64,000 nt of DNA from Mollicutes bacterium (GTDB lineage Bacteria > Bacillota_I > Bacilli_A > Izemoplasmatales > Izemoplasmataceae): NCBI GenBank assembly GCA_003558105.1, contig PWMS01000034.1, positions 1 through 64,000 of the forward strand, written 5' to 3'. The notes under the pieces are model-generated. The model had not been told where the DNA came from. It searched no databases and was given only the letters and a program-made list of their open reading frames with translations. Shown piece after piece: positions 1 through 64,000 of the stretch (within the stretch, counting starts at the first letter, position 1; each line of letters starts with the position of its first letter). The position numbers were made by a program, and so were the translations under genes.

Positions 1-440
1 AATATTTCTAAACGGGCGAGTTCTTTGCGTAAATCAACGACTTCTTTTTTCGGTAAACGTTCAAAAGTACCGTCTTTTTCCCATTGGTTGATTTGGTGTA
101 AACGACGGATACTGCGTCGGATGGTTTTAAAGTTAGTCAGCGTCCCACCTAACCAGCGTTTTGAAACATAAAATTGCTCGGAACGTTTTGAGTGTTCAAT
201 AATCGCATCCTGAGCTTGTTTCTTGGTGCCTACAAATAGAATTTTTCCACCATTTTGGGAAATTTCAAGAAGCTTTTTGTATGCATCCTCAATATAAGTG
301 ACGGTTTGTTGCAAGTCGATGATGTGAATGCCGTTCCGGCTGGTATAAATATACTGCGCCATTTTTGGATTCCATCGTCTCGTTTGGTGTCCAAAATGCA
401 CACCCGATTCTAATAATTGTTTCATGGTAACTACTGCCAT
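1..440 (-). CDS. rpsB: 30S ribosomal protein S2 (partial, runs off window start)
   Basis: Minus-strand translation begins [46 protein letters not shown], canonical S2 N-terminus; RBS aggagg upstream. Confidence 0.97.
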
Positions 441-491
441 AATGTGATTCCTCCTATTATTTTTTTTGATTGGCCTCCACAAACCTCATCA

Positions 492-531
492 TTCGACATC
501 CACTTCTACCTCGAAGCTCTACAATGTCGAA
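492..531 (-). promoter_or_regulatory. rpsB 5' leader stem-loop (candidate S2 autoregulatory structure)
   Basis: Perfect 8-bp inverted repeat TTCGACAT...ATGTCGAA in the rpsB leader, with a second internal stem (CTTC/GAAG). Confidence 0.4.
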
Positions 532-573
532 CTCTTCTTGTGTGTGTATTTTACGGCATTTAGTAGTATATCA

Positions 574-600
574 AAAAAACACCTGCATAGCAAGTGTTTT
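574..600 (-). terminator. Rho-independent terminator after ECF S-component gene
   Basis: Hairpin aaaacacttgc-tat-gcaggtgttttttt on minus strand. Confidence 0.8.
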
Positions 601-610
601 CTCTTCAAAT

Positions 611-1144
611 TTATCGATAATGTGAAACCGCCAAGTGGCCAGTTTCGTGCGCCTTCAATTGCTCGCTTAAGGTCTTGCGTAAGACGGGGAATAACCATAA
701 AATGGTTATAAAACTACTGATGCTCATCAAAATTTGGAAAGGGATATCCGCCAGTAAATAGGGCCAAAAGACATGAATCCCTGTTTGTAACATATTAAAA
801 GGAATGAACATCCACCCATAAAGAACGCTGATTAGAATACCGAAAAAAGCCAGTTTAAGTTCTGATTTAGTTTGGCGCATCAAGACACGATAAAGCGTAG
901 GAATCATCAACCAGCCCATAAACATCGGGACCATATAGAAAGGATTTAATGTCCCCATCGCTAAATTGTCTAAAATGACATGAACAAAAATAATGACGAC
1001 ATTTTCACGATAAGAAAAAACAGAAGCATAAACCACAAGCAACAATACCGTGAATTGAATGTTTGGCAAAAACGTCAAAAAGAGTTCTTGGACAAACAAA
1101 ATCGTTGTACACATTGCAATAAAAACCATGCGTTTAACTGACAA
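611..1144 (-). CDS. ECF transporter S-component-like membrane protein (predicted cobalamin/precursor uptake)
   Basis: 177 aa, multi-TM, located in an operon downstream of a cobalamin riboswitch. Confidence 0.7.
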   Translation of the reverse strand: MSVKRMVFIAMCTTILFVQELFLTFLPNIQFTVLLLVVYASVFSYRENVVIIFVHVILDNLAMGTLNPFYMVPMFMGWLMIPTLYRVLMRQTKSELKLAFFGILISVLYGWMFIPFNMLQTGIHVFWPYLLADIPFQILMSISSFITILWLFPVLRKTLSEQLKAHETGHLAVSHYR

Positions 1145-1159
1145 AACGATCCCCTCCTT

Positions 1160-1558
1160 CTAATGGGGTTGACGGACGCTGAAGCGATAGGTTGAACCAT
1201 CTTGTAAAGGCAAATAATCAATCCCCTTACGGGCTTCTTCTCCATCGATTTCGATATAGATAAATCGTGTTTGAAAATCCGTGTCAATCACATCAATGCC
1301 TAATAATATACGACCGAATGTATCATGTTCAGAACCGCTCACTTTCAGATTGAAATGACGATCTAAAACATCGTATAAAGTATCGCCCGCTTTAAAATCT
1401 ACGGTCTTTTCTGTGACAATATGACCATCGTCATCGATGATTTCAACCATGATTTCTCCGGCGCTATTAGAAATGATGCCTGAAGAAAAGTAAAAAAACG
1501 ATAAGACCAAAGCGAATACGACGGCGATGGCACTGAGGATGATTTTAATTCTCATCAC
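1160..1558 (-). CDS. DUF4430 (transcobalamin C-terminal-like) membrane-anchored protein
   Basis: 132 aa with N-terminal TM and GDTLYDVLDRHFNLKVSG...GRILLGIDVI...YIEIDGEEARKGIDYLPLQDGSTYRFSV pattern typical of DUF4430. Confidence 0.75.
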   Translation of the reverse strand: MMRIKIILSAIAVVFALVLSFFYFSSGIISNSAGEIMVEIIDDDGHIVTEKTVDFKAGDTLYDVLDRHFNLKVSGSEHDTFGRILLGIDVIDTDFQTRFIYIEIDGEEARKGIDYLPLQDGSTYRFSVRQPH

Positions 1559-2670
1559 TCATCATAAGGGTCAAAAGGATGTGTGCTTTCGCCGTTGACA
1601 AAAGCATGTGCGAAGGCTAAAGATAAGAAAGCTTGTGGGGTTGAAAATGCCAAATCAGCATCTTCATCGTCGCTTAAATATATAAAACTACCGTCGTTAG
1701 TTTGATAAGCAAGGAATGTTTCGATAAAAGAGCGATCGCCATCATTAAGTTCTTCACTACTTAAATCAGCGCCCATATGGGTATAGACCATCAACAACCA
1801 AGCGTAACTTGATGCGTTACTACCCCAAAGATTTTCGTGAGGATGGTTATATAGATAATCTGCGATACTAGCGGCTAAATCATCATGATTATAGGCGCTT
1901 AAAGCGAAATATACCAAGCTAAGGGTATCATGATCGGTTTCTTCTAAAACAAGATCATCAGCCATACCGATAAAAGCGTCCACAAACGTCATATCTTCAT
2001 AACCTTGCAAAGCCAAAACGTTGATTGCATCGCTGTATGGATGGATTAATTCAGCGGTAGCCGCCAAATGAGCTTGCAAGTCGCTGGGGTCCTCATTGAG
2101 CGCCTTGATAACAAATATTTCTTTTGCCAAAGCGCTAGCTTCCTCTAGTTCGCTTGCATCCATCATCTCAATAGTATCGCTTGATAGATTCTCTAGATGG
2201 GCCAGCCCAAGTGACACATACATTTCGGCTGGTGCTTCAAAATACGCCTCGTGATTTAAAACGAAAGCTTGACTATCCACAAGCCCATCATAGATGTCTT
2301 TGAGTGTCTGGTTCCACCAAGAAATAGAGAAAGAAAGTTCATCATCTTCGCTAAATGTAAGTTCGTTTAAGCCAACCTCTATAGCCTCACCATTTTTTTC
2401 AATCAGGATAAAGCTCCCTTCATAAGGGTCTAAAGGTCCAATGCTGTTTAAGAAAACGGCATCGTCATACAGTTGATAATTAAGATCAAAAACATTTTCG
2501 AGTTCTGTAATAATATCAAAATCTTCTGCCTGCCAAGGGATTTTTTCTTCGATGATCTTTTCATCGGTTTCTAAAAACACATGAACATAAACATCGCTTT
2601 CATCTTCCTCACAGCCGAACAAGACAAAAGTTAAAGCAAAGAATAGTGCCAAAGAGAATAGTTTTTTCAT
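1555..2670 (-). CDS. Lipoprotein with DUF4430-like N-domain and alpha/alpha-toroid (terpenoid cyclase/transcobalamin-like) C-domain
   Basis: Lipobox LFGC; N-domain resembles DUF4430; helical repeats with ...LLMVYTHMGADLSSEELNDGDRSFIETFLAYQTNDGSFIYLSDD; directly behind cobalamin riboswitch. Confidence 0.65.
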   Translation of the reverse strand: MKKLFSLALFFALTFVLFGCEEDESDVYVHVFLETDEKIIEEKIPWQAEDFDIITELENVFDLNYQLYDDAVFLNSIGPLDPYEGSFILIEKNGEAIEVGLNELTFSEDDELSFSISWWNQTLKDIYDGLVDSQAFVLNHEAYFEAPAEMYVSLGLAHLENLSSDTIEMMDASELEEASALAKEIFVIKALNEDPSDLQAHLAATAELIHPYSDAINVLALQGYEDMTFVDAFIGMADDLVLEETDHDTLSLVYFALSAYNHDDLAASIADYLYNHPHENLWGSNASSYAWLLMVYTHMGADLSSEELNDGDRSFIETFLAYQTNDGSFIYLSDDEDADLAFSTPQAFLSLAFAHAFVNGESTHPFDPYDE

Positions 2671-2690
2671 GGAGTCCTCCTTATTAGATT

Positions 2691-2714
2691 AAAAAAAACC
2701 ATCCCCCTGGACGG
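2691..2714 (-). terminator. Riboswitch expression-platform terminator
   Basis: AAACCGTCC-AGGG-GGATGGTTT followed by T-tract on minus strand, between the aptamer and the lipoprotein start. Confidence 0.75.
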
Positions 2715-2718
2715 TTTA

Positions 2719-2932
2719 ACGATAGCCTAATGCAAAAAATGCACGTTAGACAACGCTACAACTCATACCCAGGAGTGTAATCTTCTTTTGAGTTCAGGTA
2801 GGTCTACCGGCTTAACATCGTCCTACTATGCACCTTCCCGCTTTGGCAGTGGTATTTTGCATTTCGTCCGTATTACGGTTGCTGGGACAGCTTGGGATTT
2901 TCACCCAATTCCCTGTTATAATGCACCTGTAC
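2719..2932 (-). promoter_or_regulatory. Cobalamin riboswitch
   Basis: Minus strand contains GGGAAttgGGTGAAAATCCcaagCTGTCCCaGCAACCGTAAtacgGACgaaatgcaaaataCCACTGccaaagcGGGAAGGtgc...gtaggacgatgttAAGCCGGtAGACCtACCTG, the canonical B12 box series. Confidence 0.95.
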
Positions 2933-3034
2933 TCTTGTAAGTATAGTGTACTGCTTTCCATCCAGATAAGTCAAGGAATTTCATAACTTTTTCAGCTTAT
3001 TCATGATATAATCAACCATGAAAGGATGATATAC

Positions 3035-3472
3035 ATGAGAGGATTTGAAATTGCTAAAGGCTATGATCAAACGTTATCACTACCGAAGCGCAGCACAAAA
3101 AAGAGTGCTGGTTATGATTTTTCTATTTGTGAAGATATCACCATCAATCCAAAAGAAATCGTTCAGGCAAAAACTGGTATAAAGGCTTATATGGCGGATG
3201 ATGAGGTTTTAAAGATTTATCCAAGAAGTTCTTTACCCATAAAATTTGGTTGTACCATTCCCAACAATGTTGGGATTATCGATGCCGATTATTATGGCAA
3301 CAAAGATAACGATGGGGCGATATTCATCCAGCTTTACAACTTTAGCGATGTCTCCGTCACCTTAGTCAAAGGCACCAGAGTGGCACAGGGCATTTTCTGT
3401 AAATATTTCAAAATTGATCATGACGAAGCTGCCCCTAAAACAAGACAAGGTGGATTTGGCTCAACTGGATAA
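3035..3472 (+). CDS. dut: dUTP diphosphatase
   Basis: Conserved dUTPase motifs AGYDF, PRSSL, GIIDADYYG, RVAQGIF, RQGGFGSTG. Confidence 0.95.
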   Translation: MRGFEIAKGYDQTLSLPKRSTKKSAGYDFSICEDITINPKEIVQAKTGIKAYMADDEVLKIYPRSSLPIKFGCTIPNNVGIIDADYYGNKDNDGAIFIQLYNFSDVSVTLVKGTRVAQGIFCKYFKIDHDEAAPKTRQGGFGSTG

Positions 3473-3475
3473 AAA

Positions 3476-3526
3476 TAAAACACTCGAGGTGTATCAATGC
3501 ACAACACACCAAAGAGTGTTTTTTAT
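3476..3526. terminator. Bidirectional terminator between convergent dut and ABC ATPase gene
   Basis: AAACACTC...GAGTGTTTTTTAT inverted repeat with U/A tracts on both sides. Confidence 0.7.
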
Positions 3527-4239
3527 CTGACTTTTGACATAAACAATTGTAAAGCTTCACTTTTTGGCGTATCCAATATCTCAGGTCCACCTGTTTCAAC
3601 GATTTTTCCTTGATCCATAAAGATGACAAAATCCGCAAAATCTTTTACAAAGCTCATGACATGCGTCACAAAAACAAAATCTTTACCAGAATCTCTTAAA
3701 TTTTCAATCGAAGACAATACTTCGTGTGTTAGAATTGGATCTAAAGATGACGTTGGTTCATCAAGAAAGATGATGTCAGGATTGATTGATAACGCGCGAG
3801 CGATAGAGGCTCTTTGGGCTTGACCTCCAGAGACATGTTTCGGCAATTTGTGAGCTTGGTCCTCCAAGGAAAGTTTTCTTAAATTATTTAAAGCGATGTC
3901 AGTCGCTTTTTCTTTTTCAACATGGCGCGTTTTGGTTAAGACTAAGGTAATATTATCGAGTAAACTTAAGTGAGGAAACAAGTTATGATGTTGGAAAACA
4001 AAGCCGACATTTTTACGATAGGCTTTGTCTTGCACATCAAAACCATTGATGATGACTTTCCCCGATGTCGGTTTTTCTAGCCCAGACATAATCCGTAGTA
4101 GCGTTGATTTGCCAGACCCAGAAACCCCGACCAGACCAATGGCCTTTTTATTTTCTAACTGTATATTAAGTTCATTTAACACTTCGATATCATAAGTATG
4201 TGATAGGTTTTGAATATCTAGTTTCATTGTAAACCCCAC
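3523..4239 (-). CDS. Amino-acid ABC transporter, ATP-binding protein
   Basis: Walker A GVSGSGKST, signature SGGQAQRASIARAL, Walker B IIFLDEPTSSLD. Confidence 0.93.
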   Translation of the reverse strand: MGFTMKLDIQNLSHTYDIEVLNELNIQLENKKAIGLVGVSGSGKSTLLRIMSGLEKPTSGKVIINGFDVQDKAYRKNVGFVFQHHNLFPHLSLLDNITLVLTKTRHVEKEKATDIALNNLRKLSLEDQAHKLPKHVSGGQAQRASIARALSINPDIIFLDEPTSSLDPILTHEVLSSIENLRDSGKDFVFVTHVMSFVKDFADFVIFMDQGKIVETGGPEILDTPKSEALQLFMSKVR

Positions 4240-4958
4240 CGCCTTTCAAAGAAACGCGTAAATTGTGAAAGGGGTACTGTAATCATAATATAGAGCATCC
4301 ACATGATAATATAACCCTCAACATGCGCAAAGGTTCTCGATGTCATGACACTCATCGAATGAAACAATTCCGAATAACTAATGACATGTAATAAAGCACT
4401 ACCTTTGATGATTAAGGAAAAATTATTCATCAACGGCGGCATCAATATTCTGATGACTTGTGGAATGATGATGTAACGGTATCTTTGATAAGGTGTAAAC
4501 CCAAACAAATCCATCGCCTGGTATTGATCATCAGAAATGCTTGAGAAGGCCGATTTATAAATATTGGTCATATAAGGCGTGATATAAATCGTGATACCCA
4601 AAATCCCTAAGACAATACGATTATAACTGTTAAAAGCGGGGCCGATAACAAAAGCCATGACCACAATCATAACGAGTAAAGGTGTCCCATAAATAATTTC
4701 CGTTAAAACATCCACAAAGGCTCTAAAAAAACGCACTTTGGATTTCGATAACAAATAGAGTACAAAACCGGATATGACACTACCGATTAAGATGATAAAT
4801 GAAACCATGACGGTGCGCAAAAAACCACCCATAATCAGTGTGCGATAACCTTCGAATGCTGAGAGGTTAAAAGGTTGCCTTTGCCTTAAAGCGATAAAGA
4901 CTGCAAATCCGATAAAAAGTAGGATAGATATAAGGTAGGAAAGCCGTTTATTCATCAA
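4224..4958 (-). CDS. Amino-acid ABC transporter, permease
   Basis: His/Glu/Gln permease family TM pattern; operon context. Confidence 0.88.
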   Translation of the reverse strand: MMNKRLSYLISILLFIGFAVFIALRQRQPFNLSAFEGYRTLIMGGFLRTVMVSFIILIGSVISGFVLYLLSKSKVRFFRAFVDVLTEIIYGTPLLVMIVVMAFVIGPAFNSYNRIVLGILGITIYITPYMTNIYKSAFSSISDDQYQAMDLFGFTPYQRYRYIIIPQVIRILMPPLMNNFSLIIKGSALLHVISYSELFHSMSVMTSRTFAHVEGYIIMWMLYIMITVPLSQFTRFFERRWGLQ

Positions 4959-5754
4959 TAAAGAACTCCAGACCGTAGCGTTCTAAAAGCGCCTCAATAT
5001 CCTCATCCCATCTTCCTCTTAAAGTGTCATATGCGCCACCCTCATCATGCATGGTAGCGATGAATTCATTCGCTTGTGCTAACAAGTCATCGTTGCCTTT
5101 TTCAACGGCCATACCTATGGGGGAAGATTGAATAGGGTCCCATATGACAAGGGTACTATCTGGATGCGCTCTATGGCCATTGGTGACTGGAAATGAACTC
5201 ATTAAAAGAATGTCTGAAGTCCCTTGAGAGACACTTTGAATGGCTGTACTAAGTTCTGTGAATTCGGTAACATTTTTGCCTAGATCCGTAGGAATTTGAG
5301 TAGAGACTTGTGCGACAATACCAGCAAATTCGGCTTCATCAATCGCCAATAAATCATCAATACTACTATCTTCATCAATGCCGTGAGCATCCGCAAAATC
5401 CTGATTTACCAAACTAATAATTTTAAAATAAAAATAAGGATCACTAAAATTCACTGATTGTTTACGGTCTTCGGTGATACTCATTGAACCAATAATAATA
5501 TCGATTTCACCAGAATTTAATGAGGGTATCATGGAACCAAAATCGGTATTGACAATTTCTACTTCACGACCGAGATATTCACCCAACATATAGGCAACAT
5601 CAACACTGATACCTGTGGGTTCACCATCCTCGATGGTTTCAAAAGGTGGATAGGATAGGTCCATACCTACACGGAGAATATCTTCATCCCGACCACAGGC
5701 TGAGAGTAAACTTATAAATAATAAAAATAACGTTGACATTAATATTTTTTTCAT
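4948..5754 (-). CDS. Amino-acid ABC transporter, substrate-binding lipoprotein
   Basis: Lipobox LLSAC; RVGMDLSYPPFETIEDGEPTGISVDVAYMLGEYLG SBP family 3. Confidence 0.93.
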   Translation of the reverse strand: MKKILMSTLFLLFISLLSACGRDEDILRVGMDLSYPPFETIEDGEPTGISVDVAYMLGEYLGREVEIVNTDFGSMIPSLNSGEIDIIIGSMSITEDRKQSVNFSDPYFYFKIISLVNQDFADAHGIDEDSSIDDLLAIDEAEFAGIVAQVSTQIPTDLGKNVTEFTELSTAIQSVSQGTSDILLMSSFPVTNGHRAHPDSTLVIWDPIQSSPIGMAVEKGNDDLLAQANEFIATMHDEGGAYDTLRGRWDEDIEALLERYGLEFFIDE

Positions 5755-5831
5755 ATTTTTTCGCCCCTTTAAGGTTTTTTAATATTTTAATTATACTTAA
5801 TTATTCTTCTTGATACAAACTATATGCTAAA

Positions 5832-5859
5832 TAAAAAGAAACGAGCGAACCCGTTTCTT
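5832..5859 (-). terminator. Terminator after fabZ
   Basis: AAGAAACGGG-ttcg-CTCGTTTCTTTTT on minus strand. Confidence 0.8.
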
Positions 5860-6286
5860 ATGAACCTATCGAAAACGTTATTTCAGCTTTAGCTGCAATT
5901 TCACCATCTACTTTAGCAATGGCACTGCCTTTACCGACGGGACCTTTTATCTTAGTGATTTCTACATTAAGTTCTAAGGTGTCCCCAGGGATAACTTGCC
6001 GTTTAAAGCGACATTTATCAATACCTGCGAAGAACGCTAATTTTCCATGATTTTCTGCTTGTTTTAAGATGGCAATTGCCCCTGCTTGGGCTAGAGCTTC
6101 AATAATTAACACACCAGGCATCACGTGATGCTCGGGGAAGTGACCTTGAAAAAACGGTTCTGAAACAGTGACGTTTTTTAAGGCTTTAACGCGTTTGCCC
6201 TCTTCTAATTCTAGGACTTTATCCACCAGTAAAAAAGGATAGCGATGGGGTAGAATCTTTTTGATCTCGTTGCTGTTTAATATCAT
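5858..6286 (-). CDS. fabZ: 3-hydroxyacyl-ACP dehydratase FabZ
   Basis: [36 protein letters not shown]. Confidence 0.97.
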
Positions 6287-6288
6287 GT

Positions 6289-7527
6289 TTATGCCTCCCA
6301 TTTTTTGAAAACCAATGTTGCGTTATGGCCACCAAAACCTAAAGAGTTAGATAGCGCATATGTTATAGCTTTATTTTCACCTTTATTGGCCTGAATGTCA
6401 ATATCACAGGCTTTATCTTGATTTTTAACGTTGATGGTTGGTGGTATAAAACCCTCTTTGAGCGCCAATACTGAAACAATACCTTCAACAGCCCCTGAAG
6501 CGCCTAAAAGATGGCCAATCATCGACTTTGTAGAGCTGACTTTTAACTGATTAGTATGGGCTAAAAATAAATCTTTAATCGCTTTTGCTTCAATCTTATC
6601 ATTGAGTGGCGTCGAGGTTCCGTGGGCATTGATATAACCGATATCATCAGGCTGGATGCCTGCATCTTCTATCGCTTGTTTCATACATTGATAAGCGCCT
6701 TTGCCTTCAGGATCAGGACTGGTGATATGATGCGCATCACATGTCGCACCATAACCCACAATTTCACCGTGTATTTTAGCCTTTCGTGCCTGGGCATGTT
6801 CTAAAGATTCCAAGATAAATGCTCCCGCACCTTCACCCATAACAAAGCCATCGCGGTCTTGATCAAAGGGCTTGGAAGCCGAGGCTGAATCTTCAGATTT
6901 TGATAAGGCATGCATCACAGAAAAACCGCCCAATCCCAGTTTGGTTATCGAGGCTTCTGCGCCCCCTGCAATCACAAGGTCATGATACCCGTGTTGAATA
7001 CTTCTAAAAGCATCACCAATCGTATTGGTGGCGCTGGCGCAGGCGGTTACACTAGCCGTTGCCATACCCTTAAAGCCATATCTAATCGCAATATTACCTG
7101 AGGCGATATTGATAATGGCCATTGGGATAAAGAAAGGGCTGATGCGATCGTAGCCTTTCGCTTTTGCTCTATCTTCTTGTTCAGCGATGGTTTTTAATCC
7201 CCCGATACCGCTGGAAAAGAATACACCTGCTCTTTGTAAATCAATCGTTTCAACATCAACATCCCCATGACGCATAGCTTCATCACTAGCCTTCAACGCA
7301 AATTGGGTGAAACGGTCCATGCGTTTGGCTTGTTTTTTACCAAAAAAAGCTTCGATATTAAAGTCTTTAATTTCTCCAGCGATTTTTACATTGAAATCAG
7401 TGGTATCAAACAAAGAAATCGGCGCAATGCCGTTTTTACCAGCTTTAATATTTGACCAGGTATCTGATAGGGTGTTGCCGAGTGGATTGATGGTCCCTAT
7501 CCCGGTTATAACAACGCGTCTTTTCAT
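6289..7527 (-). CDS. fabF: Beta-ketoacyl-ACP synthase II
   Basis: [49 protein letters not shown]. Confidence 0.97.
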
Positions 7528-8264
7528 TAAATCATCCCTCCGTTAACATGTATAATTTGTCCAGTGATATAAGAAGCATCATCACTAGCTAAAAACAAAG
7601 CGGTATTGGCAATATCCTCAACGTCGCCGAAACGATGCAGAGGAATTTGTGCAAGGTACGTTGTTTTAATATCCTCGGATAAATCTTTGGTCATGTCGGT
7701 TTCAATGAACCCTGGCGCAATAGCATTGACGGTAATTTGTTTTTTGCCATATTCTTTTGATAAGGCTTTAGTCAATCCATTGATGCCAGCTTTTGAAGCC
7801 GCATAGTTCGCTTGTGCGGGATTGCCAATAGAACCAACCACAGAGGAAATATTGATAATCCGACCATGTTTTTGTTTAAACATCGGACGGGTCAACAATT
7901 TTATCATATGCCATGTTCCTTTTAAATTGACATCGATGACATCTTCAAAATCTTGTGGTTTCATTCTAAGCATTAAGGTGTCTTTGGTGATGCCGGCATT
8001 GTTGATTAAAACATCGATGGTACCGAATCTTTCTAAGGCTTTCTCAACCATGGCTTTCGCTTGTTCATAATCGCTAACATCGCCTTGAAGCGCCATTGCA
8101 TCTGAATCATGCTGTTGGATCATATCGACGATCTCTAAGGCGGCTTCTTTGTTCCGGTTGTAGTTGACAATCACCTGATAACCCGCTTTACCAAAGGCAA
8201 TCGCAAGACCCCGGCCAATACCATTAGAAGCACCGGTGATAAAAACGGTTTTTTTATCTGTCAT
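7527..8264 (-). CDS. fabG: 3-oxoacyl-ACP reductase FabG
   Basis: SDR: TGASNGIGRG, NNAGITKD, YAASKAGING. Confidence 0.96.
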   Translation of the reverse strand: MTDKKTVFITGASNGIGRGLAIAFGKAGYQVIVNYNRNKEAALEIVDMIQQHDSDAMALQGDVSDYEQAKAMVEKALERFGTIDVLINNAGITKDTLMLRMKPQDFEDVIDVNLKGTWHMIKLLTRPMFKQKHGRIINISSVVGSIGNPAQANYAASKAGINGLTKALSKEYGKKQITVNAIAPGFIETDMTKDLSEDIKTTYLAQIPLHRFGDVEDIANTALFLASDDASYITGQIIHVNGGMI

Positions 8265-8265
8265 G

Positions 8266-9177
8266 TTATTTCAACTCCTTAAGGGTTTCCTTTAATGAAT
8301 CCATATTGTTGATGTGCATCGTTTTTACTTCAGAAGATATCTTTTTAACAAATGTGGTCAAAGTTGGTTTTGGTCCAATTTCTACGAAGGTATCATACCC
8401 TTCATCTAGCATCGCCGTTAAAGCTTCATGAAATTGTACCGGGTGGGTAATGTGATTGGCCATTTGAAGTTGTATATTCTCGTTGGAATATTTTTTTCCG
8501 GTTGTATTTAAATATAAATCAGGGGTTGGCTTGTTAAGCTTGATTAAGTTTAAGTATGTTGTGAAGTTTTTTTTCGCATCTTCCATAAAAGGACTATGAA
8601 AAGCCCCAGAGGTGTTTAAGATTCTAAGGCGTTTAATGCCAAAATCAGGCCCTTTTTCTTGTGCGTTTTTAATGCCTTCTTTTGACCCTGAAATAACGCA
8701 TTGATTGTCGCTGTTGTGATTGGCCAAATAAACATCACTCAGCGCCTGTGTTAATTTTTTAACCGTCGCTTTATCGCTTTTAACCGCAGCCATTTGACCC
8801 TCTTGGCTTTGAGAAGCTTGGTCCATAAAAAAGGCACGGTGTTCCACACATTGTAACCCCGTATAAAAATCGAAAACACCACGATCATATAAGGCAGGGT
8901 ATTCTCCTAAAGAAAGCCCTAAACTACCAGATGAAATGATTCCTTTATCCTTCAAGTAATCGGTGATAGCAACTTGAAATGTGAATAGGGCGGTTTGTAC
9001 ATACCTTGTTGAATTTAGTTTGCTTTCATCAAAAAACATAATATCAAGCAAATCGTAATTGAGATATTGGTTGGCGGTATCAAACACATGTTTGATGCTG
9101 TCAATATTGTCGTATAAATCTTTCCCCATCCCTACTTGTTGTGAGCCTTGAGGTGTGTATAAAAAAGCTAACTTCAT
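8266..9177 (-). CDS. fabD: Malonyl-CoA-ACP transacylase
   Basis: FLYTPQGSQQVGMGKDLY; GLSLGEYPAL active-site motif (usual GHSLGEY). Confidence 0.92.
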   Translation of the reverse strand: MKLAFLYTPQGSQQVGMGKDLYDNIDSIKHVFDTANQYLNYDLLDIMFFDESKLNSTRYVQTALFTFQVAITDYLKDKGIISSGSLGLSLGEYPALYDRGVFDFYTGLQCVEHRAFFMDQASQSQEGQMAAVKSDKATVKKLTQALSDVYLANHNSDNQCVISGSKEGIKNAQEKGPDFGIKRLRILNTSGAFHSPFMEDAKKNFTTYLNLIKLNKPTPDLYLNTTGKKYSNENIQLQMANHITHPVQFHEALTAMLDEGYDTFVEIGPKPTLTTFVKKISSEVKTMHINNMDSLKETLKELK

Positions 9178-9200
9178 GATTTAGTATCCTTTCAGTCGTC

Positions 9201-10169
9201 TTAATATTTAATAATGGCGCCGCCCCAAGTCAAGCCACCGCCAAAGGCGACGGTTCCAAAAACTTGGTTTCGTTTAAGTCGATTGGATTGCACCGCTTCA
9301 TCAATGGCAATGGGCACGCTAGCTGCGGAGGTGTTACCCGTTTTACCGATGTTCATAAACATTTTATCCATCGGAATTTTTAAACTTTTTGCGGCATATC
9401 GAATAATGCGTTCGTTGGCTTGATGTGCCACAATCAATTCAAGATCATCCAAAGCAATTTGACTGGTTTCACTCAATTTATTTAAAGTATAAGGCATAGC
9501 CCAAACAGCAAATTTAAAAACGTCGCTGCCCTGCATTTTAACAAAGGGGCGCGCTTGAGGTGGGGTTTCAAAGTTCTTTTTAAGAGGGTAGCTATCCATA
9601 TATAAAAGCAGTTCTTGATCGCCTTTGGAAAAAGTTTGAATAGCTTTTATGTGCTTTTCCTTACTCGGTCCAAGCACCATAGCCCCAGCCCCATCCGCAA
9701 ATAAAACACACGTATTGCGATCGGAGAAATCGGTGATTTTACTTAAAATATCGGCGCCAACAATTAAGATATGTCTATACGCTTCGCTTTGAATCATTTT
9801 ATCAGCAATATCCAGGGCGTATATAAATCCGCTACACGCGGCGTTAATATCAAAGGCTGGAATCATGCGCGCGCCCAATTTCCGTTGTAAAAGTTGTGCA
9901 ACGCCTGGTAACACATAATCCCCTGTGATGGTAGCGACGATAATTAAATCTAAATCTTCGGCACTTATATCCGTAGATTCAAGCGCTTTTAATGCGGCTT
10001 GATACGCTAGATCCGAGGTATTCTCATCGATGGTCATGGGGCGGTTTTTGATACCGGTTCTTGAGGTAATCCAAGCATCGGATGTATCCACAATCTTTGC
10101 TAAATCCTGATTGGTAATGATATGGTTTGGCATATAAGAACCTGTGCCCAGTATTTTAGTATGTGTCAT
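9201..10169 (-). CDS. fabH: Beta-ketoacyl-ACP synthase III
   Basis: GTGSYMPNHIITNQDL, NAACSGFIYAL, HQANERI, GNTSAASVPIA. Confidence 0.97.
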   Translation of the reverse strand: MTHTKILGTGSYMPNHIITNQDLAKIVDTSDAWITSRTGIKNRPMTIDENTSDLAYQAALKALESTDISAEDLDLIIVATITGDYVLPGVAQLLQRKLGARMIPAFDINAACSGFIYALDIADKMIQSEAYRHILIVGADILSKITDFSDRNTCVLFADGAGAMVLGPSKEKHIKAIQTFSKGDQELLLYMDSYPLKKNFETPPQARPFVKMQGSDVFKFAVWAMPYTLNKLSETSQIALDDLELIVAHQANERIIRYAAKSLKIPMDKMFMNIGKTGNTSAASVPIAIDEAVQSNRLKRNQVFGTVAFGGGLTWGGAIIKY

Positions 10170-11122
10170 TTGACCACCTCTTGTAAATTTTCGTAATTAA
10201 AGCGTTGTAAAAAGCCCATTTTTCGGTATTTATTATACCGTTCGGTCGCGAGTTCAAAGCGACTCATATCATTGAGTTCACGCAAGGTATCACGAAGGGT
10301 TCGATAAATCGCTTCATACATCTTTATTGGTTCATGATGGGCACCACCGATAGGTTCTTGAATAATGCCATCGATAATCCCAAATTCTTTTAAATCATAA
10401 CTCGTTAATTTCATGACTTCACTGGCTTCTTGCGCTTTTTTCGCATCTTTCCACAAGATTGATGCATACCCCTCAGGCGAGAGGATTGAATAAATGCTAT
10501 TTTCCATCATAAAGACACGGTTGCCAACCCCAATAGCTAGGGCACCACCACTACCACCTTCGCCTAAGATAAAAGCAATCAAAGGTACTTTTAAATCGCT
10601 CATCTCATAAAGGTTATTTGCAATCGCCATCGCTTGACCTCTGGATTCTGCGCCAATTCCAGGAAAAGCGCCAGGCGTGTCGATAAAGGTTATAATAGGC
10701 CGGTTAAATTTTTCGGCTTGTTTCATAAGCCTAAGGGCTTTTCGGTAGCCTTCTGGATGTGGCATACCAAAATTATTCTTAATATTGTCTTCGGTATTTT
10801 TCCCTTTGCGTTGACCTATGATGGTCAGCGGTTGGTCCTCGAAAAGAGCCAAGCCACCAATAATCGCTTGATCATCTTCATAAAGGCGATCGCCAGAAAG
10901 TTCGATAAAGTCTTCAAATAGATAGTTGATAACGTCTTGTGTACCTGGTCTTTTAACGTGTCTAGCCAAAAGGACACGATCCCAAGATGTTAACTTCGAC
11001 ATCATATGTTGTTTGTAGGTTTTAATTTTATCAGAAATTTCTTGGATGGCGGTTTCATCATCCAAGCTTCGTAATTCTTCTTCAAGTTTTAACAATTTTT
11101 GTTCTTTTTGTAAGATATCCAT
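10166..11122 (-). CDS. accA: Acetyl-CoA carboxylase carboxyltransferase subunit alpha
   Basis: RPGTQDVINYLFEDFIELSGDR, GAFPGIGAESRGQAMAIANNL. Confidence 0.97.
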   Translation of the reverse strand: MDILQKEQKLLKLEEELRSLDDETAIQEISDKIKTYKQHMMSKLTSWDRVLLARHVKRPGTQDVINYLFEDFIELSGDRLYEDDQAIIGGLALFEDQPLTIIGQRKGKNTEDNIKNNFGMPHPEGYRKALRLMKQAEKFNRPIITFIDTPGAFPGIGAESRGQAMAIANNLYEMSDLKVPLIAFILGEGGSGGALAIGVGNRVFMMENSIYSILSPEGYASILWKDAKKAQEASEVMKLTSYDLKEFGIIDGIIQEPIGGAHHEPIKMYEAIYRTLRDTLRELNDMSRFELATERYNKYRKMGFLQRFNYENLQEVVK

Positions 11123-11126
11123 ACCA

Positions 11127-12011
11127 TCATCCTCTTTGATGCATAACTAAAAGTTTGTGCAACGTCTCTCTCATATCTTTACGGTGCACCACTTTATCTA
11201 TCATGCCTTTTTCTAACAAAAATTCAGCTCTTTGAAAACCTTCGGGTAACGATTGTTTGATCGTTTGCTTGATGACTCTAGGGCCAGCAAATCCAATTAA
11301 TGCTTTTGGTTCGGCTAAAATAATATCACCTAAAGAAGCGAAAGAGGCGGTGACACCACCCGTGGTTGGATGGGTTAACACCGAGATAAATAGTAAGCCT
11401 TGATTATGTAACTTCTTAATCGCCCCGGCCGTTTTAGCCATCTGCATTAAGCTAAAAATTCCTTCTTGCATGCGCGCGCCACCACTAGCGATAAACATGA
11501 TTAAAGGTAGACGTTTAACCATAGCGTATTCGATACTCTTCGCAACTTTTTCACCGACGACACTCCCCATTGAGCCCATCATGAAATGTGAATCTAACAC
11601 CCCTAAGACAAGGGGATTGTTGTTGATTTGAGCATAGCCATAAATATAAGCATCATCTAGACTCGTTGCCTTTTTATATTCAGCAATCTTGTTTTCATAG
11701 TGATCGACAAAAAGCGGATTTAAGGTAATAAACCCAAGTCCTTTCTCGATAAAGGAATGGGGATCAACGGTTATACTGATGCGTTCAATCGCCCGCAGAC
11801 GAAAGTGATGATCACAAGCCGGACAAACATAATGATTTTTGACCATATCTTTAGAAATTAAGGCTTTGCCGCATTGATCACATTTCTCATAAAGACCTTC
11901 TGGAACCTCTTTGGCCTTACTTAAATCTAAAGGTTTCTTACGATAACCTTCAACCTTCGTTTTAAATCGCTTTTGTTTTTCAAATGCCGCTTGCAAGTGA
12001 TTACGTTTCAT
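11127..12011 (-). CDS. accD: Acetyl-CoA carboxylase carboxyltransferase subunit beta
   Basis: Zn ribbon CDQCGKAL...YVCPACDHHFR; SGGARMQEGIFSLMQMAKT. Confidence 0.97.
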   Translation of the reverse strand: MKRNHLQAAFEKQKRFKTKVEGYRKKPLDLSKAKEVPEGLYEKCDQCGKALISKDMVKNHYVCPACDHHFRLRAIERISITVDPHSFIEKGLGFITLNPLFVDHYENKIAEYKKATSLDDAYIYGYAQINNNPLVLGVLDSHFMMGSMGSVVGEKVAKSIEYAMVKRLPLIMFIASGGARMQEGIFSLMQMAKTAGAIKKLHNQGLLFISVLTHPTTGGVTASFASLGDIILAEPKALIGFAGPRVIKQTIKQSLPEGFQRAEFLLEKGMIDKVVHRKDMRETLHKLLVMHQRG

Positions 12012-13353
12012 AAGCCAACAACCGTTCTATATGTTTTTCAATGAAAGCAGTATCGATGCGATTATGCACAAAATCATTATTCATCAATATCATCATTAAA
12101 AAGTATTGATTGGTCGGTACCGGTTCAATAATCAATTCTTCTAACGCCGCACGAAGATTGCGAATCGCATCAAGACGGTCTTTGCCATGGGCAATTAATT
12201 TTCCAACCATCGCATCATAATATGGCGGGATTTCATAATCTGTATAAAGCATAGTATCCATGCGAATACCAAGCCCTTGGGGCATATGAAAGAATTTGAC
12301 GAGACCTGGAGATGGTCTGAAATCGTGTTTAGGGTCTTCCGCGTTGATGCGTACTTCAATCGCATGACCGTTGAATTGCACATCGTTTTGGGTTATCTTC
12401 AGTTTTTCACCAGAAGCTATGCGAATTTGTTCTTTGATGATATCAATCCCTGTGATCATTTCTGTCACTGGGTGCTCTACTTGAATACGTGTATTCATTT
12501 CAATGAAATAAAACTGATTATTCTTAACGATAAATTCGATGGTCCCAGCATTTTCATAACCAACGTGTTTAGCCGCTTTAAGCGCTGCGGCATACATCGC
12601 TTCTTTAACATCGCTTTTTAAAGACGATGGGGCTTCTTCGACAACTTTTTGATTGCGCCGTTGGATACTGCAATCTCTTTCACCTAGATGCAAGACGTTT
12701 TGGTATTTATCCGCCAATATTTGCACTTCGATATGCCGAGGTTGTTCGATGTATTTTTCTAGATAAACCCCATCATTACCAAACGCCGCTTTTGCTTCTT
12801 GTTTCGCGGCGTAAAAAGCATCTTCGAATTGTTGTAAGTTGCGTACCAAGCGCATGCCACGACCACCGCCACCAGCGCTCGCTTTGATTAAGACAGGAAA
12901 ACCAATATCTTGGGCAATCTTTTTGCCCATGCGTAAATCAATTTCTTTATTGCTGCCCGGTACCAAAGGTACCCCAGCATCTTTCATCAGTTTAATCGCT
13001 GTGGCTTTATCGCCCATTTGTTCGATCATCTTAGAACTCGGACCGATAAACTCAATATTCACTTCTTCACACAAATTAGCGAATTTTGCTTGTTCACTCA
13101 AAAAGCCAAAACCTGGATGAATAGCTTCGGCGCCTGTATGAATCGCTGCGGATATAATGTTTTCCATATTTAAATAAGAATCCTTGGCGTTGTGCGATCC
13201 GATACATACCGCTTCATCCGCCAAATGAACATGTAACGCTGTCTCATCTGCTTTTGAATAGACAGCAACGGTATCAATCCCGAGTTGTTTACAACTGCGG
13301 ATAATACGAACAGCAATTTCGCCCCTATTGGCAATCAGAATCTTTTGAAACAT
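12001..13353 (-). CDS. accC: Biotin carboxylase
   Basis: KILIANRGEIAVRIIR, ASAGGGGRGMR, EMNTRIQVEHPVTE. Confidence 0.98.
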   Translation of the reverse strand: MFQKILIANRGEIAVRIIRSCKQLGIDTVAVYSKADETALHVHLADEAVCIGSHNAKDSYLNMENIISAAIHTGAEAIHPGFGFLSEQAKFANLCEEVNIEFIGPSSKMIEQMGDKATAIKLMKDAGVPLVPGSNKEIDLRMGKKIAQDIGFPVLIKASAGGGGRGMRLVRNLQQFEDAFYAAKQEAKAAFGNDGVYLEKYIEQPRHIEVQILADKYQNVLHLGERDCSIQRRNQKVVEEAPSSLKSDVKEAMYAAALKAAKHVGYENAGTIEFIVKNNQFYFIEMNTRIQVEHPVTEMITGIDIIKEQIRIASGEKLKITQNDVQFNGHAIEVRINAEDPKHDFRPSPGLVKFFHMPQGLGIRMDTMLYTDYEIPPYYDAMVGKLIAHGKDRLDAIRNLRAALEELIIEPVPTNQYFLMMILMNNDFVHNRIDTAFIEKHIERLLAYET

Positions 13354-13787
13354 CAGTCAATCTCCATGATGGTTTGGTCATACATGACCATATCGCCATT
13401 CTCAACGTGAATCTTTTTAATGGTACCATCTTTGGGGGCGGTAATCTCGTTCATGACTTTCATCGCTTCGATAATGCATAATGTATCGCCTTTTTTCACC
13501 GTTTGCCCAACATGCACGAAGGGCGGTTTATCCGGCGCTTTCGCCGCATAAAAAGTCCCGACCAAAGGGGCGTTTACTTGGGTATACGACGACACTTCTT
13601 CGGTCGCGGATTGTGATTTATCGGATTCGTTGACAACCACTTCTTTAACAACCTGTTCCCCTGAATAAGCGGTGGTAGGTTGTGCTTTTGTAAGTTCGAT
13701 TTTGACATCATCTCGTTCTAACTTCATACTAGATAGATTTGATGTTTGAAAGATTTTTATAATATTTTTTAACTCTCTGTTATTCAT
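13353..13787 (-). CDS. accB: Biotin carboxyl carrier protein
   Basis: C-terminal biotinyl domain CIIEAMKVMNEITAPKDG. Confidence 0.97.
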   Translation of the reverse strand: MNNRELKNIIKIFQTSNLSSMKLERDDVKIELTKAQPTTAYSGEQVVKEVVVNESDKSQSATEEVSSYTQVNAPLVGTFYAAKAPDKPPFVHVGQTVKKGDTLCIIEAMKVMNEITAPKDGTIKKIHVENGDMVMYDQTIMEID

Positions 13788-13799
13788 ATAACTACTCCT

Positions 13800-13820
13800 A
13801 TATTTTGAATTTCAAAATAT
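13800..13820. promoter_or_regulatory. FabT-like palindrome upstream of accB
   Basis: ATATTTTGA-ATT-TCAAAATAT perfect 9+9 bp palindrome with TTTGA-N3-TCAAA core. Confidence 0.55.
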
Positions 13821-13840
13821 TAATAGGCCAAAAAAAAGGG

Positions 13841-14068
13841 TTATGATTGCGCCGCTTGGATAAATTCCATAACATCGCGAACCGTTTTAAGTCCATTAAC
13901 TTCATTGTCTGGCACAGAAATATCAAAGGTATCTTCAAGTGCCATGACAAGTTCAACAACATCCAAAGAATCCGCACCAAGATCATCTAAAATATGCGAA
14001 TCTAAAGTAATGTCGTTTTTATCAATATCCAATTCTTCTGCCATAAGCGTTTGTAATTGTTCAAACAT
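13841..14068 (-). CDS. acpP: Acyl carrier protein
   Basis: LDDLGADSLDVVELVMALEDTFDISVPD; start MFEQLQTL with ggaggctac RBS. Confidence 0.97.
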   Translation of the reverse strand: MFEQLQTLMAEELDIDKNDITLDSHILDDLGADSLDVVELVMALEDTFDISVPDNEVNGLKTVRDVMEFIQAAQS

Positions 14069-14102
14069 AAGTAGCCTCCTTTTATTAAACCTTGATAAGT
14101 GC

Positions 14103-14131
14103 ATTATAAAAGGAAGTACTTTGCTTGTCAA
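14103..14131 (-). promoter_or_regulatory. Consensus sigma-A promoter of the acpP-acc-fab operon
   Basis: TTGACA-N17-TATAAT on minus strand. Confidence 0.85.
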
Positions 14132-14136
14132 TCTAT

Positions 14137-14149
14137 TTTGATATTCAAA
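14137..14149. promoter_or_regulatory. FabT-like palindrome upstream of the acpP promoter
   Basis: TTTGA-TAT-TCAAA directly upstream of the -35 hexamer. Confidence 0.5.
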
Positions 14150-14346
14150 CAAACTGCGTACGCTTACATGTTTTTATGTTCATATGTATGCTTATGAATA
14201 TGTTGATATTACCGCAAGTCGGTTTGGTTAAAGGATTATTTTTTTTCACGCTTCATAGCCTATTTTGTGCGCTCTATTATGTTTTTAAAATTCTCTTCAT
14301 ATAACACATTATCATATAGTGTTTACACTAACTATACGATAATGGC

Positions 14347-15030
14347 TTATTTATAATTATTCCGTTTTTCATGCTTGAGGAACGCCAATTTTTGACAAGG
14401 TACCCAGCTACTTTTTGTTTTACAGTTTAAGTTCTCATCGATATCTTGTAGCGATTCTATACCTTTTTCACCTTCATAAACCTGCTGGGTTTTAAAAACA
14501 TTTTTTCTAAACCTGATAAACAGATCCTGTGAGGTCATATGATAATTCTTTTCAAATGTTCTTATTAATCGATTTGTAAAATCATCAATGTCAATGGATT
14601 GTTTAAGCTGTTTTTTCAGACTGGTTGCTTTGGTGGCTAAAGTTTCCTCATAACCATTGAGATTAACCCCAATGCCAAGCAAACAATAGGTATTTGGATG
14701 ATTTTTTTCTATCAAGATACCCGCGATTTTTTTATGTTTTATATAGATATCATTTGGAAGCTTAATCTCGCCGTTAAGCGCATATGTATCTAAAACATCG
14801 ATAACACTCAACGTGGCGATCATCAAAGCTTGGGGCATACTTAAAAATGACTTAATGACGAAGGTTCCTAGAAAGTTTTCTTTTTTAGCACTCAGCCAAT
14901 GGCGTGAAAAATGCCCACGGCCATGGGTCTGATAATCGGTTGTAATTAAGGTATTCTCAGCGATGGTATCCATAATTTCTTTGGCATAATCGTTGGTTGA
15001 GGTGATGGTTTGTAAATGGATTTTTTTCAT
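14347..15030 (-). CDS. birA: Biotin--[acetyl-CoA-carboxylase] ligase (catalytic domain only, divergent)
   Basis: STNDYAKE, THGRGHFSRHWLS, IKLPNDIYIKHKKIAGILIE, GIGVNLN; no N-terminal HTH. Confidence 0.85.
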   Translation of the reverse strand: MKKIHLQTITSTNDYAKEIMDTIAENTLITTDYQTHGRGHFSRHWLSAKKENFLGTFVIKSFLSMPQALMIATLSVIDVLDTYALNGEIKLPNDIYIKHKKIAGILIEKNHPNTYCLLGIGVNLNGYEETLATKATSLKKQLKQSIDIDDFTNRLIRTFEKNYHMTSQDLFIRFRKNVFKTQQVYEGEKGIESLQDIDENLNCKTKSSWVPCQKLAFLKHEKRNNYK

Positions 15031-15096
15031 AGGTCCACCTTCTTAAAATATACTTTATTGTACCACGAGTTTATGTTTGGAGAAAACCATGGCTAA

Positions 15097-15122
15097 AAAA
15101 AACGCCCAATTTTGGACGTTTT
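15097..15122 (-). terminator. Terminator after dps
   Basis: AAAACGTCCaaaattGGGCGTTTTTTTT on minus strand. Confidence 0.8.
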
Positions 15123-15128
15123 AATAGC

Positions 15129-15566
15129 TTATTTCATAGCTTGTGCCATGAACCAAATTTCTTTGTCGTAGGCTGCAATTTCATCTTCAAGCATACCCAC
15201 AGTAACAAAGTCTTCAGCTTCATCGGCGAGATGGCGAATTTCTGTGGCTAAAGCTTTGAGATTTTCGACTTCAGCTTTAAGAATTTCGAACACTTCAGGA
15301 ATTGTGTAGTTTTTGACGGTGATTTCTTTAACGTTAGTGACCTCAAGATATGATTTCATTGAAGCTAAGGGGAATTCACCAAGCATTTTAAGACGTTCAG
15401 CGACTTCATCATAGTTCTCAAATAACATATCATAAAGTTTTTCAACATAAACATGAACCGCTTCAAATCTTTCACCCACAACATTCCAGTGTAAATTGTG
15501 GAATTTTACATTTAATACCGCTAAATCTGCGACGTATTGATTCATTAATTTTTTTTGTTTATCCAT
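15129..15566 (-). CDS. dps: Dps/ferritin-like DNA-protection protein
   Basis: NQYVADLAVLNVKFHNLHWNVVGERFEAVHVYVEKLYD...YDEVAERLKMLGEFPLAS Dps motifs. Confidence 0.93.
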   Translation of the reverse strand: MDKQKKLMNQYVADLAVLNVKFHNLHWNVVGERFEAVHVYVEKLYDMLFENYDEVAERLKMLGEFPLASMKSYLEVTNVKEITVKNYTIPEVFEILKAEVENLKALATEIRHLADEAEDFVTVGMLEDEIAAYDKEIWFMAQAMK

Positions 15567-15605
15567 AAAATACCCTCCTAAATTTATTGACAACATCATT
15601 ATATC

Positions 15606-15629
15606 ATAGTTGTCTTAAAAGGCAACTAT
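15606..15629. promoter_or_regulatory. Inverted repeat at dps promoter (candidate operator)
   Basis: ATAGTTG-N10-CAACTAT overlapping the -35/spacer of a TATAAT promoter upstream of dps. Confidence 0.4.
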
Positions 15630-15649
15630 TATGCTTTATTAAGCCCTTT

Positions 15650-16042
15650 TTAACGATTGGAGGCTTGGGCTTCTTTAAGGTTTTTCTTGAGTTCTCTTTC
15701 TGCTTTTAAGAAATCTCTTGTTCGTTGTCTGTTTTCTTCTAGGCGCTCTTTACGAACGTCTTCTAAATGTTTCATAGCATTATCTTTATCCAACCCAACA
15801 TGTGCTTCTTGGGCTATAACGTTTATCACATTTTCACGGTGCTCTAAGGCCCCGTTAATAACCACGGTAAAAATGATTTCTTGATCTTTGACCAATTTAA
15901 TATAACCGACATCAATGGACGATATCAGTGGCGCATGGTTATCCAAAATGGCAAATTCTCCTAAAGACTTTGAACTGACAACGACATAATCGACGGTTTC
16001 GTTATACAGTTCCCCCTCAGGGTTGATCACAATGATTCTCAT
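15650..16042 (-). CDS. atpC: F0F1 ATP synthase subunit epsilon
   Basis: VINPEGELYNETVDYVVVSSKSLGEFAILDNHAPLIS. Confidence 0.95.
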   Translation of the reverse strand: MRIIVINPEGELYNETVDYVVVSSKSLGEFAILDNHAPLISSIDVGYIKLVKDQEIIFTVVINGALEHRENVINVIAQEAHVGLDKDNAMKHLEDVRKERLEENRQRTRDFLKAERELKKNLKEAQASNR

Positions 16043-16050
16043 CTAATCAC

Positions 16051-17469
<1,419 letters not shown>

Positions 17470-18357
17470 TTAATCCAACGCTTCTGCGCCACCGATAATA
17501 TCGGTGAGTTCGGTTGTAATCGCATCTTGTCTGGCACGATTGTATTTGAGTTGCAAGTCTGAAATTAACTCCTCAGCGTTATCGGTAGCGCTTTTCATCG
17601 CGGTCATACGAGAGGCATGCTCGGTAGCTTTAGCTTCTAAAATCATGCCGTAAAATAAATTGACCACATACATCGGGAGTAAGTCTTGCAACACTTTATG
17701 GGCGTTGGGCTCATAATAGTAAATTGGGGTGTATGTCGACCCATCGTTGCTGTCGTAGTCCAATAATGGGTTGTGTTCTAAGGGAATGAGGGTTGTCTGT
17801 TTTACTTCATGTTGTAAAGTGTTGATAAAGTGATTATAAAACACTATGATTTCATCAAATTTTCCAGATAGATACCCTTTGATAAAGGTATCGCTAATTT
17901 GTTGAAAGTCAATAAATTGAACATCATCTCTAACTTGAATAACCTCATCATGAATCAATCGGTAACCACGGCGTTTCGCAAATGAAAAAGCTTTAAACCC
18001 TAAAGCCGCCACCTCAAACTCATCGTTGGATTGATGATGTTCGTTTATGTACTTTTCAGCTTTTTTAAAGACACTGTTGTTGTAAGGCCCAGCCAAACCA
18101 CGGTCACTTGAAATAATGACATAGACGGTTTTATTAATCTCACGGGCTTCCAATATCGGATGACTTAAATCGTGATCACTGGATAAAACCCGTGAGAGCA
18201 CGTTTGAAAGACGTTTGGTTAAAGGTCTAAATGATTTGATTGCACGCTCCGCTTTTTTTAATTTGGCGGCGCTGACCATATGCATCGCTTTGGTAATTTG
18301 CGATGTTTTTGCCGTAGCGTTGATGCGTTTTTTAATATCTCGCATAGAGGAAGGCAT
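17470..18357 (-). CDS. atpG: F0F1 ATP synthase subunit gamma
   Basis: MRDIKKRINATAKTSQITKAMHMVSAAKLKKAE; C-terminal QDAITTELTDIIGGAEAL. Confidence 0.97.
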   Translation of the reverse strand: MPSSMRDIKKRINATAKTSQITKAMHMVSAAKLKKAERAIKSFRPLTKRLSNVLSRVLSSDHDLSHPILEAREINKTVYVIISSDRGLAGPYNNSVFKKAEKYINEHHQSNDEFEVAALGFKAFSFAKRRGYRLIHDEVIQVRDDVQFIDFQQISDTFIKGYLSGKFDEIIVFYNHFINTLQHEVKQTTLIPLEHNPLLDYDSNDGSTYTPIYYYEPNAHKVLQDLLPMYVVNLFYGMILEAKATEHASRMTAMKSATDNAEELISDLQLKYNRARQDAITTELTDIIGGAEALD

Positions 18358-18371
18358 AGTTTTTAACCACC

Positions 18372-19892
<1,521 letters not shown>

Positions 19893-20408
19893 CTATTTTG
19901 TCAAACGATGCTTTAGTTTTGATAGGGTCTGATTGACGGTTTGATCCATGACTTTGCCTTCGTATTCGAAGCGCAGTCCGCCAATGATACTTTCATCAAT
20001 GTGTGGTTCTATCATCACTTTTCGTTGATATTTTTTTTCATACGATTGCTTTAGATTGTCTAGTTGTGTTTGGTTGAGCTTTGTTTTGCTGTAGACGCGA
20101 ATATACATAACATCGTTCATCCGATCGATTAGATCATTGAAATCGACGAAGATATCCCGCATAGAATCAAAGCGGTGATTATCGATGATAACATTCATAA
20201 AATCATTAAATAACTGAGGTAATTCTAACGCCTTAATAGCCGCTTTCTTCTCATCTTTATGAATGTTAGGGTGCACAAAAAATCGTCTGTCTTCATCATC
20301 GAAACTATTGAGGACATTGCTAAAAACCGATTGAATATCTTTCAATTGGTTTTTTTCATTGGCAAGTTCAAAAAGTGCAACCGCATATTGTTCGCTTAGC
20401 GCACTCAT
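19893..20408 (-). CDS. atpH: F0F1 ATP synthase subunit delta
   Basis: YAVALFELA N-term; GLRFEYEGKVMDQTVNQTLSKLKHRL. Confidence 0.93.
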   Translation of the reverse strand: MSALSEQYAVALFELANEKNQLKDIQSVFSNVLNSFDDEDRRFFVHPNIHKDEKKAAIKALELPQLFNDFMNVIIDNHRFDSMRDIFVDFNDLIDRMNDVMYIRVYSKTKLNQTQLDNLKQSYEKKYQRKVMIEPHIDESIIGGLRFEYEGKVMDQTVNQTLSKLKHRLTK

Positions 20409-20938
20409 TCTTTGTTAATCTCCTCAATCGCCTCATCAATCAAACGATCGTAGGTTTCTTTAGAAATTTTCTTTTCGATGGCTTTTTGACTCAAAACCAT
20501 CGCAACATCAACAATCTCTTCTTTTAGTTTATTTCGGGCCAATTCAATCTCTTTTTCGAGGTCTTCTTTTGCGGATTTTTTCATGTGTTCTGCTTCGCTT
20601 TTAGCTTCCTTGATAATTTGGCTTTTATTATCATCAGCTTGAGATTTCGCATCTTCAATAATCTTTCTTGCGTCTTCCTTCGCTTTTTGATAAGACTCTT
20701 CCGCATCATCTTTCAAGGCTTGTGCTTCTTCTTTTTGTGCCGCTGCCTCTGTCAATTCACTATCGACAATTTCACGACGCGACTCTAAGAACGCAGTCAC
20801 TTTATCCCAAAAGAATTTTTTCACCACAACAATAAGCAATAAAGTTGCGATAATTTGGATGGCCATCTCAATGGGATTAATACCCGTCAAACCAGAATTT
20901 TCAATAAGGGTACGAATCGCTTGTGCAACAGTATCCAT
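20405..20938 (-). CDS. atpF: F0F1 ATP synthase subunit b
   Basis: Single TM plus long helical stalk; operon position. Confidence 0.93.
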   Translation of the reverse strand: MDTVAQAIRTLIENSGLTGINPIEMAIQIIATLLLIVVVKKFFWDKVTAFLESRREIVDSELTEAAAQKEEAQALKDDAEESYQKAKEDARKIIEDAKSQADDNKSQIIKEAKSEAEHMKKSAKEDLEKEIELARNKLKEEIVDVAMVLSQKAIEKKISKETYDRLIDEAIEEINKE

Positions 20939-20964
20939 GGTGTTGCCTCCTTATATCTCTTAGC

Positions 20965-21246
<282 letters not shown>

Positions 21247-21273
21247 TTATTATATATATTTTTTTAAAGCTTT

Positions 21274-21930
21274 TTACACTTCTTCGGTTTCAACGGCAAT
21301 AGACAAGAAAATCATTAAAAGCATAAAATAAACAAACGCTTGAATAAGTCCAAAGCCGATATTAAAAATCGGATGAACAATAAAAGTCATCGGTATAATA
21401 GCGACCAATGTTGGCAATATGTTCATCACAATCACCCCGATGACCGCACCGGATAAAATATTACCAAAAAGACGCAAGCCCATCGCCGTGGTGGTTGAAA
21501 TTTCACCAATAATATTTAAGGGAAACAAAAAGGGAATCGGACTCATGAGGTCTTTTAAACGTCCTAAAGGATTGTGTGCGATAATGGCACTCACTTGAAT
21601 AATCAAAAAAGCCATCAAAGAGAATCCCAAAGCAATATTAATATTGGAAAGCGGGGTCGCTAAACCAAACAAACTAACCGTATTGGCAAAGCCTAAATAA
21701 AGTAAAATACCTATCAACATCGGCGCAAATTTTTTCCAATTATCTCCAAAGTAATTTTTGATAAGATTGTTGAGCATATCGATGAGCATGATAACCAAAA
21801 AAATCGGGCCTTTGATAGGTTTGGCAGGATCCATCTTAGCAACGCGTGCCCCTAAGAAACTCAGGATGATCATTAAAAATATGATGACAATGATGGAAGA
21901 CGCCATATTAGGACTCAGCATGCGTATCAT
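21274..21930 (-). CDS. atpB: F0F1 ATP synthase subunit a
   Basis: AMGLRLFGNILSGAVIGVIV; GLIQAFVYFMLLMIFLSIAVE. Confidence 0.96.
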   Translation of the reverse strand: MIRMLSPNMASSIIVIIFLMIILSFLGARVAKMDPAKPIKGPIFLVIMLIDMLNNLIKNYFGDNWKKFAPMLIGILLYLGFANTVSLFGLATPLSNINIALGFSLMAFLIIQVSAIIAHNPLGRLKDLMSPIPFLFPLNIIGEISTTTAMGLRLFGNILSGAVIGVIVMNILPTLVAIIPMTFIVHPIFNIGFGLIQAFVYFMLLMIFLSIAVETEEV

Positions 21931-22321
21931 CCTCTCTAAAAATTATTGCCGTTATAATTAAGGCTACTTTAAACGACGTCAGACCGACAAAAACAGGAAT
22001 CATCATTAAGCCTTCGTTAAAGTGTGCTATCACTAAAACCAGACCATAAAAAGCAAATCGGATAAAATAGTTCCGCACCGACAACCGTCGAAGCTTCGTA
22101 TAATCAATTTCAACTTGTTTAAGCACTGAGCGGTAGTGGAAAGACATCATCATCACACTGACCAATGTCCCCAGTATAAAACTTAACACAATCGTCCATC
22201 CATCAAAATCCGTGAAGTGAAACCCGAGCCATAAGCCTAGCGATACAACCAATGCATAAGGCCAGACCACAGCAAACGTCTTGATATAGAGATTGTCATT
22301 CTTCTTCATCATATTTTTCAC
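21908..22321 (-). CDS. ATP synthase operon membrane protein (AtpI-like)
   Basis: 4-TM protein directly upstream of atpB. Confidence 0.6.
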   Translation of the reverse strand: MKNMMKKNDNLYIKTFAVVWPYALVVSLGLWLGFHFTDFDGWTIVLSFILGTLVSVMMMSFHYRSVLKQVEIDYTKLRRLSVRNYFIRFAFYGLVLVIAHFNEGLMMIPVFVGLTSFKVALIITAIIFREDDTHAES

Positions 22322-22526
22322 CTAATTTATATACCCGAACCATAAAGTTTCTTACCGCCGCTATAGCGCCGATGATCATAAAGATAATCACGAATAAACG
22401 CTCAAATCCAAGCCAATGGTCAAGCCCTATCCCGATAAAAAAACCGATTAGGATCGCAACAATAACTTCCCAAGCGAAATTAGAAGCAATCGCGATAAGT
22501 TTTACGGTTTGCTTTTTATCACTCAT
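22296..22526 (-). CDS. AtpZ/AtpI-family protein
   Basis: NFAWEVIVAILIGFFIGIGLDHWLGFERLFVIIFMIIGAIAAVRNFMV, typical AtpZ/I signature. Confidence 0.8.
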   Translation of the reverse strand: MSDKKQTVKLIAIASNFAWEVIVAILIGFFIGIGLDHWLGFERLFVIIFMIIGAIAAVRNFMVRVYKLGEKYDEEE

Positions 22527-22544
22527 AATAACCTCTTAACCAAT

Positions 22545-22976
22545 CTATGATTCAATTTTATTGACTCTTCGCTGATGGCGCTTTTCATTAGAAAACTCGG
22601 TTTTCAACCAAACATCGGCAATCTTAAAGGCTAAATCATCGCCCAGAATTCGACCACCCATGGTTAAAATATTGGAATCATTATGCAAGCGTGTAGCCTC
22701 TGCACTGAAAACATCATGCACCAAAGCGGCACGAATGCCTTGAATCTTGTTAGCCTGAATACTCATACCAATCCCTGTGCCGCATATTAAAATACCACGG
22801 TCAAAATCGCCCTTAACCAAAGCTAAGGCTAGCGGGGTTGCAACATCGTTATAATCGCAACTTTTGGTATCATTGGTCCCAAAATCTTCAACGGTATATT
22901 CTTGTTTTAATAGATATGATTTCACTGCTTCTTTGAGACGATAACCAGCGTGATCAGAGCCTATAGCTATTCTCAT
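22545..22976 (-). CDS. rpiB: Ribose-5-phosphate isomerase B
   Basis: IAIGSDHAGYRLKEAVKSYL, GILICGTGIGMSIQANKIQGIRAA. Confidence 0.96.
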   Translation of the reverse strand: MRIAIGSDHAGYRLKEAVKSYLLKQEYTVEDFGTNDTKSCDYNDVATPLALALVKGDFDRGILICGTGIGMSIQANKIQGIRAALVHDVFSAEATRLHNDSNILTMGGRILGDDLAFKIADVWLKTEFSNEKRHQRRVNKIES

Positions 22977-23046
22977 TGTATTCACCTCATAAAATTCTAC
23001 TTTCCTATTATATCAAAGACTTATTAAATTACAATAAAAAACACGT

Positions 23047-23604
23047 TTAATCCAGTTTGATATCGCCTTGTCGTAAGATTCGCTTTTGCATGACATCATA
23101 GACGGTAGATGCCTTCCCTTCAGCATCATCACCCACAACGATATAATCGGCCTTGTCGTTAAATTCTAACGCATTTTGATATGTCTTAATCTCTGGTTCA
23201 TTTGAACGATTGAGTGACGTCACCGCCATCGGCCCAAAATGATTGAGAAGTTTAAGCGCTAGTGTATCGTTTGGCATTCTTAAACCAATCGTATCAAAAC
23301 CCGCATTAACATAAGGGGGTACAATATCGGTCTTTGGGACTACTAAGGTTAAAGCACCAGGCCAATATTTTAAAGCCAACGGTTTTAAAAGCGTTTCATC
23401 TGAGGTAAACCTTAAAGCATCGTCCAAAGACCCACACAGTATCGCTAAGGGTTTGTTGGCGTCCCGCCCTTTTGTCATATAAATTTTTTTAATGGCTTTT
23501 TCATCGTTGTAAAGCGCCCCGATACCATAAACGGTATCGGTCTTAAAGACAATGGTTTTCCCCTTGATATCTTTTTTACATAGTGCCTCGACTGATATGA
23601 TCAT
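23047..23604 (-). CDS. L-threonylcarbamoyladenylate synthase (Sua5/YciO/YrdC family)
   Basis: FKTDTVYGIGALYNDEKAIKKIYMTKGRDANKPLAILC; WPGALTLVVP. Confidence 0.92.
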   Translation of the reverse strand: MIISVEALCKKDIKGKTIVFKTDTVYGIGALYNDEKAIKKIYMTKGRDANKPLAILCGSLDDALRFTSDETLLKPLALKYWPGALTLVVPKTDIVPPYVNAGFDTIGLRMPNDTLALKLLNHFGPMAVTSLNRSNEPEIKTYQNALEFNDKADYIVVGDDAEGKASTVYDVMQKRILRQGDIKLD

Positions 23605-23612
23605 CTTCTCAC

Positions 23613-24239
23613 CTACACATCAAGTTTCATTTGGGTTTCTATCAGCTTTTTTACCGGTTTAAAGCTCTTACGATGTACCGCTGAGACCCCATGTTCACGC
23701 AACGCTTTTAAGTGTTGCTTAGTGGGATAACCTTTGTGTTTAGCAAAACCATAATTTGGATATTTTTCTGCCAGTTCAACCATAAGAGCATCTCTTTTCA
23801 CTTTTGCAATAATGCTGGCTGCAGCGATGGAAGCACTAAGATTATCCCCTTTTATAAGCGCTTGATGTGGTAGGGATAACGCATCCAAAACCATCGCATC
23901 GCTTAATACATAATCGGCATTTTCAAGTTTCTCGATGGCACGATACATACCGGTTTTACTGGCTTGATACACATTGAGCGTATCTACCTCATCGACTGAT
24001 ATAATGGCACAAGCAACATTTTTAGCGTGCTTATATATTTCATTAGAAAGCTGGTGTCGTTTTTTCGCGCTCAACTTTTTAGAATCGGATAAGCCTACGA
24101 TCTTTTTTTTCGGATCCAAAATAACCGCAGCCACAACCAACGGTCCTGCTAAGGGACCGCGCCCAACCTCATCACAACCGGCAATATTCTCAAAGCCTTG
24201 AGCTAAAAGCGCATCTTCATAATTGTACATGTCGCTCAT
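23613..24239 (-). CDS. rnhB: Ribonuclease HII
   Basis: IAGCDEVGRGPLAGPLVVAAVIL; IKGDNLSASIAAASIIAKVKRD. Confidence 0.97.
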   Translation of the reverse strand: MSDMYNYEDALLAQGFENIAGCDEVGRGPLAGPLVVAAVILDPKKKIVGLSDSKKLSAKKRHQLSNEIYKHAKNVACAIISVDEVDTLNVYQASKTGMYRAIEKLENADYVLSDAMVLDALSLPHQALIKGDNLSASIAAASIIAKVKRDALMVELAEKYPNYGFAKHKGYPTKQHLKALREHGVSAVHRKSFKPVKKLIETQMKLDV

Positions 24240-25086
24240 CTACTCTTTCTAACATGACAGAACCAAACCCATGGTGACGAAAGTCGTATAAAAAATGATC
24301 CATAACCCTTTCGTAATCAATTTGACCGCCTTGGGTCAAACAGCCGCGACGTTTACCAATTTTATCAAATAAATCTAAGGGGGTATCCGAAGCATCGATC
24401 GTCATCCCATATTTATCTTCAAAAGCTTTTTTATAATGTTTTTTTAACAATTTAAAACCATGAATGACAACTTCGTCCCTTGGCACAAAATGATCTTTAA
24501 TGGTACCAAGCAAGGCAAGATTGAGGGCTGTAATTTGATCATCAAGATTAGGCCATAAAATCCCAGGGGTATCCAATAGTTCAAAATTTTTATTGATGCG
24601 AATCATTTGAAGATGTTTGGTAATCCCAGGGGTATCGCCAACTTTAGTTGCTTTTTTCGCAACCAATCGATTGATTAACGTGCTTTTACCAACATTGGGA
24701 ATCCCGACGATTAAAGCACGAATCGGCCGTTCAATTCTTCCTTTTGCTTTTTCTTTTTCAAAGACATCGTGTAAAATCTCTTTGGCTTTGTGATGAATAT
24801 CTTGAACATTTGTTCCTTTAAGCGCATTGATTTTGAGTGTATGATATTGATGTTTTTCAAAAACATCAATCCATGCTTCAAGCGGATGGTGATCGGCTAA
24901 ATCCGATTTGTTTAGCAACATCAATTTTGGTTTATGTGCGAAGAGGTCTTTCAACTCTGGATTGATCGATGCATAAGGCGCTCTTGCGTCCAATATTTCT
25001 AAAATGATATCAATATGCTTAAGGTGTTCTTTAATTAAGCGTTTTGTTTTGGCCATGTGACCAGGATAATAATTGATTTTAGGCAT
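24217..25086 (-). CDS. rbgA: Ribosome biogenesis GTPase RbgA (YlqF)
   Basis: YYPGHMAKTKRLI; circularly permuted motifs LNKSDL, GIPNVGKSTLINRL, DTPGI. Confidence 0.96.
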   Translation of the reverse strand: MPKINYYPGHMAKTKRLIKEHLKHIDIILEILDARAPYASINPELKDLFAHKPKLMLLNKSDLADHHPLEAWIDVFEKHQYHTLKINALKGTNVQDIHHKAKEILHDVFEKEKAKGRIERPIRALIVGIPNVGKSTLINRLVAKKATKVGDTPGITKHLQMIRINKNFELLDTPGILWPNLDDQITALNLALLGTIKDHFVPRDEVVIHGFKLLKKHYKKAFEDKYGMTIDASDTPLDLFDKIGKRRGCLTQGGQIDYERVMDHFLYDFRHHGFGSVMLERVDERHVQL

Positions 25087-25087
25087 A

Positions 25088-25897
25088 TCATTCAATCCTT
25101 CCAAAGTTTTTTAGTGGAAATAATCTGTATTTGACAACGCCATAAAGTCTATCTTCTGTGATTGGTCCAAAATCTCTAGAATCCGATGATTTCTCGCGGT
25201 TATCTCCAAGTAGATAATATTCATCATCGGCCAGTTCAATCGTACAAATATAATTGGCATTCTCGCATTCAGTGGCCGTTATATTAGGCAAATAAGGTTC
25301 CTCTAAAAGATGACCATCGATGTAAATATGACCGCCTTCAATATTGATGGTTTCACCAGGTAAACCAATGACTCTTTTGATTAAGTAGTTTTCATCGATA
25401 TCGACCGGTTTAACCACCACAAAATCCAAGCGTTCTTTGCGCCGGTATATTCTTTGCATGATGACATAATCGTTATGTTCAAAGGTAGGTTCCATGGACG
25501 TACCATCGACATGGGCAAATGAGAAAAACAAGCCGTTTATCAATATATATAGCGCGATTAAATAAACAAAAAAAGCGATGATATCAACCGTTTTATAGGT
25601 TGATTTTAATTGCTGATCGGTCGCTAGTGTTTTTGATTTTAATAAGATGAAAAAGATGATTATAACGTAAAATAAAACCAACGATAAAAAGATATAAAAC
25701 AACGGCAGCGTGGTTAGCCAGTTGTGGGCGGTATTCTTAAACACATCAAGAAAGGTTATTTGATATAAACGCGCAAATGTATGGTTGGCATGTCTTATAA
25801 AGGGAAATACAATGATAAAAAAGAGCGCAAGCAAGATGCCAAATAATTTGCGCTCAATTTTATGTTTGAGGTTGTTTTGCGCGTCTGAGGCGTTCAT
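25088..25897 (-). CDS. lepB: Signal peptidase I with multi-TM N-terminal extension
   Basis: VDGTSMEPTFEHNDYVIM, YLIKRVIGLPGE, YLLGDNREKSSDSRDFGPI; several predicted TM segments before catalytic domain. Confidence 0.95.
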   Translation of the reverse strand: MNASDAQNNLKHKIERKLFGILLALFFIIVFPFIRHANHTFARLYQITFLDVFKNTAHNWLTTLPLFYIFLSLVLFYVIIIFFILLKSKTLATDQQLKSTYKTVDIIAFFVYLIALYILINGLFFSFAHVDGTSMEPTFEHNDYVIMQRIYRRKERLDFVVVKPVDIDENYLIKRVIGLPGETINIEGGHIYIDGHLLEEPYLPNITATECENANYICTIELADDEYYLLGDNREKSSDSRDFGPITEDRLYGVVKYRLFPLKNFGRIE

Positions 25898-25901
25898 GTA
25901 A

Positions 25902-27968
25902 TCATTCCATATCGTTTAAGATGGTCTCAAGTTGGTCTTCACTAACTAGGACTTCTCTGGCCTTAGACCCTAGATTACCAGAGACAATTTCCATTGTTTC
26001 TAAGGATTCCACAATACTTTGTGCACGGTTAAAACCGATGTTAAATGTTTTTGAAATCTTATTGATGGAGGCTTCTTGTTTAGAGACGACGAAGCGAGCG
26101 ACATCATCTAATAAATCGTCTTGTTCAAACGTTTTGGTGGCGCTTTTTACCAAGGCTTCTTCGTTAAACAAGAAATCTGGTTTCGCCTGTTTTTTAATAA
26201 AGTTTGTCACGGTTTCAATATCAGCGTCACTGACAAAGGCGCCTTGGAGCCTTTGTTTGCTGCCACCGGTAGGAACGTATAACATATCGCCTTTACCTAA
26301 CAATGTCTCGGCGCCTACGGAATCGATAATTGTTTGGGAATCAATATGTGAAGAAACGCTAAAAGCGATTCTTGTTGGAATGTTGGATTTAATGGTACCT
26401 TTAACAACATCGGTACTGGGCCGTTGTGTAGCGACAATTAAATGAATGCCACACGCGCGGGCTTTTTGTGTGATACGCATAATCGATTCCTCAACATATT
26501 GTGAGGACACCATCATCAAATCATTTAACTCATCGACAATAATGACGATATAAGGCATTTTTTCTTCCAAAGCCTCAACTTTTTGGTTGTAGGCAGAGAT
26601 ATCTCTTGCGGTATGTTGGCGGAATGTTTGGAAGCGTCGCTCCATCTCATCAACCACCCAATTCAAAGCTGCGGTGGCCGTTTTAGCATCGTTGATGACG
26701 GGGGTGATTAAGTGGGGTAAGTCATTATAAGCCGAGAGTTCTACCATTTTTGGATCAATCAACATAAGCTTTAATTCTGAAGGTTTATATTTCAACAGTA
26801 AACTCATCAAAAAGGTGTTAATACAGACACTTTTACCACTGCCAGTCGCACCCGCAATCAAACCGTGTGGCATGGATCTAATCGGGGCATAAATCGGTTT
26901 GCCATCGATATCTAAACCAAGCGCAATCGTTAAAGGCATCGCCGCTTGTTGGAACATAGAGCGATTGACAATATCGACAAAATGGACCAATTGTGCTTGT
27001 TCATTTGGCACTTCAATACCAACGGTGTTTTTACCAGGAATCGGTGCTTCAATACGAATATCCTTGGCGCCAAGCGCCATTTTTAAATTATCGTTAAGGT
27101 TGGTGATTTTCGATAGTTTAACCCCTTTTTCAACCGCAATTTCATAGCGGGTCACAGTCGGACCTTGCGTATGTTTATACACCCGAGCACCGACACCAAA
27201 TTCATTGAATGTTTCATTGATTTTGTTGGTTTGGCTTTCGACTGAAGCACTGAGATCCACAGGGGCTTCATCCGGTTTACTTAAAAGACTGACAGGCGGA
27301 ATTTGATAGTGTTGATAGGTATTGGATCCGGTCTTAACGGTTTGTTTGGATTTATCGATGGTGGGCGGTTCATGGTTTGATTCAGTCGCTTCGGTGGCCT
27401 TTTGTGTTGCTTTAAAATTCGAAGATTCATCATCCTCATTATCGGTTTCTTCTTGTCTTTCTTCTTTATGATCTGTGGGTTTTTCCACTGGGGTTTGAGT
27501 AGGTTGAGCATCATCTAAAAAGTCATACATGGTGGCTTTTTTTGGCGGGGTATTTTCTTCTTTATTATGATTTTCTTCGGTTGTATTATCAATGATGGAG
27601 GCTTCAACGATTTTAGCTGAATTTTTAGGCGCGTTTTGTGATTGCATAACCTCGTCTAAGTTTTTACCGCGAACCAGATCAAATTCTGGGTAATCAGATC
27701 CATATTTTCTAATCCGTTCTTCTTTCGTTATACGCGGCTTGGTTCGAAAAGCATCCATCTTGTCCATGTTTCTGCGGAAATTGGTTTTGATTGGGATAAC
27801 GACTTCGTCTTTGACGTTCTTACCAAAAATCGGAGATACAAACTCGCTACGTTTGTATGTCCGTTTGGTTTCATGGGTTATTTGTGTAATTTCGTAAACC
27901 TCGAAAGGATTTTCATCGGGGGTTCTTTTCAGAGGTGGTTCGATTTTCTTATTACGTCTAAAAAACAT
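25902..27968 (-). CDS. FtsK/SpoIIIE-family DNA translocase without N-terminal membrane domain (SftA-like)
   Basis: HGLIAGATGSGKSVCINTFLMSLL, IIVDELNDLMMV, RAQSIVESLE gamma domain; hydrophilic N-terminus. Confidence 0.92.
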   Translation of the reverse strand: MFFRRNKKIEPPLKRTPDENPFEVYEITQITHETKRTYKRSEFVSPIFGKNVKDEVVIPIKTNFRRNMDKMDAFRTKPRITKEERIRKYGSDYPEFDLVRGKNLDEVMQSQNAPKNSAKIVEASIIDNTTEENHNKEENTPPKKATMYDFLDDAQPTQTPVEKPTDHKEERQEETDNEDDESSNFKATQKATEATESNHEPPTIDKSKQTVKTGSNTYQHYQIPPVSLLSKPDEAPVDLSASVESQTNKINETFNEFGVGARVYKHTQGPTVTRYEIAVEKGVKLSKITNLNDNLKMALGAKDIRIEAPIPGKNTVGIEVPNEQAQLVHFVDIVNRSMFQQAAMPLTIALGLDIDGKPIYAPIRSMPHGLIAGATGSGKSVCINTFLMSLLLKYKPSELKLMLIDPKMVELSAYNDLPHLITPVINDAKTATAALNWVVDEMERRFQTFRQHTARDISAYNQKVEALEEKMPYIVIIVDELNDLMMVSSQYVEESIMRITQKARACGIHLIVATQRPSTDVVKGTIKSNIPTRIAFSVSSHIDSQTIIDSVGAETLLGKGDMLYVPTGGSKQRLQGAFVSDADIETVTNFIKKQAKPDFLFNEEALVKSATKTFEQDDLLDDVARFVVSKQEASINKISKTFNIGFNRAQSIVESLETMEIVSGNLGSKAREVLVSEDQLETILNDME

Positions 27969-27969
27969 C

Positions 27970-28317
27970 TTATCCCTCTTTTATTTCTATGACTTCTTGA
28001 AGAAATCTCATCACATCTTTAGGTTCTTTTCGGTTTTTACTTATCAATGTATGTTTTAATGCGCCATCGGAAAAATACAAAAATGATGGCACCCCATAAA
28101 CTTTAAAATGTTTGAATACTTCGGGCATCTCATGACGCATAATTGAAAAAAATTTTATCGATTCAAACGGAGCTATTAAACGCTCGATAAACTGATCGAG
28201 ATAGTCACAATCGATACATTGTTGGCTTTTAAAAATGATGATGATATCAGGGTATTTATCCAAGTAATTTTCTAGTGTGTTGAGCTTATGAATTGTCCTC
28301 ATCCTCGTCTTCGCCAC
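27970..28317 (-). CDS. Thioredoxin-family protein (YtpP-like)
   Basis: IIIFKSQQCIDCDYLDQFIE (CxxC) and GVPSFLYFSDG cis-Pro motif; next to SftA-like gene. Confidence 0.8.
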   Translation of the reverse strand: MAKTRMRTIHKLNTLENYLDKYPDIIIIFKSQQCIDCDYLDQFIERLIAPFESIKFFSIMRHEMPEVFKHFKVYGVPSFLYFSDGALKHTLISKNRKEPKDVMRFLQEVIEIKEG

Positions 28318-29038
28318 TTTCTAAAGCTTCTAGTTCTTTATCGACCATGTCTAATTCCACTTCTTTATCAAATAGTTTCTTAGAATAAACTTTAGCGGTT
28401 TCCTCACCGACGACCGCAATGGTTAATAAAGCGATGCGTTTTGAGACAAAATCAACGCTTTTATGGATGACAATCTTTCTAAACCAATAGGCTGGATTAA
28501 AAACATTCACGGCACCCAAAGTAACTTTAACGGCACGATTCACGGCCTTGTTTTTGGCTACTTTAGCAATTTTTGTTTGTTCAAGACGCTTTTTTTTCTC
28601 AAATAATTCGACAATCTTCGTCACCCGAATAGTTCGGGTGTTTTTGAGTAAGGGTTGGTCTAAAATTTGATTCAAGCGATCGGTAATATAATGATTTAAT
28701 TCTATCATTTCATCGATGGAAAGTTCAAGCGTCGGGTGTTTAGATTTGGGATAGTGATAACCAGAGATATCCTCTATCAACTCATATGAAAGATCAAAGA
28801 TTAGTTTTCCGTAGCTTTCTTCTCGCTTTTTATAAAGTTTTTTAAATGCTTGTTGTTTCTCTAAAATCAAGATTTTTAAAGATTCTTCATCGACGCTTTC
28901 AACCGGTTGATTAACTTGCTCTAAATCTAAGTTTTTGCCGCGAACTAAAAGGTATACATAAACTAAGGTGAATAAAATAAAGCCCGAAAAAATGCCAAGC
29001 AAGAAATTGATTAGTCCACCTATAGATATTTCTGGCAT
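28286..29038 (-). CDS. Conserved-looking single-TM hypothetical protein
   Basis: N-terminal TM then charged helical domain; operon with thioredoxin/SftA-like genes. Confidence 0.7.
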   Translation of the reverse strand: MPEISIGGLINFLLGIFSGFILFTLVYVYLLVRGKNLDLEQVNQPVESVDEESLKILILEKQQAFKKLYKKREESYGKLIFDLSYELIEDISGYHYPKSKHPTLELSIDEMIELNHYITDRLNQILDQPLLKNTRTIRVTKIVELFEKKKRLEQTKIAKVAKNKAVNRAVKVTLGAVNVFNPAYWFRKIVIHKSVDFVSKRIALLTIAVVGEETAKVYSKKLFDKEVELDMVDKELEALESGEDEDEDNS

Positions 29039-29148
29039 AGTATCACCTCTTCAATATTATATCATAAAATGCTTTTAAATTCTTTGCATATATCGCTTTG
29101 ATTTGCACTAAAAAAGCTTTTATGCGATAATAGCATAAGGTGATTTTT

Positions 29149-29979
29149 ATGAAAAGACATTTGATAGCATTAGACCTCGATGGTACCTTGCTTTATAATT
29201 GGAGCACCCTCGATGAAAAGACCAAAGATTATCTCATCAAATTTAAGGATCAAGGCCACCAAATAATCATTGCGACGGGTCGGCCATTTCGCAGTTCAAT
29301 CAAGTTTTATCGCGCCTTAAAACTCGATGCGCCCATGATCAATTACAATGGTGGTTTGGTAAGTTGGCCTGGCAATGCCGATTTTGATGAAATCAATATT
29401 AAACTTGATAGAGTAGCAGTTGTAGATATATTTAAGGCAAATGAACCCTATATTGAAAATGCTTTTTGTGAAATAAAAGATGATATATACCTCATGAAAG
29501 AAAGTGAGGATATCGTTGATTTACTGCATTTTTTCAATAATGCACGGTTATTTGTTGGAGACTTTAAAAAGACGCTGCCCGGCGATGTCAATGGGTTCAT
29601 TATCGTGGCTAAAAAAGGTAAGGGGCATTTGATTGAAGCCTATGTGAAAGCAAACTATCCCAATAAAGTTATGTCTCGTAACTGGGGGGATGATTATCAA
29701 TTTATCATCGAGCTTTACACCCCACATAACAATAAAGGCCGCGCCTTGGAGTATGTTGCGAATTATTATGATATTCCTAAAGAACGCGTTATCGCTTTTG
29801 GCGATGGCAACAACGATTTAGAGATGATTGATTATGCCGGTATCGGCGTTGCGGTTCAAAACGCTTGTGAGGAATTAAAAGCGATTGCCGATGTGGTGAG
29901 TCCCCATACCCATCAAGAACATACGATTGAGAAATTTTTAGATCAATATTTTGCTGAAAAAAAGGTGGAGTCAGATTAA
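29149..29979 (+). CDS. HAD-superfamily (Cof-type) phosphatase
   Basis: IALDLDGTLLYN, ATGRPF, RVIAFGDGNNDLEMIDYAGIGVAVQNA. Confidence 0.95.
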   Translation: MKRHLIALDLDGTLLYNWSTLDEKTKDYLIKFKDQGHQIIIATGRPFRSSIKFYRALKLDAPMINYNGGLVSWPGNADFDEINIKLDRVAVVDIFKANEPYIENAFCEIKDDIYLMKESEDIVDLLHFFNNARLFVGDFKKTLPGDVNGFIIVAKKGKGHLIEAYVKANYPNKVMSRNWGDDYQFIIELYTPHNNKGRALEYVANYYDIPKERVIAFGDGNNDLEMIDYAGIGVAVQNACEELKAIADVVSPHTHQEHTIEKFLDQYFAEKKVESD

Positions 29980-31382
29980 AATCTGAAACCACCTTTTCCT
30001 TTGCCTTTTCCTTTTTTAGCCTTTTTGTTGCTTGGCATTTGCATATTTTTTAAAGGATCGTTGGGATTGATGGATTTTGGATCCATTGAGCCCATTTTTT
30101 TAACGGCTTGTTGCTGTTGATCTAGCGTTTGTAATAGCCGATTAACCTCGGCAACACTGCGCCCAGAACCGTGGGCAATTCTTCTTCGACGTGAAGCGTT
30201 TTGTTTTAAGAGACGCGGTTGTTTGCGTTCTTGTTTTGTCATGGAACCAATGAGGGTTTCGATATATACCAATTGTTTCTCATCGATATCGGTGTTTTTC
30301 ATCATCTTATTGACCCCAGGTATCATTTTCATGAGGCCTCCAAGAGAACCCATACGTTTAATCATTTTCAACTGTTTTAAGTAATCGTTGAAGTTAAATT
30401 TCCCAGACATCATTTTTTCCATCATATTCATCATATCATCTTCATCGACGTTTTCTTCAACTTTGTCAATGAGGGTTAATACATCGCCCATACCTAAAAT
30501 TCTAGAGGCCATGCGTTCGGGGTGGAAAACTTCTAAAGCATCTAGTTTTTCACCTAACCCCATAAATTTGATGGGAACATCCGTTACTTTTCTCAAAGAT
30601 AAGGCCGCCCCACCTCTGGTATCGCCATCGAGTTTGGTGATGATACTGCCTGTGATGTCTAAAGAACCATGAAAATGATCGGCCACACTGACGGCATCTT
30701 GCCCCGTCATCGCATCTAAAACCAAGAGAATTTCATCGGGGTTTATCGTGGCTTTGATTTGTTTTAGTTCACCCATCATCGTCTCATCGATATGGAGGCG
30801 TCCAGCGGTGTCAAAAATTAAAAGATCGTGACCGTTTTGAATCCCGTATTGTAAGGCTTCTTGAGCGATATGTTTGGGTTTTTCATCGATGCCTTTTTCA
30901 TAAACATCGATATCTAGTTGTTTACCGATGGTCACCAATTGGTCAACCGCAGCGGGACGATAGACATCCAGTGCGACTAACAACGGTTTTTGGGCATCGT
31001 TCTTTTGTAAAAATTTGGCTAATTTACCAGCCGTGGTGGTTTTACCACTACCTTGTAAGCCAACTAACATAATGGTGGATTGTTGGTTTTTTGATAGTTC
31101 AAAAGAAGCGGTTTCACCACCCAAAAGATCGGTTAAAGCTTCATGGACAACTTTAACCACTTGTTGGGCCGGATTAAGGCCTTTAAGTATTTTTTCACCT
31201 GTGGCTTTTTCACGGATATCTTTGGTAAAGGATTTAACTACTTTAAAGTTGACATCGGCTTCGAGTAAACTTAATCTGATTTCTCGCATCATCTCATCGA
31301 TGTCTTTTTCGGTGAGCCGAACTTTACCTTTGATACGTCTTAAAGCCATCTGGAGGCGGTCGGATAGTTGTTCGAATGCCAT
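29976..31382 (-). CDS. ffh: Signal recognition particle protein Ffh
   Basis: MLVGLQGSGKTTTAGKLAKFL, DTAGRLHID, TKLDGDTRGGAALS; M domain. Confidence 0.98.
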   Translation of the reverse strand: MAFEQLSDRLQMALRRIKGKVRLTEKDIDEMMREIRLSLLEADVNFKVVKSFTKDIREKATGEKILKGLNPAQQVVKVVHEALTDLLGGETASFELSKNQQSTIMLVGLQGSGKTTTAGKLAKFLQKNDAQKPLLVALDVYRPAAVDQLVTIGKQLDIDVYEKGIDEKPKHIAQEALQYGIQNGHDLLIFDTAGRLHIDETMMGELKQIKATINPDEILLVLDAMTGQDAVSVADHFHGSLDITGSIITKLDGDTRGGAALSLRKVTDVPIKFMGLGEKLDALEVFHPERMASRILGMGDVLTLIDKVEENVDEDDMMNMMEKMMSGKFNFNDYLKQLKMIKRMGSLGGLMKMIPGVNKMMKNTDIDEKQLVYIETLIGSMTKQERKQPRLLKQNASRRRRIAHGSGRSVAEVNRLLQTLDQQQQAVKKMGSMDPKSINPNDPLKNMQMPSNKKAKKGKGKGKGGFRF

Positions 31383-31386
31383 GGGG

Positions 31387-31710
31387 TTAAGCCACCTTTT
31401 CTAACTGTTTAATGAGTTTTATTATGCGCTCATCGTCTGTTTTGTGAAGTATTTTTTGAATCAGTTCATCCCGTTTTTCTTGTTTGCTTTTAAGTTGTAA
31501 TTTTTCTTCAAAGTGTTCTAATTTTTGGACGGCGTTTTGGATATGGTCATGAACGGCGTTGCGTGAGATATTCTCAAGCTGCGCAATCTCTTTTAAAGTA
31601 TAGTTTTCACTGTAGTAATAATGTAAAATTTTCAGTTGCTTTGAGGTTAGTAAAGATTCATAAAAGTAGAGTAAATCGTTGATCATTAATTGCTTTTCTA
31701 AAGCATCCAT
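31387..31710 (-). CDS. ylxM: YlxM/p13-like HTH protein
   Basis: INDLLYFYESLLTSKQLKILHYYYSENYTLKEIAQLENISRNAVHDHI; between ftsY and ffh. Confidence 0.93.
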   Translation of the reverse strand: MDALEKQLMINDLLYFYESLLTSKQLKILHYYYSENYTLKEIAQLENISRNAVHDHIQNAVQKLEHFEEKLQLKSKQEKRDELIQKILHKTDDERIIKLIKQLEKVA

Positions 31711-32675
31711 TATATCACTTCCGAAAAGAGACCATAAATATATTCTTCAATGTCAAAATATTCCAAGTCTTCTAATTTTTCACCAAGACCGATCATTTTT
31801 ATCGGAACACCGATGGCCTCCTTAATAGCTAAAGCAATACCACCTTTAGCGGTACCATCAAGTTTCGTTAGTATGACACCGCTTAAATGGGTGACTTCAT
31901 TGAATATTTTAGCTTGCGACAAGCCGTTTTGGCCGGTGGTCGCATCTAAGATAAGGAGCGTTTCATGAGGCGCATGAGAAATTTCGCGACCGATGACATG
32001 GTGAATTTTTTGAAGTTCGTTCATGAGGTTCTTTTTGTTTTGTAAGCGTCCTGCGGTATCGCACAATAAAACATCAATCTCGTTTTTTTTAGCCTCATTA
32101 ATCGCATCAAACATGACGCTGGATGGATCGGATCCCTCAGGTTTAGAGAAAAAAGCGCAGCCTACACGTTCAGACCATATTTTTAGTTGGTTAATGGCAC
32201 CGGCACGAAAAGTATCGCCCGCAACCATCATCACGTTTTTACCTTCGTTTTTCAGCTGATAAGCAACTTTGCCAATGGTGGTGGTTTTGCCTACGCCGTT
32301 TACCCCAACAAAGAGTAAAACTGATATCTCATGATCGGTATCTAAGTTCGTATCCACAATTTCTTCTTGCACATAGCGTTTAAACATTTCTTCCACGATG
32401 ATTTCTTTTAAATCTTCAGCGTTTTCAATACCCTTAAGTTCAACGGTATTTCTTAGATGCTCAACAAGTTTAATAACTGTATCAACACCCATATCGGCCA
32501 TGATAAAAAGTTCTTCGATATCGTCGAACAACCCTTCGTCAATTTTCTTTCCAGAAGCCAATAGTTCGTTGAGTTGATTGAACGTTGATTCCCTTGTTTT
32601 AGCCATCCCAATCTTGTATTTTTGGGCTTTAGCTTTACGATTTTTACTTTGAAATAAATTTTTAAAAAAAGCCAT
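31710..32675 (-). CDS. ftsY: Signal recognition particle receptor FtsY
   Basis: LLFVGVNGVGKTTTIGKVAYQL, VAGDTFRAGAINQL, TKLDGTAKGGIAL. Confidence 0.97.
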   Translation of the reverse strand: MAFFKNLFQSKNRKAKAQKYKIGMAKTRESTFNQLNELLASGKKIDEGLFDDIEELFIMADMGVDTVIKLVEHLRNTVELKGIENAEDLKEIIVEEMFKRYVQEEIVDTNLDTDHEISVLLFVGVNGVGKTTTIGKVAYQLKNEGKNVMMVAGDTFRAGAINQLKIWSERVGCAFFSKPEGSDPSSVMFDAINEAKKNEIDVLLCDTAGRLQNKKNLMNELQKIHHVIGREISHAPHETLLILDATTGQNGLSQAKIFNEVTHLSGVILTKLDGTAKGGIALAIKEAIGVPIKMIGLGEKLEDLEYFDIEEYIYGLFSEVI

Positions 32676-32732
32676 AGGCACACTTCCTTACAATTATCAT
32701 AGGTATTATAACACATGCTTTGTGACGATAAA

Positions 32733-32756
32733 ATAAAAAACCCCTATAAAAAGGGG
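32733..32756 (-). terminator. Terminator of candidate small RNA
   Basis: CCCCTTTTTATAGGGG followed by TTTTTTATTTTA. Confidence 0.75.
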
Positions 32757-32849
32757 AAATCCGCCTCGCGGCGGATTAAGGAAGGGGATGTGTGAATAAT
32801 AAATTATTCACCATGCTATGTAAGGGATAAGCAGCAACTTTTCAGTTGC
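32733..32849 (-). ncRNA. Candidate small RNA with own promoter and terminator
   Basis: Minus strand: TTGACA-N17-TAATAT, then GCAACtgaaaaGTTGC stem, C-rich linker, GTGAATAATttATTATTCAC stem, second C-rich linker, AATCCGCCgcgaGGCGGATT stem, CCCCtttttataGGGGTTTTTT terminator; no ORF. Confidence 0.65.
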
Positions 32850-32855
32850 ATTTAA

Positions 32856-32884
32856 ATATTAACATGAAATAGGGGGGGTGTCAA
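32856..32884 (-). promoter_or_regulatory. Promoter of candidate small RNA
   Basis: TTGACA (32879-32884), 17-bp spacer, TAATAT (32856-32861). Confidence 0.75.
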
Positions 32885-32907
32885 GCGTTGTGTCTTAACT
32901 TTTTAGA

Positions 32908-34962
32908 TTAATCTTTTGCACATTGCGGATCGTTACATACAACGCTTCCGTCGCTTAGTTCAACCATTAAGTCATCACAGTCTTTACATTTGTCTCCGGT
33001 TGGGGTACCTCTTAAGATATTTTTGCATTTAGGGAAATTATCGCATGCATAGAAGGTGTTTCCTTTGTTTTTTCCACGCTTCGCAACCCTTTCTACAATT
33101 TTACCTTTTTTACATTTTGGACAGGTTATATCGGTTTTTTCTGTTTCTTTTTGACCTTCTTCAGGTTTGATGTATTTACACTTTGGATAAGCGCTACACG
33201 CTTCGAATGTACCGTATCTTGATTGACGGTAAACCATCTCTGAACCGCATTTTGGACAAGTTTCGCCGGTTGTTTTTGGGGCGATTTTTTCCATCTCTTG
33301 ATTGGCTTTATCCACCAAAGGCATAAACGCGTGATAAAACTCTTTGACAACCGCGGTTTGATCGGCTTCGTCTTGTGCAATATCATCTAATATGCTTTCC
33401 ATTTTAGCGGTGTAATCGACACTGATGATGCGTTTAAAATACGCTTCGAGTTTCTCGATGGTTAAACGGCCTTGTTCGGTGGGGTTGAACTTCTTTTCGC
33501 TTAAAGAGACATAACGACGCTTTTTCAATGTATCAACCGTTTGGGAGTATGTTGAAGGTCGGCCAATACCCAAATCTTCCATTTCTTTGATTAAGGTTGC
33601 TTCGGTATACCTAGCAGGCGGTTGGGTGAAGTGTTGTGATTTTTCAATGCTTTTAGCCTTGATTTTTTCGCCTTCTTTAAATGATGGTAAAACACTCGTG
33701 TTTGTGCTTTCATAAGGTCCATAAACTTTTAAGTACCCATCGAAATTAAGCGCTTGGGCTTTGGCGGAAAAAATGGTTTTGTGGTTTTCAAGTCGCAAGG
33801 TCGTATTCACTAATTGGGCTGGGGCCATAAGGGTAGCTACAGCCCTGGCGTAAATGATTTTATAGAGTTTATATTCATCATTACTTAAGTATGTCTTGAT
33901 TTGATCGGGATGATATTTGACGTTGGTGGGACGGATGGCTTCATGCGCATCTTGGGTGTTTTTTTTGCTTTGGTGTTTGCGTGTACGGCCAACATAGTCT
34001 TGTCCGTACTGGTTTTCAATAAAACTTTGAGTCGGTTTAATAAACGATTGTGATAAGCGGGTCGAATCGGTACGCATATAGGTGATGAGACCAGCCGTTT
34101 CATCTTTCAACTCCACACCTTCGTAAAGTTTTTGGGCAATCATCATGGTCTTTTGTGCGGTAAAATTCAAACGGTTAGATGCTTCTTGTTGTAAGCTTGA
34201 TGTTGTAAATGGTGCTTTCGCTTGTTTTTTACGTTGTCTTTTTTTGATGCTTTTAACGGTAAAGGTTGTCGATAATATATCGAGCACTTTTTGTGCTTCG
34301 GTCTCGTTTGAAAGTTCTGGTTTTTTATTGTTGAGGCGCTTTAATTCAGCTTCAAACCCTTCAAATTGAGCTTTGATTTTCCAATATTCTTCTTTGACGA
34401 AAGCTTCGACTTCTCGTTCGCGATCAACAATGATTTTAAGAGCAGCGCTTTGAACGCGACCCGCCGACTTGCTTTTGATTTTATTTTGCAGTAGCTTGGA
34501 GAGTTTGAACCCAATGATACGATCTAATATGCGTCTAGTCTCTTGCGAAGAAACCAAATTTAAATCAATATCACGACAATCATCAAAAGCATTCAATACC
34601 GCGCTTTTTGTAACCTCGTTAAAAATCACCCTATGAAAAGGGGTGTTTTTTGCCTTGGGGGCTAACACTTCTTTTAAGTGCCAACTGATGGCTTCCCCTT
34701 CGCGGTCGGGGTCGGTAGCGAGGTAGATTTCTTTGGCTTTTTTAGCGTGTTTTTGTAATTCTTGGATGATCTTTTGTTTGTCTTGTAAAGTAGAATAACT
34801 CGGTTTAAAATCGTTTTCTATATCTAAGCCAAGACCACCGACGTTGCTGATGGACAGATCTCTAATATGGCCTTTTGAAGATAGAACTTCAAAGTCCTCA
34901 CCGAGATATTGTTTGATGGTTTTTGATTTAGACGGGGATTCGACGATTACCAATTTTTCCAT
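32908..34962 (-). CDS. topA: DNA topoisomerase I
   Basis: LVIVESPSKSKTIKQYLG; GLITYMRTDSTRLS; C-terminal zinc fingers CPKCGSEM. Confidence 0.98.
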   Translation of the reverse strand: MEKLVIVESPSKSKTIKQYLGEDFEVLSSKGHIRDLSISNVGGLGLDIENDFKPSYSTLQDKQKIIQELQKHAKKAKEIYLATDPDREGEAISWHLKEVLAPKAKNTPFHRVIFNEVTKSAVLNAFDDCRDIDLNLVSSQETRRILDRIIGFKLSKLLQNKIKSKSAGRVQSAALKIIVDREREVEAFVKEEYWKIKAQFEGFEAELKRLNNKKPELSNETEAQKVLDILSTTFTVKSIKKRQRKKQAKAPFTTSSLQQEASNRLNFTAQKTMMIAQKLYEGVELKDETAGLITYMRTDSTRLSQSFIKPTQSFIENQYGQDYVGRTRKHQSKKNTQDAHEAIRPTNVKYHPDQIKTYLSNDEYKLYKIIYARAVATLMAPAQLVNTTLRLENHKTIFSAKAQALNFDGYLKVYGPYESTNTSVLPSFKEGEKIKAKSIEKSQHFTQPPARYTEATLIKEMEDLGIGRPSTYSQTVDTLKKRRYVSLSEKKFNPTEQGRLTIEKLEAYFKRIISVDYTAKMESILDDIAQDEADQTAVVKEFYHAFMPLVDKANQEMEKIAPKTTGETCPKCGSEMVYRQSRYGTFEACSAYPKCKYIKPEEGQKETEKTDITCPKCKKGKIVERVAKRGKNKGNTFYACDNFPKCKNILRGTPTGDKCKDCDDLMVELSDGSVVCNDPQCAKD

Positions 34963-35029
34963 AGGCTCAACTCCTGAGGGCTATTATGCCATAATGAATA
35001 AAAACGTTTCAAGGGTGCCACATTAATGA

Positions 35030-35899
35030 TTATAGTTTAAGGTTTTTTTGTTCTTTATTCATAATAAAGGTCATGCGATCTTTGCCTTGCATGTCTTTCT
35101 TTTGTATGATTTGCGCATGTTTCAATTCCTTCTTCACCATTTTTTTAATGGCTTTGGCTTTGTCCCATGCATGTTCAAAAGCAATCAGATAATGATCTTT
35201 TAGTTTCGGTTGAATTTCGCGGATGATCTTACGGTAATAATCCAAACCGTCTTTACCACCGAAGAGTGCAATATGTGGTTCATGGTCTTTTACGAGGGGC
35301 TCCACGTATTCTTCATCGGGAATATAAGGAGGATTAGAGATGATAATATCGAATTTATGACCGTTGACCGGTTCCATTAAATCCCCTTGGATGAAATGGA
35401 CATCGGTCTTTAATTGTTTGTTATTTTTTTTAGCCAAAGTTAAAGCTGTTTTGGAAATTTCTGTGGCCGTCGCCGAAATTCTTTTTTCTTCTAAAGACAA
35501 CGTGATGGCCAAACAACCCGAACCCGTTCCGATATCAAGCAACGATAAAGCGTCATGATCGGGGAAGTGTATATCGATCATCTCGAGCGTATGAGCGACG
35601 AGTTCTTCGGTTTCACAACGGGGGATCATGGCTTCGGGTCCAACTTCAAAGGTATGACCAAAAAAGACTTCTTCTTTGGTTATATGTTGGACGGGTACAT
35701 CGTTGATTATATAATCATCAACCGCTTTTAAAAACGCTTGATATCGTTCTTTTGGCATGGCTTTATCAAGATTATTGACAAGTTTTGTTTGGCTAAAGTT
35801 GGTAAAATGCATCAGTAATATCTTAATAGCTGAGGGTTCTTTATCGTTATCAAGGGCGTATTGTTCGTTAATTTTTAAAACTTCTTTGTAGGTTACCAT
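35030..35899 (-). CDS. prmC: Peptide chain release factor N5-glutamine methyltransferase
   Basis: MIPRCETEELV, LLDIGTGSGCLAI, IIISNPPYIP. Confidence 0.96.
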   Translation of the reverse strand: MVTYKEVLKINEQYALDNDKEPSAIKILLMHFTNFSQTKLVNNLDKAMPKERYQAFLKAVDDYIINDVPVQHITKEEVFFGHTFEVGPEAMIPRCETEELVAHTLEMIDIHFPDHDALSLLDIGTGSGCLAITLSLEEKRISATATEISKTALTLAKKNNKQLKTDVHFIQGDLMEPVNGHKFDIIISNPPYIPDEEYVEPLVKDHEPHIALFGGKDGLDYYRKIIREIQPKLKDHYLIAFEHAWDKAKAIKKMVKKELKHAQIIQKKDMQGKDRMTFIMNKEQKNLKL

Positions 35900-35929
35900 A
35901 GGTAAATCTCCTTGGAATCATTCTGGGGT

Positions 35930-36994
35930 TTAACTTCCGTTTTCTAGTTTACGTTTATACTCTTCATTGACTAGAGCCTCAATTACAGGGTCTAGGCGAC
36001 CTTCCATAATGCGGTCTAGTTGTTGAATTGTAAAGTTAATCCGGTGATCGGTGATACGATTTTGAGGGTAATTGTAGGTTCTAATTTTCTCGCTACGATC
36101 GCCTGAACCGATTTTATTGCGTCTTTCTTTACCTTCTTTTTCACGTTTTTCTTCTTCAATTTTATCGTGTAAGCGCGCTCTTAAAACTTTTAAGGCCGTC
36201 GCTTTATTTTCGTGTTGGCTTTTGCCATCTTGACACGAAACCACCAACCCAGAAGGTTCATGGGTGATACGGACCGCCGAATCGGTCGTGTTAACACTTT
36301 GACCGCCCTTACCACTAGAGCGGAAGGTATCGATGCGAAGATCGTTCATATCAATCTCCAGTTCAACATCTTCGGCCTCTGGTAAAACAATCACGGTTGC
36401 GGTTGAGGTGTGTACGCGGCCTTGTGATTCGGTTTGTGGGACGCGTTGAACGCGGTGTGCGCCGGATTCGTGTTTTAAATATGAATAGACGTGGTCACCT
36501 TTAACGGTGAACTCGATTTGTGAAAAACCACCAGCATCAGAATCAAGGGCGTTGATAACGCTTAGAGTCCAGTTTTGTTTTTCTGCATATTTTTGATACA
36601 TGCGGTACAAATCACCCGCAAAGATATTGGCTTCTGAGCCGCCAGCTGCGCCTCTGATTTCGACAATGACGTTTTTTTCATCATTTGGATCTTTCGGAAT
36701 GAGTAGTCGATGTAATTTATCTTCTAAAGTTTGCAGTTTGTCTTTATTGTCTTCAAGTTCGGTATCAGCCATCTCACGAATTTCAGGATCTGAGTCTTTA
36801 CTCATCTCTTTAAGTTCTTCAATTTCGGCTTCAACACTCAAATACATGTTATAAGTATTGACAACATCTTCTAAACTTCGTTGTTCTTTCGATAGTTTTG
36901 TCATCCGTTCAATGTCTGAGGTTATAGAAGGATCGCTTAAAGCTTCGTTAATCTCTTTATAGCGTTCTTTTATCTTTTCCAAGCGGTCTTTCAT
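35930..36994 (-). CDS. prfA: Peptide chain release factor 1
   Basis: EIRGAAGGSEANIFAGDL, FRSSGKGGQSVNTTDSAVRITH. Confidence 0.98.
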   Translation of the reverse strand: MKDRLEKIKERYKEINEALSDPSITSDIERMTKLSKEQRSLEDVVNTYNMYLSVEAEIEELKEMSKDSDPEIREMADTELEDNKDKLQTLEDKLHRLLIPKDPNDEKNVIVEIRGAAGGSEANIFAGDLYRMYQKYAEKQNWTLSVINALDSDAGGFSQIEFTVKGDHVYSYLKHESGAHRVQRVPQTESQGRVHTSTATVIVLPEAEDVELEIDMNDLRIDTFRSSGKGGQSVNTTDSAVRITHEPSGLVVSCQDGKSQHENKATALKVLRARLHDKIEEEKREKEGKERRNKIGSGDRSEKIRTYNYPQNRITDHRINFTIQQLDRIMEGRLDPVIEALVNEEYKRKLENGS

Positions 36995-37123
36995 ATTATC
37001 ACTCCCGGGCTATTATACTGCAAGGTCTAAAAATTTTCAAGAAAATCAAAGCATGGTTTATCATGCCGTATATTATAGCACTATAAAATTTAAAATCAAT
37101 CATTTCATGTGTCTACTTAAGAA

Positions 37124-37146
37124 AAAGAAACCCATGGGTTTCTTTT
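37124..37146 (-). terminator. Terminator after dnaB
   Basis: AAGAAACCCATGGGTTTCTTTTTCTT. Confidence 0.75.
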
Positions 37147-37149
37147 CTA

Positions 37150-38520
37150 TTAATCCAAATCGTCTATAACCGCTGAATCTTTCGAACTTTCAGTTTGGGC
37201 TTTGGTTTTAAACTGAGAGTAGTTCTTTCTGAAAATTAAAGGGAAGCCACTCATGTTGGTCGCACCTGAACGATTCTTTGCTACCATAATATCCACTTGG
37301 TTGGGGCGTTCACTTTCTTTATTGTAATAATCGTCACGGTATAAGAATAACACGACATCGGCGTCTTGTTCAATCGATCCAGATTCCCTTAGATCTGCCA
37401 TGATGGGGATTTTATCCGGTCTTTGTTCAACGCTTCTAGAAAGCTGACTTAAAGCGATAACAGGGACTTTTAATTCGCGAGCCATCTCTTTTAATGTTCG
37501 AGATATTTCGCTGACTTCTTGGACGCGGTTGGTTTGATTGCGAGAACCACTTAAAAGTTGTAAGTAGTCAATAACCACCAGGTCTAAACGGTTTTCTTGT
37601 TTGAGTTTACGGCATTTTTGACGTAAATCGGTAACTTTAACGGTTCCCGAATCATCAAAGAGAATATTGAGTTTTTGTAAGCCATCCGAAGCCACCGATA
37701 GTTGTTGCCATTCGGCACCACTTAAATCGCCGGTTTTTAGTTTGTTTGAAGGGACACTGGATTCACTGGAGAGCATTCTTGATACCAATTGGTCTACACC
37801 CATTTCTAATGAGAAAAAAGCGATATAAGGGCGTTCTTTTAGTTTGGCTACATTGGTCGCAATATTGAGTGCAAAGGCACTTTTACCCATCGATGGTCTA
37901 GCCGCTATCACGTATAGTTCTGTTGGCTGTAATCCAAGGGTATAGTGATTCAGCATACTAAAGCCAGTATCGAGTCCGGTTAATTCACCAATTTGGTTTT
38001 TCGCATCCTCGGTTTTTCTTACGACGGTTTCGGTTACTTCTTTAAGCGTAATAAAATCACTGGCTCTTCTTGAGCGGGCTACATCAAAAACTTGCTGTTC
38101 TGCTTCGTTGATATAATCATTTAAGTCTTTGGCTTTAAAACCTTTTTCAAAGATGCGTTTCGAAACGTTAATCATATTGCGTACGACCGCTTTATCGCGG
38201 ACGATGTTAATATAGTGTTCAAGGTTCATAATCGAAGGGGTGGTATCGGACAAGCCTAAGATATAATCCGAACCGCCTGCATCCGCTAACAATCCTTGGG
38301 TTTCTAAACGGTCGATAAGGGTGGTATAATCAATATCGATATTATCTTCAAACAACTCTAAAATAGCGCCAAAAATGATGCGATGGCGACGGTTGTAAAA
38401 GTCATCTCTGGTGAGGGCATCGGATATGGACTTTACGGTGTTTTGATCGATGAACACCGAGCCGAGTACATTTTGTTCTGCGTCAATGTTGTGAGGAATA
38501 GTTTGTTCATCCATGCTCAT
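37150..38520 (-). CDS. dnaB: Replicative DNA helicase
   Basis: IPHNIDAEQNVLGSVFID, LYVIAARPSMGKSAFALNIA, LVVIDYLQLLSG. Confidence 0.98.
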   Translation of the reverse strand: MSMDEQTIPHNIDAEQNVLGSVFIDQNTVKSISDALTRDDFYNRRHRIIFGAILELFEDNIDIDYTTLIDRLETQGLLADAGGSDYILGLSDTTPSIMNLEHYINIVRDKAVVRNMINVSKRIFEKGFKAKDLNDYINEAEQQVFDVARSRRASDFITLKEVTETVVRKTEDAKNQIGELTGLDTGFSMLNHYTLGLQPTELYVIAARPSMGKSAFALNIATNVAKLKERPYIAFFSLEMGVDQLVSRMLSSESSVPSNKLKTGDLSGAEWQQLSVASDGLQKLNILFDDSGTVKVTDLRQKCRKLKQENRLDLVVIDYLQLLSGSRNQTNRVQEVSEISRTLKEMARELKVPVIALSQLSRSVEQRPDKIPIMADLRESGSIEQDADVVLFLYRDDYYNKESERPNQVDIMVAKNRSGATNMSGFPLIFRKNYSQFKTKAQTESSKDSAVIDDLD

Positions 38521-38960
38521 GCCTCCAAGACAAGTAATTCAAATTGGGCGATGATATCTTTGTGTAACTTAACCTCAACGCTATAAGTCCCAAGCGCACT
38601 AATTGCTTCGTCAAGTTGAATCTTTCTTTTGTCGATCTCAATATTGTGTTGTTCTTTAAAAGCATCCGCAATCTGTTTGGTTGTGATTTTCCCAAACATC
38701 TTACCGTTTTTCCCCAATTTAACATAAACTTTAACCGCACGATGGTCAATGCGTTTTTTTAAGGCTTTCATCTCTTCTATGTGTTGTGCTTCAGCTTGTT
38801 GTGCTTGTTTCTGTTCATCTTCGATGGCTTGTAAATTTTCTTGAGTGGCCTCAATCGCTTGTTTTGAGGTTAGTAAATAATTACCGAAACCTGGGGCAAC
38901 TTCGATAACCTCACCTTTTTTACCTTGATTTTTTACATCTTTTTGTAAAATCACTTTCAT
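38517..38960 (-). CDS. rplI: 50S ribosomal protein L9 (likely also independently initiated)
   Basis: ATG at 38960 preceded by AGGAGG at 38974-38969 with 8-nt spacing, inside the larger ORF. Confidence 0.85.
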   Translation of the reverse strand: MKVILQKDVKNQGKKGEVIEVAPGFGNYLLTSKQAIEATQENLQAIEDEQKQAQQAEAQHIEEMKALKKRIDHRAVKVYVKLGKNGKMFGKITTKQIADAFKEQHNIEIDKRKIQLDEAISALGTYSVEVKLHKDIIAQFELLVLEA

Positions 38961-40952
38961 GGGTCGTCCCTCCTGTTTTAGTTCTTCTAAATAATCTTTT
39001 AGTTGTTGTTTGACTTGTGGTTTATCGGTGTTTTCGATCTGTGCGCCAGCGTTATTGAGATGACCACCACCCCCAAAATCTTCCATGATTTTTTGGACGC
39101 TGAAACCCTCTAGACTTCGCGCGCTGATACCGACTTGACGATCTTCGATATCGCCGATGACAAAAGCGGCAACGACATGGTCAATTTCCAATAAATCGTC
39201 GGCAACTTTGGCTAGTAAGCGCCTATCAGCATCGATATCATCCGGAATCACAACAACCGCAAAACGCTTGTTGATGACCTCCGCCCGCCGCAATAAGTCG
39301 CCTTTAATTTGAATATCTTGAAATGATTCTCTTAAAATGTTTCGAATCTTGTAGGTATCGGCCCCAAACTTCCGTAAAATCGCCGCAGCTTCAAATGTTC
39401 GTGCCCCAGTTCGATACATGAAGTTATTGGTATCCACAATCATCCCAGAAAGGATGACGGTCGCTTCAAAAGGATTTAGAGAAACTTCTTTAGGATAAAC
39501 ACTCAACATCTCGACAATCAGTTCACTGGTGCTAGAAGCATAAGGTTCGATATAGGCAATCTCGACATCCTCAATCGCATCGGTGAGTTTTCTATGATGG
39601 TCAATAATGACCAAGGTATGACTTTTCTGTAATATTTTATCGTTGATTAATTGACCATGTGAATGGTGATCAACCAAAATCAAGGTACTGTGTTTATCCA
39701 TGAGACTGAGTGCTTTTTCTGGGGAGATAATATAATCGAGCAAAGCGACATACTCATATTCCATTAACGTCATGATTTTTGAGACGGTCGCATCAAGGGC
39801 ATCGAAATCTATGATGATATAAGCCTCTTTTTTAGCCGCTAAAGCCATTTTCATCGCACCGATGGCGCTGCCTAAGGCATCGCTATCTGGATAGGTGTGC
39901 GGCATAATAAATACGGTAGAGGCCGTTTCAAATAATAAATCTAGTTTTTTGGCATTGATACGGCTTGATATTCTTGTCCTTTTTTCTTGGGTATTGGTAT
40001 TACCACCGAAATATTTGAAAGCTTCACCTTGAAGGTTGATTGCAATTTGATCGCCACCGCGAGATAGGGCTAAATCCAAAGCTTCTTCCGCGGTTGTGGC
40101 TAACAAGGCTATCGGAATATTAGCACAAGCAAAGCCACCGCTTAATGTGACAACCAAGTCGTGTTCTTTAGAGATGTGCGCGATATCATTCAAGACATCA
40201 AAATCCTGTGCAATAATGTTTTCTAAGTTTTTGCGGTGCATATAGACATATATTTTAGACGCACTCACCGGCACCAAATGACATTCATTATCGGCGGCCC
40301 ATGTATCGAGTAAACCTAAATATTTGCCTTGAATCTCATTGCGTTCTTTAACATCTAAAATGCTTAACGCATCTTCAAAGTTATCTAAGTGCAATACCCC
40401 AATCACCGTGGTATGTTGCGCGTATAAATTTTTGAGTTTAACCTTCTCGTGAATATTATCAATAAAAAGGGCTTGGGTTTCTTCGATATACCTAATACTG
40501 TAATATGTATTGTAGATATTAAATGTTTGCGCTTGTCGCAAGTGTTTATCCGACAAAGCCTTATAGATTGGCTGATGAATGTTGGCCAATGATTTATCGA
40601 CTAGTTGGTTATCAAAAATTTGTTTCGCAGTCTCATTAGCAAAGACAATATTATCATCGTTATCTAAGATTATAATACCGGTTGGCATGGTTTGAATAAT
40701 GTATTCATCTAAAGACGACTTATGTTTCATCAGTTGCCGCAATTCACCAAGCTCAGTTTTTTGTGTTTGCAAAATCTTATATTGGTTTTTCTTATCCAAT
40801 ATATAATAACTAACCACGAGCACTAGAAAAACCAAAAGCACCAACAATGCGGTGATATGGTTGGTCAAAAAGAAAAGACCGACCGCTAGGGCGATGATAG
40901 AGAGTAAAAAAATACCACTGATCGCTTTTGTGTGTTTGTGCATAAAAGCCAC
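38517..40952 (-). CDS. GdpP-like c-di-AMP phosphodiesterase fused in frame to ribosomal protein L9
   Basis: N-term TM/PAS/degenerate GGDEF/DHH-DHHA1 (PHTYPDSDALGSAIGA, IIDHHRK, GGGGHLNNAGAQI) running without stop into L9 MKVILQKDVKNQGKKGEVIEVAPGFGNYLL. Confidence 0.93.
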   Translation of the reverse strand: MAFMHKHTKAISGIFLLSIIALAVGLFFLTNHITALLVLLVFLVLVVSYYILDKKNQYKILQTQKTELGELRQLMKHKSSLDEYIIQTMPTGIIILDNDDNIVFANETAKQIFDNQLVDKSLANIHQPIYKALSDKHLRQAQTFNIYNTYYSIRYIEETQALFIDNIHEKVKLKNLYAQHTTVIGVLHLDNFEDALSILDVKERNEIQGKYLGLLDTWAADNECHLVPVSASKIYVYMHRKNLENIIAQDFDVLNDIAHISKEHDLVVTLSGGFACANIPIALLATTAEEALDLALSRGGDQIAINLQGEAFKYFGGNTNTQEKRTRISSRINAKKLDLLFETASTVFIMPHTYPDSDALGSAIGAMKMALAAKKEAYIIIDFDALDATVSKIMTLMEYEYVALLDYIISPEKALSLMDKHSTLILVDHHSHGQLINDKILQKSHTLVIIDHHRKLTDAIEDVEIAYIEPYASSTSELIVEMLSVYPKEVSLNPFEATVILSGMIVDTNNFMYRTGARTFEAAAILRKFGADTYKIRNILRESFQDIQIKGDLLRRAEVINKRFAVVVIPDDIDADRRLLAKVADDLLEIDHVVAAFVIGDIEDRQVGISARSLEGFSVQKIMEDFGGGGHLNNAGAQIENTDKPQVKQQLKDYLEELKQEGRPMKVILQKDVKNQGKKGEVIEVAPGFGNYLLTSKQAIEATQENLQAIEDEQKQAQQAEAQHIEEMKALKKRIDHRAVKVYVKLGKNGKMFGKITTKQIADAFKEQHNIEIDKRKIQLDEAISALGTYSVEVKLHKDIIAQFELLVLEA

Positions 40953-41022
40953 CTCATTGGGTTTGACTATGGCAATATTATATCATAGGAAACTTAGATA
41001 TTCTAACTTGAGTTATGATTTC

Positions 41023-41051
41023 TTGACATTGTTTAAACTAGCGACTATAAT
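41023..41051 (+). promoter_or_regulatory. Promoter of preQ1-like riboswitch/yhhQ transcript
   Basis: TTGACA-N17-TATAAT. Confidence 0.8.
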
Positions 41052-41061
41052 ACATGTTTGT

Positions 41062-41101
41062 ACGCAGTTCGAAACCATCCTGCGATATCAAAACTAGGAG
41101 G
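41062..41101 (+). promoter_or_regulatory. preQ1-I-type riboswitch (candidate, translational)
   Basis: CGCAG-uucgaaaccauc-CUGCG-auaucaaAACUAGGAGG: 5-bp P1 stem, A-rich tail merging with SD, loop CC able to pair with GG of the SD; immediately upstream of queuosine-precursor transporter. Confidence 0.75.
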
Positions 41102-41108
41102 AACGTTT

Positions 41109-41786
41109 ATGAATGAATTACTTTGGCTTGCGTTTGCCTTGGTGAATTTTATCTTGATTGTTGTGGTGTATAAGTTCTTTGGTAAAACAGGTTTAATCGC
41201 TTGGATTGCTATGGGGACAGTCTTGGCGAACATCCAAGTGACCAAAACCATTGAAATCTTCACTTTAACTGCAACCTTGGGCAATATTATGTATGGCTCA
41301 TTATTTCTTATCACCGATACTTTGAATGAAAAATACGGTTTGCAAGAAGCAAAAAAAGCTGTATATATCGGATTTACATCGCTGATCGCGATGGTTATCA
41401 TTATGAATATGGTGCTGTGGTTCACCCCGCACGCTGATGATTTTGCCCATGGAGCCTTGCAGACAATATTTGGTTTAATGCCGCGCATCGCAATTGGAAG
41501 CCTAACGGCTTATCTGATCAGTCAGATATTAGACGTTTATCTCTTCCAAAAAATTAAGGAAAAATTTAGCAGCGATAAAACCCTATATGTCCGTAATATC
41601 GGTTCAACCATGGTTTCACAATTTATCGATACTTTGATTTTTGTACCCATTGCTTTTATCGGTATTCACGATACTAAAATCTTAATCAGTATCTTCATCA
41701 CAACTTACTTGGTCAAACTGATCGTTGCGATGCTCGATACACCGTTTGTCTATCTGATGAAACGTATAACGCCCTTGGCAAAATAA
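41109..41786 (+). CDS. Queuosine precursor transporter (YhhQ/DUF165 family)
   Basis: IEIFTLTATLGNIMYGSLFLITDTLNEKYG...AVYIGF; TM profile; downstream of preQ1-like element. Confidence 0.9.
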   Translation: MNELLWLAFALVNFILIVVVYKFFGKTGLIAWIAMGTVLANIQVTKTIEIFTLTATLGNIMYGSLFLITDTLNEKYGLQEAKKAVYIGFTSLIAMVIIMNMVLWFTPHADDFAHGALQTIFGLMPRIAIGSLTAYLISQILDVYLFQKIKEKFSSDKTLYVRNIGSTMVSQFIDTLIFVPIAFIGIHDTKILISIFITTYLVKLIVAMLDTPFVYLMKRITPLAK

Positions 41787-41803
41787 CGCTGAAGGGCGTT
41801 TTT
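41768..41803 (+). terminator. Terminator overlapping the end of the transporter CDS
   Basis: AACGCCCTT...GAAGGGCGTTTTTTAT. Confidence 0.75.
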
Positions 41804-42990
41804 TATGCCCAATCTAAGAGGCGTTTTTCGCCACTTATCTTTTGTATATCTGTAATGTCTTGCGAAGCTTCTAATACCCCTTCATAATGGCCATTTTCAT
41901 CCCTTATGGCGAAATATTGGATATACAGTTTCTTGTCTTTAAAATTGATCCAAAAATCAGCGCTGTCCTTTTGTCCGTCTTTAAAAGACTGCACAATTTT
42001 TTCAACCATATCAACGCTTTTTGGAGGATGACAGTGTTTGACTAAACGGCCAATGATAGAGGGATTTCTAGGAAAATGTCGTTCTTTTCTCACATTAAAA
42101 TACTGGACTCTATCGTCTTTATCGACATAAGTTATATCAATAGGCAAATGGTTAAAAATAAGGGCGATTTGCTTGGCGTTTAAGATGCCAGAGGTGGTTT
42201 TAAAAACCCCACTGCCATCAAAATCACTTTTGGCTTCTTTAATGGCTTCTTTTGTTCTTTCAATAAACACAAAGCCAATATCAAAACATGATTGATACAT
42301 CTTATCTAAAGTGGGTTTATCAAGCAAGCTATCGGCGATGGGAAATAAGATTAAGCGCTCTTTTTGAATGATGCCATATACCAAATAATAATAATGCCCG
42401 ATGGTCTTTTTCAAAATCGATTCATCGACTGAGGTATCTTTTAATAATTGTAAAATCTTTTTGGTTTCTTTTCTGGCATCATCGTGCAACGACCACATGA
42501 CTTCTAAGGGTTTGGTGGAAGGTACGTTTTCTTCGATAGCTGAAAATAGGATGTTTTCCTTTTTAACAAATTTCTTATCTATTTCTAATAAGGGTTCAAA
42601 TTGTTTGATCAAGGTATCTCTTTGCGCGGCGATTGGAGTTTTTTTAAAATACGCTTTGATCTGATTTAGATGGTTGATAATCGCTTGGTTTTCATCTAAG
42701 AGTGCTTTGAAGAATGGATGATTATGCGATGTCATCTCATAGCGTTTTAGCCCTTCTTGAAAAGCATTCACAAATTTATTGGCGGTATTTTTAATCGCTT
42801 GGATACTTTGTTTCGTATGGTGTTTATACATCTCAACGTAAAAAAGATCGATGGGACGAACGTCTTGGACAGTCTCTTTGTAGGTTTCATACACGTCCCT
42901 TTTTTCTTCCTTGCTGAGATCTTCTGTGATTTTTTCCATAAACGCATTGAGTCTTTCAATTTTTTTCGTTTCCTTGTTTAAGGTTTCCAT
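41803..42990 (-). CDS. DUF438/hemerythrin-like/PAS domain protein
   Basis: DUF438-like N-term, KKENILFSAIEENVP...VMWSLHDDARKE helical middle, PAS domain with GRLVKHCHPPKSVDMVEKIV. Confidence 0.8.
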   Translation of the reverse strand: METLNKETKKIERLNAFMEKITEDLSKEEKRDVYETYKETVQDVRPIDLFYVEMYKHHTKQSIQAIKNTANKFVNAFQEGLKRYEMTSHNHPFFKALLDENQAIINHLNQIKAYFKKTPIAAQRDTLIKQFEPLLEIDKKFVKKENILFSAIEENVPSTKPLEVMWSLHDDARKETKKILQLLKDTSVDESILKKTIGHYYYLVYGIIQKERLILFPIADSLLDKPTLDKMYQSCFDIGFVFIERTKEAIKEAKSDFDGSGVFKTTSGILNAKQIALIFNHLPIDITYVDKDDRVQYFNVRKERHFPRNPSIIGRLVKHCHPPKSVDMVEKIVQSFKDGQKDSADFWINFKDKKLYIQYFAIRDENGHYEGVLEASQDITDIQKISGEKRLLDWA

Positions 42991-43015
42991 GCCATCACCT
43001 CAACCCCCATTATAC

Positions 43016-43045
43016 AAAAAAAATACGCGTAAATCGCGTATTTTA
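43016..43045 (-). terminator. Terminator after rpsR
   Basis: AAAATACGCG-N5-CGCGTATTTT inverted repeat. Confidence 0.7.
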
Positions 43046-43046
43046 A

Positions 43047-43283
43047 TTAATTTTTAACAAAGGGTATTAACGCCATATGACGTGCACGTTTAATCGCAAC
43101 GCTCAATTCTTTTTGGTAACCAGCTTTGGTACCAGTAACACGCTTAGGAAGAATTTTCCCACGGTCTGAGATGAAACGTCTGAGCATATCTGCGTCTTTA
43201 TAGTCAATATATTTAATTTTGTTTTCAGTAAAATAACACACTTTTTTACGGCGTTTTCTAAAATTGCCTCTTGGTCTTGCCAT
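43047..43283 (-). CDS. rpsR: 30S ribosomal protein S18
   Basis: [31 protein letters not shown]. Confidence 0.97.
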
Positions 43284-43298
43284 TGAAATGCCTCCTTT

Positions 43299-43757
43299 TT
43301 AAAATGGTAAATCGTCATCGGCGATATCGATATCTTTTAAATCGTCATCGTTTGATGGTTTTTTAGTTTGGTTATAGTTGGATGATTTTTGGTCTTTTTG
43401 TTGGTTGTTTTGTTGGTTGTTAGAAGGGGGTGTCGTTCCTTTGGGCTCTAAAAATTGTACGGAGTCCGCAACGATTTCGACGATAAATTTTCGTACGCCT
43501 TCATTGTCTTCATAGTTTCTCGTTTGAATCCGTCCTTCAACACCGACCAAACTACCTTTATTAAGATATTGTGCAACGTTTTCTGCTTGTCTGCGCCAAA
43601 CGACACAATTGATGAAATCAGCTTCCTGTTCGCCTTGTTGGTTTTTGAACGTGCGATTCACAGCAACGGTAAATGTTGTCACGGGGATATCGTTTCACGT
43701 TCTTCTTAATTCGGGGTCCTTGGTAAGACGTCCGACTAAAATGGCGCGGTTTATCAT
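43299..43757 (-). pseudogene. ssb: Single-stranded DNA-binding protein, interrupted by in-frame TGA near the N-terminus
   Basis: [64 protein letters not shown]...DDDLPF: same frame on both sides of the TGA; ORF track shows only the downstream part from an internal GTG. Confidence 0.75.
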
Positions 43758-43777
43758 AAATTCACCTCATTGTACGT

Positions 43778-44065
43778 TTAACGTACGTCTTTAATAATTA
43801 AATGACGAATGATGTCTTCTTTAAGCTTAATGATACGTTCAAACTCTTGGCGTGCAGCTTGCGTAGCATTGACATCCATCACAACATAATAGCCTTTTTC
43901 GTATTTATCAATTTCATAGGCTAAATCACGCATGCCCCACTCATCAAGTTTGGTAACTTCAGAGTCATGGGTTGTGAAGATATTTTGCATCTCCTCAACC
44001 AAGGCTTTACGCGCATCCTCATCCACGGTGGGACGGATGATGTACATAATTTCGTATTTGGTCAT
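43778..44065 (-). CDS. rpsF: 30S ribosomal protein S6
   Basis: KYEIMYIIRPTVDEDARKALVEEM, WGMRDLAYEIDKYEKGYYVVMD. Confidence 0.96.
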   Translation of the reverse strand: MTKYEIMYIIRPTVDEDARKALVEEMQNIFTTHDSEVTKLDEWGMRDLAYEIDKYEKGYYVVMDVNATQAARQEFERIIKLKEDIIRHLIIKDVR

Positions 44066-44128
44066 TTTCTTACCTCCTTTTGGTCTAATGGCCGCTTTAC
44101 GGCAAGGAAAAACGTGAGATTTCTCACG
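44066..44128 (-). promoter_or_regulatory. rpsF leader: 5' stem-loop plus candidate S6:S18-binding element
   Basis: CGTGAGAaaTCTCACG-TTTTT followed by CCTTGCCGTAAAGCGGCCATTAGACCAAAAGGAGG directly before rpsF; promoter TTTACA-N17-TATAAT upstream. Confidence 0.55.
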
Positions 44129-44169
44129 ATAGTAAATTATAGCATAAGCTTGGCTTAATGTAAACCAAA

Positions 44170-44898
44170 TTAAAAGCGTTTTTTCAAAAGCGAAAGCATA
44201 TCATCACTCATTGCTTTGGTTATCTTATGGCCGGTATTGTACGTTTTAAAAACGATGGGCAAATCAGGGTTTTCTTCGATAAAATCTTTTGTATGTTCAG
44301 CTGGAATAAGATCATCAACTTTTCCATTTAAAGCGATACCTTGTTTGAAGTGCATCTGGTCTGGTCGTTGGCTAACATCGATGTTTTCTACAAATTTTTT
44401 AACGTCTTGGGCTTCTTGTAAAAACTCACCATTGAACGATTCTGGGAGTTCGTGCACCTTTTCTTTCGAAAAAGCGGGCGATGAGATAAGTGCCACAAAG
44501 GTATTAAGGTGTTGCGTTTGCGTCGTTAGATAATATGAAACATACCCACCCATCGAGATGCCTAAAACATCGAAATCATCATGTTGATCGGCATATTTTT
44601 GATGGTATATTTTTAAAACATCTTCACTGGTGCGTTTAACCACACTAAATATTCTTAAACGAGCCAAAAAACTATTTCTAGAAGCGTACGGTTCTTCTAG
44701 ACGTTCCCCGTGCATATGCGCATCGATAGCCACGACACGATACCCTAGTTTCACCAGTTGTGGGCCAATCAGGTGTATAATTTTTTCTTTTGTCCCATAG
44801 ATACCGTGATTGATAAAAATCAAACGGCTCGATTGGGGATGATCATACATCATCATAGGAATGCCTTGAAACGTCGTTTTGGTAACGTTAGTTTTCAT
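44170..44898 (-). CDS. Alpha/beta hydrolase (esterase-like)
   Basis: DVLGISMGGYVSYYL nucleophile elbow; TGHKITKAMSDDML His region. Confidence 0.88.
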   Translation of the reverse strand: MKTNVTKTTFQGIPMMMYDHPQSSRLIFINHGIYGTKEKIIHLIGPQLVKLGYRVVAIDAHMHGERLEEPYASRNSFLARLRIFSVVKRTSEDVLKIYHQKYADQHDDFDVLGISMGGYVSYYLTTQTQHLNTFVALISSPAFSKEKVHELPESFNGEFLQEAQDVKKFVENIDVSQRPDQMHFKQGIALNGKVDDLIPAEHTKDFIEENPDLPIVFKTYNTGHKITKAMSDDMLSLLKKRF

Positions 44899-46102
44899 CG
44901 TGCATCAACGCCTTTAAAACAAGATATAATGCATAAGAGGTAGCTTTTTGGCGAACCATCTGGCGATCGCCTGAAAATATCTTATAATCGGTTTGTGTCT
45001 TGCCTTCGGTATGCAAGCCAAAATAGACCGTTCCAACCGGCTTTTCTTCACTACCACCACTAGGCCCAGCTATACCTGAGATACTTACGGTAATATCGGC
45101 CGCGGTTCTTTGCGCAAGCTGATAGGCAAGTTCATAGACACATTGTTCGCTTACAGCACCAAATTTTTCAATAATGTGGTGGTTTATGCCCAAATGTTTA
45201 ATCTTACTATGGTTATCGTATAAGACATAACTTTCTTTAAACACCTTAGAAGCATCCGGTACATTGACAATGCGAGAAGCGAGCATGCCGCCACTACATG
45301 ATTCTACCAATGAAATAACTTTTTTTAAATCCATCAAGGTATGGACCACAACGCTTTCTAAACTTTCATCATGGGGACCAACAATATAACGGTCAAACCG
45401 TTTTTTAAACGCTCTTAAGGCTGGTTTTAAAAGCGCTTCATCTTTTGCGGTGAATATGAAAACAACTTCGCCCACACTCGCATAAGGTGCGATGTTGACC
45501 TTGGGATATTGCAAGTAGAAATCTTGCATTTCAGCTTCAAGATCACTTTCGCCAATCCCGATGAGTCGATACCCTCTTTGAACCAAGGGCACATCTAAAT
45601 AATTCTTTAGATGACTAATCATCGTTTCTACCATCGGTTGTAATTCACTGGGAGGTCCAGGCAATAAAACAATCGTTTTACCTTCTACTTCAACAAGCAT
45701 CCCTGGGGCGGTGCCGTTATGATTATCCAAAACAACCGCCGATTTGGGGAAATAGGCCTGTTTTTTATTGGTCGGTTTCATCTCTCTTTTCATCCGCTTA
45801 AAATAAGATGAGATGCGCTCTAAGACCTCAGGGCGTTCGACCAAGGATAAATGATAGTAAGCACAGATGCTTTCTTTTGTCAGGTCATCTTGTGTTGGGC
45901 CCAAGCCCCCAGTAAAGATAACGAGATCGCTCTTCGTATTTTGAAGGGCATCAAAAATAGCGGCTTTATCATCCCGAATCATCGCGGCGTTTTCAACTTG
46001 AATCCCCAAGGGGTACAAGCGCTTCGCTAGATAAGTCAAATTTGTGTTAAGCGTCTGACCGGTTAATAGTTCATCACCAATGGATATGATGGTTGTTTTC
46101 AT
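44888..46102 (-). CDS. cinA: CinA-family competence/damage-inducible protein
   Basis: IISIGDELLTGQTLNTN, FTGGLGPTQDDLTKE; SLVESCSGGMLASRIVNVPDASKVF. Confidence 0.96.
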   Translation of the reverse strand: MKTTIISIGDELLTGQTLNTNLTYLAKRLYPLGIQVENAAMIRDDKAAIFDALQNTKSDLVIFTGGLGPTQDDLTKESICAYYHLSLVERPEVLERISSYFKRMKREMKPTNKKQAYFPKSAVVLDNHNGTAPGMLVEVEGKTIVLLPGPPSELQPMVETMISHLKNYLDVPLVQRGYRLIGIGESDLEAEMQDFYLQYPKVNIAPYASVGEVVFIFTAKDEALLKPALRAFKKRFDRYIVGPHDESLESVVVHTLMDLKKVISLVESCSGGMLASRIVNVPDASKVFKESYVLYDNHSKIKHLGINHHIIEKFGAVSEQCVYELAYQLAQRTAADITVSISGIAGPSGGSEEKPVGTVYFGLHTEGKTQTDYKIFSGDRQMVRQKATSYALYLVLKALMHDEN

Positions 46103-46145
46103 GTTATCACCCTTATCATTATTACACTTTGTTTTAAGTAGAAAA

Positions 46146-46165
46146 AACGTCGGAAACCCGACGCT
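46146..46165 (-). terminator. Terminator after 46164-46649 gene
   Basis: GCGTCGGGtttCCGACGTTTTTTC. Confidence 0.75.
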
Positions 46166-46649
46166 ATGTAATGACGCCAATCAATAAATAGGCCATCACA
46201 ATACTGACAATAATCACGCCCAAAAGTAAGGCGAGATGTATGACTAAACGGGCTTTTGTTTGAATAAAAGCGCCGGGATGTTCAATTTTTCTAAGACGCG
46301 CAATGATATATAATATGATGAAAAAAAGAAAAATAAAGAAAAACACTGTAAAAATCACCAATGGAATATACATTAGGATAAATTCTAAAGTCCAGCTCAA
46401 CCAGTTCGATTCATCTCCAGTGGCCATGGGATTAACATCAAAAATACCATGGATCATCAAAAGCGTAAACATCATGATTCCAACGGCTTTATAATGCTCG
46501 AACAAGCCGCCTTTTTTATACGTAAATATTTTCCTTGGGGTAATTAAACCTTCTTTAAAATACTGTAAAAAAATACTTATAAAAAAGGTGATAAAAAAGA
46601 GCATAAATGTAACTCTTATGTAAGATAATAAAATCGATAATTCACTCAT
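46164..46649 (-). CDS. Hypothetical integral membrane protein
   Basis: 161 aa, several hydrophobic segments, no recognised family. Confidence 0.7.
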   Translation of the reverse strand: MSELSILLSYIRVTFMLFFITFFISIFLQYFKEGLITPRKIFTYKKGGLFEHYKAVGIMMFTLLMIHGIFDVNPMATGDESNWLSWTLEFILMYIPLVIFTVFFFIFLFFIILYIIARLRKIEHPGAFIQTKARLVIHLALLLGVIIVSIVMAYLLIGVIT

Positions 46650-46660
46650 AAAAAATCTCC

Positions 46661-47764
46661 TTAAACATTAAATCTAAACAATAAAATATCGCCGTCTTTA
46701 ACCAAATATTGTTTGCCTTCTAAACGCATTTTACCAGCTTCTTTAACTTTTTGCATGCTGCCATAGTGCATTAAATCATCATATTTGGACGTTTCGGCTC
46801 GAATAAAACCTTTCGCAAAATCGGTGTGAATTAGACCCGCACATTGTTGTGCGTTCATACCCTTTTTAAATGTCCAAGCACGGACCTCTTTTTCACCTGA
46901 GGTGAAAAACGTCTGTAAGTTTAGGAGGTAATAACTCTCTGTAATAAGGCGTTCTAGACCCGTTTGATAAAGCCCAAGACTCTCAAGAAATTCCTGTTTT
47001 TCCGTGTCTTCTAATTCGCTCATCTCCGATTCGATTTGTGCGCTGATGGTCGTCGCTTTATTATTTTCCTTCTCGGCATACTGAAAAACCGCATCGACAA
47101 ACGTCGATGTATCTGGACTTTGCAACATGTCTTCACTGACATTACAAACATAAATCATCGGTTTTAAGGTCAAAAAACCGTATGCTTTAATGCGGTTAAT
47201 GTCATTTTTGTTAAGTTTCATACTGCGAATGGGACGCTCTTCAAGCAAGGTTGTTTGTATCTCCAAAAGCAAACGGTACTCTGATTCAATTTCACGATCA
47301 ACTTTTAATTTTGCTTTTTTCTCAATTTTTGGTAAGCGTTTTTCTATCACTTCTAAATCCGCAATAATCAATTCGGTATTGATCGTTTCGATATCTCTAA
47401 TGGGATCGATGGTACCATCAACATGGGTAATATCATCGTCTTCAAAACAGCGTACTACTTGGACGATCGCATCGACCTCACGAATGTGGGATAAAAATTG
47501 GTTGCCTAACCCTTCTCCTTTTGAAGCACCTTTAACCAAGCCTGCTATATCGGTAAATTCAAAGCCTGTGGGGATAATGGCTTTGGGTTGTACAATCTTT
47601 GCTATATCGTACAAACGGGCATCGGGAACATTCACGATGCCAACGTTTGGTTCTATGGTCGCAAACGGATAATTAGCCGCATGCGCTTTTGTTTTTGTAA
47701 TGGCGTTAAACAGTGTCGATTTCCCTACATTAGGCAATCCGACGATACCTGCAGTTAGTGCCAT
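46661..47764 (-). CDS. ychF: Ribosome-binding ATPase YchF
   Basis: GIVGLPNVGKSTLFNAITK, GASKGEGLGNQFLSHIREVDAIVQVVRCFED. Confidence 0.98.
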   Translation of the reverse strand: MALTAGIVGLPNVGKSTLFNAITKTKAHAANYPFATIEPNVGIVNVPDARLYDIAKIVQPKAIIPTGFEFTDIAGLVKGASKGEGLGNQFLSHIREVDAIVQVVRCFEDDDITHVDGTIDPIRDIETINTELIIADLEVIEKRLPKIEKKAKLKVDREIESEYRLLLEIQTTLLEERPIRSMKLNKNDINRIKAYGFLTLKPMIYVCNVSEDMLQSPDTSTFVDAVFQYAEKENNKATTISAQIESEMSELEDTEKQEFLESLGLYQTGLERLITESYYLLNLQTFFTSGEKEVRAWTFKKGMNAQQCAGLIHTDFAKGFIRAETSKYDDLMHYGSMQKVKEAGKMRLEGKQYLVKDGDILLFRFNV

Positions 47765-47826
47765 ATCATCATCTCCTTTAATCACCTAATACATTTTACT
47801 GTATAACACCGTAAAATACAATCAAA

Positions 47827-48663
47827 TTAAACAATCGCTTTTTTTAGTTTAAATGAACATATATAGCGCAACCCATCAGCGGTTGGCGCGTGGTCATTTT
47901 CTTCGATGTCAAAAGCCATTTTCTTGTCTTTTAAGCCAATTGCAATATGCGCCGCGGCAATCCCGATGTCAAGCGCTTGAATGTTATAAGCGTGTTGCGC
48001 GATATAATTTTTGCTTTCTTTCAGATATAGATGCAGGTGTTTAGACTCAACCACAATACGCCATGGCTGCTTGTTAGACGCAGAAGGGGCACTTTGTACC
48101 AAGTCTAATATCTTCGAAATAACCGGATACGCTTTTCGTTTTAAGGGCTTATCAAAAGATTGGTTAAAAAACAAGCTTTCGAATGGTTTGCGATCATCAG
48201 CCTTGGCCATAGTACGGATGGCTCTTTCTCTTAAAGAAGGCTTTTCAGCTGGATAGCCCACTGGGGTAATAGCGGGAATAAACTCGTCTTTTTCTAAGTT
48301 TAGTTCAAAGTTTTTGCGGTTAAAAGTTCCCCCAAGCCAAACGGTCCCTAACCCTATTTTGGTCAATTCTAAAACCATGTGTTCAAAAATAAACCCATAA
48401 TCCACCAAATGCTTAAACTCTTTCGTAGAAACACCAACGATAAATGCCGGGGCGTTTTTTACAAAACCATAGGTTCCAATAATCCCTTGTTTTTTCCCTG
48501 GAATGATGTTCTCCACCATTTCCAAGTGAATCGTATGACTAAAAGGGCCTTTTATTTCTGAGACTTGTGCCATTAATGAATTAATTTTTTCTTTGTCATC
48601 TGAACTTAATAACACACCTTCAAACGTTCTAATAGAACGGCGGTCTTTAATTGCTTGAATCAT
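47827..48663 (-). CDS. Nitroreductase-family protein
   Basis: IKDRRSIRTFE; KNAPAFIVGVS; LVQSAPSASNKQPWRIVVE. Confidence 0.9.
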   Translation of the reverse strand: MIQAIKDRRSIRTFEGVLLSSDDKEKINSLMAQVSEIKGPFSHTIHLEMVENIIPGKKQGIIGTYGFVKNAPAFIVGVSTKEFKHLVDYGFIFEHMVLELTKIGLGTVWLGGTFNRKNFELNLEKDEFIPAITPVGYPAEKPSLRERAIRTMAKADDRKPFESLFFNQSFDKPLKRKAYPVISKILDLVQSAPSASNKQPWRIVVESKHLHLYLKESKNYIAQHAYNIQALDIGIAAAHIAIGLKDKKMAFDIEENDHAPTADGLRYICSFKLKKAIV

Positions 48664-48674
48664 ATAAATCCTCC

Positions 48675-49838
48675 TTATCGATCGTCTGGATGTATGACCA
48701 AAGGCACGTATATCGATTCATACACTTGGTCACCCCTAATATATTTTACACTTACATTATCACCGACTTGTGAATTTAAGATAGCTTCACGCAAATCATT
48801 GAAATTGTATACATCGATATAACTATCCCAAGTTTCAAGTTTATAGCCGATGATAATATCGCCCGCCAGCAAGCCTGTGTCTATCGCGGTGCCATCTGTG
48901 GCTACCGCACTGATGCATACCCCGTATTCCTGGCCACAATCACTGATACCACTGGCGGCTTGAATCCCAAAATAGGGGCGCTGTACTTCACCTTCGGTTT
49001 CCAGTTCGGTAATAATTCTTAACACGGTGTTAGACGGTATCGCGAAATTGATATTGGTCGTCGCATCTTCAACGATTTTCATATTGTTAATACCTATTAG
49101 TTTTCCATTGATATCAAATAGACCGCCACCGCTGTTACGGGGGGATATCGCCGCATCATGTTGTAAGAAAGGAACTTCATACTGACTGGTTGGGACAAAT
49201 CTCGCTAAACCGCTAATAACCCCCATCGTGACACTGCCAAAGTAATCGAACCCAAGGGGATTTCCAACCGCAAAAACAAATTGCCCAACGCTTAAGTCGT
49301 ATGAATCTGCAAACTCAGCGACGGGAAAGTTTTGATTAGAACTAAATTTAATCACGGCTAGATCGGTGGTCGCATCAAGGCCCATTATTTCTGTGTTTGT
49401 ATTATCAATGGTAAAACGCATCCCATTTCGCTCGTAAATAATCTGAACGTTTGAAAACGGGATTGCCCGCTCATCGGGATGGATAACATGGTGGTTTGTA
49501 ACAACATAATAATCATTGCCGCTTTTCCGGTAGATGACACCCGAAGCGGTGCCTGATTGTAAGGTTGTACCAACACGGATACCGACCACCGTTTCTTGTC
49601 GTTGCATCAACATTTCGGTTGCAGCTGCTTCAAAGCTATCTAAGTCGTATTCAACCTTATGATAACTTTCTTCCATCAATTCTTCAACCAAATCGATAAG
49701 CTCTTGTCGCGTATATTCATTTAAATCGTAAACAATTTTGTCCTCTTCTTCTTCAATAAATAAAAAATCGCAACTACTTAGGACAAAAACACTAAACACC
49801 AGTACCAATAACCCAAGGACTTTTTTCATTCTCATCAC
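48675..49838 (-). CDS. HtrA/DegP-like S1C serine protease lipoprotein with PDZ domain
   Basis: Lipobox VLSSC; VVTNHHVI (His), TTDLAVIKF (Asp), AAISPRNSGGGLFDINGKLIGIN (Ser). Confidence 0.92.
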   Translation of the reverse strand: MMRMKKVLGLLVLVFSVFVLSSCDFLFIEEEEDKIVYDLNEYTRQELIDLVEELMEESYHKVEYDLDSFEAAATEMLMQRQETVVGIRVGTTLQSGTASGVIYRKSGNDYYVVTNHHVIHPDERAIPFSNVQIIYERNGMRFTIDNTNTEIMGLDATTDLAVIKFSSNQNFPVAEFADSYDLSVGQFVFAVGNPLGFDYFGSVTMGVISGLARFVPTSQYEVPFLQHDAAISPRNSGGGLFDINGKLIGINNMKIVEDATTNINFAIPSNTVLRIITELETEGEVQRPYFGIQAASGISDCGQEYGVCISAVATDGTAIDTGLLAGDIIIGYKLETWDSYIDVYNFNDLREAILNSQVGDNVSVKYIRGDQVYESIYVPLVIHPDDR

Positions 49839-50596
49839 TCCAATTTAAAGAGCTTTTGTGCGTTTTTTGAGGTTATATCTGCAATATCTTCGATTGAAAC
49901 ATCGCGCTCTTTGGCAATGCTTTTTGCAATCAAGGGCAAGTAGCTAGAATCATTTTGTTTCCCCCTAAAAGGATGGGGGGCTAAAAACGGGGCATCTGTC
50001 TCGATCAATAATTTATCCTTAGGAACAATTTTAGCGACAGCTTTAGGGGTTTTGGCGTTTTTAAATGTCACCGGTCCTCCCAAAGAAATATGTAGACCTA
50101 ATTCGATAAATTTTTTGGCCATCTCTTTTGAACCACTATAACAATGCATGATGCCTTTCACAGGCGCAAAGAGCTTTAAGGTATCATATGTGACTTGAGT
50201 GGCTTCACGCATATGAATAGAAAGTGGCATATCCAGCGCCTGGGCTAGTTTAATCTGCTTTTTAAAGATATCAATTTGCGCTTCTTCGTTGGATTTATCC
50301 CAGTATAAATCCATGCCACATTCGCCAACTGCCACAACTTTTGGGTGTTTAACCCATGCTTTTAATTGTTCGAACTCATCGCTTTGCATATCTTTGACGC
50401 GCGTCGGATGAATGCCAACACTCGCGTAAATAAATTCATATTTTTCCGCAATTTCAATCGCGCGTTGGTTCATCAATGGATCATACCCGATGACAATCAT
50501 GTTTTGAACGTTTTCTTTTTGGGCTTTTTCAATATAATAATCCAATTCTTGGTATAAAGCATCGTTGTTCAAATGGACATGGGTATCAATATACAT
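49835..50596 (-). CDS. tatD: TatD-family deoxyribonuclease
   Basis: IDTHVHLN, VAVGECGMDLYWD, LIETDAPFLAPHPFRGKQND. Confidence 0.96.
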   Translation of the reverse strand: MYIDTHVHLNNDALYQELDYYIEKAQKENVQNMIVIGYDPLMNQRAIEIAEKYEFIYASVGIHPTRVKDMQSDEFEQLKAWVKHPKVVAVGECGMDLYWDKSNEEAQIDIFKKQIKLAQALDMPLSIHMREATQVTYDTLKLFAPVKGIMHCYSGSKEMAKKFIELGLHISLGGPVTFKNAKTPKAVAKIVPKDKLLIETDAPFLAPHPFRGKQNDSSYLPLIAKSIAKERDVSIEDIADITSKNAQKLFKLE

Positions 50597-50644
50597 GGTT
50601 TCACTCCTTGTTAAGCTTACTCTTATTGTATCAAAAAAAGGTAT

Positions 50645-50672
50645 AAAAAAAGAGGCTTGCGCCTCTTTTATT
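50645..50672 (-). terminator. Terminator after tuf
   Basis: AAAAGAGGCGCAAGCCTCTTTTT. Confidence 0.85.
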
Positions 50673-50678
50673 TAAAAA

Positions 50679-51869
50679 TTAGTTCGAAACTTCAGCTACT
50701 ACGCCAGCCCCAACGGTTCTGCCGCCTTCACGGATAGAGAACTTGGTACCTTGTTCTAGTGCGATTGGGTAGATGAGTTCAACGTCCATTTCTACGTTGT
50801 CCCCTGGCATAACCATTTCTACGCCCTCTGGCAATTCGATAACGCCAGTAACATCAGTGGTACGGAAGTAGAATTGTGGTCTGTAGTTTGAGAAGAATGG
50901 GGTATGACGGCCGCCTTCTTCTTTAGAAAGAACGTATACTTCGCCTTTAAACTTGGTATGTGGTGTAACGCTACCAGGTTTAGCAAGAACTTGTCCACGT
51001 TGGATGTCATCACGTGTGACACCACGGAGTAGTGCACCGATGTTGTCGCCTGCTTGCGCATCATCAAGTAATTTACGGAACATTTCTACGCCGGTAACAA
51101 CCGTTTTACGGGTTGGTCTAATACCAACGATTTCAACGTCGTCTTGAACTTTAACTTTACCACGATCAATACGTCCTGTTGCAACGGTACCGCGTCCAGT
51201 AATACTGAAAACGTCCTCAACAGGCATAAGGAATGGCTTGTCAGTTTCACGAACTGGATCATCGATATATTCGTCGACCGCTTCCATAAGTTCGATAACT
51301 TTATCTTCATGTTCTTTGTCGCCTTCAAGTGCTTTAAGGGCAGAACCCATAATCACAGGAATGTCGTCTCCAGGGAAGTCATACTCGCTTAAGAGTTCAC
51401 GAACTTCCATTTCAACAAGTTCAAGTAATTCTTCGTCGTCCACCATATCGGTTTTGTTTAAGAATACGACGATTTTTGGTACGCCTACCTGGCGGCTTAG
51501 TAAGATGTGTTCGCGTGTTTGTGGCATAGGTCCATCTGCGGCACTAACCACAAGAATTGAACCATCCATTTGCGCAGCACCGGTAATCATGTTTTTAACA
51601 TAGTCGGCGTGGCCTGGGCAGTCAACGTGTGCATAGTGTCGTTTATCAGTCGCATATTCAATGTGCGCTGTATTGATGGTGATGCCTCTTTCTTTTTCTT
51701 CAGGGGCATTGTCAATTGAAGCATAGTCAGAAGCCGCGGTATCGCCGATACCTCTACGGTTAAGCACGGTCGCAATCGCAGCTGTTAAAGTTGTTTTCCC
51801 GTGGTCTACGTGTCCGATAGTTCCAATATTGACATGTGTTCCTTTACGTTCAAATTTTTGTTTTCCCAT
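50679..51869 (-). CDS. tuf: Elongation factor Tu
   Basis: [20 protein letters not shown]; full-length EF-Tu. Confidence 0.99.
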
Positions 51870-51948
51870 TTCGTTATTTCCTCCTTAATTGGTCTTGGAT
51901 AACATAGATATTTTATCGCATTATAAATTATAATGCAAGTACATTCAT

Positions 51949-54021
51949 TTAGCCGTTTCTTTTTTTAATGATTTCTTCAGCAATTGATTTTGGTGCAGGG
52001 TCGTAGTGTGAAAATTGCATTGTGTAGTTTCCGCGACCCTGGGTGTTTGATCTAAGCGAGGTCGCATAACCAAACATTTCAGAGAGTGGAACTTTGGCAT
52101 TAATTTGATGGGCGTTACCACGTTGTTGTTGGCTTTCAACTTTCCCTCTACGAGAGGTCAAATCACCAATCACGTTGCCCATGTAATCATCGGGTGCAAT
52201 CGCATCAACGTTCATAATCGGTTCTAGTAATATCGGCCCGCATTTATCTTTCGCTGCTCGAACGGCATAAGAGGCAGCGACTTTAAAGGCCATTTCATTG
52301 GAGTCTACATCGTGGTATGAACCATCGTACAATGTCGCTTTGACGTTGATAATCGGATAACCTGCAACCACACCATTTTCGAGTGATCCTTTTAATCCCT
52401 CTTCAACCGCAGGGATGTATTCGCGTGGTACAGAACCGCCGACAATCTTATCGATAAATTCAAAACCTTCATTTTCATTGGGTTCGAATTTAACCCAAAC
52501 ATGACCATATTGACCACGACCACCGGATTGGCGGACAAACTTACCTTCGATGTCAGATGCTTTTGTAAAGGTCTCTCGGTAAGATACTTGTGGGGCCCCA
52601 ACATTGGCCGCAACTTTGAATTCACGTTTCATACGGTCAACGATGATATCTAGATGCAATTCGCCCATACCAGCGATAATGGTTTGACCCGTTTCATCGT
52701 CGGTATAGGTTCTAAAGGTGGGATCTTCTTCGGCCAGTTTTTGAAGTGCGGTGCCCATCTTATCTTGATCAGCTTTTGATTTTGGTTCAATCGCAACGCT
52801 GATGACTGGTTCTGGAAAATTCATCCGTTCTAAGATGATGGGGTGTTTTTCTTCGGCCAGTGTATCACCTGTTGAGGTGTTTTTAAGGCCAATAGCTGCG
52901 GCGATATCGCCTGCATAAACGGTGTTAATCTCTTCTCTGTGATTCGCATGCATCTGTAGGATGCGTCCAATACGTTCCTTGTTACCTTTTGTTGTATTAA
53001 TGATATATGAGCCTTTATCAAGCGTACCAGAATATACTCTGAAATACGTTAAACGGCCGACATAAGGGTCGGTGGCTACTTTAAAAGCCAGCGCCGAAAA
53101 TTTACCTTCGTCATTGATAGCAACTTTAACTTCTTCTTCGGTATCTTTCATAATCCCTTTGATTTTTACAACATCGGTCGGGGAGGGTAAATAATCAATG
53201 ACACAATCGACCATCAATTTTACCCCTTTGTTTTTGAAAGCACTGCCGCATATGACAGGGAAGAATTCTACATCCAAGGTTGCTTTGCGAATCACTTTTT
53301 TCAGGAAGTCAGCCTTGACATCTTCGCCTTCTAAATACGCCATCATTAATGTTTCATCAAAATCGGCAAGTTCTTCGATCAATTCGCTTCGTTTCGCTTC
53401 AACCAATTCTAATAAGTGTTCTGGAATTTCAATTTCTTCTGCCATCTCATCGATGCCACCATCAAAGTGGTAAGCTTTCATGTCAATCAAGTCGATGATG
53501 CCGTCAAATTCGCTCTCAGCGCCAATCGGCCATTGAATCGCAGCCGCTTTAACGCCTAAACGCTCTTTAATACTGTTTACACTGTATTCAAAATCTGCGC
53601 CAATTTTATCCATTTTATTAACGAATACAACTCTAGGAACCATGTATTCTGTTGCTTGACGCCAAACCGTTTCGGTTTGCGGTTCAACGCCCGCTTGAGC
53701 ATCAAGTACAGCAACCGCACCATCGAGTACACGGAGTGAGCGTGATACCTCAACGGTGAAATCAACATGTCCTGGGGTATCGATAATATTGACGCGATGA
53801 TCTTTCCAAAAAGCCGTCGTCGCTGCGGATGTGATGGTAATCCCACGTTCTTGTTCTTGTTCCATCCAATCCATTTGTGAAGCACCATCATGAGTTTCGC
53901 CCATTTTATGAATCTTACCGGTATGGTATAAAACACGTTCAGTCGTGGTAGTTTTACCGGCATCAATATGGGCCATTATACCAATGTTACGGGTCAGTTG
54001 TAAGCTATATTTACGTGCCAT
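51949..54021 (-). CDS. fusA: Elongation factor G
   Basis: [24 protein letters not shown]; full-length EF-G. Confidence 0.99.
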
Positions 54022-54036
54022 AATGTGTGCTCCTTT

Positions 54037-54507
54037 CTACCAGCGATAATGTGCAAATGCTTTGTTTGCATCGGCCATTCTGTGCATATCTTCACGTTTT
54101 TTCACGGCTTGTCCAGTATTATTTGATGCATCTACTATTTCTTTTGCAAGTCTTTCATCCATGGTTCTTTCGTTACGTAAACGCGCATACAAGGTCAACC
54201 AACGCAGACCTAGGGTATAACGTCTTTCTTCACGAACCTCCATGGGGACTTGATAGTTTTGACCCCCAATACGTCTAGCGCGAACTTCAAAGGTGGGCAT
54301 AATGTTGTTAAGCGCATCTTCAAACACTTCAATTGGTGGTTTATTTGTCATTTCTTCGACACGTTTAAACGCATCATATAAAATCTTTTGAGCGGTCGTT
54401 TTTCTCCCGTCGTTCATAATGTTATTGATTAATTTGGTAATTAACTTTGAATTATAAATCGGATCGGGCAGTACATCTCTTTTGGCTATATGTCCTTTAC
54501 GAGGCAT
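54037..54507 (-). CDS. rpsG: 30S ribosomal protein S7
   Basis: [42 protein letters not shown]. Confidence 0.98.
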
Positions 54508-54542
54508 AAACGATTCCTCCTTTCATTAGCATTGGTTTATCT

Positions 54543-54959
54543 CTATAAAGCACCGTCTTTTTTCGTACCGTATTTCGAACGGCCTTGTTTACGATCAATA
54601 ACGCCACCGGTATCTAAGGTACCGCGAACGATATGATAACGAACACCTGGTAGGTCTTTAACACGACCACCACGGATTAAAACGACACTGTGTTCTTGTA
54701 GCTTATGTCCGATTCCAGGAATATACGCTGTCACTTCAACACCGTTGGTCAAACGTACACGCGCATATTTACGTAACGCTGAGTTTGGTTTTTTCGGCGT
54801 TAGCGTGGCGACACGTGTACAAACACCACGTTTTTGTGGGCTAGGCAAATGTGTATAGGCTCGATTCAACGAATTATAGTTGATAGATAGCGCAGGTGAT
54901 TTGGTTTTTTTCTTGCGCGTTACACGGCCTTTACGAACCAGTTGATTAATTGTCGGCAT
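54543..54959 (-). CDS. rpsL: 30S ribosomal protein S12
   Basis: [56 protein letters not shown]. Confidence 0.98.
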
Positions 54960-54980
54960 GATGTTCCTCCTTTCGTTCTT

Positions 54981-55046
54981 AGACACAACTTATCCAAGCG
55001 TGTCAGTTTTCTCAAAAAAATAGGGGTTTAGGTGTAAACCCTATGA
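54981..55046 (-). promoter_or_regulatory. str-operon leader with attenuator-like hairpins
   Basis: TAGGGTTTacacctAAACCCCTA + TTTTTTT (55014-55044) then GACACgCTTggatAAGttGTGTC (54981-55005) upstream of rpsL. Confidence 0.6.
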
Positions 55047-55070
55047 TGTTATGTCTTCTTTCGCGTTGTA

Positions 55071-55099
55071 ATTATACACTACCACACCAGGTGTGTCAA
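55071..55099 (-). promoter_or_regulatory. Promoter for rpsL-rpsG-fusA
   Basis: TTGACA-N17-TATAAT. Confidence 0.8.
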
Positions 55100-55119
55100 T
55101 AGTTAACAATTATTTTTTA

Positions 55120-55155
55120 AAAGTGCTTGGAAACCCGTGGTTTCCAAGCACTTTA
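55120..55155 (-). terminator. Terminator after rpoC
   Basis: AAAGTGCTTGGAAACCacgGGTTTCCAAGCACTTTT long perfect stem. Confidence 0.85.
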
Positions 55156-55159
55156 GAGA

Positions 55160-58100
55160 TTATTCTTCGCGGTATTCATCAACGAATTCAGTGTAATCTT
55201 GTTCTTCATCTTCTTGCATGTATTCTTCGTCGATGACACTCTCTTCACCATCGGTCAGTTCTTCATATTCAGGCTCTGGTTTCTCATAATCGAAGCGGGT
55301 ATGTTTTAAAATGCCTGTGCCCGCTGGAATGCGGCCGCCGATAATGACGTTTTCTTTAAGGCCGACCAGATCATCTGTTTTGCCACGAATCGCTGCATCG
55401 GTAAGGACGCGTGTCGTTTCTTGGAAACTTGCCGCACTAAGGAATGATTCACTGCGCAAAGAAGCACGTGTGATACCGAGTAAGAGCGGTTTTGCCACAG
55501 CGGGACGTCTCCGGTTAGCCATCGCTTTTTCGTTAGCTACTTTAAACTCTCTTAAAGAAATTTGGGCACCAGGCAATAGTTCGGTTTCACCTTCAATGAT
55601 GATTTTGAGTTTGCGCATCATTTGGTGAATGATAATTTCAATGTGTTTATCGGAAATCTCAACACCTTGTGAGCGGTAAACTTTTTGGACTTCTTTAAGA
55701 ATGTATTGTTGTACCGTTTCTGCATCGGTAACGCGCAACAATTGCTTAGGATCGATGGAACCCTCGGTGATTTTGTCACCAGCATGGACTACATCGCCTT
55801 CTTCTAAAAGCAATGTAACATTTGAATCGGTTTCGTATTCTTTGGAATCCTCTCCGTTAGAAACGGTTACTTTATAGCGTTCATCGATCTGGTCAACTTT
55901 ATCAATGTTGCCATCCATTTCACTGATAATCGCGAGTCCTTTTGGTTTTCTAGCTTCAAAAAGCTCTTGAATACGGGGAAGACCTTGGGTGATATCCGCA
56001 CCAGCAACACCGCCGGTATGGAATGTTCTCATGGTCAACTGCGTCCCGGGTTCACCGATTGATTGAGCCGCAATAATACCGACAGCTTCACCAACCTCGA
56101 CTTGTCCGCCGGTCGCTAAGTTCTGACCATAACACTTGGTACATACCCCTTGTTTTGCACTACAGGTCAAGACGGTACGTATCCGGACTTCATCAATGCC
56201 TGCATCGATGATAGCCTTAACATTTTCGCTTGAGAGATACGTATCTTTTTCCACAATCATCTCTTTGGTTTTGGGATGATACAATGTTTCTTGGTTGTAA
56301 CGGCCGAGCAAGCGATCAGCTAAGGGTTCAATCGCTTTATCATCGCCGTCTAAAATATCTTTAACCACAACACCAGCGTCGGTGCCGCAATCTTCTTCGG
56401 TTACCACGAGGTCTTGAGAGACATCGACCAAACGACGAGTCAAGTAGCCTGAGTCTGCGGTTTTAAGCGCGGTATCAGTAGAACCTTTTCGCGCACCGTG
56501 TGTTGAAATAAAGAATTCGCTCATCGTCAGACCTTCACGGAATGCGGCTTTAATCGGTAACTCAATGGTTTTACCAGATGGGTTTGACATCAATCCGCGC
56601 ATACCAGCAAGCTGGGTAAAGTTTGAAATGTTACCACGCGCACCAGAATCACTCATCATCTGAATGTGATTATCAATGGTCAATTCTTCTGCTAAACCTT
56701 TTTCAATGTCGTTTTTAGCCTCTTTCCAAACCTCTAAAACGAGATTATACCGTTCGTTGTCGGTTAAGAAACCATCTTCATACATCTCTTGAATTTCTTC
56801 AACTTTCTCATCGGCTTCTGTGAGAATTTCTTGTTTCTTGCTGTAGGGGTTAACATCAAATGCGCTAACGGTGATACCAGCATGCGTCGAATATAAGAAG
56901 CCAAGGTTTTTCATTTTATCGAGCATTTTTGAGGTTTCATTGATTTTAAAATCGATGAAAACACGAGAAATAATCAAGGAAAGGAATTTCTTTTTAAATG
57001 GATCGACAAGACGTTTAGCACCGTTTTTCTCAAGACCCATAATTTCTTTTTCAAGGGTAACAATTTTTTGATTTTGAGGGTCGCTGATTTCACGTTGTAA
57101 CTTTGCGAGTTGCTGGTATTTTTTCTCTAGTTCTAAACGATCATAAATCGCTTGGCGAACATTTTTACCTCGCGCTATAAAATAATGTTTCGGCGTGTTT
57201 TGATCTAAGTTTGTAGTGGTCGGTTCATTAAGATAAGGGAATGTTCTTGGTAAGATTTCGTTGAAGATTAACTTTCCTACCGTGGTCATAAGATATCCGT
57301 CTTTTTGTTCTTGGGTTAATGGGGCATTCCCTAGGGTTGAAGCACGAAGTGCGATCAAAGAATGTAGGGTAATATCGCCGTTATCATAAGCGAGCAATAC
57401 TTCTTTTGAATCTTTGAAAATCCGTCCTTCACCTTTTTGATCGGTTCTTTCTAAGGTGAGATAGTAGTTCCCCAATACCATATCTTGTGATGGGGTAACA
57501 ACAGGTTTACCGTCTTTTGGGTTAAGAATGTTGTTGGAAGCCAACATCAATACGCGCGCTTCCGCTTGGGCTTCTTCACTCAAAGGTACGTGTACCGCCA
57601 TCTGATCGCCGTCAAAATCGGCGTTAAATGCGGTGGTGACCAAAGGATGTAGGCGGATAGCCTTACCTTCAACCAATTTAGGTTCAAAAGCTTGAATACC
57701 AAGTCTATGTAGGGTAGGCGCGCGGTTAAGAAGGACAGGATGTTCTCGAATAACATCTTCTAAAACTTCCCAAATGCGACTATCCAAACGTTCAATCAGA
57801 CCTTTAGCGCTCTTGATATTAGAAGCGATATCGCGGTCGATTAATTCTTTGATTACGAATGGTTTAAACAATGATATACCCATTTCTTTAGGAATACCAC
57901 ATTGATACATCTCCAAATCCGGTCCTACCACAATAACACTACGGCCGGAATAATCGACGCGTTTACCAAGGAGGTTTTGACGGAAACGACCTTGTTTACC
58001 ACGGAGCATATCGGATAAAGATTTTAACGGACGGTTTTTCTCCACAACCACTTTACGGCCACGTTTTGAATTGTCAATTAAAGCATCGACCGCTTCTTGT

Positions 58101-58960
58101 AGCATCCGTTTTTCATTCTTGGTAATAAGGTGTGGCGCATTTTGTTCTTTTTGGCGTTTGAGACGGTTGTTACGGTTCAAAATTCTACGATAAAGATCGT
58201 TTAAATCCGTCGTAGCAAAACGACCGCCATCAAGTTGAACCATAGGTCGTAATTCTGGTGGAATGACCGGTAAAACGTCCATAACCATCCATTCGGGTTT
58301 GTTGTCGGATTCTTTAAATGCTTCTAGGACTTCTAGACGTTTGATATATTTGTCGCGTTTTTGTTTTGAGGCATCTGGTAAGGCTTTTCTTAACTTGTAG
58401 ATTTCTTCTTTTAAGTCCAGTCTTTGCAAAAGAACCTTCGCCGCTTCAGCACCAGTTAACGCTTTAAAACGCGAGCCGTATTCCATGTATTTTTCAGTAT
58501 ATTTTGCTTCTGAAAGAATTTGTTTATAGTGCAAGTCTGTATCGCCTTTGTCAATAACAATATACGAAGCAAGATAGACGACTTCTTCTAAATCTTTCGA
58601 TTTAATATCGAGTAAAGTGGCGATTCTAGAAGGGGTATTGCGTAAGTACCATGTATGCACAACAGGCGCCGCGAGTTTAATGTGACCCATCCGCTCACGT
58701 CGCACTTTACTCTCGGTAATTTCAACGCCACAATCAGGACATTTTTTACCGCTGTGTGAAGACTTCTTGCTTTTGTTATTACAAGCGCATTGATAGTCTT
58801 TTGTGGGACCAAAAATAACCTCACAAAAGAGCCCCTTACGTTCAGGTTTTAATGTGCGGTAGTTGATGGTTTCGTGTTTCTCAACTTCTCCGTAAGACCA
58901 ATCAAGGATTTCCTCTGAAGAAGCTAATCGTATTTTGTAATGTGAATACTTTTGGCTCAT
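55160..58960 (-). CDS. rpoC: RNA polymerase subunit beta'
   Basis: [16 protein letters not shown] catalytic motif; zinc-binding CPDCGVEI region. Confidence 0.99.
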
Positions 58961-58977
58961 GAAATCACCTTTCCTTT

Positions 58978-61900
58978 TTAGGAATTAAAGCCGTATTTAT
59001 CTAAATAATCTTCAACGTCAGACTCTTCTACAAGGCTTTTGTTGGCTTCGTTTCGCTTCGTATCTTTATTGATCAGTTCAACTGAAATACCTAAAGATTG
59101 AAGTTCGCGTGTCAACACGCGGAAAGATTCTGGTAAGGATGGTTCGGGAATACTCTTACCATCAACGATGGCACGGAAAACTTTGTTTCTTCCGATGATA
59201 TCATCACTTTTAACTGTGAGCATCTCTTGTAAGCAGTAAGCGGCGCCATAGGCTTCTAAAGCCCAGACTTCCATCTCACCAAATCGCTGACCACCGTTTT
59301 GAGCTTTACCACCCATCGGTTGTTGTGTAACTAAAGTATATGGACCCACGCTTCGAGCGTGTAATTTGTCATCAACCATGTGGTCGAGTTTAATCATATG
59401 CATGACACCGACTGAGACATCGTTATCGTAACGGTTTCCAGTTTGGCCTGAATAAAGCGGGGTTTTTCCGTTGGGTTGCATCCCGGCTTCTTTCATAATC
59501 GCAACCAAGTCATCGTTACTGACACCATCGAAAACTGGGGTCGCAATATGGACACCTAGCTTTTTCGCGGCCATACCTAGATGAATTTCTAAAACTTGGC
59601 CGATATTCATTCTTGAGGGAACCCCTAGTGGATTAAGCATGATGTCAATGGGGGTCCCATCTGGAAGATATGGCATATCTTCTTCGGGTAGAATTTTAGA
59701 TATAACCCCTTTATTACCATGTCGACCAGCCATCTTATCGCCCTCTGATATTTTACGTTTTTGTACAATGAAAACGCGGACAACTTCATTAGCCCCAGGA
59801 GGGAGTTCATCGCCATCGGCTCTGGAGAAATATTTAATACTATGGACAATACCGCCTCCGCCATGAGGTACACGGAGTGAGGTATCTCTAACTTCGCGTG
59901 ATTTCTCACCAAAAATTGCAAGGAGTAAACGGTCTTCTGGCGTCGGGTCGGTTTGACCTTTTGGGGTCACTTTACCAACTAGAATGTCGCCTTCTTCCAC
60001 TTCTGCACCAGGAATGATAATGCCACGATCATCCAAAAAGCGACGACCTTCTTCCCCAACGTTTGGAATTTCACGTGTAATCTCTTCTTTTCCAAGTTTG
60101 GTATCACGCGCTTCAACATCGTATTTTTCGATATGAATGGACGTATAAATATCATCTTTAACCAAACGTTCAGATAAAATAACGGCGTCCTCATAGTTGT
60201 AACCATTCCATGTCATAAAGGCAACCGTTACGTTTCTACCAACAGCTAATTCGCCTTCATCCATTGAAGGTCCGTCGGTAATAACATCACCAGCTTTAAT
60301 CTTTTCACCTATTTTGACAATCGGAATTTGGTTGAAACAGGTCCCTTGGTTAGAGCGTTCAAATTTTTCTAGTTCATAGGTATCAATTTTACCGTCTTCG
60401 GCTTTAATTTTGATTTTCTTCGCATCGACATAGCTTACCTCGCCGTCGCGTTTAGCAACGATGGTGGCACCACTGTCTTTTGCGGCTTTGTATTCAATAC
60501 CTGTGCCAACAAAGGGCGCTTCAGGCTTAAGTAAGGGAATCGCTTGTCGTTGCATGTTAGCACCCATCAACGCGCGGTTGGCGTCATCGTGTTCCAAGAA
60601 TGGGATGGATGATGTCGAGATAGAAACAATCTGTTTAGGCGAAACATCGATTAAATCGATATCTTCTTTTGCATGCATTTTGGTATCGCCTCTATAGCGG
60701 GCAACCACATTATCATCCAAAACGCGTTTGTCATCATCCAATTTGATATTGGCCTGACCGATATGATATTTTTCTTCTTCATCGGCTGTTAAGAAAATAT
60801 ATTCCTCGGTTATAAACAGTTCCATGTTGTCTTTTGATTTTTTAACTTTTTTAACTTTTAGATAAGGGGTTTCGATAAACCCATATTGATTGACACGCAC
60901 ATAAGAGGCCAAACTGTTAATCAAACCAATGTTTTGACCTTCAGGAGTCTCAATTGGACAGATGCGCCCGTAGTGAGAGTTGTGTACGTCTCGAACTTCG
61001 AATCCAGCACGATCACGGGTCAATCCACCAGGACCTAGTGCGGATAGACGACGCTTGTGTGTCAGCTCATCCAAGGGGTTGGTTTGACTCATAAATTGCG
61101 ATAACTGTGAAGACCCAAAGAATTCTTTTAACGATGATGTCAAGGGTCTGATGTTAATCAAACTCTGTGGTTTCATATCAGAAGTATCGCGTGTAGACAT
61201 GCGATCTTTAACGTTTTTCTCTAATTTCGAAAGACCAATTCTAAATTGATTTTTCAGAAGTTCACCAATCAATCGTAAACGTCGGTTCCCAAGGTGATCG
61301 ATATCATCCAAGTTACCGTAGCCACTCATCAAGTTCAAATAATACCCGATGGAAGCGATAATGTCAGAAGGTACCAAATGTTCAGCGTATTCGGAAGAAT
61401 CATTGCCGATTACACGAACGCGTTGTTCTTCATCGTCTTTATCGCGGTGGAAGATTTCCAAAATCTCTATCTTACTTAATTCAAAGTATAATTCTTCTTT
61501 AGAGAAAGTTTCTTTAATGCTTTCAATCATACGATCATAAGCATCGTTACCTTCTTGTTCGATAAAGGCTTTTTCATCCATGTTTTGGGCTTTGAGATAC
61601 CCCTCGACATAGTCTTCTGTCGACCAATATTTTTGGTATCTGATTTGCGCAAGTTTGTCTTCCTCATCCAGATAGCTCAAATAAGGGTTAGCAGAAAGAA
61701 TTTCTAGTTGTGTTTTATATTCATATTCTAGATTACGACTTAAAACACCGGCAACCTCTTCGGTGAAGTGTTGGCGGTTTTTATCTAGAATTTCTAATGT
61801 GTCTTTAGTGATCTCTGTACCGGATTCTACAATCACTTCGCCGGTTTCTTTGTCGATCACGTTTTGGGCTAAAATGTTATTTTCAAGATGATTTAAAATA

Positions 61901-62742
61901 TCAAGTTTTTTATTGACCTTATAGCGACCAACTTTAGCGAGTTCATAGCGTTTTGCGTCAAATAATCGACTGACAAAAAAGCTGATAGCCCCTTCAATGG
62001 TGGCGGTTTCACCTTGACGAAGTTTGGAATAAACTTCCAAAATAGCATCGGTTGAGGTGGTCGTCATGTCTTTTTCTAAGGTGTTTTGAAGATAGGCATT
62101 ATGGCCAAAAATCGCCTTCATCTGATCCGCACTAGAAAATCCTAAGGCTCTTAAAAGTGTCGTCATAGGAATTTTTTTCGAGCGGTCAAGTTTGACAAAT
62201 AAATTGCCCTTAGAGCCGGTTTCATATTCTAACCAAGCGCCACGATTTGGAATAATTTGACCAAGATATTTCGACTCGAGGGTTTTGCGGTCTATTTCCT
62301 CGCTGAAAAACACGCCGGCACTTCGCACGATTTGCGAAACAATGACGCGTTCAGATCCATTTATGATAAAAGACGCTCTAGGCGTCATAAAAGGGAAATC
62401 TCCCATAAATATTTTTTGTTCAACGATCTCGCCGGTGTTGTTATTGACTAACTTGACACCGACACGGAGAGGTTTTGCATAAGTAAGCTCTTTTTCTTTA
62501 GCGGGCTTAATGGCATGTTTCGCTTCGCCGAATTCAATCCCTTCAAAAAAGAGTTCTAAATCACCTGTATGATTTTCAATTGGTGATATGTCGCGGAGTA
62601 ATTCATCCAAGCCTTCATCGACAAACCAATCAAATGACTTGGTTTGTACCTCAATAAGATTGGGTAATTCAACGTTGGATTTAACCCGAGAGTAGTTTCT
62701 TCTTTCGCGTTTTTTACCATATTTAACGTTCGAGTAGTTCAC
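58978..62742 (-). CDS. rpoB: RNA polymerase subunit beta (probable GTG start)
   Basis: [31 protein letters not shown] (rif region); start [20 protein letters not shown] with ggggtgga RBS. Confidence 0.97.
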
Positions 62743-62830
62743 TAATATCCACCCCGTTTTAGATTTAGAAAAGTAATGCCAACACAAAAAAGCGCATTGT
62801 ATCGCATTTTGTTATTTTATCACAAACATG

Positions 62831-63430
62831 TCAAGGCGTCAATGATTTTTTGAATAGGATAATATGAAATCCTTTACGCCTATCAAAAATCTCAGCATGA
62901 CCAATTTGATTTAAAAATTTTAATGCGGAAAGCGCACCATGTTTTTTGTGCATAACCATCCAACATTCGCCTTGCAAGGTTAAATGGTCTTTTATTTGTT
63001 TAAATATATCGTATAAAGCTTGTTTCCCAATTCGAATCGGTGGGTTGGTAACGATAAGGTCAAAATCGTTGTCGATACTTTCAAACGCACGACTTTTAAC
63101 GACTTGTGCTTCAAGATGATTGATCGCACAATTTTTTCGTGCCAACCATAATGCACGTTCATTGACATCACTCAACGTTACATCCAAAGTATAAACCTTA
63201 GCCAATACAATGCCTAAAACACCATACCCACAACCCAAGTCAAGTACGCGATCAATCTTTGGTTTGATGCGTACAGTTCGCAGCAATAAATCGCTGGCTT
63301 GATCCACATGGTCTTTGGAGAAGACACCGTGATCACTGATAAATGTAAAGTGATGATCATCATATGTGTATGTTATGGTTTTTTGATTCGACTTGGTATC
63401 CTGTTGTTTCTCATCAAAATAATGACTCAT
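62831..63430 (-). CDS. Class I SAM-dependent methyltransferase (RsmC-like, YbxB-type)
   Basis: VLDLGCGYGVLGIVLAK, DLIVTNPPIRIGKQ; conserved location between rplL and rpoB. Confidence 0.92.
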   Translation of the reverse strand: MSHYFDEKQQDTKSNQKTITYTYDDHHFTFISDHGVFSKDHVDQASDLLLRTVRIKPKIDRVLDLGCGYGVLGIVLAKVYTLDVTLSDVNERALWLARKNCAINHLEAQVVKSRAFESIDNDFDLIVTNPPIRIGKQALYDIFKQIKDHLTLQGECWMVMHKKHGALSALKFLNQIGHAEIFDRRKGFHIILFKKSLTP

Positions 63431-63467
63431 GCGTTCACCTTTTCTTTTTGGTCTCCCAAAAGGGAAA

Positions 63468-63496
63468 AAACCTGAGTAGATGATACCCAGGTTTTA
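63468..63496 (-). terminator. Terminator/attenuator after rplL
   Basis: AAAACCTGggtatcatctactCAGGTTTTTTCC. Confidence 0.7.
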
Positions 63497-63511
63497 CAGT
63501 TGGTGAAACGT

Positions 63512-63877
63512 TTATTTAACTTCGACTTCAGCGCCAGCTTCTTCGAGTTGTTCTTTGATGCCTTCAGCTTCTTCTGGGTCGATGTCTTCTTTGACAGGTG
63601 CCGGTGCACTATCAACAAGCGCTTTAGCTTCTTTAAGACCGAGACCCGTGATTTCACGGATGGCTTTAATAACCCCGATTTTCTTTTGACCAGGCGCTAC
63701 TAGAGTTACCGTTACTTCACTTGGTTCATCTGATGCATCTGCGGCTGCAGGACCAGCAACAGCAACAGCACTAGGATCAACACCGAATTCTTCTTTCATT
63801 AAGTCGACAAGTTCTTTAAGTTCCAATAAAGTTTTTTCCTTTAACGCTTCAATAATTTCTGCATTTTTTAATGCCAT
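63512..63877 (-). CDS. rplL: 50S ribosomal protein L7/L12
   Basis: [52 protein letters not shown]. Confidence 0.98.
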
Positions 63878-63891
63878 GATATTTCCTCCTA

Positions 63892-64000
63892 TTATCCGTT
63901 ATTCTCTTCTAAATTTTCAACGTGCATGTTGATGGCAATAGCCATATGTTTGATCGGCTCTAAAATGCCGCTGGCAAACATGGTAAGTAATTGATCTCTA
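63892..64000 (-). CDS. rplJ: 50S ribosomal protein L10 (C-terminal part, runs off window end)
   Basis: Minus-strand ...[35 protein letters not shown]; located upstream of rplL. Confidence 0.85.

Follow-up and report, generated by a model that had tools for sequence, protein, structure and literature searches.

A putative small RNA family with two nearly invariant C-rich linkers, encoded beside topA in Izemoplasmatales and related wall-less bacteria

The window analyzed here is a stretch of 64,000 nucleotides (contig PWMS01000034.1, positions 1 to 64,000) from a 1.56-Mb MAG of a Mollicutes bacterium. Between topA and ftsY, and on the same strand as both genes, it contains an element of about 115 nt with the following features.

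32908..34962, minus strand: topA, the upstream neighbor within the family and for most of the distant members
32879..32884, minus strand: -35 hexamer TTGACA, invariant in 30/30 aligned relatives
32856..32861, minus strand: -10 hexamer TAATAT, near consensus and preceded by TG (extended -10), TGnTATnAT-like in relatives
32735..32850, minus strand: predicted sRNA gene, matching covariance models R1 (141 bits) and R2 (129 bits); fold z = -5.5
32834..32849, minus strand: 5' hairpin GCAAC-UGAAAA-GUUGC, 100% paired, with double changes at 3/5 pairs among 30 family copies
32812..32833, minus strand: linker 1 (UGCUUAUCCCUUACAUAGCAUG), C-rich and single-stranded, nearly invariant, core unpaired probability 0.87
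32792..32811, minus strand: hairpin 2, GUGAAUAAU..AUUAUUCAC, double changes at 5/7 modelled pairs across the family
32778..32791, minus strand: linker 2 (ACAUCCCCUUCCUU), C-rich, the presumed seed, nearly invariant across families, unpaired probability 0.80
32758..32777, minus strand: hairpin 3, AAUCCGCC-GCGA-GGCGGAUU, double changes at 8/8 pairs across the family
32735..32756, minus strand: intrinsic terminator CCCC..GGGG with T-run, conserved in relatives
32705..32710, minus strand: TATAAT of a separate ftsY promoter, retained in most relatives
31710..32681, minus strand: ftsY, the downstream neighbor

A preliminary description of this DNA had read here a minus-strand TTGACA-N17-TAATAT promoter, about 115 nt without an ORF, three stems, an intrinsic terminator and C-rich linkers. 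All of these are present: the spacer between the two promoter hexamers measures 17 nt, no ORF of at least 60 aa lies inside the element, and promoter, terminator and linkers are conserved in relatives, with the stems either kept or compensated. Taken alone, the promoter pattern (8 promoter-like sites vs 7.3 expected in a 3 kb scan of this AT-rich region) and the terminator pattern (4 sites vs 3.2 expected in 3 kb) are at chance level. Conservation (TTGACA in 30/30 relatives, linkers kept, stems kept or compensated) settles what such a pattern scan cannot, and we therefore consider the element real. Its predicted fold has an energy of -38.9 kcal/mol (z = -5.5), and 0/200 shuffles were as stable. 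An own promoter and an intrinsic terminator, the traits of an autonomous sRNA, are present by sequence conservation, and the element is almost certainly a stand-alone sRNA gene.

Lying between topA and ftsY on the same strand, the element could also be pictured as an ftsY leader or a topA 3' UTR instead of an independent gene. This is highly improbable given its own invariant promoter, its terminator and the separate ftsY -10 (32710-32705) after that terminator. In addition, the sRNA persists where ftsY is not adjacent, and its paralogues at unrelated loci have promoter-like sequences of their own. The earlier proposal of an independent gene thus holds.

The secondary structure is reflected in the changes between members. 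In the 45-member alignment, which was fitted to the covariance model and hence favours the structure, 21/23 pairs are changed on both sides (198 double-change cells), including 5/5 pairs of the 5' hairpin, and 97.5% of the cells are paired vs 34-45% with the partner slid. Stem swaps between paralogues are visible by eye. In hairpin 3, AAUCCGCC/GGCGGAUU is replaced by GAACCGCC/GGCGGUUC, GGACCGGC/GCCGGUUC or AAGAUUGCU/AGCAAUCUU, while another swap turns GUGAAUAA/UUAUUCAC into GUGUGUA/UACACAC, the form that hairpin 2 takes in mobile copies. The stems thus turn over while the linkers stay nearly unchanged, with the nearly constant consensus sequences ACUUAUCCCYUACAUA (linker 1) and ACAUCCCCUUCCUWA (linker 2). 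Among the 30 aligned copies, the transcript is nearly fixed except for the 5' hairpin and the loops. On sequence comparison, two C-rich, predicted single-stranded stretches are kept over very long evolution.

A DNA search gave a strong match in 36/37 genomes of the window's family, and covariance model R1 matches 47/49 family genomes. The topA-ftsY position is conserved, with topA upstream and ftsY downstream in 29/30 checked loci of the window's family (Izemoplasmatales); the thirtieth has no topA match but otherwise the same surroundings. Together with a second covariance model built from 45 diverse members (R2), R1 also reaches other families of the class, many Acholeplasmataceae among them. 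One such Acholeplasmataceae genome is presumably that of A. laidlawii PG-8A. Most of the named records with the RNA belong to Izemoplasma/Izimaplasma and Acholeplasma-type MAGs. No sRNA was found by the R1 and R2 searches in the families of Mycoplasma-like genomes of about 0.8 Mb, phage records gave no match to the sRNA, and an exact 22-mer sRNA pattern had no match in viral contigs.

To the weaker matches, synteny brings a separate line of evidence. We examined 27 loci (26 weaker members and the window's own), and topA lies directly upstream on the same strand in 22 of them, the neighbor genes of distant loci carrying the Pfam domain Topoisom_bac. Because synteny played no part in finding these loci, the adjacency to topA is independent evidence of homology. 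The predicted sRNA gene descends vertically beside topA. One family of Acholeplasma-type MAGs (f18; loci L084-L093) has the sRNA moved away from topA, often near SGNH-lipase, ECF-sigma or pseudouridine-synthase genes. Locus L093 of this family holds two copies close together (4794-4913 and 5356-5432), the second of which is interrupted by an N run.

Besides the copy at topA, we found at least two kinds of paralogue. The first follows large lipoprotein or Ig-like surface genes at a distance of 55-110 bases and has its own promoter-like sequence. Lipoprotein-gene paralogues were seen at loci L061, L062, L064, L066, L071, L075 and L078, with an Ig-like domain detected in one. The second kind lies downstream of serine-recombinase genes in a mobile element. 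These genes are in tandem in the best-preserved mobile copies and fragmentary in some others. Mobile copies were seen at loci L063, L068, L069, L072, L073, L074, L083 and L167. Several of them have tRNA-Leu, tRNA-Cys or tmRNA genes nearby, with the sRNA in several cases just before the tRNA or tmRNA gene, and one is located on a 93-kb plasmid. Some of the mobile-kind loci also hold metal ATPase or cation-efflux genes. Repeated AAGTTCAA-type sequences were observed after the sRNA copy in the serine-recombinase loci. Two families of the order share near-identical mobile-kind copies, a distribution that suggests transfer. We can only speculate, and with some doubt, that serine-recombinase elements beside tRNA or tmRNA genes carry a working sRNA, with re-invented stems and the same seeds, to enter the host's post-transcriptional network, and that the family would be a global regulator of ancient origin in the Acholeplasma/Izemoplasma line.

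No Rfam 15 family reached its gathering threshold on the sRNA or its relatives, and an E-value threshold likewise yielded no family, in agreement with the initial suggestion of a possibly undescribed RNA. The only matches at gathering level were tRNAs in related loci and, at another place in the window, a cobalamin riboswitch (2780-2945, minus strand; RF00174, 88.7 bits), which sits upstream of a 371-aa minus-strand ORF (1555-2670).

One close likeness in design is to RsaE/RoxS, an autonomous Firmicutes sRNA of about 100 nt with duplicated C-rich single-stranded motifs and a small hairpin before CAUCCCCUU. The duplicated motifs have counterparts here in AUCCCYU (linker 1) and AUCCCCUU (linker 2), both predicted to be unpaired. 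RsaE/RoxS represses via the SD, as may be proposed by analogy for the present sRNA. Membership in RsaE/RoxS also entails a ResD/SrrAB-dependent promoter. RoxS itself has a 10-nt CCCCUUUGUU duplication (PMC4409812). A diverged RsaE/RoxS would account for the repeated CCCCUU seeds, the small GUGAA..UUC hairpin, the terminator and a weak full-length alignment of 17-18 bits. Nevertheless, we regard such an origin as very unlikely. The RsaE/RoxS model (RF01820) gave 17.4 bits in the window and 18.6 bits for an Acholeplasma copy, far under the gathering score of 79, and 0/149 class genomes passed the cut-off, with a positive B. subtilis control. The sequence relation is confined to GUGAA..UUC and CAUCCCCUU, leaving the 5' hairpin and linker 1 unmatched. 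Unlike RsaE/RoxS, the present sRNA lies between topA and ftsY, carries that extra 5' hairpin and has multiple paralogues.

LhrC RNAs offer a second comparison: they are multicopy, about 111 nt long, and bind a G-rich site before the lapB start through three redundant CU-rich UCCC sites (PMC4132741). Copy number, length and C-rich UCCC sites are alike, but the UCCC motifs of LhrC are in two hairpin loops and one single-stranded stretch, whereas those of the present sRNA are in two inter-hairpin linkers, and some of its paralogues are on mobile elements, unlike LhrC. The LhrC model (RF00616) aligned to the Acholeplasma copy over its full length with 28.7 bits (E=0.01 in a 201-base search) vs a gathering score of 110. 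The UCCC motif also serves target binding in staphylococcal RNAIII and SprD and in B. subtilis FsrA and is considered a general feature of low-GC bacteria (PMC4132741). The present sRNA shares this C-rich motif with all three; in the Rfam scans none of them matched it above threshold in structure or sequence. A search of the open-licence PMC literature brought up no account of the present RNA. With no Rfam family, failed membership in RsaE and LhrC and no description in that literature, we conclude that the RNA represents a new sRNA family that would work like RsaE and LhrC.

Targets were sought in the genome called HR1 here, which we take to be Izemoplasma HR1; it was rebuilt from sequence stretches, and a simple gene caller gave 1591 genes. 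Over the HR1 start regions, the duplex energies of the linkers were no better than those of shuffled linkers, and genome-wide counts of linker-complementary k-mers were not enriched and fell below the shuffle mean. Pairing of the linkers with the rRNA operon did not exceed shuffles either, and no linker-complementary regulon is conserved across genera. Two sites, both picked after the fact, match a linker well. Linker 2 finds its longest perfect complement in the HR1 genome over 14 nt, a length that 4/200 shuffles reach. This stretch falls exactly on the Shine-Dalgarno of a 91-aa gene (HR1 1417220-1417495, minus strand; locus L264 near 15387) with a duplex of -27.6 kcal/mol. This gene is absent from the gene caller's set, is followed by a tRNA 3'-end-like sequence, and is an orphan with no homologue in the other searched genomes of the order. 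The other site, UGUAAGGGA, is a complement of linker 1. In four species of a single genus it is kept some 25-30 nt ahead of the start of a heavy-metal P-type ATPase, and it is not general outside that genus. A Fur-family gene, the second best in HR1 by linker 1 energy, was rejected as non-specific across 30 orthologues, and so was ftsY, as its upstream regions hold no conserved linker-specific complementarity. Strong duplexes also turned up here and there when the start regions around paralogues were scanned; this exploratory, uncontrolled scan was set aside.

We read the RNA, with a probability of roughly 0.65, as a C-rich, SD-pairing trans-acting regulator belonging to a new sRNA family. Pairing with the SD is plausible by analogy to RsaE/RoxS and LhrC and from the single 14-nt SD match in HR1; RsaE/RoxS (PMC4409812) and LhrC (PMC4132741) are both documented to pair through C-rich motifs at SD sites. 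Transcription of the sigma-70 type would yield a stand-alone RNA of about 115 nt, in which three stable hairpins followed by the intrinsic terminator would expose two single-stranded C-rich seeds. These seeds, UUAUCCCYUACAUA and ACAUCCCCUUCCUWA, may pair with purine-rich Shine-Dalgarno regions of mRNAs, and pairing at the SD would block translation initiation. The sRNA would thus probably silence mRNAs by pairing with their ribosome-binding sites. Counting against SD pairing, the roughly 15 nt conserved per linker are more than a short seed requires. Of the trans-acting SD regulator suggested at the outset, the autonomous sRNA and its C-rich linkers stand, while action on the SD found neither genome-wide enrichment nor a regulon across genera.

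The same observations could be explained if both C-rich linkers bound a protein or a conserved RNA (as a sponge or scaffold for a pyrimidine-binding factor) and not many mRNAs. Linkers that are nearly invariant over families while the stems change freely, and complementary mRNA sites that are not enriched, would be expected from such a partner. The best HR1 complement of linker 2, however, sits on an SD, and the rRNA operon pairs no better than shuffles do, and we consider a partner of this kind unlikely.

Trans-acting sRNAs of low-GC Gram-positives are usually narrow in range. RsaE has been described as the only trans-acting sRNA besides 6S that is conserved between S. aureus and B. subtilis (PMC4409812). 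The putative new family, which the searched copy of Rfam lacks, spans several wall-less bacterial families. Since the complete genome taken as PG-8A carries the sRNA and a transcription start map exists, expression and function should be directly testable in a culturable organism. That map covers A. laidlawii PG-8A (PMC5138195). The family combines a near-fixed place beside topA with spread on mobile elements.
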